Source: Limimaricola soesokkakensis
GTDB lineage: Bacteria; Pseudomonadota; Alphaproteobacteria; Rhodobacterales; Rhodobacteraceae
Direction: 5' to 3'
Length of the DNA stretch: 64,000 nt
Assembly: GCF_900172345.1 (NCBI RefSeq)
Contig: NZ_FWFY01000003.1
Coordinates: 124,001-188,000 of the forward strand
How positions within the stretch are numbered: the first letter of the stretch is position 1; each line of letters starts with the position of its first letter. Below, in pieces: positions 1 to 64,000 of this stretch. Made by a program: the position numbers and the translations under genes. The notes under the pieces are model-generated. The model saw nothing but the letters and a program-made list of their open reading frames with translations, was not told the DNA's origin and ran no database searches.

Positions 1-359
1 TCATCCTGATCACCCATGATCTCGGCATCGTCGCCGACACCTGCGAGCGTACGCTCGTCATGTATGGCGGCCAGATCATGGAGACCGGCCCGACCGACAC
101 GCTGTTCGAACGGCCGACCCATCCCTACACGCTGGGCCTGCTGCGCGCCGTGCCGCGCATCGACCGCGACGACGAGACGCTCTCGACCATCGCGGGCGAG
201 CCGCCGGACATGTCGCGGCTGCCCAAGGGCTGCCCCTTCACGCCGCGCTGCGCCTGGGCGCATGGGCCGTGCCCGACGGTGCGCCCCGAACTGCTGCCTG
301 CCGAAGGCTATCCCGAACTGCGCCGCGCCTGCCATGCCCCCGTCGAGGAGGTGAAGTGA
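1..359 (+). CDS. Peptide ABC transporter ATP-binding protein, C-terminal part (DppD/OppD type)
   Basis: Partial gene entering from the left edge; the first complete codon is at position 3 and 118 residues remain. The visible part starts with the H-loop motif (ITHD) of an ABC ATPase and continues with the ERPxHPYT segment and the Cys-containing C-terminal extension (GCPFTPRCAWAH) typical of oligopeptide/dipeptide importer ATPases. It would energise uptake of peptides at the inner membrane together with the next ATPase. Its TGA overlaps the ATG of the downstream gene (ATGA), so the two are translationally coupled. Walker A and B lie outside the window, and the substrate cannot be told from this fragment. 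Confidence 0.9.
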   Translation, partial: ILITHDLGIVADTCERTLVMYGGQIMETGPTDTLFERPTHPYTLGLLRAVPRIDRDDETLSTIAGEPPDMSRLPKGCPFTPRCAWAHGPCPTVRPELLPAEGYPELRRACHAPVEEVK

Positions 360-1579
360 TGACCGATCCCAAGGACGACAAGTTCACCGAGGCCACGGGC
401 CGCGACGAGGCCGGCGATCCGATCCCCGCCGCGCCCCCGGCCTCCGGCACGCCGGTGGCGACGCCGCCATCACCTGCGCCGGCCGAGGTGGCGCACAAGG
501 ACGCGCAGGTTGCGAAGCGGGCCGGCAATGGCGGTCGCCCCGACCGCACCGGCCAGCTCGCTGCGCCGATCCTGCGGGTGGAGGACCTGCGCGTGGCCTT
601 CGACATCCGCCCGCGTGGCGCCTGGCCCTGGACGCCGTCGAAGAAGCTGCACGCCGTCGGCGGCATCAGCTTCGACCTCGCGCCGGGGGAAAGCCTCGGC
701 GTGGTGGGCGAGAGCGGCTCGGGCAAGTCGACGCTGGCGCGCGCCATCGTCGGCACCATCGCCTCGACAGGCGGCCGCATCGAGTTCGAGGGCCAGGACC
801 TCGCCTCGATGTCCGAGCGTCAGCGCCGCGTCCACCGCAAGGACGTGCAGATGGTGTTCCAGGACCCCCTCGCCGCGCTCAACCCGCGCATGACGGTGGG
901 CGACATCATCGCCGAGCCGCTGGTCACCCACGAGCCCAAGACGCCCCGCAAGGAGGTCCGCCGCCGGGTGGCCGAGCTGATGGAGCGGGTGGGGCTGCTG
1001 CCGAACCTCGTGAACCGTTACCCGCACGAGTTCTCGGGCGGCCAGTGCCAGCGCATCGGCATCGCCCGCGCGCTGATCCTCAAGCCCAAGCTGCTGATCT
1101 GCGACGAGCCTGTCTCGGCGCTCGACGTGTCGGTGCAGGCGCAGGTGGTGAACCTCCTGAAGGAACTGCAGCGCGACATGGGGCTGGCGATGATCTTCAT
1201 CGCGCATGATCTCTCTGTCGTGAAGCACATCTCCGACCGGATCGTGGTGATGTATCTGGGCCGGGTGATGGAGGTGGCGAAGTCCAAGGCGCTGACCACC
1301 AGCCCCGAGCACCCCTATACGCAGGCGCTCATCGCGAGCGTGCCGATCCCCGACCCGGTGCTGGAGCGAAAGCGCCAGCGCCCGGTGCTCGGCGGCGAGC
1401 TGCCTTCGCCGATGAACCCACCCTCGGGCTGCGTGTTCCGCACCCGCTGCCCCAAGGCGCATCCCGATTGCGCCGAGGGCCTGCCGCCGATGCTCGACCT
1501 GGGCGACGGCCACCGCGTGGCCTGTCCCTATCACGAAGAGCCCAGCGTGCTCGATTCCGCGCGGCAGATGGCGGGCTGA
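359..1579 (+). CDS. Peptide ABC transporter ATP-binding protein (DppF/OppF type)
   Basis: 406-residue ATPase of a dipeptide/oligopeptide importer. Walker A GESGSGKST is at about 117-125, the signature FSGGQ at 225-229, Walker B LLICDEP at 245-251 and the H-loop His at 283. The C-terminal oligopeptide-transporter extension has the Cys-containing FRTRCPKAHPDC segment. The ATG overlapping the upstream stop was chosen as start. This leaves about 70 residues, rich in Pro and Ala, before the ATPase domain, longer than usual, so a later start cannot be excluded. It forms the membrane-bound ATPase pair with the preceding protein; permease and binding-protein genes presumably lie to the left of the window. 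Confidence 0.92.
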   Translation: MTDPKDDKFTEATGRDEAGDPIPAAPPASGTPVATPPSPAPAEVAHKDAQVAKRAGNGGRPDRTGQLAAPILRVEDLRVAFDIRPRGAWPWTPSKKLHAVGGISFDLAPGESLGVVGESGSGKSTLARAIVGTIASTGGRIEFEGQDLASMSERQRRVHRKDVQMVFQDPLAALNPRMTVGDIIAEPLVTHEPKTPRKEVRRRVAELMERVGLLPNLVNRYPHEFSGGQCQRIGIARALILKPKLLICDEPVSALDVSVQAQVVNLLKELQRDMGLAMIFIAHDLSVVKHISDRIVVMYLGRVMEVAKSKALTTSPEHPYTQALIASVPIPDPVLERKRQRPVLGGELPSPMNPPSGCVFRTRCPKAHPDCAEGLPPMLDLGDGHRVACPYHEEPSVLDSARQMAG

Positions 1580-1588
1580 TCGACATAC

Positions 1589-1614
1589 CGGCCGGTCCCT
1601 TGCGGGGCCGGTCG
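1589..1614 (+). terminator. Hairpin after the peptide transporter genes
   Basis: An 11-pair stem with two G-U pairs and a TTGC loop starts about 10 bases after the stop of the second ATPase gene. There is no T-run after the stem, so it may be a Rho-assisted end or only an RNA 3' stabiliser. The gene on the other side (response regulator) runs towards it. Confidence 0.4.
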
Positions 1615-1832
1615 GGATTCCGCGTCGATGTTGGAGCTGGCTAAGGGCAGGGAAGGTCTTGCCCATCGCGGTGGCATATGGCGGCTAGGCTCGGGGAGCG
1701 GGACCGAGAGCTGCATCGAGTCCAGTTGTCAGTCTTGGAAGATGTGAGACGTTGCAGTCGCCCCACGGGCGAGGCGCAGGTGGTGCGCCGCCGCGTCGGA
1801 CCAGCACTGGGTCAATGCCGGGCCGTCGGCGC

Positions 1833-2198
1833 TCAGGTCCCGATGACCGCCCGCGCGGCGGCCAGAAGTTGGCCGGGATCGTAGGGCTTTTGCACGCAAG
1901 GGTGCTCGGCATAGCTGCCCGCAAGGCCGGCCGAGGCGTAGCCGGTGGCGAAGATGAAGGGGATCTTGCGCTCTTCGAGCAGCTCGGCCACCGGATAGCT
2001 CGTCTCGTTGCCAAGATTCACGTCGAGGATCGCCACGTCGAGATCGCTCTCCTCGGCGGCGCGCAGCGCCTCGCTGAGCCGCATCGCCACCGTGACCCGG
2101 CAGCCGGCCTCGCTGAGCACGTCCTCGCCCAGCATCGCAACGATGCATTCGTCCTCAACCAGAAGCACCCGCACGCCGGTAAGCTCTCCGCTACCCAT
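1833..2198 (-). CDS. Single-domain response regulator
   Basis: 121-residue stand-alone receiver domain without an output domain. The acidic pair is E15/D16, the phosphoacceptor D59 (VAILDVNLG), the switch Thr85 (FATGY) and the conserved Lys104 (QKPY). The start ATG overlaps the end of the upstream histidine kinase gene by 8 bases (ATGGGTAG), indicating translational coupling. It is most likely phosphorylated by that kinase and acts through protein-protein contacts or as a phosphate sink. The output pathway is not visible in the window. Confidence 0.9.
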   Translation of the reverse strand: MGSGELTGVRVLLVEDECIVAMLGEDVLSEAGCRVTVAMRLSEALRAAEESDLDVAILDVNLGNETSYPVAELLEERKIPFIFATGYASAGLAGSYAEHPCVQKPYDPGQLLAAARAVIGT

Positions 2199-3222
2199 GT
2201 CCGGCCCCGGCGGATGGCTCCAACGCGACGGGGTCGGGCAGCTGCGGCAGCAGCATGTCGATCCGGCAGACCAGCCCTTCGGGGCGGAAATCGACATGCG
2301 CCTCGCCGCCGAATTCCATCGCCACCTGTCGCTCGATCAGCCGCAGTCCGAAGCCCCTCGACGCGGGCGGGGCGATCAGCGGACCGCCACGCTCGGTCCA
2401 GCGCAGCGCCAGATGCGTGCGACCTTCCTCAGCGGGCTCCGCGGTCCATTCAAGCGCGACCTCGCCATCGGGCTGGCTGAGCGACCCGTATTTCAATGCG
2501 TTGGTACCCAGCTCGTGCAGCGCCATCGAGAGGCTCACCGCTGCCTTGGGGTGAACATCGAGATCCTCGCCGGTCACGAAGATCCGCCCCGGCGCGGTCA
2601 TCTCGACGGCGGCATCGGCGATGCCCTGCAGCGAGGCGCCCGCCCATGCGGTTTCGGTCAGCACGTTATGCGCACGCGACAGGGTGGTCAGCCGACCCGA
2701 GAAGCGCTCGAAAGTCTCGGGATCGGTGCCCTTGAAGGTCTGCCAGGCGATCGACTGGACGGTGGCGAGGGTGTTCTTGACCCGGTGGTTCAGCTCGTTG
2801 ACCAGAAGCCGCTGCCGTTCCTGGGCGCGCTTCTCCTCGGAGATGTCGCGCACCTCGATGATCGTGCCGATGGTCTGGCTTTCCTCGTCGCGGATCGGGC
2901 TGGCGGTGAAGCCGACCGGGTAGAAATGCCCGTCCCGGTGGACGAAGACCTCCTCGCCCTGGGTCTGGTTGTGCTCGGGGAAGGCGCGGTCGATGGCACA
3001 TTCATGCAGCGGAAACGGAGTGCCGTCAGGATAGGTATGGTGGATGATGTCGTGCAGCGGTTTGTCGAGCGCGACGACCTCCTCCAACGTCCAGCCGGTC
3101 AGCAGCTCTGCGGCGCGGTTCATGTAGATGCATTGCTGCCGGTCATCCATCAGGAAGATCGAGACGCTGGCGTTGTTGAGCACGGCGTGCAGCCGCCGCT
3201 GGGCATCGTCGAGAGGGCGCAT
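2191..3222 (-). CDS. PAS-domain HWE-family sensor histidine kinase
   Basis: 343 residues from the ATG chosen here (MRPLDD). A single PAS domain (about 5-130, with the C-terminal PAC-like segment) precedes the kinase core. The H-box ELNHRVKNTLATVQ carries the phospho-His near residue 146. The N-box HELGTNALKYGSLS has the family-typical His (about 236), and a WTE motif follows near 275, which together mark the HWE family common in alphaproteobacteria. No membrane segment is seen, so it is probably a cytoplasmic sensor of a small ligand, redox state or light. An upstream in-frame GTG at 3285 would add 21 basic residues. It is coupled to the response regulator gene downstream. Confidence 0.88.
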   Translation of the reverse strand: MRPLDDAQRRLHAVLNNASVSIFLMDDRQQCIYMNRAAELLTGWTLEEVVALDKPLHDIIHHTYPDGTPFPLHECAIDRAFPEHNQTQGEEVFVHRDGHFYPVGFTASPIRDEESQTIGTIIEVRDISEEKRAQERQRLLVNELNHRVKNTLATVQSIAWQTFKGTDPETFERFSGRLTTLSRAHNVLTETAWAGASLQGIADAAVEMTAPGRIFVTGEDLDVHPKAAVSLSMALHELGTNALKYGSLSQPDGEVALEWTAEPAEEGRTHLALRWTERGGPLIAPPASRGFGLRLIERQVAMEFGGEAHVDFRPEGLVCRIDMLLPQLPDPVALEPSAGAGHG

Positions 3223-3370
3223 TTGAGAGGATTGCAGCAAGGTTCGAGTTCTCCGACGAAAGCGCCACCCGACCGAGGATGCCACTTAGGGGCGATCACG
3301 GCCAGCGGCCATTTTCCGACCATCTAGTGTTCGACGCAGGGCGGCAACACCGCCCATGCGTCACATGTCT

Positions 3371-4750
<1,380 letters not shown>

Positions 4751-4769
4751 CCGCGCGATCTAATGGCTC

Positions 4770-5615
4770 TCAGCCCGTCTGGGAAGCCCTTCCGTTCTCG
4801 GCACGGCGGATCGTGATCGACTTCCAGGCAAAGGCCATCACGAAGATCAGCGTAAGGCCGAGGATGATCGTCGGCGCGGGAGCGCTGTCGATCCAGAAGC
4901 TCGCATAGACCCCACCCCAAGTGGCGAGGAGCGTCACCGCCACTGCGACCATCAGCATCGTGCCGAAGCGGCGTGTGACAAGGAACGCGATGGCGCCCGG
5001 CGCGATCAGGAGGCCGATGGCGAGGATGATGCCGACCGCCGAAAGCGTGCTCACGATGGTCAGCGACAGGAGCGCCAGCAGCCCATAGTGAAAAAGCCCC
5101 ACCGGCATTCCCAGCGCACGCGCATGAGCTGCGTCGAATGCATGCAGCATCAGGTCGCGCCAGCGCGCCAGAAGCGCGAGGCTCACCAGCCCGCCGACGA
5201 TTCCCGCGGTCCAAAGATCCTGCGCGTCGATGCCGAGCATGTTGCCGAACAGGATGTGGTCGAGATGCACTTCGCTCTCGATCCAAGTGTAGAGCACGAG
5301 GCCTACGCCGAACATGCCGGAGAACACGACACCCATCACTGTGTCCTGCTTGATCCGGCTGTGATCGGTGAGAAAGCCTGTCAGCAGCGCGCAGGACATG
5401 CCCGCGACGAAGGCCCCGATCAGCAGGGGGATGTTCAGGATGTAGGCCAGCACCACGCCGGGCAGCACCGCGTGGCTCACTGCGTCGCCCATCAGCGACC
5501 AGCCCTTGAGCACCAAAAAGCACGACAGCAGCGCGCAGGGCACGGCGATCAGCCCGCCGATCACAAAGGCATCGCGCATGAAGTCGAGCTGGAACGGAAG
5601 CAGCCAGTCGCTCAT
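4770..5615 (-). CDS. sitD: Manganese/iron ABC transporter permease (SitD/MntD type)
   Basis: 281-residue polytopic membrane protein of the ABC-3 permease family (ZnuB/SitD/MntD), with about eight hydrophobic segments. The conserved family stretch KGWSLMGDAVSHAVLPGVV is near residues 38-56. The ATG at 5615 overlaps the stop of the upstream permease gene (ATGA), placing it last in the four-gene operon. With the paralogous permease it forms the heterodimeric channel through which metal passes to the cytoplasm. The C-terminus ends in a short charged tail. Confidence 0.93.
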   Translation of the reverse strand: MSDWLLPFQLDFMRDAFVIGGLIAVPCALLSCFLVLKGWSLMGDAVSHAVLPGVVLAYILNIPLLIGAFVAGMSCALLTGFLTDHSRIKQDTVMGVVFSGMFGVGLVLYTWIESEVHLDHILFGNMLGIDAQDLWTAGIVGGLVSLALLARWRDLMLHAFDAAHARALGMPVGLFHYGLLALLSLTIVSTLSAVGIILAIGLLIAPGAIAFLVTRRFGTMLMVAVAVTLLATWGGVYASFWIDSAPAPTIILGLTLIFVMAFAWKSITIRRAENGRASQTG

Positions 5616-6460
5616 AGCGCCGCCCTCGCGCGGGCCCGTGCCGCGAGCCAGCCATGCTTGGGCGCGAAGACGAAGACGAGCAGGAAGATGAGCGTCTGCA
5701 ACGTGATGATCACGCCGCCCGTGGCCCCGTCGAGGAAGAAGGAGGCATAGGCGCCGGTGAAGCTGGTGAGGCTCCCCAGCATCACGGCAATGACGATCAG
5801 CCGCGGGAAGCGGTCGGTGAGCAGGTAGGCCGTGGCGCCGGGCGTCACCACCATGGCGATGACGAGAAATGCGCCCACGGTCTGCAGTGCCGCCACGCAG
5901 GCCGCCGAAAGCAGCACGAAGAACACGAAGCGCAGCATGCCGGGGCGCAGGCCCACGGAGCGCGCATGCGTCTCGTCGAAGAAGGCGACCATCAGGTCCT
6001 TCCATTTCAGGAGCAGCACCACGAGGCAGACCGCGCCGATGATGGCGAGCTGGAGCGTGTCCTCCGGCGTGATGGCGAGGATGTTGCCAAGGATGATGGT
6101 CTGCACGTCCACCGGCGTCGGCGAGACCGAGACCATGAACAGCCCCAGCCCGAAGAAGCCGGTGAAGATCAGGCCGATCACCGTGTCTTCCTTGAGGCCG
6201 GTGCGCTGGTTGAGGAACAGCATCGCCGCCGCCGCCAGCCCGCCCGAGAGGAACGCGCCTAGCGCGAAGGGCAGGCCCAGCATGTAGGCCCCCGCGACGC
6301 CCGGCACGATGGAGTGCGAGAGCGCGTCGCCAATCAGCGACCAGCCCTTGAGCATCAGATAGGCCGAGAGAAAGGCGCAGACCGCGCCGACGAGGGCCGA
6401 CACCCACATCGCGTTGAGCATATAGCCATAGGTGAAGGGCAGGGTGAGCGTTTCGATCAT
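5612..6460 (-). CDS. sitC: Manganese/iron ABC transporter permease (SitC/MntC type)
   Basis: 282-residue ABC-3 family permease, paralogous to the downstream gene product; [19 protein letters not shown] is the shared family motif. About eight hydrophobic segments are evident, with a basic C-terminal tail (ARARARA). Start and stop overlap both neighbours by four bases, so the two permeases are made together. Presence of two permease genes rather than one is the rule for SitABCD systems and differs from the single ZnuB of zinc importers. Confidence 0.93.
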
Positions 6461-7356
6461 CTCTCGCCCCCGTTGCTGCCGCCGGTCTGCTGGCGGTCGT
6501 CGTAGAACACCAGCGGGCGTTCATCATCCGAGAGGATGCGCAGCTTGCGGGCATCCTCGTCCTGATGCAGCTCGGCGCCGCCCAGCACGAAATGCCGCAG
6601 CACGCCGCCGAAGGCGCGCTCGAGATTGTCGCGGGTGAACACCTCGCGCGTCGGGCCATGCGCGAGAACCGTGCCCTTCACCAGCACGGTGCGGTCGCAG
6701 AACTCGGGCACGCTCCCGAGGTTGTGAGTCGAGACCAGCATCACCCGACCCTCGTCGCGCAACTCGCGCAGCAGGCGGATGATCGCCTCCTCGGTCTGCA
6801 CGTCGACGCCGGTGAAGGGCTCGTCGAGCAGGATCACCCGCCCATCCTGCGCCAGCGCGCGGGCAAGGAAGACCCGCTTGCGCTGGCCGCCTGACAGCTC
6901 GCCGATCTGGCGATGCCGGAAATCGGTCATGCCGACCCGCTCCAGCGCCGAGGTGACGGCGGCGTGGTCGGCCGCGCGCGGCCGGCGCAGGAAGCCCATG
7001 CGCCCGTAGCGACCCATCATCACCACGTCCTCGACCAGCACCGGAAAGGTCCAGTCGACCTCCTCGGCCTGCGGCACATAGGCGACGAGGCCGGATTTAA
7101 GCGCCTGTTTCACCGGTTGCCCGAGGATCGAGATCGAGCCCCGCGCCAGCGGCAGGAAACCCATGATCGCCTTGAACAGGGTGGACTTGCCCGCGCCGTT
7201 GACCCCGACCAGCGCCGAGATCGTGCCGACGGGCAGCGCGAAGCTGGCCTCGCGCAGCGCCGTGACGCCGTTGCGGTAGGAGACGGTGACACCCTCGGCG
7301 GAAATGCCGGCGCCCGCGCCTTGCGCGTGCTCGGGATAGGCGCGGGCATCCATCAC
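6457..7356 (-). CDS. sitB: Manganese/iron ABC transporter ATP-binding protein (SitB/MntB type)
   Basis: 299-residue ATPase that powers the SitCD channel. Walker [10 protein letters not shown], the signature [15 protein letters not shown] and Walker [13 protein letters not shown] are intact, and the H-loop STHN follows. The stretch around [23 protein letters not shown] is typical of metal-chelate importers of this family. It has a C-terminal extension of roughly 40 residues after the ATPase core. The gene overlaps sitA upstream and sitC downstream by four bases each. Confidence 0.94.
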
Positions 7357-8240
7357 TCGCCTCCGTTCAGGCCATCGGCGATGGTTTCGGTGGTGACGCG
7401 CAGCAGGTCAAGATAACTCGGCACTGGGCCGTCCGGCTCGGACAGCGAGTCGACGTAGAGTTCGCCGCCATAGATCGCGCCCGTTTCACGTGCGACCTGC
7501 TTTGCCGGGTCGGTGTTGACCGTGCTTTCGCAGAACACCGCCGGGATCTCGTGCTCGCGCACCCCGTCGATCACCTTGCGCACCTGCTGCGGCGTGCCGG
7601 TGGCGTCGGCATTGATCGGCCACAGATAGAGCTCGTTCAGCCCGAGGTCGCGGGCGAGATAGCTGAACGCCCCCTCGCAGGAGACCAGCCAGCGCTTTTC
7701 CTCGGGGACCTTCTCGATCTCGGCGCGCAGCGGCTCGATCATCGCGGCAATCTCGGCCTTGTAGGCCTCGGCGTTGGCGGCATAGGTCTCGGCGTTCTCG
7801 GGATCGGCCTTGCTCAGGGCGTCGCGGATGTTGTCGACATAGATCGCGGCGCTGTCGGGGCTCATCCAGGCATGCGGGTTGGGCTTGCCCTCATATTCGC
7901 CGCCCGAGATCGAGATCGGCTCGATGCCCTCGGAGATCACGGCGGCGGGCCGGTCGCCCGCATTGTCGAGAAATTGCTCGAACCACAGTTCGAGGTTCAG
8001 CCCGTTCCACAGCACGAGATCGGCATCGCGTACGCCGAGAATGTCGCGCGGCGTGGGCTGGTAGTTGTGGATCTCCGCGCCGGGCTTGGTGATCGACACC
8101 ACCTCGGCGGCATCGCCCGCGACATTGCGGGCCATGTCGGCGATCACGGTGAAGCTGGTCGCCACCTTGAGCTTGTCCTGCGCGGTGGCGGGCAGGGCCA
8201 GCACCGAGAGGCCGAGGGCGAGAAGGGGCAGGGGGCGCAT
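7353..8240 (-). CDS. sitA: Periplasmic manganese/iron-binding protein (SitA/MntA type)
   Basis: 295 residues with a cleavable signal peptide (about 1-20, ending ALPATA). It belongs to the cluster A-I metal-binding proteins. The four ligand positions can be read as H58, H123, E189 (in [14 protein letters not shown]) and D264 (in LYVDSLSE). Two His plus Glu plus Asp is the manganese/iron set; zinc-specific ZnuA proteins use a third His and a His-rich loop, both absent here. It captures the metal in the periplasm and delivers it to SitCD. First gene of the operon, preceded by a double palindromic operator, so expression is probably metal-repressed. Confidence 0.94.
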
Positions 8241-8280
8241 GTAGGTCTCCGGATTGACTAGAACTCTGCCACCGAGAAGA

Positions 8281-8326
8281 TGCGAACCATTCGCAAGAAG
8301 TCAACTGGATTGCGAATAATTCTCAA
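8281..8326. promoter_or_regulatory. Two Fur-family-type palindromic boxes upstream of sitABCD
   Basis: Box 1 (8281-8295) is a perfect inverted repeat TGCGAA-CCA-TTCGCA. Box 2 (8310-8326) is TTGCGAA-TAA-TTCTCAA with one mismatch. Their centres are 30 bases apart, about three helical turns, on the same DNA face, 41-86 bases before the sitA start. The arrangement fits binding by a Fur-family manganese regulator; Mur is known to control the sit operon in Rhodobacter. The identity of the regulator is inferred, not shown here. The boxes could also affect the divergent GrpB-family gene. Confidence 0.75.
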
Positions 8327-8392
8327 CTAACTCGGCGGCGCCTTGCTGTGAGGTAGCGTTGCAGCGGGGCGCGGCCGCCGCTAGGCACGGGC

Positions 8393-8926
8393 ATGCGAGA
8401 TCTCATCATGCCCCATGACCCGAACTGGTCCGCCGCTTTCGCCGCCGAGGCTCGGGCGGTTCAGGCGGTGCTGGCCGAAATGGTCATTGCTCTGCACCAT
8501 ATCGGCAGCACGGCCATACCCGGAATTCCGTCGAAACCGGTGATTGACATGTTGGGTGTGGTACCGGAACTCGGACAGCTGGATCAGCGAACGGCCGAGC
8601 TGCGTGCGTTGGGCTACGTGGCGATGGGCGCCTACGGCATCGAAGGCCGCCGCTACTTTCTCAAGAAGGATGCAGCCGGGCGGCACACCTTTCACCTGCA
8701 CATCTATTCGGAAGGTTCGGCCCATATCGAGCGGCATCTCGCGTTCCGCGATTACCTGCGACAGCACCCGGAGCGAGCCGCCGCCTATGGCGCGCTCAAG
8801 CTACGGCTGACGAATGGCGGGGTGCGATCCCGCGAAGCCTATCAGGACGGCAAGGCCCCGTTCATCATGCAGACCGAAAGGATGGCGCTGGACTGGTACC
8901 GCCGACCATCGAAGACCGCCGGATAG
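8393..8926 (+). CDS. GrpB family protein (nucleotidyltransferase-like)
   Basis: 177 residues matching the GrpB/UPF0157 family over the whole length. The diagnostic stretch HIGSTAIPGIPSKPVIDML (about 43-61) resembles the GS-x9-D motif of nucleotidyltransferases, and HTFHLHIY and LAFRDYLRQHPE are further family blocks. The biochemical role of the family is not established; some members are fused to dephospho-CoA kinase. It is transcribed divergently from sitABCD and convergently with gcrA. A second ATG five codons in (MPHDPN) is an equally good start. Confidence 0.85.
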   Translation: MRDLIMPHDPNWSAAFAAEARAVQAVLAEMVIALHHIGSTAIPGIPSKPVIDMLGVVPELGQLDQRTAELRALGYVAMGAYGIEGRRYFLKKDAAGRHTFHLHIYSEGSAHIERHLAFRDYLRQHPERAAAYGALKLRLTNGGVRSREAYQDGKAPFIMQTERMALDWYRRPSKTAG

Positions 8927-8943
8927 CCGTGGCCGCATGAAGA

Positions 8944-8969
8944 AAGGGGCCGCGCGGTGGCGGCCCCTT
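8944..8969 (-). terminator. Terminator of gcrA, between convergent genes
   Basis: Perfect 9-pair stem AAGGGGCCG/CGGCCCCTT with an 8-base loop. On the minus strand the stem is followed by TTTCTTC, so it would end gcrA transcripts; it may also stop the GrpB-family transcript coming from the other side. Confidence 0.75.
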
Positions 8970-8992
8970 GGCGTCTCTCGATTGCGAGGAAC

Positions 8993-9580
8993 TCAGCGCC
9001 GGCGGTCGCGGCGCGAGGACATCGGCTGGAAGGCGACGCCGACATGCGCTTCGCAATAGGGTTTGCCCTGCTGGGTCGGCAGGCCGCAGAACCAGAAATT
9101 GTCGGTCGCGGGATCGCCCACCGGCCATTTGCAGGTCTTCTCGGTCAGCTCCATCAGCGTCAGCTTCTTGGCGCCCTTCTCCACCTCGGAGACCTTGGCG
9201 AGCGCCTCGGGACTGATCTCGTTGGCCGAGGGCTGCGGCGGCAGCGGTTGACCCGCAGGGATGATGGCACGGCGCGCGGCGCTCATCGGGATCGGCGTGT
9301 CGTCCTCTTCTTCCTTCGCGGGCTCGGGCGCGGCGGCCTGCGGCGCGGGCTCTGGGCGCGACGGGGCCGCCGGCTGGGCCGGGGCCGCGGGGGCGGCCTG
9401 CGGGGCGGCCGGGGTGGGCTGCGGCGCCACGCCGGTGCGGTTCGACAGGCCCAGGCGGTGCACCTTGCCGATCACGGCGTTGCGCGTCACGCCCCCGAGT
9501 TCCTTGGCGATCTGGCTCGCCGACTGGCCCTCGTTCCACATTTTCTTGAGCGTCTCGACGCGCTCGTCGGTCCAGGACAT
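8993..9580 (-). CDS. gcrA: Cell cycle regulator GcrA
   Basis: 195 residues. The N-terminus MSWTDERVETLKKMW followed by GQSASQIAKELGGVTRNAVIGKVHRLGL is the invariant GcrA DNA-binding helix-turn-helix. A Pro/Ala/Gln-rich linker (about 50-110) leads to a C-terminal domain with conserved CKWPVGDP and FCG motifs that contacts sigma-70 RNA polymerase. In Caulobacter, GcrA activates promoters carrying CcrM-methylated GANTC sites and helps order the cell cycle. The gene is monocistronic, with its own terminator and the ABC permease gene pointing the other way. Confidence 0.96.
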   Translation of the reverse strand: MSWTDERVETLKKMWNEGQSASQIAKELGGVTRNAVIGKVHRLGLSNRTGVAPQPTPAAPQAAPAAPAQPAAPSRPEPAPQAAAPEPAKEEEDDTPIPMSAARRAIIPAGQPLPPQPSANEISPEALAKVSEVEKGAKKLTLMELTEKTCKWPVGDPATDNFWFCGLPTQQGKPYCEAHVGVAFQPMSSRRDRRR

Positions 9581-9757
9581 GCAATGCCTCCGATCGGTTG
9601 GGCGGTGGCCCGCCGTTTCAGTTGCGACGTGCCGATTTACACAGCCACGCGCCGCAGTTCAACCCGGCGCGCGCAGCCCGGTGGCCGGCATCGCCCGCGT
9701 TGCGGCCTTGCCACCGCGCATGTGACGGCTACAACCCGGGCCCTAGGAGGTGCGCAA

Positions 9758-10561
9758 ATGAGCATCGATACAGACCAGGGCATCCGCCGCTTCGGCCGGT
9801 TCAACAGGCTGGGCACCGCCACGCTCGCCATCCGCGAGATCCGCCGTTTCCTCAATGTCTGGGCGCAGACGGTGATGGCGCCGCTGATCAACGCGGCGCT
9901 GTTCCTGCTGATCTTCACCATCGCCATCGGGCCGCGACGCGGCGACGTGATGGGGGTGGAGTTCCTGCATTTCCTGGCGCCGGGCCTGTTGATGATGACG
10001 GTGATCCAGCAGGCCTTCGCCAACACCTCGTCTTCCCTCGCCTCGGCCAAGGTGCAGGGCAACATCGTCGACACGCTGATGGCGCCGCTCTCCTCGGCCG
10101 AGGTGCTGGCGGGCTATGTCGCGGGATCGGTGGCGCGCGGCCTGATCGTTGCTACGGTGATCGCCACGGGCGTCTGGCTGTTTCTCGGCGTCGGTCTCGC
10201 GCATCCGCTCTGGGCTCTGGCCTTCTGGGTGCTGGGGTCGATCTTCATGGGCGCGCTGGGCCTGATCGCCGGGATCTACGCGCAGAAATTCGACCAGCTG
10301 GCGGCGATCACAAATTTCCTCGTGACCCCGCTCGCTTTCCTGTCCGGCACCTTCTACTCGATCGACGCATTGCCGGGATTCCTGCAGACGCTGAGCCACG
10401 CCAACCCGTTCTTCTACCTGATCGACGGGGCGCGCTACGGCATGATCGGCGTCTCCGACAGCTCGCCGGTTCTCGGCCTCGGCATCGCACTGGTCTCCTG
10501 CATGGTGGTTCTCGGCCTGGCCTGGGCCTGGCTCGAGAAGGGCTACAGGCTCAAACCATGA
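9758..10561 (+). CDS. ABC-2 type transporter permease
   Basis: 267-residue ABC-2 permease with about six hydrophobic segments and the family block NPFFYLIDGARYGMIGV near the C-terminus, resembling YadH/NodJ-type export permeases. The start is supported by an AGGAGG ribosome-binding site 7 bases upstream. No ATPase gene accompanies it on this strand. The nearest is the drug-type ATPase gene at 11789-12721 on the opposite strand, which has its own permease, so its partner is uncertain. The substrate is unknown. The stop overlaps the start of the GNAT gene (ATGA). Confidence 0.9.
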   Translation: MSIDTDQGIRRFGRFNRLGTATLAIREIRRFLNVWAQTVMAPLINAALFLLIFTIAIGPRRGDVMGVEFLHFLAPGLLMMTVIQQAFANTSSSLASAKVQGNIVDTLMAPLSSAEVLAGYVAGSVARGLIVATVIATGVWLFLGVGLAHPLWALAFWVLGSIFMGALGLIAGIYAQKFDQLAAITNFLVTPLAFLSGTFYSIDALPGFLQTLSHANPFFYLIDGARYGMIGVSDSSPVLGLGIALVSCMVVLGLAWAWLEKGYRLKP

Positions 10562-11016
10562 AGCTGCGCGACGCCGTCCCGGCCGATTTCGAGCGCCTTG
10601 CCGTCGGGCTGCCGCCCCAGGGGCTGAAGCTGCCGGAGACCGGGCTGGTCACCGTGACCACCGCGATGCTGATCGCCCGGCGCTGCGAGGACCTGCGAGC
10701 AGCGCAGGGCTGGGGCACGTGCCTGATTACCGAGGGCGACCTCATGGTCGGCTTCGTGGTTTCGAAGCTGCCCGACCCGGCGGGCCATGCCGAGTTCGGC
10801 TATGCGGTGTCACCGGCCCAGCGCGGTCGCGGCATAGCCGGCGCGGCGGTCGGCGCCTTCATCGAACGCGCGCTGGACGAGGGGCTCGTGGCGCTTCTCG
10901 CCGAAACCGACCCGGGCAATGCCGGCTCGATCCGGGTGCTGGAGCGCAACCTGTTCACCCCCGTGCCCTCGCCGCGTCCCGAGCGGCTGCGCTGGCGGCG
11001 CTACCTGCGGCGGTAG
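10558..11016 (+). CDS. GNAT family N-acetyltransferase
   Basis: 152 residues with a recognisable acetyl-CoA-binding motif A, AVSPAQRGRGIAGAAVGAFIERAL (Q/R-x-x-G-x-G/A type), and a downstream LLAETDPGNAGSIRVLERN motif B. The acceptor substrate cannot be predicted. The start overlaps the upstream permease stop by four bases. The last 16 bases overlap the end of the convergent permease gene. Confidence 0.85.
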   Translation: MKLRDAVPADFERLAVGLPPQGLKLPETGLVTVTTAMLIARRCEDLRAAQGWGTCLITEGDLMVGFVVSKLPDPAGHAEFGYAVSPAQRGRGIAGAAVGAFIERALDEGLVALLAETDPGNAGSIRVLERNLFTPVPSPRPERLRWRRYLRR

Positions 11017-11792
11017 AGCGCAAGCGTCAGCGGCGCCAGAAGCGCGGTCAGGATCGCCGGGCCGAGCAGCGCGAGGCCGATCTCCCCGAGCGTCGCCGTA
11101 CCCGCCATCAGCGCCCGCATCGCCGTGGTCATCAGAGAGACCGGGTTCACCGCCACGAAGGCCTGCAGCCAGCCCGGCATGGTCACGGGGTCGACCATGA
11201 TGTTCGAGGCGAAGGTCACCGGAAACAGCACCGCGAAGCCCAGCGTCATCACCGTCATCGGCGTGCGCACAACGAGTCCCAGCACGATGAAGATCCAGCC
11301 CCAGCCGAAGCCGATCGCCAGCAGCAGCGCGAATGAGGCAAGGATGCCCGTCAGCCCCGCCTCGGGGCGGTAGCCCAATGCCAAGCCGATGCCGAGGATG
11401 ATCGCGCCCGCGATGGAGTGGCGCAGCATGTCGCCCACCATCAGCCCGGCAAAGGGGGCCAGCGACCAGATCGGCAGGCTTCGGAACCGGTCGAACAGCC
11501 CCTTGGAGAGATCCGTGGACAGCCCCATCCCGGAATAGACGGTGTTGAACACGGTGGTCTGCACGAGGATGCCGGGAATGAACCATTGCAGATAGGCGGT
11601 GGACGACCCGGCCAGCGCGCCGCCGAAGATGAAGGTGAAGAGCAGCGTGAACATGATCGGCGTCATGACGAGGTCGAACAACTGCTCGGGCACGTGGCGG
11701 AACTTGAGCACCGCGCGCCATGCGAAGGTCAGCGCCGTCGAGGCGGGCGAGGGGGCGGCGGGGCGCGGGCCGCGGGGCAGGGGGATGCTCAT
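11001..11792 (-). CDS. ABC-2 type multidrug-like transporter permease (DrrB type)
   Basis: 263-residue membrane protein of the daunorubicin-resistance permease group: a Pro-rich cytoplasmic N-terminus, about six membrane segments, and the FIFGGAL...YLQWFIPGILVQT and FASNIMVDPVTMPGWLQAFVAVNPVS blocks. It would form an exporter with the ATPase encoded immediately upstream, with which it overlaps by four bases. The exported substrate is not known, and DrrAB-like pairs are found in many organisms that make no antibiotics. Confidence 0.92.
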   Translation of the reverse strand: MSIPLPRGPRPAAPSPASTALTFAWRAVLKFRHVPEQLFDLVMTPIMFTLLFTFIFGGALAGSSTAYLQWFIPGILVQTTVFNTVYSGMGLSTDLSKGLFDRFRSLPIWSLAPFAGLMVGDMLRHSIAGAIILGIGLALGYRPEAGLTGILASFALLLAIGFGWGWIFIVLGLVVRTPMTVMTLGFAVLFPVTFASNIMVDPVTMPGWLQAFVAVNPVSLMTTAMRALMAGTATLGEIGLALLGPAILTALLAPLTLALYRRR

Positions 11793-12721
11793 GCGGCTTC
11801 CTTTCCGGTCAGGGCGAAGAACACCTCGTCGAGGCTCGGCGCGCCGAGCGAGAATTCTACGAGCCGGATCCCCGCTTCCGACAGCCGTGCCAGATGCGCC
11901 GCCGCCTCGGCGTCATCGGTGACCGGCACCGAGAGGCGCGCCCCCTCCGGGTCGGCCTGCGCCGTCTCGCCGAGAATGCCCAGCGCGATCGCGCGGTTGC
12001 CCGGATCTAGCGGCGTGACATGCAGCACGCCCGACCCGGTCTGCGCCTTCAACTCGCGGCTGGTGCCCTCGGCGATCTTGCGGCCGTGGTCGATCACCGC
12101 GATGCGGCCCGCGAGCTGATCGGCCTCTTCGAGATACTGCGTGGTGAGCAGGATCGTCACCCCTTCGGCAGAAAGCCCCCGGATCAGCCGCCAGACCCCG
12201 GCGCGGGCCGAAGGGTCAAGCCCGGTGGTCGGCTCGTCGAGAAACAGCACGCCCGGCGTCACGATCAGCGATGCGGCGATGTCGAGGCGGCGCCGCATCC
12301 CGCCCGAGTAGTCCTTGACCTGCTTCTTGGCCGCCTCCGCGAGGTCGAACGCCGCCAGAAGCTCGCCGGCCCGCGCCTTGGCCGCGCGCCAGCCGAACCC
12401 CCAGAGCCGGGCCAGCATCACCAGATTCTCGCGCCCCGTCAGATCCTCGTCGAGCGAGGCGAATTGCCCGGTCATGGCGATCGCGGCGCGGACCCTCTCC
12501 GGATGCTCCGCGAGATCATGACCCATCACCTGCGCGGTGCCCGCATCGGGCCGGGTCAGCGTGGCGAGCATCCGCAGCAGCGTGGTCTTGCCGGCGCCAT
12601 TGGGACCGAGAATGGCGAAGATCATGCCGCGCGGCACGTCGAGATCGATGCCGTCCACCGCCCTGAGATCGCCGAAGCTGCGCCGCAGCCCGCGCGCGCG
12701 GATCGCGAGATCGTCCTGCAT
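11789..12721 (-). CDS. Daunorubicin-resistance type ABC transporter ATP-binding protein (DrrA type)
   Basis: 310 residues from the ATG at 12721 (MQDDLAIR), chosen because GGGAGG lies 6-7 bases before it; an ATG 12 codons earlier also exists. Walker A GPNGAGKTT, signature YSGGMRRRLDIAASL and Walker B VLFLDEPTTGLDP are all intact, with the extended C-terminal domain typical of DrrA-type exporters. It energises the permease encoded downstream in the same two-gene operon. It is transcribed divergently from argD. Confidence 0.93.
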   Translation of the reverse strand: MQDDLAIRARGLRRSFGDLRAVDGIDLDVPRGMIFAILGPNGAGKTTLLRMLATLTRPDAGTAQVMGHDLAEHPERVRAAIAMTGQFASLDEDLTGRENLVMLARLWGFGWRAAKARAGELLAAFDLAEAAKKQVKDYSGGMRRRLDIAASLIVTPGVLFLDEPTTGLDPSARAGVWRLIRGLSAEGVTILLTTQYLEEADQLAGRIAVIDHGRKIAEGTSRELKAQTGSGVLHVTPLDPGNRAIALGILGETAQADPEGARLSVPVTDDAEAAAHLARLSEAGIRLVEFSLGAPSLDEVFFALTGKEAA

Positions 12722-12822
12722 GCGATACCTCCCTCGTCTTTCGGCGAAGGCTAGCATGCCCGCGCGGGGGCGGCGCCGTTTTCCTCTTTCCGTCCCGGTA
12801 TTCCTCGCCTAACGTCGCGCGC

Positions 12823-12867
12823 ATGACGCAGATCGCCGCCTTTGCCGCCGCCCGACGCCGACGCTGA
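12823..12867 (+). other. Candidate arginine leader peptide upstream of argD
   Basis: A 14-codon frame MTQIAAFAAARRRR ends in four consecutive Arg codons (CGA CGC CGA CGC) directly before TGA, 108 bases ahead of the arginine-biosynthesis gene argD. Downstream lie short complementary segments (GAAGC 12866-12870, GCTTC 12877-12881, GACGC 12884-12888, GCGTC 12899-12903, GCTTC 12906-12910) that allow alternative pairings. This is the layout of transcription attenuation, but no good ribosome-binding site precedes the ATG and no T-run follows the hairpins. A TTGACT hexamer at 12922 could start argD transcription beyond the leader. Inference only. Confidence 0.35.
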
Positions 12868-12975
12868 AGCTCATTCGCTTCGCGACGCGGCTCATTTTGC
12901 GTCCCGCTTCCCCCACGACAATTGACTTGCCCCTGCCGCTGCGGCACCAACGGGGCCTCTTGAAGGACCATTGCC

Positions 12976-14160
12976 ATGATCCCCTCGATCCTGCCAACCT
13001 ACAACCGCGCGCCCCTGTCCTTCGTGAAGGGCGAGGGCGTCTGGCTGCAGACCGAGGACGGGCGGCGATATCTCGATCTCGGCGCCGGCATCGCCGTCAA
13101 CGCGCTGGGCCATGCGAACCCCGATCTCGTGGACGCGCTGACCACCCAGGCGAACGCGCTGTGGCACGTCTCGAACCTCTACCAGATCCCGGCGCAGCAG
13201 CGGCTCGCCGACGCGCTGGTCGAGAACAGCTTTGCCGACACCTGCTTCTTCACCAATTCGGGCACCGAAGCGATGGAGCTCGCGGTGAAGATGGCGCGCA
13301 GGTACTGGCACGAGAAGGGCGAGCCGCAGCGCACGCGCATCCTCACCTTCGAAGGCGCGTTCCATGGCCGCTCCTCGGCGGCGATCGCCGCCGTCGGCAC
13401 CGAGAAAATGACAAAGGGCTTCGGCCCGCTGCTGCCGGGCTTCACCCAGCTGCCCTGGGGCGATCACGATGCCCTGCGCGAGGCCGCGGCGCAGGCGGAT
13501 GTCGGCGCGATCCTGATCGAGCCGGTGCAGGGCGAGGGCGGCATCCGGCCGGTGCCCGACCAATGTCTGAAGGGGCTGCGCGACCTGTGCGACGACATCG
13601 GCGCGCTGCTGATTTTCGACGAGGTGCAGTGCGGCATGGGCCGGACCGGCCGCCTCTTCGCCCATGAATGGGCTGGTATGACCCCGGACATCATGATGGT
13701 TGCCAAGGGCATCGGCGGCGGCTTTCCCCTGGGCGCGGTGCTGGCCACCGAAGCGGCGGCATCGGCGATGACCGCCGGCACACATGGCTCGACCTATGGC
13801 GGCAACCCCCTGGCCTGCGCGGTCGGCGCGAAGGTGATGGAGATCGTCGCCGATCAGGGGTTTCTCGAAGGGGTGCGGGCACGGGCCGGGCGGCTGCGCC
13901 AAGGCCTCGAAGGCCTCGTGGCGGCGCATCCCGAAGTGTTCGAAGGCGTGCGCGGCACCGGGCTGATGCTCGGGCTGAAATGCAAGGCAGCCCCCGCCGA
14001 TCTGGTGCAGGCGGGCTATGCCGAGGGCGTGCTCACCGTGCCCGCTGCCGACAATGTGGTGCGGCTGCTGCCACCCCTGAATATCACCGAGGCCGAGATC
14101 GACGAGGCCCTGGCGCGGCTCGACCGGGCGGCGGGGCGGATCGGGTCCGATGCCGGCTGA
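12976..14160 (+). CDS. argD: Acetylornithine aminotransferase
   Basis: 394-residue PLP enzyme of class III aminotransferases that converts N-acetylglutamate semialdehyde to N-acetylornithine (and may act in lysine synthesis). Visible motifs include the phosphate-binding NSGTEAMELAVKMAR, EPVQGEGGIRP, LIFDEVQCGMGRTG (Asp contacting the PLP pyridine) and the Schiff-base Lys in MMVAKGIGGGFPLGA. The length is normal. It starts the cluster argD-GNAT-argF-GNAT-HAD, and the GNAT start overlaps its end by 11 bases. Confidence 0.95.
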   Translation: MIPSILPTYNRAPLSFVKGEGVWLQTEDGRRYLDLGAGIAVNALGHANPDLVDALTTQANALWHVSNLYQIPAQQRLADALVENSFADTCFFTNSGTEAMELAVKMARRYWHEKGEPQRTRILTFEGAFHGRSSAAIAAVGTEKMTKGFGPLLPGFTQLPWGDHDALREAAAQADVGAILIEPVQGEGGIRPVPDQCLKGLRDLCDDIGALLIFDEVQCGMGRTGRLFAHEWAGMTPDIMMVAKGIGGGFPLGAVLATEAAASAMTAGTHGSTYGGNPLACAVGAKVMEIVADQGFLEGVRARAGRLRQGLEGLVAAHPEVFEGVRGTGLMLGLKCKAAPADLVQAGYAEGVLTVPAADNVVRLLPPLNITEAEIDEALARLDRAAGRIGSDAG

Positions 14161-14650
14161 ATATCGCTTCAGGCCGCTGGTCGCCTCGGACCGGCGGCTG
14201 TTCGACCGCTGGCTGGCGGAGCCGCATATCGACGGCTGGTGGGGCGACGCCGCCACCGAATGGGCCGAGATCGAGCGCGACTGGGCCGAGGGCAACACCG
14301 GCACCGACATGCGCATCGTCGAGCACCGGGCGCATCCCTTCGCATATGTCCAGGATTACGACGTCCATTTCTACGACATGCCGCATTACGCGCATCTGAA
14401 AAAGCGCGCGCGCGGCATGGACGCCTTCCTCGGCGATCCGGCCTATCTCGGCCGCGGCCATGGCGCGGCCTTCCTGCGCGCCCGCGCGCTGCAACTGATC
14501 GCGGCGGGCGCGCCTCTGGTCGCGGTCGATCCCGCGCCCGACAACACCCGCGCCATCGCGGCCTATCTGCGCGCCGGCTTCGCCGGCGACACGATCCTGC
14601 CCTGCGAGGACGGCACGCCGATCCGGCTGATGCTGCTCGAGCCGGCATGA
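14150..14650 (+). CDS. GNAT family N-acetyltransferase (AAC(6')/siderophore-acetylase-like)
   Basis: 166 residues. [14 protein letters not shown] near the N-terminus, [31 protein letters not shown] and [19 protein letters not shown] are the blocks shared by aminoglycoside 6'-acetyltransferases and siderophore-type acetyltransferases. The real acceptor is unknown, and similarity at this level does not show drug resistance. It lies between argD and argF and overlaps argD by 11 bases, so it is probably co-expressed with arginine biosynthesis. Confidence 0.88.
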
Positions 14651-14712
14651 TTTCATCTTTCCTCAAATACGCCGGGGGGAGTCGCGCAAGCGACGGGGGG
14701 CAGCGCCCCCCC
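14651..14712. repeat. Two-hairpin intergenic repeat, copy A
   Basis: A stretch reading TTTCATCTTTCCTCAAATAC, then GCCGGGGGGA, is followed by two stem-loops: GTCGC/GCGAC with loop GCAA (14681-14694) and GGGGGGC/GCCCCCC with loop AGC (14695-14711). The same arrangement occurs inverted at 19931-19994 with a different first-stem sequence that still pairs, which points to selection for structure. It lies between the GNAT gene and argF. Confidence 0.75.
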
Positions 14713-14739
14713 CTCCGCCATCCGACCCGGGAGACCGAC

Positions 14740-15666
14740 ATGACCCATTTCCTCGACATCCTGCCCACTCCCACGGACGATCTGCGCACGATGATCGACC
14801 ATGCCCGCGCCATGAAGGATGCGCGCGGGGGCCGCCCGAAGGGCATGTGCGACGACGAAAAGCCGCTCGACGGACGCATGGTGGCGCTGATCTTCGAAAA
14901 GCCCTCGACCCGCACGCGGGTGAGCTTCGATGTCGGCGTGCGCCAGATGGGCGGCCAGACCATGGTGCTGTCCGGCGCCGACATGCAACTCGGCCACGGC
15001 GAGACCATCGCCGACACGGCCCGGGTGCTGTCGCGCTATGTCGACCTGATCATGATCCGGACCTTCGAGGAACAGACCCTGCTGGAGATGGCCGAGAACG
15101 CTACGGTCCCGGTGATCAACGGCCTGACCAACCGCACCCATCCGTGCCAGATCATGGCCGATATCATGACCTTCGAAGAGCATCGCGGCCCGATCAAGGG
15201 GCGCCGGGTGGTCTGGTCGGGCGACGGCAACAACGTCTTCGCGAGCTTCGCCCATGCGAGCGCCCGGTTCGGCTTCGATCTCGTCTTTACCGGCCCGAAG
15301 CCGCTTGACCCCGATCCCGAGATCCTCGCGGCGTGCAGGGAGGCAGGCGCCAATATCGAGATCGTTCGCGACCCGATGGCGGCGGTCGAAGGTGCGGATC
15401 TCGTGGTCACCGACACCTGGGTGTCGATGCACGATCCGCAATCGGCGAAGGAGCGGCGTCACAACCAGCTGCGCGGCTACCAGGTCAATGCCGAGTTGAT
15501 GGGCCGGGCCAAGCCCGACGCGCTGTTCATGCATTGCCTGCCCGCGCATCGCGACGACGAGGCGACGAGCGAGGTGATGGACGGACCAAACTCGGTGATC
15601 TTCGACGAGGCCGAGAACCGGCTGCACGCGCAAAAGGCGGTGATGCGTTGGTGCCTGGGCGCGTGA
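14740..15666 (+). CDS. argF: Ornithine carbamoyltransferase
   Basis: 308 residues. It makes citrulline from ornithine and carbamoyl phosphate. The carbamoyl-phosphate site [15 protein letters not shown], the [18 protein letters not shown] block and the ornithine-site [15 protein letters not shown] are all present, and the length is usual for the anabolic enzyme. It is separated from the upstream GNAT gene by copy A of the two-hairpin repeat. Its TGA overlaps the GTG start of the next gene. Confidence 0.96.
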
Positions 15667-16184
15667 CGCCCGAATTTCGCCTAGAGCCGCTCGAGATCGA
15701 GGACGCCGAGGCGCTGGCGGCGTTCGAGATGGCCAGCAGCGACTGGTTCGAGCGCGAGGTGCCGCCGCGCCCTGCGGGCTATTTCGATCCCGAGACGCTG
15801 CGCGGGTTCCTGCGCGAGCTGCTGGAGGGGCCGGAGGCCGGGCGGGACCGGTTCTATCTGGTCCGCAGCCCCGGGGGCGAGATCATGGGGCGGGTCAATC
15901 TTACCGGCCTTACCGAGACGCCCGAGGGGCTGTGCGCTGAGGTCGGCTACCGGATCGGCCCCGACCATGCGGGACGGGGTCTCGCCAAGGCGGCGCTGGC
16001 GGCGGCGATCGCGCTGGCGCGGGATGCTGGGATCGCGCGCCTAGAAGCGAAGGTGGCCACCCGCAACGCCGCCTCGATCCGGGTGCTCGAGGCCAATGGC
16101 TTCACGCCCACCGGACGCGACCTGCCGCCGGCCGAGCTGCGCGGCGTGCCGCTGCAGCTCCTGCACTACGCCCGCGCCATCTGA
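15663..16184 (+). CDS. GNAT family N-acetyltransferase (RimJ/RimL-like)
   Basis: 173 residues from a GTG overlapping the argF stop (GTGA). Motif A is [20 protein letters not shown], and [24 protein letters not shown] is the typical C-terminal block of Acetyltransf_3/RimJ-like enzymes that acetylate protein N-termini or small amines. The substrate is unknown. An in-frame GTG four codons earlier is possible. Likely co-transcribed with argF. Confidence 0.87.
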
Positions 16185-16248
16185 GCGCCACGGGAACGCG
16201 GCCCGGCGGCCCGCGTTGGCCCCGGACGCACTGCCCGGAGACCGCCCC

Positions 16249-16923
16249 ATGACCCGCCCCGACGCCATCGCCTTCGACGCGGTGGAAACCCTGTTCTCCC
16301 TCGAAAGCCTGCGGCCGCGTATCGAAGCGGCGGGGCTTCCTGGCCACACCTTGGAGACGTGGTTCGCGCAGATGCTGCGTGATGCCTTCGCACTCTGCGC
16401 GCTCGACATCTACAAGCCGTTTCGCGAGATCGCGGAAGCCACGCTCGACGCGATGATGAAAGCGCAAGCAATCGAGGGGCGCGACACCAAGATCGAGGCG
16501 ATCCTTTCGGGCTTTACCGAACTCGACGCCGAACCCGACGTGCTGCCCGCCATGCAGCGGCTGAAACGCGACGGCCTGCCGGTCGCCATCCTTACCAACG
16601 GCAGCGAAAAGGTCGCCCGCGCGCTGGTCGAGCGCAACGGGCTGTCGGATTTCGTGGGCCAGGTGATCTCGGTCGACGAGCCGGGCCGCTGGAAGCCCGC
16701 CGCACAGGTCTATCACCACGCCGCCGCGCGGATCGACGTCGCGCCCGAGCGGCTTGCCCTTGTCGCGGCGCATGGCTGGGACGTGCAGGGCGCGCGGAGC
16801 GCCGGGCTGATCACCGGCTACGTCGCCCGGAGCGGCCGGCCGCGCAGCGCCGTGATGGCCCCCGCCGATGCCGAGGGAGAGACGCTGATGCAGGTGATCG
16901 ACCGGCTGATCGGCGCGCGCTGA
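16249..16923 (+). CDS. HAD-superfamily hydrolase (haloacid dehalogenase type II-like)
   Basis: 224 residues. Motif I AFDAVETLF carries the nucleophilic Asp, motif II is LTNGS, the motif III Lys lies in GRWKPAAQVY and motif IV is VAAHGWDVQGA. This is the pattern of L-2-haloacid dehalogenases, but in motif I the usual AYGT reads AVET, so halide substrates should not be assumed and a phosphatase role is possible. It is the last gene of the arginine cluster and converges on the Nudix gene 4 bases away. Confidence 0.86.
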   Translation: MTRPDAIAFDAVETLFSLESLRPRIEAAGLPGHTLETWFAQMLRDAFALCALDIYKPFREIAEATLDAMMKAQAIEGRDTKIEAILSGFTELDAEPDVLPAMQRLKRDGLPVAILTNGSEKVARALVERNGLSDFVGQVISVDEPGRWKPAAQVYHHAAARIDVAPERLALVAAHGWDVQGARSAGLITGYVARSGRPRSAVMAPADAEGETLMQVIDRLIGAR

Positions 16924-16927
16924 GCTC

Positions 16928-17374
16928 TCACATCTCGCGCAGGATCTCGCGCAGCCCGTCCTCGGTGACCAGCCGCGCCGCCACCTTGGCCGGGACCCAG
17001 CGGCGGTCGCGTCGCTTCACCTCGGGATAATCGTCGAGCACGGTCTTGGCCTTGACCTCGAAGACGCGGGTGACGCAGATCTCCTCGTCGCCATGCTTCG
17101 ACAGCTTGACCGCGACGAAGGTGCCGACCGGCTTGCGCTTGACCTTGCCCTCGCGCACCCCGGCCTCCTCCCAGGCCTCGACGAGGGCGGCGTCACTGTC
17201 GCGCATGCCCTCGATCGGCCAGCCCTTGGGCAGGATCCAACGCCCCTCGGATGAGGTGACGAGAAGCACCTCGCGACCCTTCTTGCCCTTGCGATGGCAC
17301 AGGGCAGCAAGCTGCCGGTGGATTGGGGTGGTGTAACTGCCGGACATCTCGCCCGGAAGGTCCTTGGGGGTCAT
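16928..17374 (-). CDS. Nudix hydrolase
   Basis: 148 residues from the ATG at 17374 (MTPKDLPGEM). The Nudix helix reads GWPIEGMRDSDAALVEAWEEAGV, in which the REUxEE core is AWEEAGV; the usual Arg is replaced by Ala, as in diphosphoinositol polyphosphate phosphohydrolase-like members. The family cleaves nucleoside diphosphates linked to another moiety; the substrate here is undetermined. An in-frame start at 17458 would add 28 residues without family similarity, so the shorter start is preferred. Confidence 0.85.
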   Translation of the reverse strand: MTPKDLPGEMSGSYTTPIHRQLAALCHRKGKKGREVLLVTSSEGRWILPKGWPIEGMRDSDAALVEAWEEAGVREGKVKRKPVGTFVAVKLSKHGDEEICVTRVFEVKAKTVLDDYPEVKRRDRRWVPAKVAARLVTEDGLREILREM

Positions 17375-17499
17375 AAGGCTGCCTCGGATAACGCGTACCG
17401 TTCTTGTTCTTGTGCCGGGTAACATAACATCATGAACAGGTAATGCAATCTGACCCATTCAGCTTCCTTGGCGAACTGAAGCATATCGGCCGATTGCCG

Positions 17500-19908
17500 C
17501 TACGTCCCCCGTGGCTTGGCGCGCAGGGTCGGTGCCGCCTCGGTGGGATCCTCGGGCCAGGGATGGCGGGGATAGCGGCCGCGCATGTCCTTGCGTACAT
17601 CCGCATAGGAGCTGGCCCAGAAACCGGGCAGGTCGTCGGTCACCTGCACCGGCCGACCTGCGGGCGACAGCAGCGTCATCTTCAGCGGCGTGCCACCGAT
17701 CGTGGGGTGCCTAGTGACGCCGAAGACCTCCTGTAGCCTGAGCGAGACCTCGGGCTGAGCGTCACCGTAATCGATCGGCACCTGCCGACCCAGCGGCGTG
17801 GTGTAGGCGGGCGGGGCTTCGCGGTCGAGAAACTGGGACTGGTTCCAGTCGAGCATCGCCCGCCACGGGCCCAACAGGTCGAAGCCCTTCCAATCGCCGG
17901 CGGTCTTCACGCCGCCCAGATAGGGCAGCAGCCACTCTTCCAGCCGCTCCATCAGTACCTCGTCCGACAGGTCGGGCAGGTCGGCACCGCCCGCGCGCAC
18001 CAGCCGCACCCTGGCGCGGAACCGCTCCGCGGCGGGGGAGGGGCGCAGGCCGAGTTGGCGCACCCCGTCGAGCATGGCGCGCGCGACCCCATCCTCGGGC
18101 GCGTCGCGCCAGATCCGGTCCGAGAGCGCGATCGCGCCGAGCCGTTCCTGCAGCCGGCTCGTGACGCGGTTCTCGCGCCTCGACCATTCGCACAGGGCGA
18201 CCTCCTCGATCCGGTCTGCGAAGACCTCGCGCAGTTCCGCTTCCTCGATCCGGGCGGCGAGGCGGATGCGGGCCTCGGGCACATCGTCCGAGAGATCCGT
18301 CGCCACGATCAGCCGCGCCCCCGCGAGGGCGTCCGAGCTCGGCATCACCGCGCCGCGCCCGCCGGACAGCAGCCATCGCGGATCGTCGCCGGGCCGCCTC
18401 AGCCCGATCCGGTCGGGATAGGCGAGCGCGGCCATCGCGGCCGACGACATTTCCGGACCCTGGGCGCGGCCGCGCGATAACCGCCTTGCCTCGTCGCGGA
18501 TCCGCGACAGCGCGCCCATGTCGGGCGGAGCAGGCAAATCGCGGCGTCCGGCGATCGCGGCGAGGCGCAGGGACAGGTCGGCGCCGGCACCGCGCATCGG
18601 GTCGCGCTCGCCCATCAGCGCGGCCAGTGGCGCTGCCTGCGCTCCGGCGGTCTCCAGCATGTGGCCGAGTCGCGGATGCAGCGGCAGCGCGGCGAGGCGG
18701 CGACCATGCGCGGTGATCGTGCCCATGCCGTCGAGCGCGCCCAGATCGCGCAGGAGCGCCTGCGCCTCGGCGAGCGCCGGGGCAGGCGGCGGCGTCAGGA
18801 AGGGTAGGGACTGCGCGCCCCACAGCGCCAGTTCGAGCGCCAGCGGCGCGAGATCGGCGCTGGCGATCTCCGGGTCCGGAAAGGCCGCGAGCGCGCCCTC
18901 CTCGCCGCGGGTCCAGAGCCGGTATGCCACGCCGGGCGCGACCCGGCCCGCACGGCCCGCCCGCTGCGCCGCCTCGGCCCGGGTGACCCTCTCGGTGACC
19001 AGCCGCGACATGCCGGAGCCCGGGTCGAACCGGGCCCGGCGGGCGCGGCCCGCATCGACGACGACGCGAATGTCGGGGATCGTCAGCGAGGTCTCGGCGA
19101 TGGCGGTGGCCAGCACCACCCGGCGGCCCGTGCCGGGCTCGAGCGCCGCCGCCTGCTGCGCCGGCGGCAGCGCGCCATAGAGCGGCAGCACCTCGCAATC
19201 GCGAAGCCGTCCCTCCAGCAGGCCCTGCACCCGCCGGATCTCGCCCTCCCCGGGCAGGAAGACGAGGATCGAGCCCGCCGCCTCGGCCGCCGCGCGCTCC
19301 ACCAGCGCCGCCAGCTCCGGCTCCAACCGGGCGCGGGGCCCGAGCGGCCGGTCGAGCCAGCGGGTTTCGACCGGAAAGCTGCGCCCTTCGGAGATCACAA
19401 CCGGCGCGCCCATCAAATCCGCCACGGGCTGCGCATCGAGGGTCGCCGACATCGCGACGAGCACCAGATCCTCGCGCAGGGCGCCGCGGATCTCGAGGCA
19501 TAGGGCGAGGCCGAGATCGGCGTTGAGCGAGCGTTCGTGGAACTCGTCGAAGATCACCGCCCCGACGCCCGACAATTCGGGGTCGGACTGGATCATCCGC
19601 GTCAAGATGCCTTCGGTCACGACCTCGATCCGCGTCGCCTTGGAGACCTTGGCCTCGCCCCGGATGCGGAAGCCTATCGTTTCACCGACCCGTTCCCCTA
19701 GCGTCGCGGCCATCCGCATGGCCGCCGCGCGCGCGGCGAGGCGACGCGGCTCCAGCATGACGATGCGGCCGGGGATGCGATCGAGCATCGCCAAGGGCAC
19801 CCGCGTCGTCTTGCCGGCTCCGGGCGGGGCCATCAGCACCGCCTGTCCTTTGCTCTCCAGCGCGGCGAGCAACTCGGGCAGGGCATCGTCGATCGGCAGT
19901 CGGGTCAT
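17500..19908 (-). CDS. hrpB: ATP-dependent helicase HrpB
   Basis: 802-residue DEAH-type helicase. Motif I is APPGAGKTT (about 27-35), motif II DEFHERS (DEFH in place of DEAH, usual in HrpB), motif III MSATLD and motif VI QRAGRAGRVAPG. The C-terminal HrpB domain includes ARLIVATDLSDDVPEARIRLAA and ends with PVQVTDDLPGFWASSYADVRKDMRGRYPRHPWPEDP, the family hallmark. The cellular role of HrpB in most bacteria is unclear; the related HrpA acts on mRNA and stalled ribosomes. It is followed upstream by a repeat and by rpmB on the same strand. Confidence 0.95.
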   Translation of the reverse strand: MTRLPIDDALPELLAALESKGQAVLMAPPGAGKTTRVPLAMLDRIPGRIVMLEPRRLAARAAAMRMAATLGERVGETIGFRIRGEAKVSKATRIEVVTEGILTRMIQSDPELSGVGAVIFDEFHERSLNADLGLALCLEIRGALREDLVLVAMSATLDAQPVADLMGAPVVISEGRSFPVETRWLDRPLGPRARLEPELAALVERAAAEAAGSILVFLPGEGEIRRVQGLLEGRLRDCEVLPLYGALPPAQQAAALEPGTGRRVVLATAIAETSLTIPDIRVVVDAGRARRARFDPGSGMSRLVTERVTRAEAAQRAGRAGRVAPGVAYRLWTRGEEGALAAFPDPEIASADLAPLALELALWGAQSLPFLTPPPAPALAEAQALLRDLGALDGMGTITAHGRRLAALPLHPRLGHMLETAGAQAAPLAALMGERDPMRGAGADLSLRLAAIAGRRDLPAPPDMGALSRIRDEARRLSRGRAQGPEMSSAAMAALAYPDRIGLRRPGDDPRWLLSGGRGAVMPSSDALAGARLIVATDLSDDVPEARIRLAARIEEAELREVFADRIEEVALCEWSRRENRVTSRLQERLGAIALSDRIWRDAPEDGVARAMLDGVRQLGLRPSPAAERFRARVRLVRAGGADLPDLSDEVLMERLEEWLLPYLGGVKTAGDWKGFDLLGPWRAMLDWNQSQFLDREAPPAYTTPLGRQVPIDYGDAQPEVSLRLQEVFGVTRHPTIGGTPLKMTLLSPAGRPVQVTDDLPGFWASSYADVRKDMRGRYPRHPWPEDPTEAAPTLRAKPRGT

Positions 19909-19930
19909 GTCGCGCCTCGGTCTGGCCGGG

Positions 19931-19994
19931 CAGGGGGCGCTGCCCCCGCCGCCCGCTGGGCGGCTCCCCCGGCGTATTTCAGGAACAAAGTCGA
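19931..19994. repeat. Two-hairpin intergenic repeat, copy B
   Basis: Inverted relative to copy A. Two adjacent perfect hairpins, GGGGGC/GCCCCC (19933-19947) and GCCGCCC/GGGCGGC (19948-19964), each with a GCT loop, are followed by CCCCCGGCGTATTTCAGGAA. The outer sequences match copy A, while the inner stem has changed on both sides and still pairs. Confidence 0.75.
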
Positions 19995-20002
19995 TGGCAT
20001 GC

Positions 20003-20038
20003 GAAAAGGCCCGGCGCCTCGCGGGAGGGCCGGGCCTT
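20003..20038 (-). terminator. Terminator of rpmB
   Basis: A 10-pair stem AAGGCCCGGC/GCCGGGCCTT with a 13-base loop. Read on the minus strand it ends in CCTTTT, 22 bases after the rpmB stop codon. A good intrinsic terminator. Confidence 0.8.
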
Positions 20039-20059
20039 GGTCTTCGCGATCCGAATGGA

Positions 20060-20350
20060 TCAGGCGGTGGCCGAAGCGGCCTTCGCGAGCTCTTTCTTGA
20101 CCTTCAGCGCGGCCGCCGACAGGTCCTCTTCCTTCGCCTTGGCGAGGAAGGCGTCGAGGCCGCCGCGGTGATCGACCGAACGCAGCGCGTGCGACGAGAC
20201 GCGGAACTTGAAGCCGCGGCCCAGCGTGTCGGACAGCAGCGTCACATCCTGCAGGTTGGGCAGGAAGCGGCGACGGGTCTTGTTGTTGGCGTGGCTGACA
20301 TTGTTGCCAGTCATCGGGCCTTTTCCGGTCAGTTCGCAGCGGCGCGACAT
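20060..20350 (-). CDS. rpmB: 50S ribosomal protein L28
   Basis: 96 residues. [34 protein letters not shown] is the conserved start of bL28 (the motif is split across residues 1-34), and [21 protein letters not shown] matches the C-terminal part of the alphaproteobacterial form. There is no CxxC zinc ribbon (only one Cys, C5), so this is the zinc-independent type. The start at 20350 gives the family-typical N-terminus. Monocistronic, with its own terminator. Confidence 0.97.
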
Positions 20351-20473
20351 GGTCTCATCCTTCGTGTCTCGGGGCCTGGCAGAAATCCGAGCCCGAAGGC
20401 ACGGATACGGCGTCGGCAACGGGGCCGGGCCATGAATTCGGTCAGGGGGCCTTACGGGGATTCCATGGCCGCG

Positions 20474-21472
20474 TCAAGCGTCCCGCAGCGCCCGAACCAG
20501 CGGATCGAGCGCCGCGCGCGCCGCAGCGCCGGGCGCGGCGCGACCGGTCTCGACCTCGGCGCGCAGACGTTCCAGCCGCGCGGCGAGTTCGCTGTCCGAG
20601 GCAAGCAGGGCTTCGAGACCTGCGCGCAACTCGTCCTCGAACCACTGGCCCGCCTGCGCGGCGCGTACACGCGCCGTCACGCCGCTGTCGCGCCGCCAAC
20701 GGGCCAGCCGTTCCACCTCGGCCCAGGCCTCGGCGAGACCGCCGCCGGTGAGCGCCGAGACGGTGCGCGCGGCCGGGATGCCCTCGGGATCGGTGTCGCG
20801 TCGGCGCATCAGGCGCAGCGCGCCCGCGTAGTCGGCGCGGGTGCGCTGCGCCTGGGCCGCGAGGTCGCCATCGGCCTTGTTGACGAGCACAAGGTCGGCG
20901 ATTTCCATGATGCCGCGCTTCACCCCCTGCAACTCGTCACCGCCCGCGGGTGCCAGCAGCAGCAGGAACACGTCGGTCATCCGCGACACCAGCGTCTCGG
21001 ACTGGCCCACACCCACCGTTTCGACGATCACCACGTCGAAGCCCGCCGCCTCGCACAGCAGCATCGCCTCGCGGGTGCGGCGGGCCACGCCGCCCAGCTG
21101 GGCGGCGGCGGGGGAGGGGCGGATGAAGGCGCGGGCCTCGCGGCTCAGCCGCTCCATCCGCGTCTTGTCACCTAAAATCGAGCCGCCTGAGCGGGCCGAC
21201 GAAGGATCGACCGCGAGTACCGCCACGCGGTGACCATCTGCCACGAGTCGCAGCCCCAACGCCTCGATGAAGCTCGACTTGCCGACGCCGGGCGTGCCCG
21301 AGAGCCCGACGCGCAGCGCTGTGCGGTCAGGATCGGCGAGCCGGTCCAGCAATGCCTCGGCCGCGGCGCGGTGATCGGCGCGGGTGCTTTCCACCAGCGT
21401 GATCGCCCGCGCCAGCGCCCGCCGCTCGCCCGCGACGAGACGCGTGGCCAGATCTTCGATCTCGATGCTCAT
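20474..21472 (-). CDS. meaB: Methylmalonyl-CoA mutase-associated GTPase MeaB
   Basis: 332-residue G3E-family P-loop GTPase that guards and reloads the B12 cofactor of methylmalonyl-CoA mutase. The P-loop GTPGVGKS is at 59-66. [28 protein letters not shown] and LVNKADGD follow in the order of the family. It should act in propionyl-CoA assimilation with the mutase, which is not in this window, and with the prpE product encoded at 29.4-31.3 kb. The start MSIEIEDLA at 21472 was chosen over an upstream ATG. Confidence 0.93.
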
Positions 21473-21509
21473 GGCCTCTTGTCGCGGCGTGGACGCCGCC
21501 TGTCCAGCC

Positions 21510-21809
21510 TCAGCGGCAGATCGCCTCGGCGCGGTCGGCAAAGGCCTTGTAGCGGCTCCAGAACGCGCCCGACCCCTCGGCCTGCCGCGTGTCCTGCGCC
21601 TTTTGCGGATCCTTGAAGAACTTGGCCGCCCGGCGCTGCTCGCTTCCCGTGAGCGTCGCGTTCGCCGCGCCCTGCACGCAAGAGCACAGCGCCGGGTTGG
21701 CGCCGGGCCGGTCGCTCGCCTCGCAGGCGCGGCTGATCGCGCCGGTGGGTCGCCCGCCGCCGCAAGCCGCCAGCGCCGTAAGCGCGATGATGGAAATGAT
21801 GATGCGCAT
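21510..21809 (-). CDS. Small putative lipoprotein
   Basis: 99 residues. A short hydrophobic leader ends in the lipobox LAAC with the lipidated Cys at 16, followed by a GGGRPTG linker. The mature part has five further Cys or conserved-looking positions including [18 protein letters not shown], which suggests disulfides in the periplasm, and resembles small uncharacterised roseobacter lipoproteins. No function can be assigned. It is 37 bases upstream of meaB on the same strand and divergent from lepA. Confidence 0.75.
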
Positions 21810-22015
21810 GCCCGTATTCCCCGTCTGACCGGCCCGGGTTGTCCCGGATCGCGGTGCTGCTCTGCCGGGCGCCAAGATGCCGCACTCCGCAGCCTTGCGC
21901 AATTCGACCGCGCCGCGCCGCCGCCGCGGCTCTCTCACGATGGCGTGAGCGCATGCGCGCGCAGCCGCCGCGCCGCCCCATTGACCGAAAGCTCGAACCC
22001 CTTCATATGCGGGCC

Positions 22016-23815
22016 ATGACCGAGCTTTCGCACATCCGCAACTTCTCCATCGTGGCCCATATCGACCACGGTAAATCGACGCTTGCCGACCGGCTGATCC
22101 AGTCGACCGGGACGGTGCAGGACCGCGAGATGAAGGCCCAGCTGCTCGACAGCATGGACATCGAGCGCGAGCGCGGCATCACCATCAAGGCGCAGACCGT
22201 CCGCATCGACTACAAGGCGCTGAACGGCGAGACCTATGTGCTCAACCTGATCGACACGCCCGGCCATGTCGACTTTGCCTACGAGGTCTCCCGCTCCATG
22301 CGCGCGGTCGAGGGCTCGCTGCTGGTCGTCGATTCGACCCAAGGGGTCGAGGCGCAGACGCTGGCCAACGTCTACCACGCGCTCGACGCGGATCACGAGA
22401 TCGTCCCGGTCCTCAACAAGATCGACCTGCCGGCCTCCGAGCCGGACCGGATCAAGGAGCAGATCGAGGACGTGATCGGCATCGACGCCTCCGAGGCGAT
22501 GCTGGTCTCGGCCAAGACCGGCGAGGGCATCCGCGAGACGCTCGAGGCCATCGTGCACCGCCTGCCCGCGCCTAAGGGCGACCGCGACGCGCCGCTGAAG
22601 GCGATGCTGGTCGATTCGTGGTACGACCTCTATCTCGGCGTCGTGGTTCTCGTGCGGATCATGGACGGCGTGCTGAAGAAGAACGACCGCATCAAGTTCA
22701 TGCAGAACGGCACGATCCATCAGGTCGACCGGATCGGCGTGTTCAAGCCCGGCATGCTCCCCGTGGATGAGCTGGGGCCGGGCGAGATCGGCTTTCTCAC
22801 CGCTTCGATCAAGCAGGTGCGCGACACCAAGGTCGGCGACACCATCACCCACGAGAAGAAGGGCGCGGACAAGCCGCTGCCGGGCTTCGCCCCATCGGTG
22901 CCGGTGGTGTTCTGCGGGCTGTTCCCCGTGGATTCGGCCGAGTTCGAGGATCTGCGCAACGCGATCGAGAAGCTGGCGCTGAACGACGCCTCCTTCTCCT
23001 ACGAGATGGAGACCTCGGCCGCGCTCGGCTTCGGCTTCCGCTGCGGCTTCCTTGGTCTGCTGCATCTCGAGGTGATCCGCGACCGGATCGACCGCGAATA
23101 CGATATCGACCTGATCACGACTGCTCCTTCCGTGGTCTACCACGTCCACATGCGCGACGGCACGATGCACGAGCTGCACAACCCTGCCGACATGCCCGAC
23201 CTCACCCATGTCGACCATATCGAAGAGCCGCGGATCAAGGCGACGATCATGGTCCCCGACGACTATCTGGGCGACGTGCTCAAGCTGTGCCAGGACCGGC
23301 GCGGCATCCAGATCGAGCTGACCTATGCCGGCTCGCGCCCGCTGGTGGTCTACGACCTGCCGCTCAACGAGGTGGTGTTCGACTTCTACGACCGGCTGAA
23401 ATCGGTGACCAAGGGCTATGCGTCCTTCGATTATCAGATCACCGGCTACCGGCAGGACAACCTCGTCAAGATGTCGATCCTCGTCAATGACGAGCCGGTC
23501 GACGCGCTGTCGATGATGGTGCATCGCGACCGAGCCGAGATGCGCGGCCGGGCGATGGTGGAAAAGCTCAAGGAGCTGATCCCCCGCCACATGTTCAAGA
23601 TCCCGATCCAGGCCGCGATCGGCGGCAAGGTGATCGCCCGCGAGACGCTGTCGGCGATGCGCAAGGACGTGACCGCCAAGTGCTATGGCGGCGACGCGAC
23701 GCGTAAGCGCAAGCTTCTAGACAAGCAGAAGGCGGGTAAGAAGAAGATGCGCCAGTTCGGCAAGGTGGACATTCCGCAGGAGGCGTTCATCTCTGCGTTG
23801 AAGATGGATAGCTAA
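22016..23815 (+). CDS. lepA: Elongation factor 4 (LepA)
   Basis: 599 residues, the family length. This ribosome-associated translational GTPase is linked to initiation and back-translocation. G1 is AHIDHGKST (14-22), G3 is DTPGHVDF and G4 is NKIDLP. The LepA-specific C-terminal domain ends in [25 protein letters not shown] and KKRMRQFG-like basic residues. An ATG three codons upstream is also possible. It is followed at once by the AT-rich ATPase gene with no terminator between them. Confidence 0.97.
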
Positions 23816-23829
23816 TAGGACTGGATTGT

Positions 23830-25599
23830 TTGGCCCCTGTATTTATTCGATCGATCGAGTTCAAGGATTATAAGAGTTTCGCCCACTTCAAACTTTCGGC
23901 CAGAGAGCGGAATGTACTGGTAGGGCCAAACAACGCTGGAAAATCTACTGTACTTGATGCCTTTAGAATAGCGTTTGATGTAATCCGTAGTGCGAGCAAG
24001 CGCGCCCCTAAGTTGAAATCTCAGGGGCCTTATGGCGTTTGCTCGACGTACTTTATTCCTCATTCAGCCGTGCAAAGCGAGCTCAGACACTGCGTCCATA
24101 ACTTTGGTTCTGGGTATGCCGAAATAATATTCGATGCATCTAACGGCAGCAAGTTCGTCATCCGAATTTCGCCCGACGATGACATCGAGAGCTTCGTGGC
24201 TTCAAGTTCTGAGCCACAGAAGAATACTAGGTTTCTTGAGCGAGAGTTTGGGGCAAAATTCATTGTGATACCCACGCTTAGCCCTCTTGAACAAAATGAG
24301 GAGCTAGTTCAGCAAGTAACTGTAGAGCGGAACCGCTACAGTCGACTGGCCAGTCGAAACTTCAGAAATTTTTGGCTTCACCAGTCCTCCGAGGACTTCG
24401 AGAAATTTGCAGACCTCGTGGAGATGGGCTGGCCGGGAATTAGGGTACGCAAGCCTGAATTAGAGCCTTACGCACCGGGGAAATCATTCGTAAGGATGTT
24501 TTTTCGGGATGGGCCGCATGTCCGGGAAATTCAATGGGCGGGCTTCGGCTTTCAGGTTTGGATGCAATCAGTGATGCACTTATTGCATGCCGACAAGAAC
24601 TCGATTGTTGTTCTGGATGAGCCGGATGTGTATTTGCACCCTGATTTGCAACATAAGCTTCTCAGGTATGTAACTAAAAAGTCCGGGCAATATTTTATTG
24701 CTACACATTCAACTGAGATAATTAATGATGTTGAACCTGGGGATGTTCTGATTGTTCGGCCAACGGGTCGATCAGCTAAAAGGATCAAGGGCGATGACGG
24801 CTATGCCGAGGTTTATAATGCCATCGGCAGTTCGGAAAATGCTCAGTTTGCTAGGTTGGCCCGAACCAGAAAAGTGCTGTATTTAGAAGGGAAGGATGCG
24901 CGCATTCTGTCCAAAGTCGCAGGAAAATTTCTCAAATCTGACTTTCTAAATGATGCATCGATAACAGTCATGAAAACAGACGGGTTTTCGAATTGGTTAA
25001 GGGTATCGACCACATCTTGGGTGTTCAATAAGTTTTTTGATTTTGAGGTGAAGGTTGCTGCGATATTTGATAGAGATTATAGGTCGGACCTCGAAGTGGC
25101 AGACTTTACCGCGAAAATGCGGGATGCCGAAGTTAAGTGTTTTGTTTTGCCTTTCAAGGAGCTCGAGAACATTCTACTGGTGCCTGTGGCAATTGGGAGA
25201 GTCGTGAGGAAGTATGCGAGAGATAATCTGCCAGCGGATCTAGAATCTATCATTCAGGTAAGGCTAGATAATGCTATTGAGGCATGTAAGGTATCAACCT
25301 CAGCAAGACGATCGGGTTCTAGAATTAGTTTTGAGCTTGAGAGAAATCCGAAGGTAGACGTTACTGGTCTAAGTACTGAAGAGAGTCAGTCCTTCGAAAG
25401 CTCTTGGCGAGATGAGCATGGCAGAATATCCGTGGTTCCAGGGAAGGCGGTATTTACTGAAATGGCGGATTACGTGCAGAAGAACTTTAAGGTATCTTTG
25501 ACTCCTTCGCGCGTTGTAGATGAAATATCTGAAAGCGAACTTCCAAAAGATTTTCTGAAAACTTTAGATCAGCTTCAAGTCTTTTTTTCTGATAAGTAG
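23830..25599 (+). CDS. OLD/PARIS-like ATPase with TOPRIM-type C-terminus (probable defence gene, acquired)
   Basis: 589 residues from a TTG 9 bases after an AGGA. An AAA/ABC-type ATPase occupies about 1-310: Walker A GPNNAGKST at 32-40, Walker B SIVVLDEPD at 258-266 and the H-loop ATHST at 291-295. From about 345 it looks like a TOPRIM-type nuclease domain: LEGKD (E353), FDRDY (D414, D416) and KELEN (443-447), reminiscent of OLD nucleases and of the DUF4435 part of PARIS. Base composition differs sharply from its neighbours: 24661-24720 has 21 G+C of 60, against 39 of 60 at 22381-22440 in lepA. It lies between lepA and a convergent gene with only 14- and 13-base gaps. No partner helicase is present. 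Function in phage defence is inferred. Confidence 0.8.
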   Translation: MAPVFIRSIEFKDYKSFAHFKLSARERNVLVGPNNAGKSTVLDAFRIAFDVIRSASKRAPKLKSQGPYGVCSTYFIPHSAVQSELRHCVHNFGSGYAEIIFDASNGSKFVIRISPDDDIESFVASSSEPQKNTRFLEREFGAKFIVIPTLSPLEQNEELVQQVTVERNRYSRLASRNFRNFWLHQSSEDFEKFADLVEMGWPGIRVRKPELEPYAPGKSFVRMFFRDGPHVREIQWAGFGFQVWMQSVMHLLHADKNSIVVLDEPDVYLHPDLQHKLLRYVTKKSGQYFIATHSTEIINDVEPGDVLIVRPTGRSAKRIKGDDGYAEVYNAIGSSENAQFARLARTRKVLYLEGKDARILSKVAGKFLKSDFLNDASITVMKTDGFSNWLRVSTTSWVFNKFFDFEVKVAAIFDRDYRSDLEVADFTAKMRDAEVKCFVLPFKELENILLVPVAIGRVVRKYARDNLPADLESIIQVRLDNAIEACKVSTSARRSGSRISFELERNPKVDVTGLSTEESQSFESSWRDEHGRISVVPGKAVFTEMADYVQKNFKVSLTPSRVVDEISESELPKDFLKTLDQLQVFFSDK

Positions 25600-25612
25600 T
25601 CAAATAGATTGT

Positions 25613-25825
25613 TCATCTCCCCCGCCCACTCTTTTCCTGCAACGCATCGATCCGCTCGCTGGCCTCGGCCTTGGTCTGCCCGTCGTCGAACTCCTCACCG
25701 GCCTCCTCGGACAGCGTCTTGAGATAGCTCGCCTGCGCGCCGGTCATCGGTTCGTCGCCGGTGACCCAATCCTCGGGGCTCTTCTTGGCGTTGCCCTGCG
25801 GGTGGCTATTGGGGTTGTCGGTCAT
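25613..25825 (-). CDS. DUF3072 domain protein (copy 1)
   Basis: 70 residues. The core EDWVTGDEPMTGAQASYLKTLSEEAGEEF...TKAEASERIDALQ matches DUF3072, a small acidic domain of unknown role. AGGAGA 7 bases before the ATG at 25825 decides the start. A second, more divergent DUF3072 protein is encoded at 33817-34017. Both genes are preceded by a GGAAC element spaced like a sigma-EcfG promoter, which suggests a general-stress role. Its 3' end borders the acquired ATPase gene. Confidence 0.85.
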   Translation of the reverse strand: MTDNPNSHPQGNAKKSPEDWVTGDEPMTGAQASYLKTLSEEAGEEFDDGQTKAEASERIDALQEKSGRGR

Positions 25826-25854
25826 GTCATGATCTCCTGTGTTGGAGTTCATGT

Positions 25855-25879
25855 AATGTTCCGGCTGCGAAAGCGTTCC
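25855..25879 (-). promoter_or_regulatory. Possible sigma-EcfG promoter of DUF3072 copy 1
   Basis: On the minus strand GGAAC (25879-25875) is followed after 16 bases by CATT (25858-25855). The consensus of alphaproteobacterial EcfG promoters is GGAAC-N16/17-CGTT, so the -10 has one mismatch. It lies about 30 bases before the start codon. Confidence 0.4.
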
Positions 25880-25913
25880 CCGCGCCGATGATCACACCGG
25901 CGCGAGGCGGGTC

Positions 25914-26663
25914 TCAGCCTTCGAGAAAGCCCCTGACCGCCGCCTCGACCTCGCGCGGCTTTTCCGCGTGCAGCCAGTGCCCGGCACCCTCGATCACCTC
26001 GAAGTTCGGCTCGGCAAAGAGCGCCCGGATCGCGTCATGGTGGTCCTCGGTCACGTAGGACGAGTTCGCCCCCGACAGGAACAGGGCAGGGCCGTCAAAG
26101 CGGCCCTCGACCTCCGGAAAGCCGAGGATCGTTTCCATATCGCGTTCCAACACGTCGAGGTTCAGCTTCCAGCGTTTCTCCTGAAGATCCAGCGACTGCA
26201 GGAAGAACGCCGCCGTCGCGGCCTCCAGATCGCCCATCATCTCGGTCGCCTCGGCACGGCTGGCGATGGCCTCCAGATCGACCTGCTTCATCTTGCGGAT
26301 GTTGTCGATCTGGTCGTGGCCATAGGTCACCGGCGCGATGTCGGCGACCACGAGGCGGCGCACGAGGTCGGGGCGGGTAAGGGCGAGCACCATCGACGCC
26401 TTGCCGCCCATGGAGTGGCCCAGCACGTCCGAGACCCCGTGATGCTCCAGCACCTCGGCCAGATCCTCGGCCATGCCGAAGTAGTCGTGGCGCTCGGTCC
26501 AGTGGCTGTCGCCGTGGTTGCGCATGTCCACGGCGATGACCTGCCGGTCCTCGCCCAGGCGGCGTGCGATGACGCCCCAGTTGCGGGCCGAGCCGAACAG
26601 GCCGTGGACGATCAAAAGGGGCGGGCGGTCGGAGGGCTCTCCGGTGAGGATGGTGTTCAGCAT
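25914..26663 (-). CDS. Alpha/beta hydrolase (YbfF-like esterase)
   Basis: 249 residues. The oxyanion segment IVHGLFGSARNW, MRNHGDS, the nucleophile elbow GHSMGGKA, an acid in the LFLSGANSSYV region and the catalytic His in EGAGHWLHAEKP give a complete alpha/beta-hydrolase triad. The overall pattern is that of YbfF acyl-thioesterase/esterases (and eukaryotic ABHD11). The natural substrate is not known. The ATG at 26663 starts exactly at the family N-terminus. Divergent from the small membrane protein gene. Confidence 0.9.
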   Translation of the reverse strand: MLNTILTGEPSDRPPLLIVHGLFGSARNWGVIARRLGEDRQVIAVDMRNHGDSHWTERHDYFGMAEDLAEVLEHHGVSDVLGHSMGGKASMVLALTRPDLVRRLVVADIAPVTYGHDQIDNIRKMKQVDLEAIASRAEATEMMGDLEAATAAFFLQSLDLQEKRWKLNLDVLERDMETILGFPEVEGRFDGPALFLSGANSSYVTEDHHDAIRALFAEPNFEVIEGAGHWLHAEKPREVEAAVRGFLEG

Positions 26664-26757
26664 GGGGCATGTTGTAGCGCCGCAAGCGCCGGACGCCAGT
26701 CCCGGTGATGCCGATACGGACCATTGAGTGCCGGGCGCGGGGGCGCTAACACAAGAC

Positions 26758-27132
26758 ATGGACCGCACCATGATAACCGTCTGGACGCGCGAGATTTCCC
26801 GGCTTCTGTCCGACAGGGCGGGGGTCGAGGGCCGCAACCTTGGTGACAGGCTCGACCGCGCCGCGCCGGCATTGCCCCCCGAGATCCTGTCGCGCGCCCG
26901 ATTCCTCGCCGCCGCCGAGGCGGTGGCCAAGCTGCCCGGCCGCGCCGAGGCGATCGACATGGAGCGGGTGGAGACGGCCTATGTCACCGTGCAAAGCTGG
27001 CTGATGGCCGAGGAGCCGGACGAGCTGCGGCAGGCGCTGCGCCGGGCGGTCTGGATCAAGCGGGCGCGCACCGTCGCCACGATCCTCATCGCCGCGCTGA
27101 TCGCGGGCGTGTTGTGGCGCGAGGTCCTCTGA
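26758..27132 (+). CDS. Hypothetical tail-anchored membrane protein
   Basis: 124 residues if the ATG at 26758 is used (26770 is an alternative). The body is charged and mostly helical, with no recognised domain. A single hydrophobic segment at about 104-119 (TVATILIAALIAGVLW) near the C-terminus suggests a tail-anchored protein facing the cytoplasm. It converges on glyA 16 bases away. No function can be assigned. Confidence 0.65.
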   Translation: MDRTMITVWTREISRLLSDRAGVEGRNLGDRLDRAAPALPPEILSRARFLAAAEAVAKLPGRAEAIDMERVETAYVTVQSWLMAEEPDELRQALRRAVWIKRARTVATILIAALIAGVLWREVL

Positions 27133-27148
27133 CCCCGCGCCGACGTTT

Positions 27149-28444
27149 TCAGAGCTCGGGGTAGAGCGGGAAGCGCTTGCAGAGTTCCTCGACCTCGCCG
27201 CGTACCTTCGCCTCGACCTCGGCATTGCCCTCGGGCCCGTTGGCCGCGAGCCCTTCGGTCACCTCGACGATCCAGTCGGCGATCTGCCGGAACTCGGCCT
27301 CGCCGAAGCCGCGCGTCGTGCCCGCGGGCGAGCCGAGGCGGATGCCGGAGGTCACGGCCGGCTTCTCCGGGTCGAAGGGGATGCCGTTCTTGTTGCAGGT
27401 GATGTGGGCGCGGCCCAGCGCGTCCTCGGTGGCGTTGCCCTTCACGCCCTTGGGGCGCAGATCGACGAGCATCAAATGGCTGTCGGTGCCGCCCGTCACG
27501 ATGTCGAGGCCGCCCTTCATCAGCTGGTCGGCAAGCGCCTGTGCGTTCTTTACCACCTGTTCTTGGTAGGCCTTGAACTCGGGACGCAGCGCCTCGCCGA
27601 AGGCCACGGCCTTGCCGGCGATGACATGCATCAGCGGGCCGCCCTGGATGCCCGGGAAGATCGCCGAATTGACCTTCTTGGCGATGGCCTCGTCATTGGT
27701 GAGGATCATGCCGCCGCGCGGGCCGCGCAGGGTTTTGTGGGTCGTGGTGGTGGCCACATGCGCGTGCGGGAAGGGCGAGGGGTAGATGCCCGCAGCCACC
27801 AGACCCGCAAAATGCGCCATGTCGACGAGCAGCCAGGCGCCGACGCTGTCGGCGATCTCGCGCATCCGCGGGAAGTCGATGATCCGCGGGATCGCCGAGC
27901 CGCCAGCGATGATCATCTTCGGCTGGTGCTCGGTCGCGAGCGCCTGGATCTGGTCGTAGTCGATCTGCTGGTCCTGTTGGCGCACGCCGTACTGCACCGC
28001 GTTGAACCACTTGCCCGACTGGTTCGGCTTGGCGCCATGGGTCAGGTGGCCGCCCGCGTCGAGGCTCATGCCGAGGATGGTGTCGCCGGGCTGCAGCAGC
28101 GCCTGGAACACGCCCTGGTTCGCCTGGGAGCCGGAGTTGGGCTGCACGTTGGCGAATTCGCAGGAGAAGAGCTGCTTGGCGCGGTCGATGGCGAGGTTCT
28201 CGGCCACGTCGGCGAACTGGCAGCCGCCGTAATAGCGGCGCCCCGGGTAACCTTCGGCGTATTTGTTGGTGAGCACCGAGCCCTGCGCTTCGAGCACGGC
28301 GGCCGAGACGATGTTCTCGCTCGCGATCAGCTCGATCTCGTGGCGCTGGCGGCCGAGCTCGTCGGTGATCGCCTTGGCGATCTCGGGGTCGCGGGTGGCG
28401 AGCTTCTCGGTGAAGAAGCCGTCGTCGCGGGTGGATGCGTTCAT
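27149..28444 (-). CDS. glyA: Serine hydroxymethyltransferase
   Basis: 431-residue PLP enzyme interconverting serine and glycine with tetrahydrofolate, a main source of one-carbon units. [29 protein letters not shown], the Lys-containing [14 protein letters not shown] and [14 protein letters not shown] are present. The ATG at 28444, 7 bases after GAGGTG, is preferred to a GTG three codons earlier. It is divergent from the NAD kinase gene, with about 170 bases between the starts. Confidence 0.97.
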
Positions 28445-28614
28445 CTCGGACACCTCGTGCGGGGTTGCGTCGCGGCTCTCTTAACCCAGCGACAAGAGGG
28501 CCAAAAGCCCCGAAACCGTCGCAGCATGGGCGCTTCGCGGCGAAATCGCCCGCCGCTTGCCTTTCGGGAAGCGCTGGCCGACAAACTAGGCGCAGCATCC
28601 GGGGGGAAAGAGAT

Positions 28615-29379
28615 TTGGGCACCGACCGCATCGCCTTTCTGGCCAGCGAGGCCAGCATTGCGCAGGAGACGCGGGCACGGCTCGCGGAACGATACGGCGA
28701 CAGCCCGCTGGACGAGGCGGATGTCGTGGTGGCGCTGGGCGGCGACGGCTTTATGTTGCAGACGCTGCACGCGACCGAGGGGCTCGACCTGCCGGTCTAC
28801 GGGATGAATCGCGGCACCGTGGGCTTCCTGATGAACGCATTCTCAGAGGACGACCTGCCGGATCGGCTCGCCGCCGCCGAGGAGGCGATCATCAACCCGC
28901 TGGCCATGACCGCCGAGACATCCTCGGGCGAGATGCATCGGGGCCTCGGGATCAACGAGGTGAGCCTTTTGCGCGCGGGGCCGCAGGCGGCCAAGCTGAA
29001 GGTGATCGTAGATGGGCGGGTGCGGCTCGAGGAACTGGTCTGCGACGGGGCGCTGGTCGCCACGCCCGCGGGCTCGACCGCCTACAACTACTCCGCCTAT
29101 GGCCCGATCCTGCCGATCGGGGCCGACGTGCTGGCGCTCACCGCCATCGCGCCGTTCCGGCCCCGGCGCTGGCGCGGCGCGCTGCTGCCCACCGCCGCCA
29201 CCGTGCGCTTCGAGGTGCTGGAGGCCGACAAGCGGCCGGTGATGGCCGATGCCGACAGCCGGCTGGTGCGCGACGTGATCGCGGTCGAGATCCGCTCGGA
29301 GCCGCGGGTGCGGCACCGCATCCTGTTCGACCCCGGCCACGGGCTGGAGGAGCGGCTGATCCGCGAGCAGTTCGCCTGA
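28615..29379 (+). CDS. nadK: NAD kinase
   Basis: 254 residues from a TTG that follows a purine-rich stretch (GGGGGGAAAG). It phosphorylates NAD to NADP. ADVVVALGGDGFMLQTLH carries the GGDG motif, MNRGTVGFLMN follows, and ATPAGSTAYNYSA is the second nucleotide-binding motif. This short form with an N-terminus of about 35 residues before GGDG is usual in Rhodobacterales. It ends 7 bases from the convergent prpE. Confidence 0.93.
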   Translation: MGTDRIAFLASEASIAQETRARLAERYGDSPLDEADVVVALGGDGFMLQTLHATEGLDLPVYGMNRGTVGFLMNAFSEDDLPDRLAAAEEAIINPLAMTAETSSGEMHRGLGINEVSLLRAGPQAAKLKVIVDGRVRLEELVCDGALVATPAGSTAYNYSAYGPILPIGADVLALTAIAPFRPRRWRGALLPTAATVRFEVLEADKRPVMADADSRLVRDVIAVEIRSEPRVRHRILFDPGHGLEERLIREQFA

Positions 29380-29386
29380 GCGGCGC

Positions 29387-31294
29387 TCAGCTCACCGCCT
29401 CTCTCGGCACGCCGTAGCCCAGCGGCGCGATCGCCGCGCGCAGCTCATCGAGGATCGCGGGGTCGTCGATGGTGGCGGGCATCGCGAAATCCTCGCCATC
29501 GGCGAGCTTCGCCATGGTCGAGCGCAGGATCTTGCCCGAACGGGTCTTGGGTAACCGCTCTACCACCACGGCGAGCCGGAACGCCGCGACCGGGCCGATG
29601 CGTTCGCGCACCAGATCGACCGCTTCGCGCAAGATCTCCTCGGGTGGTCTGGCGCAGGTGCGGTTGAGGCAGAGGAACCCCATCGGCAGCTGCCCCTTGA
29701 GCGGGTCGGCGACGCCGATCACCGCGCATTCGGCGACGTCGGGATGATCGGCCAGAACCTCCTCCATGCCGCCCGTCGAGAGACGGTGCCCGGCCACGTT
29801 GATCACGTCGTCGGTCCGGGAGAGGATCGAGACATAGCCGTCCTCGTCGATCATCCCGGCATCGCCGGTGGCGTAGAAGCCGGGATAGGCGGAAAGGTAG
29901 CTGCGCCGGAACCGCGCTTCGTCGCCCCAGATCCCGATCAGAGTGCCCGGCGGCAGCGGCAGCCGGATCGCCACCGCGCCCAAGGTGCCGCGCGGCTTCT
30001 CCTGTCCCGTCTCGTCGAGGATGCGGATGTCGTAGCCCGGCATCGGCACGGTCGAGGAGCCGTCCTTGACCGGCAGGGGCTCGATCCCCACCGGGTTCCC
30101 GGTGATGGTGTAGCCAGTCTCGGTCTGCCACCAGTGATCGTAGACCGGGACATTCGTGATCTCGCGCGCCCAGGCCACCGTGTCCGGATCGGCCCGCTCG
30201 CCCGCGAGGTAGATCGCCCGCAGCCCCGAGAGGTCGTGATCCCGCGCCATCCGCCCCTCGGGATCCTCGCGCTTGATCGCGCGCAGCGCCGTGGGGGCGG
30301 TAAAGAAGGTGCGGACCTTGTTGCGGGCGATCACGCGCCAAAAGGCGCCCGCATCGGGCGTGCCCACCGGCTTGCCCTCGTAGATCAGCGTGGTGTTGCC
30401 GTGGATCAGCGGGCCGTAGCAGATATAGCTGTGGCCCACGACCCAGCCGACGTCGGAGGCGGCCCAGAACACCTCGCCGGGGTCGGTGGCGTAGACGTTC
30501 TTCATGGTCCAATGCAGCGCCACCAGATGCCCGCCGGTGGGGCGCACCACGCCCTTGGGCTTTCCCGTCGTGCCGGAGGTGTAGAGGATATAGGCGGGGT
30601 GGTTGGCCTCGACCGGCACGCAGTCGGCGGGCTCGGCCTCCTCCTGGAAATCGTGCCATTCGATGTCGCGGCCGTGCTCGATCCCGGCCATCGCCTGCGG
30701 GCGCTGCAGGATCACGCAGAATTCCGGCTTGTGCTCGGCCTCGATCAGCGCCGCGTCCAGCAGCGGCTTGTAGGCAACGACGCGGTGCGGCTCGATCCCG
30801 CAGGAGCCGGCAAGGATCGCCTTCGGCTTGCAGTCGTCGATGCGCACGGCGAGTTCGCGCGCCGCGAAGCCGCCGAAGACGACGCAGTGGATCGCGCCGA
30901 TCCGGGCGCAGGCCAGCATCGCCTCCAGCGCCTCGGGGATCATCGGCATGTAGATGACGACGCGGTCGCCCTTGGTCACGCCGCGCGCCTTCAGCGCGCC
31001 CGCCAGCCGCGCGACCCGACCCAGAAGTTCGCCATAGGTGATCTCGGTGCGGCTTTCGGTGACCGGGCTGTCATGGATGATCGCCACATCATGCGTGCGT
31101 CCCTCGGCCACGTGCCGGTCGAGCGCGTTGTGGCAGCCATTGACCATGCCATCGGGATACCAGAGCGGGACCGGATCGGCCTCTTCCGACAGGGCCCGGC
31201 TCGGGAAACGGTGCCAGTCGATGGCGCGCGCCGCACCCATCCAGAACCCCTCGGGGTCCGAGCGCCAGCTCTCATAGACGTCCGCATAAGTCAT
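29387..31294 (-). CDS. prpE: Propionate-CoA ligase (PrpE)
   Basis: 635-residue AMP-forming acyl-CoA synthetase. The N-terminal ACS domain begins YESWRSDPEGFWMGAARAIDW. The P-loop-like core YTSGTTGKPKGVVRPTGGH and the late motif RTDDVINVAGHRLSTGGMEE are intact, and the catalytic Lys lies in LPKTRSGKILRS. The sequence pattern (VVRPTGGH, GHSYICYGPLIHGNTT) is that of PrpE rather than acetyl-CoA synthetase. It feeds propionyl-CoA into the methylmalonyl-CoA route that MeaB supports. GGGAGGA precedes the start. Confidence 0.92.
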   Translation of the reverse strand: MTYADVYESWRSDPEGFWMGAARAIDWHRFPSRALSEEADPVPLWYPDGMVNGCHNALDRHVAEGRTHDVAIIHDSPVTESRTEITYGELLGRVARLAGALKARGVTKGDRVVIYMPMIPEALEAMLACARIGAIHCVVFGGFAARELAVRIDDCKPKAILAGSCGIEPHRVVAYKPLLDAALIEAEHKPEFCVILQRPQAMAGIEHGRDIEWHDFQEEAEPADCVPVEANHPAYILYTSGTTGKPKGVVRPTGGHLVALHWTMKNVYATDPGEVFWAASDVGWVVGHSYICYGPLIHGNTTLIYEGKPVGTPDAGAFWRVIARNKVRTFFTAPTALRAIKREDPEGRMARDHDLSGLRAIYLAGERADPDTVAWAREITNVPVYDHWWQTETGYTITGNPVGIEPLPVKDGSSTVPMPGYDIRILDETGQEKPRGTLGAVAIRLPLPPGTLIGIWGDEARFRRSYLSAYPGFYATGDAGMIDEDGYVSILSRTDDVINVAGHRLSTGGMEEVLADHPDVAECAVIGVADPLKGQLPMGFLCLNRTCARPPEEILREAVDLVRERIGPVAAFRLAVVVERLPKTRSGKILRSTMAKLADGEDFAMPATIDDPAILDELRAAIAPLGYGVPREAVS

Positions 31295-31416
31295 ATCCGT
31301 CCTCCCTCCGGACGGAATCCTACGCCCGGGCAAGGCTTTGGGGCAAGCGTCACGCGCGCCCCGACGCCGCCCCTTTCGGCCGGGGCGGCGGTGTTCGCCT
31401 TTTTGGAGAATGAAGC

Positions 31417-31441
31417 ACGGGGGAGGTCGCGCCTCCCCCGT
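31417..31441 (-). terminator. Hairpin terminator of maeB
   Basis: Perfect 10-pair stem ACGGGGGAGG/CCTCCCCCGT with loop TCGCG, starting 5 bases after the maeB stop. The minus-strand tail is GCTTCATTCTCC, only moderately T-rich. Just beyond, TTTTTGGAGAATGAAG resembles the dispersed intergenic motif seen elsewhere in the window. Confidence 0.7.
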
Positions 31442-31446
31442 AAATC

Positions 31447-33750
31447 TCAGCCGTAATGCGCGACCGGCGTGCCGGCGATAGCCGACATGTTGAGCAGCCC
31501 GCGCGCGGTGATCGAGGGCGTCACGATATGAGCCCGGTTGCCCATCCCCATCAGCAGCGGCCCGACCTCAAGGCCCGCGCCTTTCATCTTGAGGATGTTG
31601 CGCACGCCCGAGGCCGCGTCGGTGTTGGCGAAGACGAGGCAGTTCGCGGCTCCGGATAGGCGTGCACCGGGGAAGGTCCGCTCGCGCAGCTCGGGATCAA
31701 GCGCGGCATCAACATGCATCTCGCCCTCATAGGCGAAATCGCGCGGCTCGGCGTCGAGGATCTCCAGCGCGGCGCGCATCCGGCGTCCCGAGGAGATGTC
31801 GAGATTGCCGAATTGCGAATGCGAGCACAGGGCGATCTTCGGCGCGATGCCGAAGCGGCGGATGTGCCGGGCGCAGCCCTCCACCGTCTCGGCGATCTGC
31901 GCGGGACTGGGCTCTGCATGGACTTGGGTGTCGGCGACGAAGAGCGGTCCGTCCTCGAGGATCATCAGGGACAGGGCGCCGACCGGGCGCAATTCCTTGG
32001 TGCCGAGCACCTGCTCGATGTAGTTGAGGTGCCATAGATACTGCCCGAAGGTGCCGCAGATCAGGCTGTCGGCCTCCTCGCGATGCACCATCACCGCGCC
32101 GATCGCGGTGGTGTTGGTGCGCATGATCGCCTTGGCGAGATCGGGGGTCACGCCCTTGCGCGCCATGATTTCGTGATAGGTGCCCCAGTAGTCGCGGTAG
32201 CGCGGGTCGTTCTCGGGGTTCACGATCTCGAAGTCGATGCCAGGGCGGATCGTCAGCCCGGCGCGCTCGCAGCGGGTCTCGATCACGTCGGGACGTCCGA
32301 TCAGGATCGGCGTGTCCGTGGTCTCCTCGATGATCGCATGCGCGGCGCGCAGCACCCGCTCGTCCTCGCCCTCGGCGAAGACGATCTTGCGGGTGGCCGA
32401 GCGCGCGGCGTCGAAGACCGGCCGCATCAGCAGCGCCGATTTGAACACCGAGCTGTCGAGACGCCGCTTGTAAGCGTCCATGTCGTCGATCGGCCGTGCC
32501 GCGACGCCGGTTTCCATAGCGGCCTTGGCGACGGCGGAGGCGACGACGCCCATCAGCCGCGGGTCGAAAGGCTTGGGGATCAGGTAGTCGGGCCCGAAGC
32601 TGAGCTGTTCGCCACTATAGGCGGCGGCGGCCTCGGCCGAGGTGGTGGCGCGGGCCAGAGCCGCGATGCCTTCGATGCAGGCGATCTTCATCTCGTCGTT
32701 GATCGTGGTCGCGCCCACGTCGAGCGCGCCGCGGAAGATGAAGGGGAAGCACAGCACGTTGTTGACCTGGTTCGGTCGGTCCGAGCGCCCCGTGGCGATG
32801 ATCGCGTCCGGTTTCACCTCGCGCGCCAGCTCCGGCATGATCTCGGGCGTCGGGTTGGCGAGCGCGAAGATGATTGGCCGGTCGGACATGCGCGCCACCA
32901 TCTCGGGCGCCAGCAGGTTCGGGCCCGAAAGGCCGAGGAACAGGTCGGCGCCATCGATGACGTCACCGAGCCCGCGCGGCCCGCCGGGCTGCGCGAAGGC
33001 CGCCTTCTGCGGCGTCATCGCCTCGTCCTCGCGACCCTCATGGACGAGGCCGTTGATGTCGCAAAGCCAGATGTTCTCGCGCTTCACCCCGAGCTTGACC
33101 AGCATGTCGAGGCAGGCGATGCCCGCCGCGCCGCCGCCGGTCGAGACGACCTTGATCTCGTCGAAGCTCTTCTTCGCCACGCGCAATGCGTTGGTGGCCG
33201 CGGCCCCCACAACGATGGCGGTGCCGTGCTGGTCGTCGTGGAAGACCGGGATGTTCATCCGCTCGCGGCAGATCTTCTCGACGATGAAGCAATCCGGCGC
33301 CTTGATGTCCTCCAGATTGATCGCACCGAAGGTCGGCTCCAGGGCGCAGACGATCTCGGCGAGCTTCTCAGGATCGCTCTGCTCCAGCTCGATGTCGAAG
33401 CAGTCGATATTCGCGAATTTCTTGAAGAGCACCGCCTTGCCCTCCATCACCGGCTTGGAGGCCAGCGCGCCGATATTGCCAAGCCCCAGCACCGCAGTGC
33501 CGTTGGTGACGACGGCGACGAGGTTGCCGCGAGAGGTGTAGTCGCGGGCCGTGTCGGGGTCGGACTTGATCTCGAGGCAGGCCTCGGCGACGCCGGGGGA
33601 ATAGGCGCGGGAAAGATCCCGGCCATTGGCCAGCGGTTTCGTCGCGCGGATCTCCAGCTTGCCGGGCTTGGGCAGCCGATGGTAGTCGAGCGCCGCCTGC
33701 CGCAGGCTGTCGGAGCCCGCGCGGGCGTTGTCGTCTGTGCTATCGGCCAT
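31447..33750 (-). CDS. maeB: NADP-dependent malic enzyme with phosphotransacetylase-like domain
   Basis: 767 residues. The N-terminal malic enzyme (about 1-430) carries RAYSPGVAEACLEI, FHDDQHGTAIVVGAA and the nucleotide-binding GGGAAGIACLDMLVKLG. The C-terminal domain (about 440-767) resembles phosphate acetyltransferase (FAEGEDERVLRAAHAI, GALSLMILEDGPLFVADTQV). Such MaeB-type fusions convert malate to pyruvate with NADP, and the C-terminal part is generally regulatory (acetyl-CoA binding). Monocistronic, with a hairpin at its 3' end. Confidence 0.95.
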   Translation of the reverse strand: MADSTDDNARAGSDSLRQAALDYHRLPKPGKLEIRATKPLANGRDLSRAYSPGVAEACLEIKSDPDTARDYTSRGNLVAVVTNGTAVLGLGNIGALASKPVMEGKAVLFKKFANIDCFDIELEQSDPEKLAEIVCALEPTFGAINLEDIKAPDCFIVEKICRERMNIPVFHDDQHGTAIVVGAAATNALRVAKKSFDEIKVVSTGGGAAGIACLDMLVKLGVKRENIWLCDINGLVHEGREDEAMTPQKAAFAQPGGPRGLGDVIDGADLFLGLSGPNLLAPEMVARMSDRPIIFALANPTPEIMPELAREVKPDAIIATGRSDRPNQVNNVLCFPFIFRGALDVGATTINDEMKIACIEGIAALARATTSAEAAAAYSGEQLSFGPDYLIPKPFDPRLMGVVASAVAKAAMETGVAARPIDDMDAYKRRLDSSVFKSALLMRPVFDAARSATRKIVFAEGEDERVLRAAHAIIEETTDTPILIGRPDVIETRCERAGLTIRPGIDFEIVNPENDPRYRDYWGTYHEIMARKGVTPDLAKAIMRTNTTAIGAVMVHREEADSLICGTFGQYLWHLNYIEQVLGTKELRPVGALSLMILEDGPLFVADTQVHAEPSPAQIAETVEGCARHIRRFGIAPKIALCSHSQFGNLDISSGRRMRAALEILDAEPRDFAYEGEMHVDAALDPELRERTFPGARLSGAANCLVFANTDAASGVRNILKMKGAGLEVGPLLMGMGNRAHIVTPSITARGLLNMSAIAGTPVAHYG

Positions 33751-33816
33751 CGCGTCGTTTCTCCCCCTGATCGGAATGGTTCAGCATTAAACCTTTCCCA
33801 AGGGGGCGCGAAAGTC

Positions 33817-34017
33817 CTATCGCTCCGCGATCTGCTCCTGAAGCACGCTTATCCGCTCATCGGCCTGCCGCTCGGTCAGGGAGGCGTCGTATTCCTCGCC
33901 GGTCCTGTCGCACAATTCGCGCAGCAGTACCGCCTGCCTGTCGTTCATCGGAGCGTCGGGGTCCCCCGCCGTGCGGGCTTCGGTTTCGGGCAGAACGGCC
34001 TTGGTCGGTTCGATCAT
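33817..34017 (-). CDS. DUF3072 domain protein (copy 2)
   Basis: 66 residues. The C-terminal half DAPMNDRQAVLLRELCDRTGEEYDASLTERQADERISVLQ aligns with DUF3072 copy 1 at PMTGAQASYLKTLSEEAGEEF but lacks the N-terminal WVTGDE segment (split here between residues 27 and 66). AGGAGGGA before the ATG at 34017 decides the start. It may be induced with copy 1, because a GGAAC element lies at a similar position. The function is unknown. Confidence 0.78.
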   Translation of the reverse strand: MIEPTKAVLPETEARTAGDPDAPMNDRQAVLLRELCDRTGEEYDASLTERQADERISVLQEQIAER

Positions 34018-34042
34018 CTCGGTCCCTCCTGTCATCGGGGGA

Positions 34043-34068
34043 AACCCGGAGCCCGGGAGAGGGGTTCC
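34043..34068 (-). promoter_or_regulatory. Possible sigma-EcfG promoter of DUF3072 copy 2
   Basis: On the minus strand GGAAC (34068-34064) is followed after 17 bases by GGTT (34046-34043), one mismatch from the CGTT of EcfG promoters. It lies about 26 bases before the start codon. Confidence 0.38.
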
Positions 34069-34138
34069 GCGAGGACGGACTTGCATCACGGCAGGGGGAG
34101 GGACAGTGTTTTCGGCAAACCCGTGAGGAGGCCCACCC

Positions 34139-34531
34139 ATGACGCTGGTCGATGACGCGCGCCGCGTGCGCGAGAACGCCTATGCCCCCTATTCCAACTT
34201 CAAGGTCGGTGCCGCGATCCGCGCCACCTCGGGCGCCGTCCATCTCGGCGTCAATGTCGAGAACGTCGCCTATCCGGAGGGCACCTGCGCCGAGGCCGGG
34301 GCGATCGCCGCGATGATCGCCGCTGGCGACAGCGAGATCGCCGAGGTGGCGGTGATCGCCGACAGCCCGGTGCCGGTCTCGCCCTGCGGCGGCTGCCGCC
34401 AGAAGCTCGCCGAGTTCGGGCGCGGCGACGTGAAGGTCACGCTGGCCACGACCGATGGCACCACCAGCGAGACGACGCTCGGGGCGCTGCTGCCCGGCGC
34501 TTTCGACCAGCACCAGATGGAACGCGCCTGA
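34139..34531 (+). CDS. cdd: Cytidine deaminase
   Basis: 130-residue tetrameric-type cytidine deaminase converting cytidine and deoxycytidine to (deoxy)uridine. The zinc site is formed by the Cys and catalytic Glu of GTCAEAGAI and the two Cys of PCGGCRQKLAEFG; AYAPYSNFKVGAA is the family N-terminus. GAGGAGG lies 6-7 bases before the start. First gene of the salvage operon cdd-deoA-deoB-add-upp; its TGA shares the A of the deoA ATG. Confidence 0.95.
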   Translation: MTLVDDARRVRENAYAPYSNFKVGAAIRATSGAVHLGVNVENVAYPEGTCAEAGAIAAMIAAGDSEIAEVAVIADSPVPVSPCGGCRQKLAEFGRGDVKVTLATTDGTTSETTLGALLPGAFDQHQMERA

Positions 34532-35835
34532 TGGAGGCCAGCCGCCTGATCGCCGCGCTGCGCCGGGGCGAGACGCTGCCGCCCGAGGCCATTGCCGGTT
34601 TCACCCGCGGCCTCGCCGACGGCACCGTCTCCGACGCGCAGGCCGGGGCCTTCGCCATGGCCGTCTGCCTGCGGGGGCTGGGGGAGGCGGGTCGCGTCGC
34701 GCTCACCACCGGCATGCGCGACAGCGGCGACCGGCTGCGCTGGGACCTGCCGGGCCCGGTGCTCGACAAGCATTCCACCGGCGGCGTCGGCGACCCGGTC
34801 TCGCTGCTGCTGGCGCCCGCGCTCGCGGCCTGCGGCGTCTACGTGCCGATGATTTCCGGGCGGGGTCTCGGCCATACCGGCGGCACCCTTGATAAGCTCG
34901 AGGCGGTGCCGGGGCTGTCGACCCAGGTTGACGAGGCGCGGCTGCGCACGATCACCCGCGACGTCGGTTGCGCCATCGTCGGCGCCACGGGCCGCATCGC
35001 CCCCGCCGACAAGCGGCTCTACGCGATCCGCGACGTGACCGGCACGGTGGACAGCATCGATCTGATCACCGCCTCGATCCTGTCGAAGAAGCTTGCGGCC
35101 GGGCTCGAAGGCCTCGTGCTCGACGTCAAGGTCGGCTCCGGCGCCTTCATGAAGTCCGAGGCCGAGGCCCGCGCGCTGGCCGAGGCGCTGGTGACGACGG
35201 CGAACGGCGCGGGCTGCCCGACTGCGGCCTTCCTGACCGACATGGACGAGCCGCTCGCGCCTGCCTTGGGCAATGCGACCGAGATGGCGGTGATCATGGA
35301 GGTGCTGTCGGGCGACCGGCTCGCCGCGCCGCGGCTGCATGATCTTACCGTGGCGCTGGGCGGACGGCTCATGGCGCTTGCTGGCGGAGCGGAGGGCGAG
35401 GGCGAGGAGAAGATTGCCCATGCCATTGCCTCGGGCCGGGCACTTGAACGGTTCGCCGCGATGATCCATGCCCTGGGCGGGCCGCCGGACATGGCCGATG
35501 ACTGGCGCACGCATCTGCCCAAGGCCCCCGTGATCCGCGACGTGGCCGCCCCCGAGGCGGGGTACCTGGCCGCCATCGATGGCGAGGCGCTGGGCCATGC
35601 CGTCGTGGGCTTGGGCGGCGGGCGGAAGGTCGAATCCGACCGGATCGACCCGGCGGTGGGGCTGTCCGACGTGGCCCGGCTCGGCGCGAAGCTTGGCCCC
35701 GGCGACCTTCTGGCGCGGGTTCATGCGGCGAGCGACGAGGCCGCCGACCGCGCCGAGGCGGCGCTGCGAGCGGCCATCGCGATCGGCGATGCGCCGCAGA
35801 TCAACGACCTCGTCCGAGGGAGGGTGGACCCATGA
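34531..35835 (+). CDS. deoA: Thymidine phosphorylase
   Basis: 434 residues. It cleaves thymidine (and deoxyuridine) with phosphate to base and deoxyribose-1-phosphate. KHSTGGVGDPVSLLLAP is the phosphate-binding signature of the nucleoside phosphorylase II family, followed by MISGRGLGHTGGTLDKLEAVPG and KKLAAGLEGLVLDVKVGSGAFMKS (given here as parts of one conserved region). The start is coupled to cdd and the end overlaps deoB by four bases. Confidence 0.96.
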   Translation: MEASRLIAALRRGETLPPEAIAGFTRGLADGTVSDAQAGAFAMAVCLRGLGEAGRVALTTGMRDSGDRLRWDLPGPVLDKHSTGGVGDPVSLLLAPALAACGVYVPMISGRGLGHTGGTLDKLEAVPGLSTQVDEARLRTITRDVGCAIVGATGRIAPADKRLYAIRDVTGTVDSIDLITASILSKKLAAGLEGLVLDVKVGSGAFMKSEAEARALAEALVTTANGAGCPTAAFLTDMDEPLAPALGNATEMAVIMEVLSGDRLAAPRLHDLTVALGGRLMALAGGAEGEGEEKIAHAIASGRALERFAAMIHALGGPPDMADDWRTHLPKAPVIRDVAAPEAGYLAAIDGEALGHAVVGLGGGRKVESDRIDPAVGLSDVARLGAKLGPGDLLARVHAASDEAADRAEAALRAAIAIGDAPQINDLVRGRVDP

Positions 35836-37040
35836 CGCGCGTATTTCTTCTGGTAATGGACAGCGCCGGGATCGGCGGCGCGCCCGATGCCGACGCCTTC
35901 TTCAACGGCGACACCCCCGACACCGGCTCCAACACCATCGGCCACATTGCCGAGGCCTGCGCCGCCGGTCGCGCCGAGGAGGGCCGGTCCGGCCCGTTGA
36001 AGCTGTCGACGCTTGACGCGATGGGGCTGGGGCGCGCCATCGCGCTGGCATCGGGCCTCGATGCGCCAGGCCTCGGGGCGGAGCCCTCGGGCGCCTGGGG
36101 CGCGGCGACCGAGATCTCGAACGGCAAGGACACGCCCTCTGGGCACTGGGAACTGGCGGGCGTGCCGGTGCCGTGGGATTGGCACTACTTCCCCAAGGAG
36201 ATCCCGGCCTTTCCGACTGAGGTGACGCGGGCGCTGATGCAGGCGGCGGGCACCGACGGCATCCTCGGCAACCGCCACGCCTCCGGCACGGCGGTGATCG
36301 AGGAGGAGGGGGCCGAGCACATGCGGACCGGTTGGCCGATCTGCTACACCTCGGTCGACAGCGTCCTGCAGATCGCCGCCCATGAGGAGCGCTTCGGCCT
36401 CGAACGGCTGCTGAACATGTGCCGCGACGTGGCGCCGCTGCTGCATGACATGAAGGTCGGCCGGGTGATCGCGCGGCCCTTCGTGGGCGACGAGGCGACA
36501 GGCTTCACCCGTACCCCGAACCGCCGCGATTTTGCCATCGCCGCGCCGGGACGGACGCTGCTCGACAGCGCCCATGCGGAGGGCCGCGACGTGCATGCGG
36601 TCGGCAAGATCGGCGACATCTTCTCGATGCGCGGCGTCACCGACCTGCGCAAGGGGCCCGACGAGAAGCTGATGCATCATTTGTCCGATCTCGTGGACGA
36701 GGCGGCCGATGGCGCATTGGTCTTCGCTAATTTCGTGGAATTCGACACCAATTTCGGCCATCGCCGCGACGTGTCGGGCTATGCGCGTCACCTCGAATGG
36801 TTCGACGTCGAGCTTGGAAAGATCCTGCCGCGGCTGCGCGACGGCGATCTCGTGATCGTCACCGCCGATCATGGCAACGATCCCACCTTCACCGGCACCG
36901 ACCACACGCGCGAGCGGGTGCCGGTGCTGTGCCACGGTCTCGGCGCACGCGAACTCGGCCTGATGGGCTTCACCGATGTCGGCGCGCTCGCCGCCCGGCA
37001 TCTCGGTATTCCCGCACCCGACCCGGAGGCGGCGCCATGA
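35832..37040 (+). CDS. deoB: Phosphopentomutase
   Basis: 402-residue member of the alkaline phosphatase-like superfamily that converts (deoxy)ribose-1-phosphate to the 5-phosphate. Metal-binding motifs MDSAGIGGAPDA at the N-terminus, NFVEFDTNFGHRRD and VTADHGNDPTF near the C-terminus, and the phosphorylated Thr in DTGSNTIGHIA are visible. It overlaps deoA and add by four bases each. Confidence 0.96.
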   Translation: MTRVFLLVMDSAGIGGAPDADAFFNGDTPDTGSNTIGHIAEACAAGRAEEGRSGPLKLSTLDAMGLGRAIALASGLDAPGLGAEPSGAWGAATEISNGKDTPSGHWELAGVPVPWDWHYFPKEIPAFPTEVTRALMQAAGTDGILGNRHASGTAVIEEEGAEHMRTGWPICYTSVDSVLQIAAHEERFGLERLLNMCRDVAPLLHDMKVGRVIARPFVGDEATGFTRTPNRRDFAIAAPGRTLLDSAHAEGRDVHAVGKIGDIFSMRGVTDLRKGPDEKLMHHLSDLVDEAADGALVFANFVEFDTNFGHRRDVSGYARHLEWFDVELGKILPRLRDGDLVIVTADHGNDPTFTGTDHTRERVPVLCHGLGARELGLMGFTDVGALAARHLGIPAPDPEAAP

Positions 37041-38023
37041 GCTACCGCTCTTTGCCGAAGGTCGAGCTGCACCTGCATCTCGAGGGCGCGGCCCCGCCCG
37101 CCTTCATCAAGGGGCTGGCGCACGAAAAGCACATCGACATCGACCGCATCTTCGACGGGAACGGCGGTTACGTCCGTGGCGATTTCGACTGGTTCCTCAA
37201 GGCCTATGATGCCGCCTGCACGGTGCTGCAGCGCCCCGAGGACTTCCGTCGGCTGATGCTGGCAGTGCTGGAGCAGAGCGCCGAGCAGGGGGTGGTCTAT
37301 ACCGAGTTCTTCCTGTCGCCCGATTTCTGCGGTGGCGGCGATCTAGGCGCGTGGCGCGACTATCTCGACGCGATGGTGGATGCCGCCGACGAGGCCGAGC
37401 GCCGCATGGGCATCACCTCGCGCGGGATCGTCACCTGCCTGCGCCATCTGGGTCCCGAGGCGGCGAAGCCGATTGCGCGCTGCGCCGCCGAAACCAAGGG
37501 GCGCTTCATCACCGGCTTCGGAATGGCCGGGGCCGAGATGATGCACCGGCCCGGCGATTTCGCATGGGCCTTCGACGCCGCGCGCGAGGCCGGGCTCGGT
37601 CTCACCGCCCATGCCGGCGAATGGGGCGGGCCTGACATGGTGCGCGAGACCGTTGACCTGCTGGGCTGCGATCGCATCGGCCATGGCATCAACGCCGTGA
37701 CCGACCACGCGCTCTGCGATCACCTGATCGAGCGGGGCGTCACGCTCGAGGTCTGCCCGGTGTCGAACCTCGTGCTCGGCGCGGTGCCGGATTGGAAGTC
37801 CCACCCGATCGAGGATCTGCGCGACCGTGGGCTGCGGGTCACCGTCTCGACCGACGATCCGCCTTGGTTCGGCACCACCATGACCCACGAATACGAGATG
37901 CTGGAGCGGCATTTCGGCTGGGAGGAGGAGCGGCTGCGCGTCGCCAACAGGGTAGCCGCCGAAGCGGCCTTCTGCGATGAGACGACGCGAGCGGAAATCC
38001 TGAAGAAACTGGAGGCGGCATGA
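37037..38023 (+). CDS. add: Adenosine deaminase
   Basis: 328 residues of the metal-dependent amidohydrolase family. Zinc and catalytic residues sit in [21 protein letters not shown] (His, Glu), DRIGHGINA and [10 protein letters not shown]. It converts adenosine/deoxyadenosine to inosine/deoxyinosine; some members of this family act on adenine instead, so the substrate preference needs biochemical proof. The neighbourhood favours nucleoside salvage. Coupled to deoB and upp by ATGA overlaps. Confidence 0.92.
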
Positions 38024-38661
38024 GCCACACCGACCAACATTTGACCGTCGTCACGCATCCACTAGTGCAGCACAAGCTGACCTTGATGCGCAAATCCGAC
38101 ACCTCGACCGCGAGCTTCCGGCAGCTTCTGCGCGAGATCAGCCTGCTGCTGGCCTACGAGGTCACGCGCGACCTGCCGATGACCTCGACCCGGATCGACA
38201 CGCCGATGCAGCCGATGGCTGCGCCGGTGATCGAGGGCAAGAAGCTGGCGCTGATCTCGATCCTGCGCGCCGGTAACGGGCTGCTAGACGGCATCCTCGA
38301 ACTGATCCCCTCGGCCCGGGTCGGCTTTGTCGGTCTATACCGCGACCCCGAGACGCTGCAGCCGGTCGAGTATTACTTCAAGGTGCCGAGCCATCTTGGC
38401 GAGCGGCTGACCATCGCGGTGGACCCGATGCTCGCCACCGGCAACTCCTCGGTCGCGGCGATCGACATGCTCAAGAAGGCCGGGGCGAAGGACATCATCT
38501 TCCTGTGCCTGCTGGCGGCGCCCGAGGGTGTGGCGCGGATGAAGGAGGCGCATCCCGACGTGCCGATCGTGACCGCGTCGCTCGACGAGAAGCTGAACGA
38601 TCACGGCTACATCGTGCCCGGACTGGGGGATGCGGGTGACAGGATGTTCGGAACGAAGTAG
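38020..38661 (+). CDS. upp: Uracil phosphoribosyltransferase
   Basis: 213 residues. It makes UMP from uracil and [22 protein letters not shown] is the family N-terminus, [15 protein letters not shown] contacts substrate, and [16 protein letters not shown] is the PRPP-binding loop. The end [17 protein letters not shown] is the conserved uracil-binding C-terminus. Last gene of the salvage operon; it recovers the base released upstream by cytidine deamination and phosphorolysis. Confidence 0.97.
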
Positions 38662-38727
38662 CGCAATCTTTACAGGTTGACGGGGCTGCGCCATGGTTTC
38701 GGAAAACACTCCGGGGGCAGGGGCAAC

Positions 38728-40041
38728 ATGATCAGGACATTTCTCGCCGCATCGGTGGCGGCCTTGGCCGTGGCCGGACCAGCCATGGCGCAGGAGGCGA
38801 TTCCGGCCGAGTTCCCGCCCGAAAGCTACGCCGCCAACCAGTATGTCGATAGCGAGGGCTGTGCCTTCATCCGCGCCGGGATCGGCGGCATGACCAACTG
38901 GATCCCGCGGATGAGCCGCAGCCGCGAGCCGCTTTGCGGGTTCGAGCCGAGCCTTGCCGCGGCCGCGCCAGCCGTAGCCGAATCCCGGCCCGCCGCCACA
39001 CCCGCACCGGCCCGGCGGGCCGAGGCCAGCCCGGCATCGCGCCGCGCCACCGCCGCGCCTGTCTCGCCGCGTGTGGTGACGCCGCAGCCGGCGGTGGCGC
39101 GCGACATGCCGCCGGTGCTGACCCGGGCCGCCTTCTGCGCCGGGCGTAGCGGGCCGCAGCCGGGATATGTCAGCAGCCGCACCGGCGAGACAATCATCTG
39201 TGGCGAGGACCGCGATACCCGTCCAGGCGCGCCGCTGCGCGGCGCGGTGACGCTCGCCGCCGTCTGCGCCGACATGGCCGCGACGGGCCGCCGCTACGTG
39301 CTAAAGCACAGCGGCGAGCCGGTGAGCTGCGGCCCGCACGACGCAACCGCTCCGGCGCCGGGCAGCCGGCTGGCTGCGGCGATGCCGGCCCTTCCGGCTG
39401 GTCCCACCGGGACGCAGGCCTGCGATTTCGGCTCCGAATCGGGGCGCGCCGTCACCGGTGCCTCGACGCTACCGCGCCGCTGCGGTCCGCAGGCGCAGTC
39501 GCCTTCGGGCCTCGGCAATGCCGCCCGCGTGGCCCCGCGCGGCACCGGCGTCATGGCGTTCCTCGATCCGGCGGGCGATCTGCGCCGCGCCGCCGCGGCG
39601 GTGCCCATGCCCGACCCGGTGTCGCCGCCGCGCGGCTATCGCAATGCTTGGGATGATGGCCGGCTGAACCCGAACCGCGGCGTGCGCATCGTCGAGCAGG
39701 CCGGGGCGGGACAGGTCCGGGCCCCCGTGACCGCTGCGCCGGTGGCGGTGCCAACAGCTCTGGTGAGCCGTGTCTCGACCCGTTCGGCCCCGGTGGCCCC
39801 GGCTGTCGCCTCGCAGGGTCGTTTCGTGCAGATCGGGGCCTTCGCCCAGAGCGCCAATGCCGATCGCGCCGCGGCGCGCCTTCGGGCGATGGGGCTGCCT
39901 GTGGCGCATGGGCGGGTCACCAAGGGCGGCACCGAGATGCGTATCGTCGCGACGGGTCCCTTCGCCGACGCGGCCACGCTCGGCCGCGTGCTGGGCTCGG
40001 TGCGGAAGGCGGGCTACGCCGACGCCTTTGCACGCAGATAG
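38728..40041 (+). CDS. Secreted SPOR-domain protein
   Basis: 437 residues with a signal peptide (1-21, ending AGPAMA). A Cys-containing N-terminal region (GCAFIRAGIGGMTNWIPRMSR...CGFEPS) is followed by long Ala/Pro-rich linkers and further Cys pairs (FCAGRSG/IICGED, VCADM/VSCGP). A C-terminal SPOR domain occupies about 368-437 (RFVQIGAFAQSANADRAAARL ... VRKAGYADAFAR). SPOR domains bind denuded septal peptidoglycan, so a cell-division or envelope role is likely. The N-terminal module is not a known enzyme. Confidence 0.85.
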   Translation: MIRTFLAASVAALAVAGPAMAQEAIPAEFPPESYAANQYVDSEGCAFIRAGIGGMTNWIPRMSRSREPLCGFEPSLAAAAPAVAESRPAATPAPARRAEASPASRRATAAPVSPRVVTPQPAVARDMPPVLTRAAFCAGRSGPQPGYVSSRTGETIICGEDRDTRPGAPLRGAVTLAAVCADMAATGRRYVLKHSGEPVSCGPHDATAPAPGSRLAAAMPALPAGPTGTQACDFGSESGRAVTGASTLPRRCGPQAQSPSGLGNAARVAPRGTGVMAFLDPAGDLRRAAAAVPMPDPVSPPRGYRNAWDDGRLNPNRGVRIVEQAGAGQVRAPVTAAPVAVPTALVSRVSTRSAPVAPAVASQGRFVQIGAFAQSANADRAAARLRAMGLPVAHGRVTKGGTEMRIVATGPFADAATLGRVLGSVRKAGYADAFARR

Positions 40042-40061
40042 GGAGACGGGCGGGCCGGAGC

Positions 40062-41072
40062 TCAGTTTCGGCAGATGCCCTGCAAGCTGACCCAGTCGCC
40101 ATCCGACAGGACCGGACCGGCCGTGGCGGCGGGTTCGGCGGCGACCAGCACGGCCGAGACGGCGCCGTCGGGGTCACTGGCCCGGGCCCAGGGGCCGATC
40201 GGCACGCCGGCGGCCGCGAACTGGTCGAGCAGCACCGCATCATCCGCGCGCGGCGCCGGAGTGCTCACGAGGTGGCGTGCCTGCTGCTGCAGCTTCTCGG
40301 TCGGGATGTCACCTGTGGTCAGCAGCCGTAGCACCGTGCCGAAACCCGCTTCGCGCAGCAGGTCGTCAAGCGGGTCGGATTCCTTGCGGCTCGCGGCCGT
40401 GGCGAGCACGTGACCGGCCACCACCGCCGGATCCTCGGTCGCCTCGATGATCTCCTGCGGCAGCACGATGATGCCGCCGGGCAGGTAGAGCGGTCCGGCC
40501 AGCCCCTCTGGTACCACCACGATCTGACCGCCGCTGCGCCCGAGCAGCCGGTCGCGCATCCGGCCCAGCGCCTCGCTGCCCAAGGGGTCGCGGCAGGTCG
40601 GGCCGGTGATCTCCTGCACCATCCCTAGAAGCGTCGCGCCGAACTCGGAGCGCTTGCCCGGCGGCACGACGCTCAGCGTCTGCTGCATCAGCGCGCCGGG
40701 CAGCCAGAACACGGCGAGACCGAGCGCCAGCGCCGTGCCGCCCCAGATCGCGCCCTGCCGGAGCCGCCCCGGCCGCGGCTGCCGCGCGGCCACGGCGCGG
40801 CGCACCTTCTCCAGCGCGCCGATCATCGTGTCGTCGTCGATCTCCAGCGTTTCGCTGGCCTCCGCGTCGGGGGCATAGATCGCGGGGCGCTGGTTGGGGT
40901 TGAGCCGGTGCAGCGCCGGCAGCGACCAATGCGTCACCGGCAGACCGCTGTCGTCGCACAACACGAGCGTCGCCTCGCCGAAGGAAATTGTCACGGAACG
41001 CGGTTCGGCGCCCGGCTCCGGATGCCAGGTGCCGATCGTCTCGAGCCGAGCGAATTCCTTCAGTGCGGTCAT
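40062..41072 (-). CDS. Membrane protein resembling an inactive M48 peptidase
   Basis: 336 residues. A cytoplasmic N-terminal part (1-105) precedes one membrane segment at about 107-129. The distal part has LPGGIIVLPQEIIEATEDPAV, which looks like the conserved strand-helix of M48/Ste24-type peptidases, but where HExxH should follow the sequence reads AGHVLATAASRK (219-230). The catalytic motif is therefore missing. AAGGAA before the ATG at 41072 supports this start. It converges on the SPOR gene. The function is unknown; similarity to M48 is my reading and is tentative. Confidence 0.6.
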   Translation of the reverse strand: MTALKEFARLETIGTWHPEPGAEPRSVTISFGEATLVLCDDSGLPVTHWSLPALHRLNPNQRPAIYAPDAEASETLEIDDDTMIGALEKVRRAVAARQPRPGRLRQGAIWGGTALALGLAVFWLPGALMQQTLSVVPPGKRSEFGATLLGMVQEITGPTCRDPLGSEALGRMRDRLLGRSGGQIVVVPEGLAGPLYLPGGIIVLPQEIIEATEDPAVVAGHVLATAASRKESDPLDDLLREAGFGTVLRLLTTGDIPTEKLQQQARHLVSTPAPRADDAVLLDQFAAAGVPIGPWARASDPDGAVSAVLVAAEPAATAGPVLSDGDWVSLQGICRN

Positions 41073-41256
41073 CGTTCCTTTCGCGGCCCAAACGTCCCGG
41101 CCTGCCGTTTCGGCCAACATAGCCCTGCGATGTAGGGAGGAACAGGGGCGACGCTTCGAAGCCTGTGCCGGATCGGCGGCATCTGCGTCGCATTCGCCGT
41201 CCGATGCGGGACGGGGATCCGCGGCGTCCGGGGGCGGGCGCCGCGGATCGTCGTGG

Positions 41257-43458
41257 TCAGGCGGCGTCGGCGGCTTGGCCGTCGCCGTAGCGGTCGTAGA
41301 ACGCGGCACCCGAGCCTGCCATCTCGCGCAGCAGCTTGGGGCAGGCGAAACGCTGGCCATGCTTTTTGGTTAGCGCGTCGCAACGCTCGGCGGCAAAGCC
41401 CGCGCCGATCATGTCGAGCCAGGAGAACGGCCCGCCCGACCACGGCGCGAAGCCCCAGCCCAGGATCGCCGCCACGTCGCCTTCGCGGATGTCGGTCAGC
41501 ACACCGTCCTCGAAGGCGCGCACCGCCTCGAGTACCTGTGCGAAGAGCAGCCGCTGCTGCACCTCCACGAGATCGGGCTGCTCGTCCGAAACCGCATAGC
41601 GCTCCGACAGACCGTCCCAGAGGCCGGTGCGCTGACCCTTTTCGTCATAGGCGTAGAAGCCCGATTTCGACTTGCGCCCCATCCGGCCCTGATCGGCCAT
41701 CCAGAACAGCACCTCGTCCACCGCCTCGTCCGGATAGGCGTCGCCCATCGCGGCCTTGGTGGCCTTGGCGATCTTCACGCCGAGATCGATCGAGGTTTCG
41801 TCCACGAGCTGCAGCGGCCCAAGCGGCATGCCGACGAGACGCGCCGCGTTCTCGATCAGCGCCGGCTCGACGCCCTCGGCGACCATGCGGATGCCCTCGT
41901 TGATGTAGGGGATGATGCAGCGGTTGGCGTAGAAGAAGCGCGCGTCGTTCACCACGATAGGCGTCTTGCGGATCTGCCGTGCGAAGTCGAGCGCCTTGGC
42001 CACGGCGACGTCGCCGGTCTCACGGCCCTTGATGATCTCGACCAGCATCATCTTGTCGACCGGCGAGAAGAAATGGATGCCGATGAACCGGTCGGGGCGC
42101 TCGGACGCCTTGGCCAGCTCGGTGATCGGCAGGGTCGAGGTGTTGGTAGCGAAGATCGCGTCGGGCTTGATCACCGCCTCGACCCGTTTGGTCATCTCGG
42201 CCTTCACGCCGACATCCTCGAACACCGCCTCGACGATGAGGTCGCAGTCCGACAGCGCCTCGATCTCGGTGGTGGCGTTGATCCGGCCCAGCACCTCCTC
42301 CTTCTTCTCGGGCGTGACCTTCTTGCGGCTGATGCCCTTGTCGAGCAGCCCCTCGGAATAGGACTTGCCCTTGTCGGCGGCGGCCTGCTCGCGGTCGATC
42401 AGCACCACTTCGATCCCGGCATTGGCCGAGACATAAGCGATGCCCGCGCCCATCATGCCAGCGCCGAGGATGCCAACCTTCTTCACGCTCTGGTCCGGCG
42501 CCTCGGGGCGGTTCGCGCCCTTTTCCAGCGCTTCCTTGTTGAGGAAGAGCGAGCGGATCATCGCGGTGGAGGAGGGATCCATCAGCACCTTGGTGAACCA
42601 GCGCGCCTCGATCTTGAGCGCGGTGTCGAAGGGCACCAGCGCGCCCTCATAAACCGCCGACAGAAGCGCCTTGGCGGCCGGGTACACGCCTTGGGTCTTG
42701 CCATGCACCATCGCGGAGGCGCCGACGAAGGTCATGAAGCCCGCCGGGTGGTAGGGCGCGCCGCCGGGCATCTTGTAGCCCTTGGCGTCCCACGGCTTCA
42801 CCAGATCCGCGTCCTTGGCCTGCAGCACCCAGGCCTTGGCCGCGGCGAGCGGGTCCTCGACCACCTCGTCGATCACGCCCAGCGCCTTGGCCTTCTTGGG
42901 GTCGTTCATCTTGCCTTCGAGCAGCAGCGGGCTCGCCCCCATGGCGCCGAGCTTGCGCACGAGGCGGGTGGTGCCGCCGGCACCGGGGAAAATGCCGACC
43001 ATGATCTCGGGCAGGCCGATCTTGGCCTTGGGGTTGTCGGCCGCAAAGATCCGGTGGCACGCCAGCGGGATCTCCAGCCCGATGCCCAGCGCGGTGCCGG
43101 GCAGGGCGGCGGCGATCGGTTTGCCACCCTTGTTGGTCTTGGGGTCGAGGCCCGCGCGCTCGATCTTGCGCAGCACGCCATGCATCCGCATCACGCCTTC
43201 GAACACGGCCCGGGCGGGGTCGTCTCCGCCGGCCTCCTTCATCCCGGCGATGACGCCGAGATCCATGCCGCCGGCGAAATCCTTCTTGGCGGAGGTGATG
43301 ACGATGCCCTTCACGGCCTCATCGGCCAGCGCCTCGTCGACCAGCGCATCGAGCTCCTCGAAACCCTGCATCGACATGACGTTCATGGAGCGGCCGAGCA
43401 CGTCCCAGGTGATGACGGCAACGCCATCGGCGTCGCGCATGAGTGTGAAATCGGTCAT
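41257..43458 (-). CDS. fadB: Fatty-acid oxidation complex alpha subunit (enoyl-CoA hydratase/3-hydroxyacyl-CoA dehydrogenase)
   Basis: 733 residues with three parts: an N-terminal crotonase domain (about 1-300; ALPGTALGIGLEIPLACHR and GLPEIMVGIFPGAGGTTRL include the oxyanion and Glu regions), an NAD-binding domain (from about 328, VGILGAGMMGAGIAYVSANAG) and a C-terminal 3-hydroxyacyl-CoA dehydrogenase domain (IHFFSPVDKMMLVEII, RFFYANRC). It carries out steps 2 and 3 of beta-oxidation. The partner thiolase is encoded upstream in the same direction, with a SnoaL-like gene between them. The start MTDFTLMRD has GGAGG upstream. Confidence 0.95.
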   Translation of the reverse strand: MTDFTLMRDADGVAVITWDVLGRSMNVMSMQGFEELDALVDEALADEAVKGIVITSAKKDFAGGMDLGVIAGMKEAGGDDPARAVFEGVMRMHGVLRKIERAGLDPKTNKGGKPIAAALPGTALGIGLEIPLACHRIFAADNPKAKIGLPEIMVGIFPGAGGTTRLVRKLGAMGASPLLLEGKMNDPKKAKALGVIDEVVEDPLAAAKAWVLQAKDADLVKPWDAKGYKMPGGAPYHPAGFMTFVGASAMVHGKTQGVYPAAKALLSAVYEGALVPFDTALKIEARWFTKVLMDPSSTAMIRSLFLNKEALEKGANRPEAPDQSVKKVGILGAGMMGAGIAYVSANAGIEVVLIDREQAAADKGKSYSEGLLDKGISRKKVTPEKKEEVLGRINATTEIEALSDCDLIVEAVFEDVGVKAEMTKRVEAVIKPDAIFATNTSTLPITELAKASERPDRFIGIHFFSPVDKMMLVEIIKGRETGDVAVAKALDFARQIRKTPIVVNDARFFYANRCIIPYINEGIRMVAEGVEPALIENAARLVGMPLGPLQLVDETSIDLGVKIAKATKAAMGDAYPDEAVDEVLFWMADQGRMGRKSKSGFYAYDEKGQRTGLWDGLSERYAVSDEQPDLVEVQQRLLFAQVLEAVRAFEDGVLTDIREGDVAAILGWGFAPWSGGPFSWLDMIGAGFAAERCDALTKKHGQRFACPKLLREMAGSGAAFYDRYGDGQAADAA

Positions 43459-43510
43459 GACGACCTCCTGTTCGCAAACTGTGTGGGGAAGGGACGGCGC
43501 GGATGCGGCG

Positions 43511-43900
43511 TCAGGGGGCGTCGCTCGGCGGCGCACCGAATTCGATCATCTCGATCACCGGACGCGGCGTGTCCAACCGACAGTAGTAGATCACGTCGAG
43601 ATCGACCCGTTCGCCGCTGTCGTTCTGGAACCGGCGCTCGATCCAGACCCGGAACTTTCTGGCCCGCGGCAGCTCCAGCGTATGGATGCGGACATATTCC
43701 TCGTGCATGGCGCGGGTGCCGAGGTCGCGTTGCCAGCCCTGCAGCCACTCCCGGTAGACATCGCGGTTGGCCAGCACCGTGAGACCCTCCGGTCCCTGTA
43801 CCCCCAGCGGGTAGTCGCAGTCGTCGAGCATCTCCTCGATCCGCCCCTCGCGGAACAGCCGGGTGTGGTTCTCGATGAATTGCGACATGACGCGGGACAT
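43511..43900 (-). CDS. SnoaL-like small protein
   Basis: 129 residues. The pattern QFIENHTRLFREGRIEEMLDDCDYPL, a middle of alternating strand residues, and FQNDSGERVDLDVIYYCRLD suggest a SnoaL/NTF2-like cone fold. No catalytic residues can be named. It lies between fadA and fadB on the same strand, so it is probably co-expressed with beta-oxidation. An ATG four codons in is an alternative start. Confidence 0.7.
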   Translation of the reverse strand: MSRVMSQFIENHTRLFREGRIEEMLDDCDYPLGVQGPEGLTVLANRDVYREWLQGWQRDLGTRAMHEEYVRIHTLELPRARKFRVWIERRFQNDSGERVDLDVIYYCRLDTPRPVIEMIEFGAPPSDAP

Positions 43901-44018
43901 GCCAATCGACCTCGCAGATTGCAGGATGGATTTCCCATTGGAAACTAAGGCGCGAGGAGCCCTTGTCCACGTGTGGAAGGCGTCCCTGCGGGGCGCCTGA
44001 GGGGCGGGCGAGCATGGC

Positions 44019-45230
44019 TCAGACCCGCTCGATGATGGTGGCGGCGCCCATGCCGGAGGCGACGCAGAGCGTGGCGAGGCCGGTGCCCTTGCCGGTCCGC
44101 TCCAGCTCGTCGAGCAGGATGCCAAGGATGATCGCTCCGGTGGCACCCAGCGGGTGACCCATGGCAATGGCGCCGCCATTGGGATTGAGCGTCGCGGGGT
44201 CGATGTCGAAGGCCTGCATGAAGCGCAGCGGGATCGCCGAGAAGGCCTCGTTCACCTCGAACAGGTCGATGTCCGAGATCGCCATGCCGTTATCGGCGAG
44301 GATCTTCTCGGTCACCGGCACCGGGCCGGTGAGCATGATCGTCGGATCGGTGCCGATCTTCGCGGTGGCGCGGATCCGGGCGCGCGGCTTGAGACCATGC
44401 GCGCGGCCGAATTCGGCATCGCCGATCAACAGGCCGGCGGCGCCATCGACGATGCCGGACGAGTTGCCCGCGTGGTGAACGTGGTTGATCCGCTCCAGAT
44501 GCGGGTACTTCATCAGCGCGACCTTGTCGAAGCCGGGCATCACCTCGCCCATCGCCTTGAACGACGGCTCCAGCGCGCCGAGCGCCTGCATGTCGGTTTG
44601 CGGCCGCATGTATTCGTCGCGGTCGAGGATGGTCAGGCCGTTGATGTCCTTGACCGGCACGACCGAGCGGTCGAAGCGACCGTCATCCCAGGCCGCCTTG
44701 GCACGGCGCTGGCTCTCGACCGCGAAAGCGTCGACCTCGTCGCGCGAGAATCCGTATTCGGTCGCGATGATGTCGGCCGAGATGCCCTGCGGCACGAAAT
44801 AGGTCTTCATCGCAACCGAGGGATCGACCGCGATGGCAGCGCCGTCCGAGCCCATCGGCACGCGGCTCATCGCCTCGACGCCGCCGGCGATATAGGCGCG
44901 GCCCGCACCGGCGCGGACCTGGTTGGCGGCGAGGTTCACCGCCTCCATGCCGCTGGCGCAGAAGCGGTTGATCGACAGGCCGGGAATGCGCTCGTCGAGG
45001 GAGGAGGCCAGCACGGCGGAGCGGGCAAGGCAGCCGCCCTGTTCGCCGACCTGCGTGGCGTTGCCCCAGATCACGTCCTCGACGGCATGGCCCTCGAGGC
45101 CGTTGCGCTGGGCTAGCGCGTCGAGCACGCCGGCCGAGAGCTTTAGGCTCGTGACCTCGTGCAGCGAGCCGTCCTTTCGGCCCTTGCCGCGCGGGGTGCG
45201 GATCGCGTCATAGATGAAGGCTTCGGTCAT
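44019..45230 (-). CDS. fadA: Acetyl-CoA acyltransferase (thiolase)
   Basis: 403 residues. It cleaves 3-ketoacyl-CoA in the last step of beta-oxidation. The nucleophilic Cys sits in INRFCASGMEAVN, the His in NPNGGAIAMGHPLGATGA and the second Cys in LATLCVASGMGAA. With fadB it forms the trifunctional set. The start ATG overlaps the stop of the GST gene (ATGA). A SnoaL-like gene follows. Confidence 0.95.
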   Translation of the reverse strand: MTEAFIYDAIRTPRGKGRKDGSLHEVTSLKLSAGVLDALAQRNGLEGHAVEDVIWGNATQVGEQGGCLARSAVLASSLDERIPGLSINRFCASGMEAVNLAANQVRAGAGRAYIAGGVEAMSRVPMGSDGAAIAVDPSVAMKTYFVPQGISADIIATEYGFSRDEVDAFAVESQRRAKAAWDDGRFDRSVVPVKDINGLTILDRDEYMRPQTDMQALGALEPSFKAMGEVMPGFDKVALMKYPHLERINHVHHAGNSSGIVDGAAGLLIGDAEFGRAHGLKPRARIRATAKIGTDPTIMLTGPVPVTEKILADNGMAISDIDLFEVNEAFSAIPLRFMQAFDIDPATLNPNGGAIAMGHPLGATGAIILGILLDELERTGKGTGLATLCVASGMGAATIIERV

Positions 45231-45874
45231 GTGGTCGCTCCTTCCCGGTCGGCGGGCGATCCGGGCATCAGTTCGTAGGGGTGTTTCCAGCCCGGCAGCG
45301 CCGCGATGCGGTCGAGCCAGCGGTCGATATGGGGATGCGCGGCGCGGTCGAAGCCGAAAGGCTCGGTGTAGAAAAGATAGCCGCAGCACGAAAAGTCGGC
45401 ATTGGTCGGGCCATCGCCCACCAGCCAGTCGCGGTCCTCAAGCGCCCGATCGAGCGTCGCATAGGTCGGCGCGAGGCGGCCCTGCAGCCACTTGATCACC
45501 TGCTCGGGCCGCTTTTCGGGCGGCAGGAAATTCATCAGGAACCGCAGGGTGCCTGCCTGACCCGAAAGCTTGTGGTTGTCCCACAGCACCCAGCGCAGCA
45601 CTTCGCGACGTTCCTCGGGCGTGTTGCCGCCGAACTTGCCGGTGCGCTCGCTGACCCAGTCCTGGATCGCGCCGGACTGGCTCAGCCGCAGTCCGTCATC
45701 GGTTTCGAGCACCGGCACCTCGCCCATCTCGTTGAGCGCGCGGAACGCGTCGGAGCGGGCGGCGCCGGCGAAGAAGTCGACCTTCACCGGTTCCCAGTCG
45801 AGCCCGGCAAGCGTCATCGGCAACGCCGCCTTGTAGGCGTTGCCGCTCTCGCCGAAGCAATGAAGTCGGATCAT
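45227..45874 (-). CDS. Glutathione S-transferase
   Basis: 215 residues. A thioredoxin-like N-terminal domain (MGEVPVLETDDGLRLSQSGAI is the glutathione-binding strand-turn with cis-Pro and the Ser of SQSGAI) and an all-helical C-terminal domain (DGPTNADFSCCGYLFYTE) are clear. It is first in the operon with fadA, SnoaL-like and fadB, so it may handle reactive acyl or enoyl intermediates, though the substrate is unproven. Upstream lie copies of the dispersed GCGTATTT motif. Confidence 0.9.
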   Translation of the reverse strand: MIRLHCFGESGNAYKAALPMTLAGLDWEPVKVDFFAGAARSDAFRALNEMGEVPVLETDDGLRLSQSGAIQDWVSERTGKFGGNTPEERREVLRWVLWDNHKLSGQAGTLRFLMNFLPPEKRPEQVIKWLQGRLAPTYATLDRALEDRDWLVGDGPTNADFSCCGYLFYTEPFGFDRAAHPHIDRWLDRIAALPGWKHPYELMPGSPADREGATT

Positions 45875-45917
45875 TTCTCCTCCTAGGGTCGTGTCACCCA
45901 GCCGCGGCCGGGCCTTT

Positions 45918-45940
45918 GCGTATTTGAAGAAAGATGAAGC
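45918..45940 (+). repeat. Dispersed intergenic motif, forward copy
   Basis: GCGTATTTGAAGAAAGATGA followed by AGC. The same motif occurs inverted at 46087-46111 and within the two-hairpin repeats at 14.65 and 19.97 kb, and again at 57663-57685. All copies lie between genes. Confidence 0.65.
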
Positions 45941-46086
45941 AGGCGTGGCATTTAACGCATCATCAACGCTTTGCCGTCAGCTTCGCATCTGCGGTACAGG
46001 CTGGCGAGCCGATGGCCGTGGAAGATGAAACCCCCGGGGTGGAGCGTCCGAACGCGACGCGCCGCGCCGCGGGTGGATCGCCGGCT

Positions 46087-46111
46087 CTTTCATCTTTCTA
46101 AAAATACGCAG
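46087..46111 (-). repeat. Dispersed intergenic motif, inverted copy
   Basis: Read on the minus strand: CTGCGTATTTTTAGAAAGAT then GAAAG. With the forward copy at 45918 it brackets about 145 bases in which no gene is seen. Confidence 0.6.
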
Positions 46112-46139
46112 CTCCTCCATCTGCGATCTTGCGCAGGCG

Positions 46140-46352
46140 CTACCTCTTGCGCGCCTCCAACTCCGCGTTGAACAGCCTGAGCCGGTGCCCGAAGGTATCG
46201 GCGTCGATCACGCTGTCGAAATTCTCGAACAGGAAGGACAGCGCCTCGCCTTCGTCGAGCCCGGCCTCCCGGGCGAAGCGCTTGAGGCGGCGATAGCCGT
46301 CCTCGCTCATCGCCACGGGAAATCGACGGGTCAGTTTCAGGCGTTTGGGCAT
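46140..46352 (-). CDS. Small basic protein, possibly ribbon-helix-helix
   Basis: 70 residues. The start MPKRLKLTRRFPVAMSEDGYRRLKRFA resembles the strand plus helix of CopG/Arc-type DNA-binding proteins, and SFLFENFDSVIDADTFGHRLRLFNAELEARK forms the helical rest (parts of one sequence, residues 38-69). It lies 57 bases downstream of the acyl-CoA dehydrogenase gene on the same strand. It could be a regulator or an orphan antitoxin-like protein; no toxin partner is present. Confidence 0.6.
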   Translation of the reverse strand: MPKRLKLTRRFPVAMSEDGYRRLKRFAREAGLDEGEALSFLFENFDSVIDADTFGHRLRLFNAELEARKR

Positions 46353-46409
46353 CTCGTCCTCCGGGTCGTTGTCCGGGACGAGCCTCGCCCCGGACAGCGC
46401 CCTCGTCCA

Positions 46410-48188
46410 TCAGAAAGCGTCCGCCTCCAGCGCCATCACCGGCGCGGCACCGCTCTCGATCCGGGCGAGATGCATCTTCGTTGCCGGCAGCTGGCGCGCC
46501 ATGTAGTAGCGCCCCGTCGCGAGCTTGGTCTCGTAGAAGCCCCGGTCGCCGGTGCCGGCGTCGAGGCCGGCTTGCGCCGCCTTGGCCATTCTGGCCCAGG
46601 TCCAGCCCAGGCAAACATGGCCCATCAGGTGCATGAAGTCGCTGCTGCCGGCCAGCGCCGCGTTGGGATCCTTCATGCCGTTCTGCATGAAGAACATCGC
46701 GGCCTGCTGCATGTCCTTGGAGGCGGATTTCAGCGGCTCGATGAAGTCGCGCGCGAAATCGGCATCCTCCGTGTTCTCCTTGCAGAAGACCTTGATCTCC
46801 TCGATCAGGGTCATCATCGGCTTGCCGCCCTGCGCGGCGAGCTTGCGGCCCACGAGATCGAGCGCCTGGACGCCGTTGGCGCCCTCGTAGATCATCGCGA
46901 TCCGGGCATCGCGCACGAATTGCGACATGCCCCATTCCTCGATGTAGCCATGCCCGCCAAAGACCTGCTGGGCCTGCACGCACATCTCGAAGCCCTTGTC
47001 GGTGAGGAAGCCCTTGATGATCGGCGTGAGCAGCGAGATCATCGCCTCGGCCTCCGCGTCGCCCGCCTTGTGGCTGCGGTCGATTAGCATCGCGCCCCAG
47101 TAGGTGAAGGCGCGCGCCGCCTCGTTGAAGCTCTTCTGATCCATCAGCGAGCGGCGGATGTCGGGATGCACGATCAGCGGATCGGCCGGGCTGTCGGGGT
47201 TCTTGGCGCCGGTCACGGCGCGGCCCTGCAGCCGGTCCTTGGCGTAGGCGAGCGCGTTTTGGTAGGCGACTTCGGATTGCGCCCAGCCCTGCAGGCCGAC
47301 GCCGAGACGGGCCTCGTTCATCATGGTGAACATGGCGCGCATGCCCTTATGCGCCTCGCCCAGAAGATAGCCCTCGGCCTCGTCATAGTTCATGACGCAG
47401 GTGGCGTTGCCGTGGATACCCATCTTCTCTTCGAGATTGCCGCAGGCGACGCCGTTGCGCGCGCCCAGCGAGCCGTCCTCGTTCACGAGGTATTTTGGCA
47501 CGATGAACAGCGACACGCCCTTGATGCCCTCGGGGCCGCCGGGGATCTTGGCCAGCACGAGGTGGACGATGTTCTCGGCCATGTCGTGCTCGCCGGCCGA
47601 GATGAAGATCTTCTGGCCCGAGATCCTGTAGGTCCCGTCCTCCTGCGGCACTGCCTTGGTGCGCATCAGCCCGAGATCCGTGCCACAATGCGGCTCGGTC
47701 AGGTTCATCGTGCCGGTCCATTCGCAGGAGCCGAGCTTCGGCAGCCAGCGCGCCTTCTGCTCGTCGGTGCCGTGGATGTGGATCGCGCTGTAGGCGCCAT
47801 GCGTCAGGCCCTGATACATGTTCAGCGCCATGTTGGCCGAAACCATCGGCTCGTTCGCGGCGGTGTGCATCAGATAGGGCAAGCCCTGGCCGCCATATTG
47901 CTCGGCGACGTCGATCGCGGTCCAGCCGCCGTCACGGATCTGGTCGAAGGCCGCCTTGAAGCCTTCCGGCGTCCGCACCACCCCGTTTTCGAGACGGCAG
48001 CCCTGATGATCGCCGGTCAGGTTCAGCGGGGCAAGAACCCCCGAGGAGAGCTTGCCAGCCTCCTCGAGGATCGCTGCCGTGAAATCGGCGTCAAGATCCG
48101 CATAGCCCGGAATTTCCTGGCGCGAGATGTCGAGCATCTCGTGCAGGACGAACTGCATGTCGCGGATCGGCGCGGTGTAGCTTGGCAT
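46410..48188 (-). CDS. Acyl-CoA dehydrogenase (DmdC-like, C-terminal extended)
   Basis: 592-residue FAD enzyme. [17 protein letters not shown] and [15 protein letters not shown] belong to the acyl-CoA dehydrogenase core. The likely catalytic base is the Glu of [19 protein letters not shown], and a C-terminal extension (about 470-592) is typical of the long group that includes 3-methylmercaptopropionyl-CoA dehydrogenase DmdC. General fatty acyl-CoA substrates are equally possible, and no other dmd gene is in the window. It probably belongs to the regulon of the adjacent MerR protein. Confidence 0.9.
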
Positions 48189-48300
48189 TCCCTGTATCTC
48201 CTCCGGCGGGCCCGAAGGCCCGGTCTGGTCCTCGTCACGCGGCCCGGGCTCCCCCGCCCGGACCGCGCAATGTCATATCGACCAGAAGAGGAGAGGGCGG

Positions 48301-48699
48301 TCAGGCCGCCGTCGCTCGTGCGCGCAGCTGGTTCAGCCGCTCCGCGCCCCATTGCATCTGTGCCTCGAGCTCCCGGATCGCCTCGTCGAGCGCGGCACGC
48401 TGCTCCTGCATCTCCCGCAGATGCCGTTCGGCCACTTCGTAGGTGCGCGCGAGCTGCACCTCCTGCTGGTCGTCGGTCTCGTAGAGATCGAGCAGTTGGC
48501 GGATCTCCTCGAGGCTGAAGCCGAAGCGCTTGCCGCGCAGGATCAGCTTGAGCCGGGCCCGGTCGCGCCGGGTGAAGAGCCGCTTCGTGCCTTCACGAAT
48601 GGGAAACAGGAGCTCCTTTGCCTCGTAGAAGCGCAATGTGCGGGGCGTCACATCGAAGCTGTCGCACATCTGGCGGATGGTCATGGTCTGGTCGGTCAT
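48301..48699 (-). CDS. MerR-family transcriptional regulator, copy 1
   Basis: 132 residues. The winged-helix MTIRQMCDSFDVTPRTLRFYEAKELLFP (about 6-33) is followed by RRDRARLKLILRGKRFGFSLEEIRQLLDLYE and a coiled-coil dimerisation helix (about 75-125). It closely resembles copy 2 at 48881-49273. The gene order suggests control of acyl-CoA catabolism, as for LiuR-like MerR proteins. A 19-base-spaced promoter with a dyad lies about 55-85 bases upstream, as expected for autoregulation by a MerR protein. Confidence 0.9.
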   Translation of the reverse strand: MTDQTMTIRQMCDSFDVTPRTLRFYEAKELLFPIREGTKRLFTRRDRARLKLILRGKRFGFSLEEIRQLLDLYETDDQQEVQLARTYEVAERHLREMQEQRAALDEAIRELEAQMQWGAERLNQLRARATAA

Positions 48700-48752
48700 T
48701 CTTTTTAACCCTCGGTGTCCGGTCAGACGATCCACCTGCGGGTTCCGAAGAG

Positions 48753-48783
48753 ACCATACAAGCAAAGGTGACGCGAACGTAAA
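48753..48783 (-). promoter_or_regulatory. MerR-type promoter/operator upstream of merR copy 1
   Basis: On the minus strand TTTACG (48783-48778) and TATGGT (48758-48753) are 19 bases apart, the long spacing of MerR-controlled promoters. The sequence TTTACGTTCGCGTCA (48783-48769) is an imperfect dyad similar to the ACGT-containing LiuR-type sites. Assignment is inferred from the pattern only. Confidence 0.45.
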
Positions 48784-48880
48784 CATGACGCCACGTCAGA
48801 GGCCGAATGACGAAAGGTCAAGAAAAATGTGACCCTTGGGAAGCAATTTTGTTCTCTTGGTCAAATTTTCCGATTCTCCC

Positions 48881-49273
48881 TCAGGTTGACGGCTCTTGTT
48901 TCGTTCCATTGAGGGATGCAGAAGATTCGTCCCGAAGGCGGCGCAGATCGGCGATGGTCTGTTCCAGCTCGCGCCGCTGCCCTTCGAGCACCTCGAGCTG
49001 CCGGTCGGCCATGCCGACCCAGACCTCCATCTGCGCACGGGTGCCCTCGGTCTCGTAGATCATGAGGAACTGGCGGATCTCTTCGAGCGAAAAGCCGAAG
49101 CGCCGGCCCCGCAGGATCAGCGTCATCCGCGCGATCTCCCGCGGGCCGTAAAAGCGCGAGCGGCCCTCCTTCTCGGGGGAGAGCAACTCGATGTATTCGT
49201 AGTAGCGCAAGGTCCGGGGGGTCACCTCGAAGCGATCGCACATTTCTTTGAAAGTCAGGGGGGTATCGGACAT
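48881..49273 (-). CDS. MerR-family transcriptional regulator, copy 2
   Basis: 130 residues. LTFKEMCDRFEVTPRTLRYYEYIELLSPEKEG is the MerR DNA-binding region (residues 7-38), then MTLILRGRRFGFSLEEIRQFL and a coiled coil (about 75-115). It is clearly paralogous to copy 1, transcribed in the same direction and separated by about 180 bases, but the effector tails differ. No metal-binding Cys are present, so it senses an organic ligand, plausibly an acyl-CoA. It is divergent from the two thioesterase genes. Confidence 0.9.
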   Translation of the reverse strand: MSDTPLTFKEMCDRFEVTPRTLRYYEYIELLSPEKEGRSRFYGPREIARMTLILRGRRFGFSLEEIRQFLMIYETEGTRAQMEVWVGMADRQLEVLEGQRRELEQTIADLRRLRDESSASLNGTKQEPST

Positions 49274-49390
49274 ATCGGCGCTCCTTCGGGCGAACTCTAG
49301 GCCCGGGATGCCGTGACGACAACACGGCTTCAAGCCTTCTCGCGACGAGATAACGCTTGCGGGAGCCATTCGGATCGCCAAGCTGACGCC

Positions 49391-49834
49391 ATGACATCCG
49401 ATCCCGACAAAGAGCTCGTCCGAGCCCAGCAATTCATCGACGCTTTGCCGCATGCGCAGGCCCTCGGAATGCGCATCAACGCGTTGGGTGACGGCCATGC
49501 CGCGATCTCGATGCCCTATGACACGCGGCTGGTCGGCGATCCGGAAACCGGGGTGATCCATGGCGGCGCGGTCTCGGCGCTGATGGACACCTGCGCCGGG
49601 GCGGCGGTGATGTCGCACCCCTCGGCCCCGCTGAGCACCGCAACGCTGGACCTGCGGATCGACTACATGCGCCCCGCGACGCCGGGCCAGTCGATCACCG
49701 CGCGGGCCGAGTGCTGGCACGTGACCCGCTCAGTCGCCTTCGTGAGGGCGGTGGCGACGGACGAGGACGAAGACCGCCCCGTCGCCACCGCGACCGGCGC
49801 CTTCACCCTCGAAAACAGGAAGACGCAGCCATGA
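49391..49834 (+). CDS. PaaI-family thioesterase 1
   Basis: 147-residue hotdog-fold protein. [20 protein letters not shown] is the PaaI/4-hydroxybenzoyl-CoA thioesterase motif (HGG plus Asp), and [12 protein letters not shown] is the typical central strand. It hydrolyses some acyl- or aryl-CoA, releasing CoA; the exact substrate is unknown. Its stop overlaps the start of the second thioesterase gene. The location near beta-oxidation genes fits CoA recycling. Confidence 0.88.
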
Positions 49835-50337
49835 GCCGACCGCGCCCCGAACCCGTCCAGGTCATCAAGACCCGCCGCGACGGCGCGCTGGAGCGGCTGG
49901 TGGGCGGCGTGCCCTACATCGCCTTCCTGGGCATCCGCTTCGAACGCCATGGCGACGAGCTGACCGCCGTGCTGCCCTATGCTGATCGGTTGATCGGCAA
50001 CCCGATGCTGCCGGCGCTGCATGGCGGCGCCACGGCGGCGTTCCTCGAGACCACCGCCATCGTCGAGTTGGCCTGGGCCCGGATGTGGGGGTTGATCGAG
50101 GCCGGCACGCCGGAGGCGCAGGCCGAGGCCGAGGCCCGGCCGAACTGGCCGCGCACCATCGATCTCACGGTCGACTACCTGCGCTCCGGCCTGCCGCGCG
50201 ACGCCTATGCGCGGGCCCGGATCAACCGCTCCGGTCGGCGCTATGCCAGCGTCCATGTCGAGGCCTGGCAGGACAATCGCTCGCGGCTCTTCGCACAGGC
50301 GACGGGACATTTCTTGATGCCGGGGCTGGATGGCTGA
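49831..50337 (+). CDS. PaaI-family thioesterase 2
   Basis: 168-residue hotdog-fold protein paralogous to the preceding one ([34 protein letters not shown]). It carries an insertion of about 20 Ala/Glu-rich residues ([20 protein letters not shown]) between helix and strand. The acidic catalytic residue is Glu in FLETT rather than Asp. It overlaps the upstream gene by four bases and the MATE gene by eight (ATGGCTGA), so the three are coupled. Confidence 0.87.
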
Positions 50338-51661
50338 GACCGCCACGACCGCGCCGCGCGCGCCGCTGACGCATCGGCGTGTCCTGAAGATCGCGCTGCC
50401 GATCGTATTGTCGAACGCCACGGTGCCGATCCTCGGCGCAGTCGACACCGGCGTGGTGGGGCAGATGGGCGCCGCTGCCCCGATCGGCGCGGTCGGCATC
50501 GGCGCGGTGGTCCTCTCGGCGATCTACTGGATCTTCGGCTTCTTGCGCATGGGCACGACCGGGCTCGCCGCGCAGGCGCTGGGCCGGGGCGAAGGGGCGG
50601 AAGTCGCGGCGCTTCTGAGCCGCGCGCTGCTCATCGCCTTTGCCGCGGGGGCCGGGATCATCCTGCTGCAGGCGCCGATTTTCGCCCTGTCCTTCACCCT
50701 CGCGCCCGCCAGTGCCGAAGTCGAGACGTTGGCGCGCGACTACCTCGCGATCCGGGTGTGGTCGGCTCCGGCGGCGATCGCGATCTACGGCCTCACCGGC
50801 TGGCTGATCGCGCAGGAGCGCACCAGCGCGGTGCTGGTGCTGCAGCTGTGGATGAACGGCGTCAACATCGCGCTCGACCTGTGGTTCGTGCTGGGGCTGG
50901 GCTGGGGCGTGCCCGGCGTCGCGACGGCCACCTTCCTGGCCGAATGGTCGGGTCTCGCTCTGGGCCTCTGGCTGTGTCGCGACGCCTTTCGCAACACCGC
51001 ATGGCGCGACCGGGCGCGCGTGTTCGACGCGGCCCGGCTGCGACACGTGGCGGCGGTGAACACCGACATCCTGATCCGCTCGGTGCTGCTGCAATCGATC
51101 ATCATCAGCTTCCTGTTCTGGGGCGCGTCCTTCGGTGACGTGCCTCTCGCCGCGAACCAGGTGCTGCTGCAATTCCTCAACATCACTGCCTTCGCGCTCG
51201 ACGGGTTCGCCTTCGCGGCCGAGGCGCTGGTGGGGCAGGCGATGGGCGCGCGCGCGGCTCTCAGGCTCAGGCGCGCGGCGATCCTGCCTTCGATCCAGGG
51301 CGGCGCGGTCAGCCTCGTTCTGGCGGCAGGGTTCGCGATCTTCGGACCCGCCATCATCGACACCATGACCACCGCGCCCGAGGTGCGGGCGGCGGCGCGC
51401 GACTTCCTGCCCTGGATGGTGGCGACGCCGCTGTTCGGGCTGATCCCTTGGATGCTCGACGGGATCTTCATCGGCGCCACCCGAAGCCGCGACATGCGCA
51501 ACATGATGGTGTTGTCGGCGGCGATCTATTTTGCCGCCGCCATTCCGCTCACCGCGGCCTTCGGCAATCACGGCCTTTGGGCCGCGATGTTGGTGAGCTA
51601 CGTGGCGCGCGGCGCGACATTGGCCGCGCGCTATCCCGCTCTCGAACGCGCCGCCGCCTAG
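50330..51661 (+). CDS. MATE-family efflux transporter (DinF-like)
   Basis: 443 residues with twelve hydrophobic segments arranged as two related halves. [23 protein letters not shown] is the MATE N-terminal helix with the conserved Pro, and [20 protein letters not shown]-like residues mark the second half; the overall pattern is the DinF/NorM-DinF branch. It exports drugs or metabolites with Na+ or H+; the substrate is unknown. Its TAG stop and the TAG of the convergent pyrD share the palindrome CTAG at 51658-51661. Confidence 0.92.
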
Positions 51662-52707
51662 AGCCAGTCGGCCCGGCCGGTGCCGACGGCCTCGGAGACG
51701 TTGGCGAAGCCGTCGCGCTCCAACAGCCGGTCGAGCCCGCGCGCGATCTCGCCCGCGAGGCTGACGCCGCCATAGACCAGCGCGGTGTAGAGCTGCACGG
51801 CCGAGGCCCCTGCGCGGATCTTCTCATAGGCCTGCTCGGCCGAGCCGACGCCACCGACGCCGATCAGCGGCAGAGCGGTGAGCGAGGACAGACGCGCCAG
51901 AACTCGCGTCGATTTCTCGAACAGCGGCTGGCCCGACATGCCGCCCATGTTGTCCTTCTGGGGATCGCTCAGCCCCTCGCGCGACAGGGTGGTGTTGGTC
52001 GCGACGATGGCCGACACGCCTGTCTCCTCGGCCACCCGCGCCACGTCCTCGATCTCGGCCTCCGAAAGGTCGGGTGCGATCTTGAGAAAGACGGGCAGAG
52101 GCCGCGACAGCCCGGCATTGGCCGTCATTACCCCTACGAGTAGCGCCGAAAGCGCGGCGCGGCCCTGCAGGTCGCGCAGCTTCTCGGTGTTGGGCGAGGA
52201 GACGTTGACGGTGGCGAAGTCGAGATGCGGGCCGCAGCGCTTCAGCACCGTCGCGAAATCGGCCGCCCGGTCTTCGCTGTCCTTGTTGGCGCCGAGATTG
52301 AGGCCGATGACACCACGCGGCCGCTGCTCCAGCCGTGCGGCGATGGCCTCCATGCCCTCGTTATTGAAGCCGAAGCGGTTGATCGCGGCGCGGTCGGCCT
52401 TGAGCCGCCACAGGCGCGGGCGCGGGTTGCCCTCCTGCGGGCGCGGCGTCGCGGCGCCGACCTCGACGAAACCGAAGCCGGTCTTCGCCAGCGCATCGAG
52501 CGCCACCGCGTTCTTGTCGAACCCCGCCGCCAGCCCGACCGGGTTGGGCAGGTCGAGCCCGGCCAGATGGGTCCTGAGACGGGCGCTCGTCACCGGTCCG
52601 CCCTTGGGCCCGAGTCCTGCATTCAACGCCTTGAGCGCCAGCCCGTGCCCGGTTTCGGGGTCGATCCAGTGCAGTGCGGCGAGGCCCAGCTTTTCCAGCG
52701 CGCTCAT
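51658..52707 (-). CDS. pyrD: Dihydroorotate dehydrogenase (quinone), class 2
   Basis: 349 residues. FMN enzyme of pyrimidine synthesis that passes electrons to quinone at the inner membrane. The N-terminal helices [25 protein letters not shown] (residues 1-25) are the class 2 membrane-association region. [12 protein letters not shown] and [10 protein letters not shown] bind FMN, and [15 protein letters not shown] holds the class 2 catalytic Ser. The start ATG overlaps the stop of the DUF952 gene. Confidence 0.95.
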
Positions 52708-53042
52708 GTCATCTCCTCCGGAAACTCGTGACGCCCGCCTGCTAGCGGCAGCTTCTTCGACCAGACCACTTCGGACCGTTTCAGCGCCCGGTAGAGATGC
52801 GGGAAAAGCTGGCCGCCGCGCGACGGCTCCCAGCGCAGATCGTCGCCCAGCGCCCCGGCGTCGATGGCCGCCAGCACCAGCCCGTCCTCGCCCGCGAAAT
52901 GCTTCGCGGCGGTTTCGGACGCCTGCACGGCAGTGGAGAAATGGATGTAGCCATCGGCGAGGTCGACGGGGGCGCCGCGGGTTTCCCCCGCGAGGTCCAG
53001 ATCTGCCCATTCGGAGGCGCGAAATATCTTGTAGATCAGCAT
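52704..53042 (-). CDS. DUF952 family protein
   Basis: 112 residues. YKIFRASEW at the start, [20 protein letters not shown] in the middle and [23 protein letters not shown] match DUF952, a small domain of unknown role. It is coupled to pyrD by a four-base overlap; the association of DUF952 with pyrD is common in Rhodobacteraceae. No enzymatic motif is recognised. Confidence 0.88.
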
Positions 53043-53094
53043 GAGCGTTCCATGGCCGCGCCCCGCCGCGACGTCAAGCGCCGCCATCGTTCCC

Positions 53095-53112
53095 CTGTCA
53101 TCCGCCTGACAT
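53095..53112 (+). promoter_or_regulatory. Pho box upstream of the 5'-nucleotidase gene
   Basis: Two direct 7-base repeats, CTGTCAT and CTGACAT, are separated by CCGC (11-base period), matching the PhoB consensus CTGTCAT-N4-CTGTCAT at 13 of 14 positions. The box ends 90 bases before the start codon of a secreted 5'-nucleotidase, a classical phosphate-starvation target. Confidence 0.75.
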
Positions 53113-53202
53113 GCCGCTAGGGCAGGACGCAGACGGCTTTGACAGATGCGCCGGGCATGGCGCAGGCTCGCAACCATAACGAAACCGACAGGGACGTCAT
53201 CG

Positions 53203-54768
53203 ATGAAACTCGGACTCTTCGGCGGCACCGCCGCTCTCGCGCTCGCCGCCGGTGCCGCGCAGGCGGAATACTCGCTCACGATCCTGCACACCAACGATTT
53301 CCACGACCGTTACGAGCCGATCTCGGCTTTTGATTCAACCTGCGCGCCCGAAGACAACGAGGCCGGCGAATGCTTCGGCGGCGTGGCCCGGCTCGTCACC
53401 GCGCTGCAGGAGGCGCGCAATCGTGCCGACAATGGCAACCTGCTTCTCGTCGATGGCGGCGACCAGTTCCAGGGCACGCTGTTCTACACCTATTACAAGG
53501 GCGAGATGACGGCCGAGTTCATGAACCAGCTCGGCTATGACGCGATGACCGTCGGCAATCACGAGTTCGACGACGGCCCTGAGGTTCTGCGCGCTTTCAT
53601 CGACAAGGTCGAGTTCCCGGTGCTGATGTCGAACGCCGACGTCTCGGGCGAGGAGCAACTGGCCGACGCGATCCAGAAATCCACCGTGATCGAGCGCGGC
53701 GGCGAGAGGATCGGCCTGATCGGCCTGACGCCCGAGGACACGCATGAGCTGGCCAGCCCGGGTGAGAACGTCACGTTCTCCGACCCGGTCGCGGCGGTGC
53801 AGGCGGAAGTCGACCGGCTGACCGAAGAGGGCGTGAACAAGATCGTCGTGCTGAGCCATTCCGGCTTCGAGACCGACAAGCGCGTGGCCGAGGAGACCAC
53901 TGGCGTCGACGTGATCGTCGGCGGCCATTCCAACACGCTGCTGTCGAACACCCAGGAGGACGCGGTCGACGTCTATCCGGTGATGGTCGGCGACACCGCC
54001 ATCGTGCAGGCCTATGCCTATGGCAAGTTCTTGGGCGAGTTGAACGTGACCTTCGACGACGAGGGCGTCATCACCGAGGCCGCGGGAGAACCGATCCTGA
54101 TCGACGGCAAGGTGGCCGAGGATCAGGCGGCGGTCGACCGTGTCTCCGAGCTGGCAAAGCCGCTCGACGAGATCCGCAACCGCGTCGTCGCCAGCACCAC
54201 CGCGCCGATCGAGGGGAACCGCGATGTTTGCCGCGCCATGGAGTGCGAGATGGGCAACCTCGTGGCCGACGCCATGCTCGACCGCGTGGCCGATCAGGGC
54301 ATCCAGATCGCCATCGCCAACTCCGGCGGCCTGCGCGCCTCGATCGATGCGGGCGAGGTGACGATGGGCGAAGTGCTGACCGTGCTGCCGTTCCAGAACA
54401 CGCTCTCGACCTTCCAGGTGTCGGGCGCGACATTGCTCGAGGCGCTCGAGAACGGCGTGAGTCAGATCGAGGAGGGCGCGGGCCGCTTCCCGCAGGTTGC
54501 GGGCATGAGCCTTGCGGTCGATCCCGCCGCCGAAGCCGGTAGCCGGATTTCGGACGTGATGGTGGATGGCGAGCCGCTTGACCCCGAGGCGACCTATGGC
54601 GTGGTGTCGAACAACTACGTGCGCAATGGCGGCGACGGCTACGCGATGTTCGTCGATGCCGAGAATGCCTATGACTACGGCCCCGATCTCGCCGACGTAA
54701 CCGCCGAGTACATGGCGGCGCAGGGCGACTACAAGCCCTACACGGATGGGCGGATCACCATGAAGTAA
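53203..54768 (+). CDS. Secreted 5'-nucleotidase / UshA-like metallophosphatase
   Basis: 521 residues with a signal peptide (1-22, ending AAGAAQA). The calcineurin-like N-terminal domain carries ILHTNDFHDRY, LVDGGDQFQG, TVGNHEFDDG, LSHSGF and IVGGHSN, the full dinuclear metal set. The C-terminal 5'-nucleotidase domain has NSGGLRASIDAGEVT, VLPFQNTLST and SNNYVRNGGDGYAMF for substrate binding. It would release phosphate and nucleosides from extracellular nucleotides in the periplasm, and the nucleosides can feed the cdd-deo operon. A Pho box lies upstream and a strong terminator follows. Confidence 0.93.
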   Translation: MKLGLFGGTAALALAAGAAQAEYSLTILHTNDFHDRYEPISAFDSTCAPEDNEAGECFGGVARLVTALQEARNRADNGNLLLVDGGDQFQGTLFYTYYKGEMTAEFMNQLGYDAMTVGNHEFDDGPEVLRAFIDKVEFPVLMSNADVSGEEQLADAIQKSTVIERGGERIGLIGLTPEDTHELASPGENVTFSDPVAAVQAEVDRLTEEGVNKIVVLSHSGFETDKRVAEETTGVDVIVGGHSNTLLSNTQEDAVDVYPVMVGDTAIVQAYAYGKFLGELNVTFDDEGVITEAAGEPILIDGKVAEDQAAVDRVSELAKPLDEIRNRVVASTTAPIEGNRDVCRAMECEMGNLVADAMLDRVADQGIQIAIANSGGLRASIDAGEVTMGEVLTVLPFQNTLSTFQVSGATLLEALENGVSQIEEGAGRFPQVAGMSLAVDPAAEAGSRISDVMVDGEPLDPEATYGVVSNNYVRNGGDGYAMFVDAENAYDYGPDLADVTAEYMAAQGDYKPYTDGRITMK

Positions 54769-54792
54769 CTCATCCGGAAGGATGAAACGAAG

Positions 54793-54823
54793 GCGCGCGC
54801 CGGGGCACCGGCGCGCGCTTTTT
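54793..54823 (+). terminator. Rho-independent terminator of the 5'-nucleotidase gene
   Basis: Perfect 11-pair stem GCGCGCGCCGG/CCGGCGCGCGC with loop GGCA followed by TTTTT, 24 bases after the stop codon. The strongest terminator in the window. From here to 55052 (about 230 bases) no gene is seen. Confidence 0.92.
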
Positions 54824-55052
54824 CGTCGATACGGGCGATTGCGATGTTAGCTGTCTCGCGCTTCAGCCATGTAGCGCCGCAGGTGCGGTCCTCGCGTCTA
54901 GGCGAGGCTTGGGCTCTCGAACACAAGAACGCTTCGCTGCCGTCGGTCAGGAATCGAGGCCAAGTGCGGTCGCGCTCCAATGGGCGACCGAGGCAGACCC
55001 ACCACTTCTCGAAGCGGCGCGCTGGGCTTTCCGCGAACTGTCCGCTGTCCGT

Positions 55053-55334
55053 TTACCGGTCCGAAAGGTAGTCCTCGGATACGTAGCCCGTGATGCCAGG
55101 CGCATCGGCGAGCGATACGCGGCACCACAGCTGCCCCACCTCGGTCACGCAGTTGCGCCTGAGAAGCCGGGTGCCGTCGGGCAGGCCAAGGATCACGTTG
55201 TAGTCGAGCCCCGGTCCCCCGCGCAGCTTCAAAAGCTCGTCGGGGCCGGCGCCTTCGACCACCGTCCGGCTTCCGGACGCGGCGCAGCCCGAAACGAGCA
55301 TCAGCATGAGTGTTGCGGCGATGGCAGGGCGCAT
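55053..55334 (-). CDS. Lipoprotein with bacterial SH3-like domain
   Basis: 93 residues. The hydrophobic leader ends in the lipobox VSGC with Cys17. The mature part LLKLRGGPGLDYNVILGLPDGTRLLRRNCVTEVGQLWCRVSL...GITGYVSEDYL is a single SH3_3 domain (residues 35-90), with two Cys that may pair. Such domains bind peptidoglycan or peptides in the envelope. No partner gene is adjacent. Confidence 0.85.
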   Translation of the reverse strand: MRPAIAATLMLMLVSGCAASGSRTVVEGAGPDELLKLRGGPGLDYNVILGLPDGTRLLRRNCVTEVGQLWCRVSLADAPGITGYVSEDYLSDR

Positions 55335-55517
55335 GAGCTGACCTCGGTTGTTTCCGTCTCGGTGCCCTTTTGGCAGCCCGACGGTTGCGAGTGAAGCCCG
55401 AACTCTCGCGGTCGCGGCGGGTCGGAAGCTTCGCGCCGATACGGGATTTCATGCCGATGGCTACCTTATCGGGCCTCATCGATGCTATGTCGGAGCGGAG
55501 CGACAGGAGCCCTCATA

Positions 55518-56180
55518 ATGTGCGGACGCATGGCCATCACGCTGCCCCATGACGCCATGGCGCAGATATTCGGCGCCACCCCAGCCAATGACCTGCCGGA
55601 TGTGCCGAACTACAATGTCTGCCCGACCGTGCAGGTGCATTCCGTCACCTCTGACGGGGACAGCCGCCGCCTGCGCCCGATGCGCTGGGGCTTCATCCCG
55701 CATTGGTACAAGACGCTGACCGACGGGCCGCTGCTGATCAATGCCCGCGCCGAGACGGTTGCCGAGAAGCCTGCGTTTCGGGCGGCGGTGCGCGAACGGC
55801 GCTGCCTGATCCCGGCCTCGGGCTTCTACGAATGGACCGTGGACGAAGACGGCAACAAGCTGCCTTGGTTCATCCACCGCGAGGATGGCGATCCGCTGGC
55901 TTTCGCCGGGCTCTGGCAGGGCTGGGAGCGGGAAGGGGAAAGCTTCGTCACCTGCGCCGTCGTCACCACCGGCGCGACCGGGCGGATGCGCAACATCCAC
56001 AGCCGCATGCCGGTGGTGCTGGAGCCCGGGGACTGGCCGCTTTGGCTTGGCGAGGCGGGGCATGGCGCCGCCGTTCTGATGAAGCCGAACCCCGAGGTGC
56101 TGGCTTTTCACCGGGTCGATCCGAAGGTCAATTCGAACCGGGCCAGCGGCCCGGAACTGATCGAACCGATTGACGTCTAG
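55518..56180 (+). CDS. SOS response-associated peptidase (YedK/HMCES family)
   Basis: 220 residues starting MCGR, where Cys2 forms a stable thiazolidine crosslink with abasic sites in single-stranded DNA after removal of Met1. YNVCPTVQV, MRWGFIPHWYKT, LINARAETVAEKPAFR (Asn and Arg of the active site), ASGFYEW (Glu) and IHSRMPVVL (His) complete the SRAP motif set. Despite the family name, no LexA-type box is seen before this gene. AGGAG lies upstream of the ATG. Confidence 0.94.
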   Translation: MCGRMAITLPHDAMAQIFGATPANDLPDVPNYNVCPTVQVHSVTSDGDSRRLRPMRWGFIPHWYKTLTDGPLLINARAETVAEKPAFRAAVRERRCLIPASGFYEWTVDEDGNKLPWFIHREDGDPLAFAGLWQGWEREGESFVTCAVVTTGATGRMRNIHSRMPVVLEPGDWPLWLGEAGHGAAVLMKPNPEVLAFHRVDPKVNSNRASGPELIEPIDV

Positions 56181-56224
56181 GCCGTCTTGAAGCCTCCCGC
56201 GCGAGCCGCTATCAAGGCCCCGAA

Positions 56225-56298
56225 GCGGGCGTGATGTAGTGGTAGCCTGTCAGCCTTCCAAGCTGAACGTGCGGGTTCGATTCCCGCCGCCCGCTCCA
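56225..56298 (+). tRNA. tRNA-Gly(UCC)
   Basis: 74 bases including an encoded CCA. The acceptor stem GCGGGCG pairs with CGCCCGC, the anticodon arm TCAGC-CTTCCAA-GCTGA has anticodon TCC, and the T arm GCGGG-TTCGATT-CCCGC is standard. Discriminator base T, as in bacterial tRNA-Gly. A GC-rich hairpin at 56335-56353 lies between it and the convergent lactate dehydrogenase-type gene. Confidence 0.96.
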
Positions 56299-56363
56299 AT
56301 ATCCCATGAGACGACTGTAGGGCCTAGCGGGGCAGGGGCGGACAAGCCGCCCCCTTGAAGCTG

Positions 56364-57572
56364 TCACGCGGGAACCGAGGTCGCCCGGTCGGAGGAACGA
56401 GGACCGCTCTCCTGCCATTCGCCCTCGAAGTCGCGCGGCACCAGCAAGTTGTGCGGTCCCAGATCGGCCACGTCGCGCTCGCCGCACAGCGCCATGGTGA
56501 GATCGAGCTCCTTGCGGATCACCTCCAGCGCCGTGGTCACGCCCTTTTCGCCCATCGCGCCCAGACCGTAGAGCCAGGCCCGGCCGATCATCGTTGCGTC
56601 CGCGCCCAGTGCCAGCGCCTTGAGCACGTCCTGTCCCGAGCGGATGCCGCTATCGAGCCAGATCTCCGTCTCGCCCTTCACCTCGCGCACGATCGAGGGA
56701 AGGATGCGGATCGAGCTGAGCGCCCCGTCGAGTTGCCGCCCGCCATGGTTCGACACGACGATGGCGTCGGCGCCGCATTCCACAGCGCGGCGCGCGTCGT
56801 CGGCGTCGAGGATGCCCTTCAGGATCAGCTTGCCGTCCCATTTCCGGGCGATCTTGCGGACCTTTTCCCAATCGAGCTTCAGGTCGAACTGCTCGGCGGT
56901 CCATTTCATCAAGGAGCGCGTGTCGCCCACGTCCTGGGCGTGGCCGACGATGTTGCCGAAGACACGGCGCTTGGTGCGCAGCATCTCCAGCCCCCAGCTC
57001 CATTTGGTCGAAAGGTCCAGCAGCGTCGCGGGGGTAAGCTTGGGCGGGGCCGAGAGGCCGTTCTTGAGATCCTTGTGCCGCTGACCCAGAAGCTGCAGGT
57101 CGAGCGTCAGGACCAGCGCCGAGCAGCCGGCTCGCTTGGCGCGCTCGATGATCCGGTCCACGAAGTCCTCGTCGCGCATGACGTAGAGCTGGAACCAAAA
57201 CGGGGCGGAGGTGTGTTCGGCAACGTCCTCGATCGAGCAGATCGACATGGTGGAGAGGGTGAAGGGCACGCCGAACTTCTCGGCGGCGCGCGCCGCCTTG
57301 ATCTCGCCATCGGCGTTCTGCATGCCGGTCATGCCCACGGGGGCGAGGGCGACGGGCATCGCGACCTTTTCGTCCAGCATTCGGCCCACGGTCGAGCGGT
57401 CGGACATGTCGACCGCCACCTTCTGGCGCAGGCGGATCTTCTCGAAATCGGTGGTGTTCTCGCGGAAGGTCTGCTCGGTCCAGCTGCCGGATTCGGCATA
57501 GTCGAAGAACATCTTCGGCGCGCGGCGTTTGTGCAGACGTTTCAAATCGTCGATGCAGGTGATGACTGGCAT
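56364..57572 (-). CDS. lldD: FMN-dependent alpha-hydroxy-acid dehydrogenase (LldD type)
   Basis: 402-residue TIM-barrel flavoenzyme. FFDYAESGSWTEQTFREN at the N-terminus, VALAPVGMTGM, LTLDLQLLGQRHKDL and the catalytic-His motif VVSNHGGRQLDGALSS are all present, then the flavin-binding DSGIRSGQDVLKALALGAD. L-lactate oxidation to pyruvate with electrons to the respiratory chain is most likely, though other 2-hydroxy acids are possible. GGAGGGA precedes the ATG, and a TGGTAA/TTACCA dyad just upstream suggests a repressor site. Confidence 0.9.
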   Translation of the reverse strand: MPVITCIDDLKRLHKRRAPKMFFDYAESGSWTEQTFRENTTDFEKIRLRQKVAVDMSDRSTVGRMLDEKVAMPVALAPVGMTGMQNADGEIKAARAAEKFGVPFTLSTMSICSIEDVAEHTSAPFWFQLYVMRDEDFVDRIIERAKRAGCSALVLTLDLQLLGQRHKDLKNGLSAPPKLTPATLLDLSTKWSWGLEMLRTKRRVFGNIVGHAQDVGDTRSLMKWTAEQFDLKLDWEKVRKIARKWDGKLILKGILDADDARRAVECGADAIVVSNHGGRQLDGALSSIRILPSIVREVKGETEIWLDSGIRSGQDVLKALALGADATMIGRAWLYGLGAMGEKGVTTALEVIRKELDLTMALCGERDVADLGPHNLLVPRDFEGEWQESGPRSSDRATSVPA

Positions 57573-57589
57573 GGTTCCCTCCCCCGATT

Positions 57590-57608
57590 GGTAAGGATGA
57601 TTTACCAG
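57590..57608. promoter_or_regulatory. Inverted repeat upstream of lldD
   Basis: Perfect 6-base arms TGGTAA and TTACCA separated by 7 bases, lying 18-36 bases before the lldD start codon, where a repressor would block transcription. Arm sequences recall GntR-family operators, but the usual 3-base spacing is not met, so the regulator is unknown. Confidence 0.5.
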
Positions 57609-57632
57609 TGGTCAGCCGCGCTCGCAATGACG

Positions 57633-57656
57633 GACGGCGCCGCGAGGGGCGCCGTC
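57633..57656 (-). terminator. Hairpin after trpA
   Basis: Perfect 9-pair stem GACGGCGCC/GGCGCCGTC with a 6-base loop, about 30 bases beyond the trpA stop. No T-run follows on the minus strand (CGTCATTGC), so intrinsic termination would be weak. Confidence 0.5.
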
Positions 57657-57662
57657 GGGTTC

Positions 57663-57685
57663 GCGTATTTGAGGGACAAGGTCGA
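57663..57685 (+). repeat. Dispersed intergenic motif near trpA
   Basis: GCGTATTTGAGGGACAAGGT followed by CGA matches the motif of the two-hairpin repeats and of 45918-45940. It sits immediately beyond the trpA stop codon. Confidence 0.6.
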
Positions 57686-58477
57686 TCAGGCGGAATGCGC
57701 GCCATCGGACAACGCCTTCACGAAGGCGAGGATCTCGGGGACCGGCTTGCCTTCGGCGATCTGGCTGACGATGGCCGAACCCACCACGGTGCCGTCGGCG
57801 ATGCTAGCGATGTTCTTCGCGGTCTCGGGGGTCTTAACGCCGAAGCCCACGATGATCGGCAGGTCGGTCTTCGACTTGATCCGCGCCACTTCGGGAGCCA
57901 CCGCCTCGGCCTGCGCCTCGGCCGCGCCGGTGATGCCGGTGATCGAGACGTAGTAGACGAAGCCGGAGGTGTTCTGCAGCACCTTGGGCAGGCGCGCGTC
58001 ATCGGTGGTCGGCGTGGCGAGGCGGATGAAGTTCAGGCCGGCCTGCTGTGCGGGCAGGCACAGCTCGGCGTCTTCCTCGGGCGGCAGGTCGACGACGATC
58101 AGCCCGTCGATCCCGGCCTCCTTCGCCTGTTCGAGGAACTTCGGCACGCCGCGCGAATGGATCGGATTGTAATAGCCCATCATCACGATCGGCGTCCTGT
58201 CATCGGTCTTGCGCAGGTCGCGCGCGATCTCGAGCGTCCGGTCGAGCGTCATGCCCTGCGCCAGCGCCCGTTGGCCGGCAAGCTGGATCGTCGCGCCATC
58301 GGCCATAGGATCGGTGAAGGGCAGCCCCAACTCGATGATGTCGACGCCCGCGCCGGGCAGGCCGCGCACGATCTCCTTGGAGGTCTCGAAATCCGGGTCG
58401 CCGGCCATGACATAGGCCACGAAGGCCTTGCGCCCCTCGGATTTCAGCCGCGCGAAAGTGTCGTCGATGCGTGTCAT
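57686..58477 (-). CDS. trpA: Tryptophan synthase alpha chain
   Basis: 263 residues. It cleaves indole-3-glycerol phosphate to indole, which is channelled to Trp[22 protein letters not shown] contains the catalytic Glu and Asp; MGYYNPI and [10 protein letters not shown] are conserved barrel motifs, and [14 protein letters not shown] binds phosphate. trpB is not in the window, so trpA stands apart from the rest of the pathway, with a VOC-family gene upstream on the same strand. Confidence 0.96.
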
Positions 58478-58542
58478 GCCCGTCCCCTCTGGCCCGATCC
58501 CCTCGCGGTTTGGGCCAAAGGGGGGCGGAAATCAATGGGGGC

Positions 58543-58977
58543 TCAGGCTTGGGGCTGGTCCGGCATGGGGGCCTCGACGCCGACCATCCAGCGCGTGCCA
58601 TAGCGATCGGTCAGCGTGCCGAAGCCCTCGGACCAGAAGGTCCTCTCGAACTCCATATGGATCTGACCATGCTCCGCCAGCGCGTCGAACACGGCGCGGG
58701 CGCGGGCGACATCGGGCAGGTCGACGGTGATCGAGCAGCCCGCCATCTCCGGGCTTCCGCCCATGATGTCGTCGCTGGCATAGATCCAACCCTCCCCGAT
58801 CTTCAGCGCCGCGTGCATCACCGCCTGCGGGCTGGCCTCGGGGAGGGAGTCGCGCATCTCCTGCGGCGCCTCGGAGAAGGTCATCACGTTGGCGGGCGGC
58901 GCGTCGAAGATCCGGGCATAGGCGGCCAGCGCCTCGGCGCAGTTGCCGTGAAAGGTGACATAGGGAATCGGGATCAT
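58543..58977 (-). CDS. VOC-family protein (PhnB-like)
   Basis: 144 residues. YVTFHGNCAEALAAYARIFDAP at the N-terminus and FGTLTDRYGTRWMVG at the C-terminus are the PhnB/3-demethylubiquinone-9 3-methyltransferase-like glyoxalase-fold pattern. A metal site is not obvious, and the catalytic role of this group is unknown despite frequent annotation as methyltransferase. It is upstream of trpA on the same strand and divergent from ychF. Confidence 0.87.
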   Translation of the reverse strand: MIPIPYVTFHGNCAEALAAYARIFDAPPANVMTFSEAPQEMRDSLPEASPQAVMHAALKIGEGWIYASDDIMGGSPEMAGCSITVDLPDVARARAVFDALAEHGQIHMEFERTFWSEGFGTLTDRYGTRWMVGVEAPMPDQPQA

Positions 58978-59100
58978 CGTGCAGGCTCCTTGCATTTCCC
59001 GGCGAGCATGGCACGCACTCCCCCGTGTCACCAAGCCTTGGCTTGCGCGAAGCCGCCCGTGCGGATAGGACCGCCGCGATGTGCTGATAGGAGGCGTGAC

Positions 59101-60198
59101 ATGGGCTTTCGCATGGGGATCGTGGGGCTGCCGAATGTCGGCAAGTCCACCCTGTTCAACGCGCTGACGCGCACCGCCGCGGCCCAGGCCGCCAACTTTC
59201 CCTTCTGCACGATCGAGCCGAATGTCGGCGACGTCGCCGTGCCCGATCCGCGCCTCGACAAGCTGGCGGCGATCGCCAAGTCCAAGCAGGTAATCCCGAC
59301 CCGGATGACCTTCGTGGACATCGCGGGGCTGGTGAAGGGCGCGTCGAAGGGCGAGGGCCTCGGCAACCAGTTCCTCGCCAATATCCGCGAGACCGATGCC
59401 ATCGCCCACGTGCTGCGCTGCTTCGAGGATGGCGACGTGGTCCATGTCGACGGCCGCGTCGATCCGGTGGCCGATGCGCAGGTGATCGAGACCGAGCTGA
59501 TGCTCGCCGATCTGGAATCGGTCGAGAAGCGGCTGCAGGGCCTGCAGCGCAAGGTGCGCGGCGGCGACAAGGAGGCCGCCGATCAGGAGCGCCTGCTGAA
59601 GGCCGCGCAGGCGGCGCTGTCCGAGGGTAGGCCCGCCCGCACCGTCGAGGTCGCCGACGACGACCGCAAGGCATGGAAGATGCTGCAGCTCCTGACCGCC
59701 AAGCCGGTGCTCTATGTCTGCAACGTCGAGGAAAGCTCGGCCGCGACCGGCAACAGCCAGTCCGCCAAGGTGGCCGAGATGGCCGCCGCCGAGGGCAACG
59801 CCCATGTCGTGATCTCCGCCCGGATCGAGGAGGAGATCAGCCAGCTCGACGCCGAGGAGCAGGCCATGTTCCTCGAGGAGATGGGCCTCGAAGAGGCCGG
59901 TCTCGACCGGCTGATCCGCGCGGGTTACGACCTCCTGCATCTCGAGACCTACTTCACCGTCGGCCCCAAGGAAGCGCGCGCCTGGACCATCCGCCAGGGC
60001 ACGCTGGCGCCGCAGGCGGCGGGCGTGATCCACGGCGATTTCGAGCGCGGCTTCATCCGCGCCGAGACCATCGCCTACGAGGATTTCGTCAGCCTGGGCG
60101 GCGAGGCTGCTGCCAAGGAGGCGGGCAAGATGCGCGCCGAGGGCAAGGGATACCTCGTCAAGGACGGCGACGTAATGCACTTCCTGTTTAACACCTGA
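59101..60198 (+). CDS. ychF: Redox-regulated ATPase YchF (OLA1/Obg-like)
   Basis: 365 residues, the usual length. P-loop [15 protein letters not shown] (about 9-23), G3 [20 protein letters not shown], and a non-canonical G4 region (CNVEES) consistent with ATP rather than GTP preference. The C-terminal TGS domain ends [31 protein letters not shown], then [15 protein letters not shown] (separate segments of one domain). It binds ribosomes and responds to oxidative stress in other bacteria. A strong hairpin follows. Confidence 0.96.
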
Positions 60199-60205
60199 CC
60201 CGCGC

Positions 60206-60238
60206 GGGGGCGCGGCGCACCGGTTGCGCCGCGCCCCC
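60206..60238 (+). terminator. Hairpin after ychF
   Basis: A 13-pair GC-only stem (60206-60218 with 60226-60238) and loop ACCGGTT starts 7 bases after the ychF stop. No T-run follows, so it may act with Rho or protect the 3' end. Confidence 0.6.
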
Positions 60239-60288
60239 CGAATCGGGCAATCACACCCCTTTCCGTCGCCGAGAAAGGGAAAAGCGCG

Positions 60289-60747
60289 ATGCCCGACCTG
60301 ACACTCCGCCGCAACCGCGAGCGCGATCTCGCGCCACTGGCGCGCCTGCTGACCGACGAGACCGATCTGCGGCTCGTGAACCCCTCGGCCCAGCATCCCT
60401 TCGATCCGTTCGAATGGCAGGAGAAGTGGCTTGGCGACCTGCACGACGAATCCTTCTATGTGCTGGACGATCAGGGTCGCGAGATCGGCTTCTTCGCGAT
60501 GCGGGTTGGCATCGGGCCCGAGGTGCGCCATCTCACCTACGTGTTTCTCGAGGAGGCCGCGCGCGGCGGCGCGGGCGCCGATATGGCGCGGCTGATCGAG
60601 CAGGCGGGGCGCGATCTCGACGCGCTGTCGATCACGCTCAAGGTCGAAACCGACAACGCGCCCGCGCACAATCTCTATCTCGCGGCCGGTTACGAGGAGT
60701 TGAGCCAGCGCGACGGCATGGCGACGATGCGGCTCGATCTCGACTAG
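60289..60747 (+). CDS. GNAT family N-acetyltransferase
   Basis: 152 residues. The order of strands fits GNAT: LRRNRERDLAPLARLL, FYVLDDQGREIGFFAMR, RHLTYVFLEEAARGGAGADMARLIEQA (a degenerate acetyl-CoA loop, GGAGAD in place of QxxGxG) and VETDNAPAHNLYLAAGYEE. The substrate is unknown, and the altered loop makes activity less certain. Its TAG stop and the TAG of the convergent udgX share the palindrome CTAG at 60744-60747. Confidence 0.8.
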   Translation: MPDLTLRRNRERDLAPLARLLTDETDLRLVNPSAQHPFDPFEWQEKWLGDLHDESFYVLDDQGREIGFFAMRVGIGPEVRHLTYVFLEEAARGGAGADMARLIEQAGRDLDALSITLKVETDNAPAHNLYLAAGYEELSQRDGMATMRLDLD

Positions 60748-62192
60748 GAGGCGCGCAGCTCTTCCAGATGCGCCTGCGCCGATTTCAGATCGGCGCGAAA
60801 CTTCTCGGTCTCGTCGTCGCGCAGCGCCGGATCGGGCAGGCGCAGCAGGTAAGAGGGGTGGACCGTCAGAAACACCGGCACGCCCTCGGGGGTCTCCTCG
60901 ACCGTGCCGCGCCGCGACAGAATCCCCTTTCGCGAACCGGTCAGGCTCTCGGCGGCGGTGCCGCCCATCGACAGGATCAGTTTCGGGCGCACCAGCTCGA
61001 TCTCGGACTGCAACCAGAAGCGGCAGGCCTTGATCTCGCCGGTGTTCGGGTTCTGGTGGATGCGCCGCTTGCCCTTGGGCGCGAACTTGAAATGCTTCAC
61101 CGCATTGGTGACGAAGGCGCGGCTGCGGTCGATCCCGGCCTCGCGGGCGATCCGGTCGAACATCTGCCCCGCGGGACCGACGAAGGGCCGGCCAGCCAAA
61201 TCCTCCTGATCGCCGGGCTGTTCACCCACCACCATCAGATCGGCGTCGCGCGGGCCTTCGCCCGGCACCGCCTGCGTCGCGTTCTCGTAGAGCGGGCAGC
61301 GAGTACAGGCGTTCTCTTCCGCCCGAAGTTGATCGAGATCATCAGCCATCGCGCGCACAACGCCGGGTGCGGCGAGCCGTTCCGTGATCTTCGCGGCACG
61401 AAGAGGCGGCAGGGTAGGGGCGGCGGCTTGCATTGCCTCGGCCCGTGCCCCGGCGCTCGCGATCATCTCGGGGATATGCCGCGCCTCAGGCAGGTTCTTC
61501 CAGTACTTCTTGGGCATCTCCGACATCATCGCCCCGACCTTGAGCCGTGCGGGGTTGAAGATGTTGCGGAAATAGGTGCCCCAAAGCTCCTCGGTCGCGT
61601 CCTCGGGGATGTCCGGCTTGGGCTGCCCCTCGGCGAAGCTAAGCTCGCCGTTCTCGAAAATCGCCGTGAGGTCCGGCGTCGCGATCATCCAATCCATGTC
61701 GGCGAAGCGGCGCGCGAAGAAGGGGGCGGTGGGCTCCAGCGTGAAATGCGTGGGCTCGAACCACGCGGCGAAGCGACGGCGCGGCAGATCGCGCGCTCCG
61801 ATCTCGCGAAACCGCACGAAGGCGGTCATCTTGTGCCGGTCGCGATGCACCGCCTTTTCCATGGAGCGCAGCTTGGCCAGGGCAGCGTCTCCGCGATCCT
61901 CCATCAACCCCTTCTCGGATCTCAGTCGCCACAGCATCGCGTAGAGCCGGGCGAAGCGTTCGGGATCACGATGCCAGACCACCGAGCCCGCTAGCGACAC
62001 GAAATCGCGCGGCACCTTGAGGGTGGCGCGCGTCTGCGCGACCTGTTCCGGCGCCTGTGCGAAGAGGTCCTCTTCGGTCGCGCCCCGGCTCCACGTCACC
62101 TCGTCCGGCGGCACGCGCCGCGCAATCAGCCCCCGCGCGGCGTCGCGCCAGGCCTTGTCGGTTCCGGTATGGGGCAGGGCGACGTGCGGCAT
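60744..62192 (-). CDS. udgX: DUF4130 / UdgX-type uracil-DNA glycosylase fusion
   Basis: 482 residues. The N-terminal DUF4130 domain (about 1-260) has SLAGSVVWHRDPERFARLYAMLWR and TAFVRFREI. The C-terminal UDG (about 285-482) has Fe-S Cys C296 and C299 (CTRCPL), GEQPGDQEDLAGRPFVG, and the UdgX hallmark KRRIHQ at 375-380, whose His379 is expected to bond covalently to the abasic site. C390 is a third ligand; where family 4 enzymes have a fourth Cys this protein has His367 (VKHF). HPSYLL closes the site. It is coupled, 12 bases downstream, to the radical SAM gene and probably shares its SOS-type control. Confidence 0.93.
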   Translation of the reverse strand: MPHVALPHTGTDKAWRDAARGLIARRVPPDEVTWSRGATEEDLFAQAPEQVAQTRATLKVPRDFVSLAGSVVWHRDPERFARLYAMLWRLRSEKGLMEDRGDAALAKLRSMEKAVHRDRHKMTAFVRFREIGARDLPRRRFAAWFEPTHFTLEPTAPFFARRFADMDWMIATPDLTAIFENGELSFAEGQPKPDIPEDATEELWGTYFRNIFNPARLKVGAMMSEMPKKYWKNLPEARHIPEMIASAGARAEAMQAAAPTLPPLRAAKITERLAAPGVVRAMADDLDQLRAEENACTRCPLYENATQAVPGEGPRDADLMVVGEQPGDQEDLAGRPFVGPAGQMFDRIAREAGIDRSRAFVTNAVKHFKFAPKGKRRIHQNPNTGEIKACRFWLQSEIELVRPKLILSMGGTAAESLTGSRKGILSRRGTVEETPEGVPVFLTVHPSYLLRLPDPALRDDETEKFRADLKSAQAHLEELRAS

Positions 62193-62204
62193 GGGCCCGA
62201 AACG

Positions 62205-63437
62205 TCAGAACAGCGACAGCTGTTCCGGCTGCGGTGCGAAGCGCGCCGCGAGGTCCGGCGCGTCCAGCAGCGCGCCGGGCGTCCAGTCCGCGAGCGTCAC
62301 GAAGGGCCGGGCGTTCTTCATGTTGGCCCCCATCCGCACCAGATCGTCCCAGCGCAGCCGACGATGCCGCCGCGCCGCGATGATCCGGCCCACGGTCTTG
62401 GCCCCGAAGCCCGGCACCCTGAGCAGCGCCTCGCGATCGGCGCGCATCGGATCGACCGGAAAGGCGTGACGATTGCGCAGCGCCCAAGCGAGCTTGGGAT
62501 CGATCGCGAGGTCGAGATTGCCATCCGTCCCGGCAGTGATCTCGCCCGCATTGAAGCCGTAGAACCGCATCAGCCAATCGGCTTGGTAGAGCCGGTGCTC
62601 GCGCATCAAGGGCGGCTTGATCAGCGGCAGCTTGGCCGTGGCATCGGGGATCGGCGAGAAGGCCGAATAATAGACCCGCTTGAGCCCGTAGGAGGAATAG
62701 AGCCGGGTCGACTGGCCGAGGATCGTCGCGTCGTTCGACCCGTCGGCGCCGATGATCATTTGCGTCGACTGACCCGCAGGCGCGAAGCGCGGCGGCCGTT
62801 TGCCGGTGTGGCTTTTGTCCTTCGCGGCCTCCTTGCGCATCCGCACACCGGCCATCGCACGGCGGATCGTGTCGGGTTTCTTCTCGGGCGCGTATTGCGT
62901 CACGCTCGCGTCGGTCGGCATCTCGACATTGATCGAGACCCGGTCGGCATAGAGCCCCGCCTGTTCGATCAGCTCCTCGCTCGCCTCGGGGATGGTCTTG
63001 AGATGGATGTAGCCGCGGAAGTTCTCTTCGAGGCGCAGCTTCTTGGCGATCCGGACCATGTCCTCCATGGTCTTGTCCGGGCTCTGGATGATGCCCGAGG
63101 ACAGGAACAGCCCTTCGATGTAGTTGCGCCGGTAGAACTCCAGCGTCAGTTTCACCACCTCGTCGACGCTGAAGCGCGCGCGCTCGGTGTTCGACGACAC
63201 CCGGTTCACACAATAGGCGCAGTCGAAGATGCAGAAATTCGTCATCAGGATCTTCAGGAGACTGATGCAGCGCCCGTCCGGCGCATAGGCGTGGCAGATG
63301 CCCGACCCTTCGGTCGAGCCGAGACCCTTGCCGTCCTTGGAGTTGCGCTTCGCCGTTCCCGAAGACGCGCAGGAGGCGTCGTAGCGGGCGGCGTCGGAGA
63401 GGATGGCGAGCTTGCGTTCGAGGCTGTGCGCTGTCAT
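62205..63437 (-). CDS. Putative DNA modification/repair radical SAM protein
   Basis: 410 residues. The radical SAM motif CIFDCAYC provides C69, C73 and C76; TNF just before it and NEMPTDASVTQYAPEKK-like blocks follow. A C-terminal helix-hairpin-helix (LLRVPGFGAKTVGRIIAARRHRRL, about 333-356 given in parts) indicates DNA binding. This family is the regular genomic partner of DUF4130-UDG proteins. The chemistry is unknown. First gene of a two-gene operon with udgX. A GTTC-N7-GTTC direct repeat ends four bases before its start codon, pointing to LexA control. Confidence 0.93.
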   Translation of the reverse strand: MTAHSLERKLAILSDAARYDASCASSGTAKRNSKDGKGLGSTEGSGICHAYAPDGRCISLLKILMTNFCIFDCAYCVNRVSSNTERARFSVDEVVKLTLEFYRRNYIEGLFLSSGIIQSPDKTMEDMVRIAKKLRLEENFRGYIHLKTIPEASEELIEQAGLYADRVSINVEMPTDASVTQYAPEKKPDTIRRAMAGVRMRKEAAKDKSHTGKRPPRFAPAGQSTQMIIGADGSNDATILGQSTRLYSSYGLKRVYYSAFSPIPDATAKLPLIKPPLMREHRLYQADWLMRFYGFNAGEITAGTDGNLDLAIDPKLAWALRNRHAFPVDPMRADREALLRVPGFGAKTVGRIIAARRHRRLRWDDLVRMGANMKNARPFVTLADWTPGALLDAPDLAARFAPQPEQLSLF

Positions 63438-63440
63438 GTC

Positions 63441-63455
63441 GTTCAGCTAATGTTC
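63441..63455. promoter_or_regulatory. LexA (SOS) box before the radical SAM-udgX operon
   Basis: GTTC (63441-63444), seven bases, GTTC (63452-63455): an exact match to the direct-repeat LexA site known for alphaproteobacteria. It abuts the radical SAM start codon, so the transcript would be leaderless or very short-leadered, or the real start is slightly internal. It lies 72 bases from the divergent phosphoesterase gene. Confidence 0.7.
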
Positions 63456-63526
63456 TGCCCCTCTCGCAACAAGGTGGCGCATCTGCGACAGGTTGTCCGC
63501 GCGCGTCTTTCCGCTAGCTCGGCCGC

Positions 63527-64000
63527 ATGAACGCCTTCGACGTGATCCCGGACATCCATGCCGACCCGGGTCGGCTGGAAAGCAGTCTCGACGCCGCGGA
63601 GCCCGGCGCGCATCTGGCGCTGCTCGGCGATTTCATCGACGCGCTGCCGGGGCAGGCGGCCGTCTCCGACCGCACGGTGCTGGTGCGGGTCCGCGATCTG
63701 ATCGAGACGGGCCGCGCGGTGGCGGTCATGGGCAACCACGAACTGAACGCGGTCTTGTTTCATCGGCTGGGTATCGACGGCGCGGCGCTGCGCCGTCACA
63801 GCGCGCGCAACATGGCCCAGCATCGCAGCTTCGTGGCGGATTTCGGAATCATGACACTTGAGGCGCTGGGCTGGACCGACTGGTTCCTGTCGCTTCCGCT
63901 ATGGCTGGAGCGGGACGGTCTGCGTCTCGTTCATGCCTGCTGGAGCGCGCCGGCGGTCGAAACCATCGCGGCGCGCCGCCCCGACGGCCGCCTGCGACCC
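63527..64000 (+). CDS. Calcineurin-like metallophosphoesterase, N-terminal part
   Basis: Partial; 158 codons run open to the right edge. DIHADPGRLESSL (metal ligands D9, H11), LLGDFIDAL (GD), VMGNHELNA (Asn-His) and RLVHACW (His) are the four sequential metallophosphoesterase motifs of the protein-phosphatase/ApaH group. Serine/threonine phosphatase, Ap4A hydrolase or polynucleotide kinase-phosphatase relatives are all possible; the truncation prevents a choice. It is divergent from the radical SAM-udgX operon. Confidence 0.88.
   Translation, partial: MNAFDVIPDIHADPGRLESSLDAAEPGAHLALLGDFIDALPGQAAVSDRTVLVRVRDLIETGRAVAVMGNHELNAVLFHRLGIDGAALRRHSARNMAQHRSFVADFGIMTLEALGWTDWFLSLPLWLERDGLRLVHACWSAPAVETIAARRPDGRLRP

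Follow-up and report, generated by a model that had tools for sequence, protein, structure and literature searches.

A horizontally acquired gene behind lepA probably encodes a divergent single-chain ATPase–TOPRIM protein of the PARIS-like, AriB/DUF4435 type

The ariAB genes of PARIS occur in 5.2% of genomes, either as a two-gene cassette or as a single-gene fusion, according to the figures given in PMC9122126 (2022), and the PARIS detection described in that source uses DUF4435 at 27 bits. AriB is described in PMC12409363 as a two-metal-ion tRNase that is freed from AriA upon triggering and that is inactive as the E26A mutant. The OLD review PMC10568477 presents it as unsettled whether AriAB encoded by one gene makes up a class of its own or acts by a mechanism unlike that of Class 1 OLD nucleases. 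Here, a gene encoding an ABC ATPase joined to a predicted TOPRIM-type domain was analyzed in a 64-kb stretch of DNA, referred to below as the window in its full length. A previous reading of the window from its letters alone (the sequence-only reading) had described this pair of domains in one protein correctly and had suggested that it may be a variant not yet described. The latter suggestion is not supported, in so far as PMC9122126 reports the single-gene form; the ariA–ariB fusion as such is already known, and the family analyzed here is a divergent variant.

The G+C content of the gene (Table 1) compares with 67.3% for the window as a whole. None of the 1,899 segments of 1,770 nt taken outside 23000–26500 was as low in G+C (minimum 62.7%), and 500-nt segments moved in 100-nt steps fell below 54% solely between 23601 and 25900. 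In addition, GC3 was 46.3% in the ATPase–TOPRIM gene versus 91.4% in lepA. The reading frame coordinates and the local G+C counts given in the sequence-only reading (21 of 60 at 24661–24720 and 39 of 60 at 22381–22440) proved exact. The gene lies 14 nt behind the lepA stop codon and ends 13 nt before a convergent gene, which agrees with the gaps noted earlier and with an acquired single-gene insertion that came without companion genes. Moreover, the gene was found in its own genome only, both among 61 genomes (its own and 60 relatives, E ≤1e-15) and among 289 genomes of the class (E ≤1e-30), two samples that overlap; it is not a core gene of its relatives. The gene was almost certainly acquired horizontally, and the acquisition was recent.

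Profile searches identified lepA, a DUF3072 gene and a hydrolase gene as the local neighbors, with helicase, RT and HNH genes absent, and the earlier statement that no UvrD-like partner is present was thereby confirmed. The convergent neighbor was indeed a DUF3072 gene (Pfam, 105.5 bits), but not the fixed housekeeping gene that it had been taken for: because homology in three of seven congeners returns first at 25901–25936, which is the 3′ end of the alpha/beta hydrolase gene, the DUF3072 gene stands at the lepA junction in part of the genus only. Promoter-like and terminator-like sites in 23500–26000 were not above chance, and none fell in the 14-nt gap; transcription may therefore plausibly read through from lepA into the ATPase–TOPRIM gene.

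Table 1. Positions of the ATPase–TOPRIM gene, its neighbors and its sequence motifs in the window.
Feature	Position	Strand	Remarks
ATPase–TOPRIM gene, 589 aa, TTG start	23830..25599	+	45.6% G+C
lepA, upstream core gene, start codon assumed	22007..23815	+	GTP_EFTU, LepA_C
Final three lepA codons GAT AGC TAA, left junction	23807..23815	+	GAT–insert association, one survey
DUF3072 gene, convergent	25613..25852	-	Pfam; at the junction in part of the genus
Alpha/beta hydrolase gene, right neighbor common to congeners, start codon assumed	25914..26660	-	Homology comparison, Pfam
Walker A GPNNAGKST, residues 32–40	23923..23949	+	8/9 invariant, n = 26
Walker B VVLDEPD, residues 260–266	24607..24627	+	D263–D266 invariant, n = 26
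H-loop ATHS, residues 291–294	24700..24711	+	Invariant, n = 26
C-terminal TOPRIM-type domain and helical extension, residues 335–589	24832..25596	+	AlphaFold2 model, AriB match
E353, presumed first metal ligand	24886..24888	+	Invariant; putative role from the TOPRIM pattern
D414-R-D416, TOPRIM DxD	25069..25077	+	D414 invariant, D416 ≥90% conserved
KELEN, residues 443–447, probable counterpart of the AriB/DUF4435 EN motif	25156..25170	+	E444, E446 and N447 invariant; spacing
G538–K539	25441..25446	+	≥90% conserved

In its N-terminal part (approximately residues 1–336), the protein carries an ABC ATPase from the SMC/Rad50/PtuA/AriA group. Pfam returned AAA_21 with 81 bits (cut-off 27) and AAA_15 with 64.9 bits (cut-off 32.1), so that the ATPase of PARIS is represented, and structural matches to this half reached a Z of 21.7. 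All motifs named in the sequence-only reading (GPNNAGKST, VVLDEPD, ATHST, E353, D414, D416 and KELEN) were located at the expected places. In an alignment of 26 family members, the candidate active-site residues were conserved as given in Table 1, with A36 as the one variable position of Walker A, and the motifs WxGxGFQxWxQ and DEPDxYLHxDLQ were also invariant; one member (L030) lacks the second DxD aspartate. The glutamate, DxD and EN motif that characterize the TOPRIM part of PARIS are thus all found in this family.

Because full-length fold searches probed mainly the ATPase half, the C-terminus (residues 335–589) was folded alone with AlphaFold2 (pLDDT 93.1). The predicted model matches TOPRIM proteins, in keeping with the earlier assignment. 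Its top structural matches were AriB chains of the PARIS complex, 8ux9_A (Z 11.7) and 8v46_D (Z 10.9), over 218 residues with an rmsd of 7.3–7.4, values that were obtained on a helix-rich predicted model and that lie below the Z of about 13 under which, according to the tool, a match may mean a common arrangement only. These were followed by OLD TOPRIM domains (Z 8.5–8.7, 171–177 residues, rmsd 5.0–5.3), a hypothetical Pyrococcus protein (Z 8.2), retron Eco8 (Z 7.6) and GajA (Z 6.4). Foldseek also ranked AriB first for the C-terminus, but weakly (best E 1.6e-3), and a BFVD fold search with the same part gave a best E of 0.069.

Profile comparisons were then considered together with the structural ones. 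Neither Pfam DUF4435 (PF14491, cut-off 27 bits) nor OLD-like TOPRIM (PF20469) matched the window protein at E ≤1, and no NCBIfam family came close to its cut-off. Among the 26 family members, searched at E ≤0.1, DUF4435 was found in six (best 5.1e-5) and OLD-like_TOPRIM in two (best 0.075). In the PADLOC library, which holds defense models only, the best profile was fused AriAB with 91.4 bits, followed by AriA with 78.1, a result that gives a rank within this library; the AriAB profile (694 positions, best matched stretch 327–596) was matched by all 26 aligned proteins at E ≤1e-8. Furthermore, profile–profile comparison of the C-terminus gave 95.8% (E 3e-9) with four ATPase–DUF4435 fusions; for nine OLD C-termini the value was 4.8% (E 0.0025). 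These nine remained from 12 collected loci after two (L149 and L152) were dropped because no cut place was found and one (L153) yielded no usable ORF. Over the full length, OLD scored slightly better (99.9%, E 8e-35) than the fusions (99.6%, E 1.5e-22), which counts against the AriB type, although these scores are probably dominated by the ATPase half. Against four stand-alone AriB sequences the family C-terminus gave no alignment; since the fusions failed to align with the same four as well, this AriB alignment is probably too thin to inform.

The EN motif of the family lies 28 residues after DxD, and E-x-E-N is present in 26 of 26 members by alignment, of which a scripted DxD–EN pattern recovered 23, two of them (L011 and L020) through a chance first match. 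It lies 21–29 residues past DxD in three of four ATPase–DUF4435 fusions and in all four AriB sequences. By comparison, one of the nine OLD C-termini has an EN motif, at 45 residues past DxD. The four comparisons (structure, Pfam, profile–profile and motif) favor the AriB/DUF4435 type over the OLD type, and the C-terminus looks nearer to AriB/DUF4435 than to OLD. The "OLD/PARIS-like" TOPRIM of the sequence-only reading is thus sharpened toward its PARIS side. The gene probably encodes a divergent, AriB-like single-chain ATPase–TOPRIM. Because DUF4435 at 27 bits, the feature of published PARIS detection, was tested and not reached, we refer to the protein as PARIS-like and do not file it as PARIS; its architecture is that of a fused PARIS, and most likely it also works as one.

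To describe the distribution of the family, one genome per species was scanned across 84,980 species. Relatives were found at 34 loci in many phyla, mostly AT-rich, a number that is a lower bound because the scan used two short peptide patterns. In a plasmid collection, nine records contained a match; two of these are Cupriavidus megaplasmids, and in the second (EM10) the open frame of the homologue is apparently in pieces. No match was found in 50,697 phage records. One viral contig (L042) did match, and it is probably a prophage, because a PrtN activator gene adjoins the homologue and an S24/HTH phage-type repressor gene lies about 3.4 kb off. In addition, one homologue (L008) stands beside a tyrosine integrase gene, and a gene for a large serine recombinase is found some 1 kb away from another (L009). 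Flanks longer than 2 kb were available for 34 loci, and at 28 of these the G+C content of the homologue was at least 5 points below that of the flanks.

The sites of the homologues mostly differ, with neighbors in common at two Polaromonas loci (L022 and L026), and lepA was present in none of the stretches fetched around them. Neighboring ORFs of at least 80 aa were compared for 36 homologues, namely those at the 34 scanned loci, Cupriavidus L003 and the one on the viral contig, a set in which several flanks are short; no neighbor family occurred in more than three loci. At least two homologues have a helicase gene immediately before them, UvrD/NERD in L022 (42 nt upstream) and SNF2/NOV_C in L020 (23 nt upstream), and L026, a close relative, has no such helicase directly upstream. 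As only selected neighbors were profiled, a partner gene is possible in some family members. The flanks argued against a larger mobile unit common to the homologues: compared over 800 nt on either side, eight loci and the window have next to no DNA in common, the matches being one of 105 nt between L009 and L032 and two short ones, with several flanks cut by contig ends. A distant relative was also seen within a Nostoc BREX operon, between pglX and pglZ.

The lepA junction was compared among relatives, a comparison that the sequence-only reading had proposed, and other genes, some of them defense-type, were found to occupy the same site. Six of seven congeners carry an AT-rich gene of 253 to 511 aa there, in either orientation, and none of these genes is related to another at E 1e-5. 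In the seventh congener, G004, the junction consists of about 77 nt with a terminator-like hairpin that recurs only in G005. A survey was then made of 60 genomes, the seven congeners among them, over as much as 6 kb past lepA (four stretches were shorter, the shortest 432 nt). AT-rich segments, defined as 300 nt with a G+C content at least 10 points below that of lepA, were present at 25/60, 32/59 and 29/59 loci in the first three positions past lepA, at 18/59 and 8/57 in the next two, at 2/58 at 1,500 nt and at 0 or 1 of 56–58 beyond; that is, at 42–54% of loci less than 900 nt from lepA and at no more than 3% from 1.5 kb on. Given this drop within the same loci, the proposal that AT-rich inserts are equally common everywhere was rejected for the surveyed stretches behind lepA.

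At least one AT-rich ORF (≥100 aa, ≥8 points below lepA G+C, starting ≤2 kb from the stop) follows lepA at 32 of the 60 loci, and the first such ORFs start 1–620 nt past the stop; exactly one is present at 27 of the 32 occupied loci. ORFs were taken mechanically as the longest open frames, with approximate cargo starts, and housekeeping neighbors were mostly named by eye. Related cargo was found in two pairs by BLAST (L096/L126, 37%; L102/L115, 33%) and in one by Pfam (L086/L128, DUF7946–DUF7947). Pfam analysis of 30 cargo proteins, one per locus, returned nine matches over the curated cut-off (TIR_2, HARE-HTH, DUF7946 twice, DUF2971, DUF3800, FRG, DUF5615 and 8xMP), nine with sub-threshold matches only, including HEPN, SIR2, RT, AAA and HTH, and 12 with none (E ≤0.01). 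Ten cargo proteins, most of them picked for suggestive domains, were also run against PADLOC: three match known or candidate defense families, namely ThsB (199 bits), the UG13 reverse transcriptase (RT_UG13a, 544 bits) and PDC-S15 (261 bits), one gave a weak match and six gave none.

In a second sample of 16 mostly more distant genomes of the family, one of which was already in the survey, an insert behind lepA was present in six and a late insert in two. No insert was found in six genomes of the class outside the family (G040, G043, G048, G050, G051 and G052), a small sample that speaks against the hotspot as a class-wide trait. No report of lepA as a defense hotspot was found in the literature searched, and the word lepA is absent from PMC10250203 and PMC13386836. 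The lepA exchange site is the larger surprise of this analysis, being less expected than the gene itself.

These data allow several explanations of the gene to be weighed. A Class 1 OLD nuclease, i.e. a lone ABC ATPase–TOPRIM enzyme cutting or degrading DNA and not RNA, would also be a single gene with both domains. The PADLOC Old profile is matched by 26 of 26 aligned proteins, the full-length profile match is to OLD proteins at the level given above, and OLD TOPRIM domains are the next fold match after AriB, with the lower rmsd. However, OLD-like_TOPRIM is missing from the window protein and weak in its two carriers, the C-terminal profile match is far better for the ATPase–DUF4435 fusions, and the AriB-like spacing of the EN motif is seen in none of the nine OLD C-termini; we therefore consider a Class 1 OLD nuclease unlikely. 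A different proposal is that the gene is not anti-phage and encodes a DNA-repair or genome-maintenance ATPase–nuclease, or a toxin-like selfish gene that is mobile by chance. Its ATPase fold is indeed common to Rad50 and SMC, and many neighbors of the homologues look like housekeeping genes by eye. Against this stand the patchy distribution, the G+C deficit relative to the flanks, the homologues beside PrtN or integrase genes, the ThsB, UG13 RT and FRG candidate among the other lepA-site genes, and the nearest PADLOC profiles, which are defense ATPases, though in a library restricted to defense models. Such a non-defensive role appears decidedly improbable.

Lower still do we rate the idea that the gene is one half, decayed or orphaned, of what was once a two-gene system, such as a Gabija-like GajA or a retron effector whose partner was lost, which we regard as very improbable: GajA profiles occur among the PADLOC matches of the window protein (64.9 bits) and homologue L022 has its UvrD/NERD helicase, but no neighbor family recurs in more than three loci, the close relative L026 lacks such a helicase in that position, and the candidate active-site residues are retained. 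The explanation that we favor, and hold to be reasonably likely, is a horizontally acquired one-gene immune module in which an ABC ATPase sensor is fused to an AriB/DUF4435-type TOPRIM nuclease, situated at the lepA exchange site. The gene is probably defensive.

Within such a module, the ABC ATPase at the N-terminus, of the SMC/Rad50/AriA type, would serve as an oligomerizing sensor, and the fused C-terminal TOPRIM would be a metal-dependent nuclease that stays inactive until the ATPase recognizes a phage product. In PARIS, the Ocr protein of phage T7 is such a trigger. Once activated, the nuclease would cut a nucleic acid that the cell cannot do without, most likely RNA (for instance tRNA, the target of AriB), and the growth of the infected cell would be halted. 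Because a fused chain cannot release its effector in the way of PARIS, activation would take place inside the oligomer, by rearrangement or dimerization. Lone AT-rich, sometimes defense-type genes would replace one another directly after lepA, perhaps via homologous recombination in the core flanks. If the one-chain ATPase–TOPRIM is of the AriB type, the question of whether the PARIS effector needs release from its sensor becomes testable.

Among congeners, whatever lies between the lepA stop and the gene that follows is mostly swapped whole. Double recombination in flanking core genes, which PMC5635113 proposes for hotspots without mobile elements, may be the simplest account of this exchange. 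Gene transfer agents are described in PMC9836097 as especially well conserved in Rhodobacterales, and they would make a suitable carrier for lepA-site genes. The closest named homologues of the window, from Salipiger, Pelagimonas and Ruegeria, suggest that it belongs to this order. A classic attachment site for an integrase, with the lepA tail repeated on the right, was also considered and rejected: the 24 occupied loci compared, that of the window among them, have no sequence 50 to 4,000 nt behind the stop that matches the final 18 nt of lepA with fewer than five mismatches. Two observations go against this rejection. In G005, about 147 nt from the 3′ end of lepA recur behind the gene in degenerate form, and the otherwise empty G004 has an 18-nt stretch that matches the start region of the G005 copy. 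Transposase-like ORFs were seen by eye near two occupied loci (L084 and L120).

The end of lepA itself was also compared. Counting the stop, the third-last lepA codon reads GAT in 22 of 26 genomes with adjoining AT-rich DNA versus 11 of 34 elsewhere (Fisher p 6.8e-5, shared ancestry ignored), with weaker differences over about 15 codons. In the second sample, GAT was found in six of six genomes with an insert and also in seven of ten without one or with a late insert. Because the second sample hardly bears the association out, no claim is rested on GAT here.

A bolder proposal is that, in this bacterial family, the lepA 3′ end is dedicated to the exchange of one-gene immune cassettes, served by an undescribed single-gene transfer without its own recombinase, and that the window gene is one such cassette. 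We regard this as doubtful. Under it, the start of unrelated lone AT-rich genes immediately past lepA would indicate an undescribed transfer mode, and the routes might be recombination fed by short packaged DNA, as from gene transfer agents, or a remote integrase acting at the end of lepA. In that case, the window gene would be a swappable cassette and a one-gene PARIS that can never let go of its effector. Apart from this proposal, the site is a practical gene trap, as an AT-rich gene follows lepA in 32 of 60 genomes of the family, and it may yield new immune genes, because 12 of the 30 scanned cargo proteins had no Pfam match.

Compared with described systems, the window protein resembles the PARIS fusion (AriAB) in carrying an ABC ATPase and a TOPRIM in one chain, in its best PADLOC profile, in its best C-terminal fold match (AriB) and in the positions of E, DxD and EN. 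It differs from it in the missing Pfam DUF4435 match, in its length of 589 aa against a 694-position profile, and in its identity of 23% over 234 residues to the nearest ATPase–DUF4435 fusion found (L138). With Class 1 OLD proteins (P2 Old and Thermus OLD) it shares the lone gene, the order of ABC and then TOPRIM, and a comparable length, whereas its C-terminus is not OLD-like by profile or EN motif; as in that class, no conserved partner gene accompanies the 36 homologues, with at least two helicase exceptions. The ATPase domain fold is shared with Gabija GajA (Class 2 OLD) and the retron ATPases (PtuA and Eco8 OLD). In contrast to these systems, no helicase, RT or HNH neighbor is present here, the UvrD/PcrA/Rep helicase (GajB) that adjoins GajA in Gabija is absent from the window locus, and the GajA C-terminus ranks well below AriB as a fold match. 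As for the site, P. aeruginosa cDHS1/2 and the P2/P4 hotspots have in common with lepA a conserved flank and a variable low-G+C content that includes defense genes. The median size given for cDHS1 in PMC10250203 is 26 kb, whereas the lepA site usually holds one AT-rich gene; as in other core-flanked hotspots, the same flank is followed by different accessory content among relatives.

The lepA 3' end forms a hotspot for AT-rich genes, which occur there in 32 of the 60 genomes surveyed from the family of the window (L074–L133, the stretches read behind lepA). A single AT-rich gene occupies this position in 27 of the 32, and kinship between these genes is rare across the survey. The neighbouring DUF3072 gene is variable too, being absent at the lepA junction in three of the seven congeners compared. 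In one congener (G005, L078), a degenerate copy of the lepA 3' end of ~147 nt lies about 80–220 nt past the lepA stop codon; another congener (G004, L077) has a stretch of 18 nt that matches this lepA-copy region. Moreover, transposase-like ORFs were recognized by eye near occupied sites in two further genomes, 865–1410 nt past the lepA stop in L120 and 1283–3213 nt past it in L084; by the same reading, their types were REP and IS66/IS5-like.

Genes behind lepA include those for a UG13a-type defence reverse transcriptase and a ThsB-like TIR protein. The latter is encoded by the sole AT-rich gene of at least 100 aa behind lepA in L074, and no ThsA-like ORF was noticed next to it. In L109, a DUF5615/PIN-like gene behind lepA is adjoined by a MerR-like gene (read by eye), together resembling a toxin–antitoxin pair. 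DUF7946–DUF7947 proteins, whose function is unknown, occupy the site in two different genera.

Features at the lepA site and around homologues of the window gene
Sequence	Position	Feature	PADLOC match (bits)
Window	23800-25615	AT-rich site, lepA 3' end	
Window	25613-25852	DUF3072 gene	
L133	4147-5968	Defence reverse transcriptase, UG13a	544
L074	1084-2040	TIR protein, ThsB-like	199
L109	1024-1407	DUF5615/PIN-like	
L086	4847-5767	DUF7946–DUF7947	
L128	1040-1990	DUF7946–DUF7947	
L022	4141-5958	Homologue locus with NERD-UvrD helicase	
L007	4476-6353	Distant relative of window protein	

Homologues of the window gene also occur in other contexts. On a Nostoc plasmid (L007), the distant relative lies within a BREX operon, with pglX and pglZ on either side. 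In the Polaromonas locus L022, the NERD-UvrD helicase gene is located 42 nt upstream of the homologue in a Gabija-like arrangement; in the closely related L026, no such helicase was seen directly upstream.
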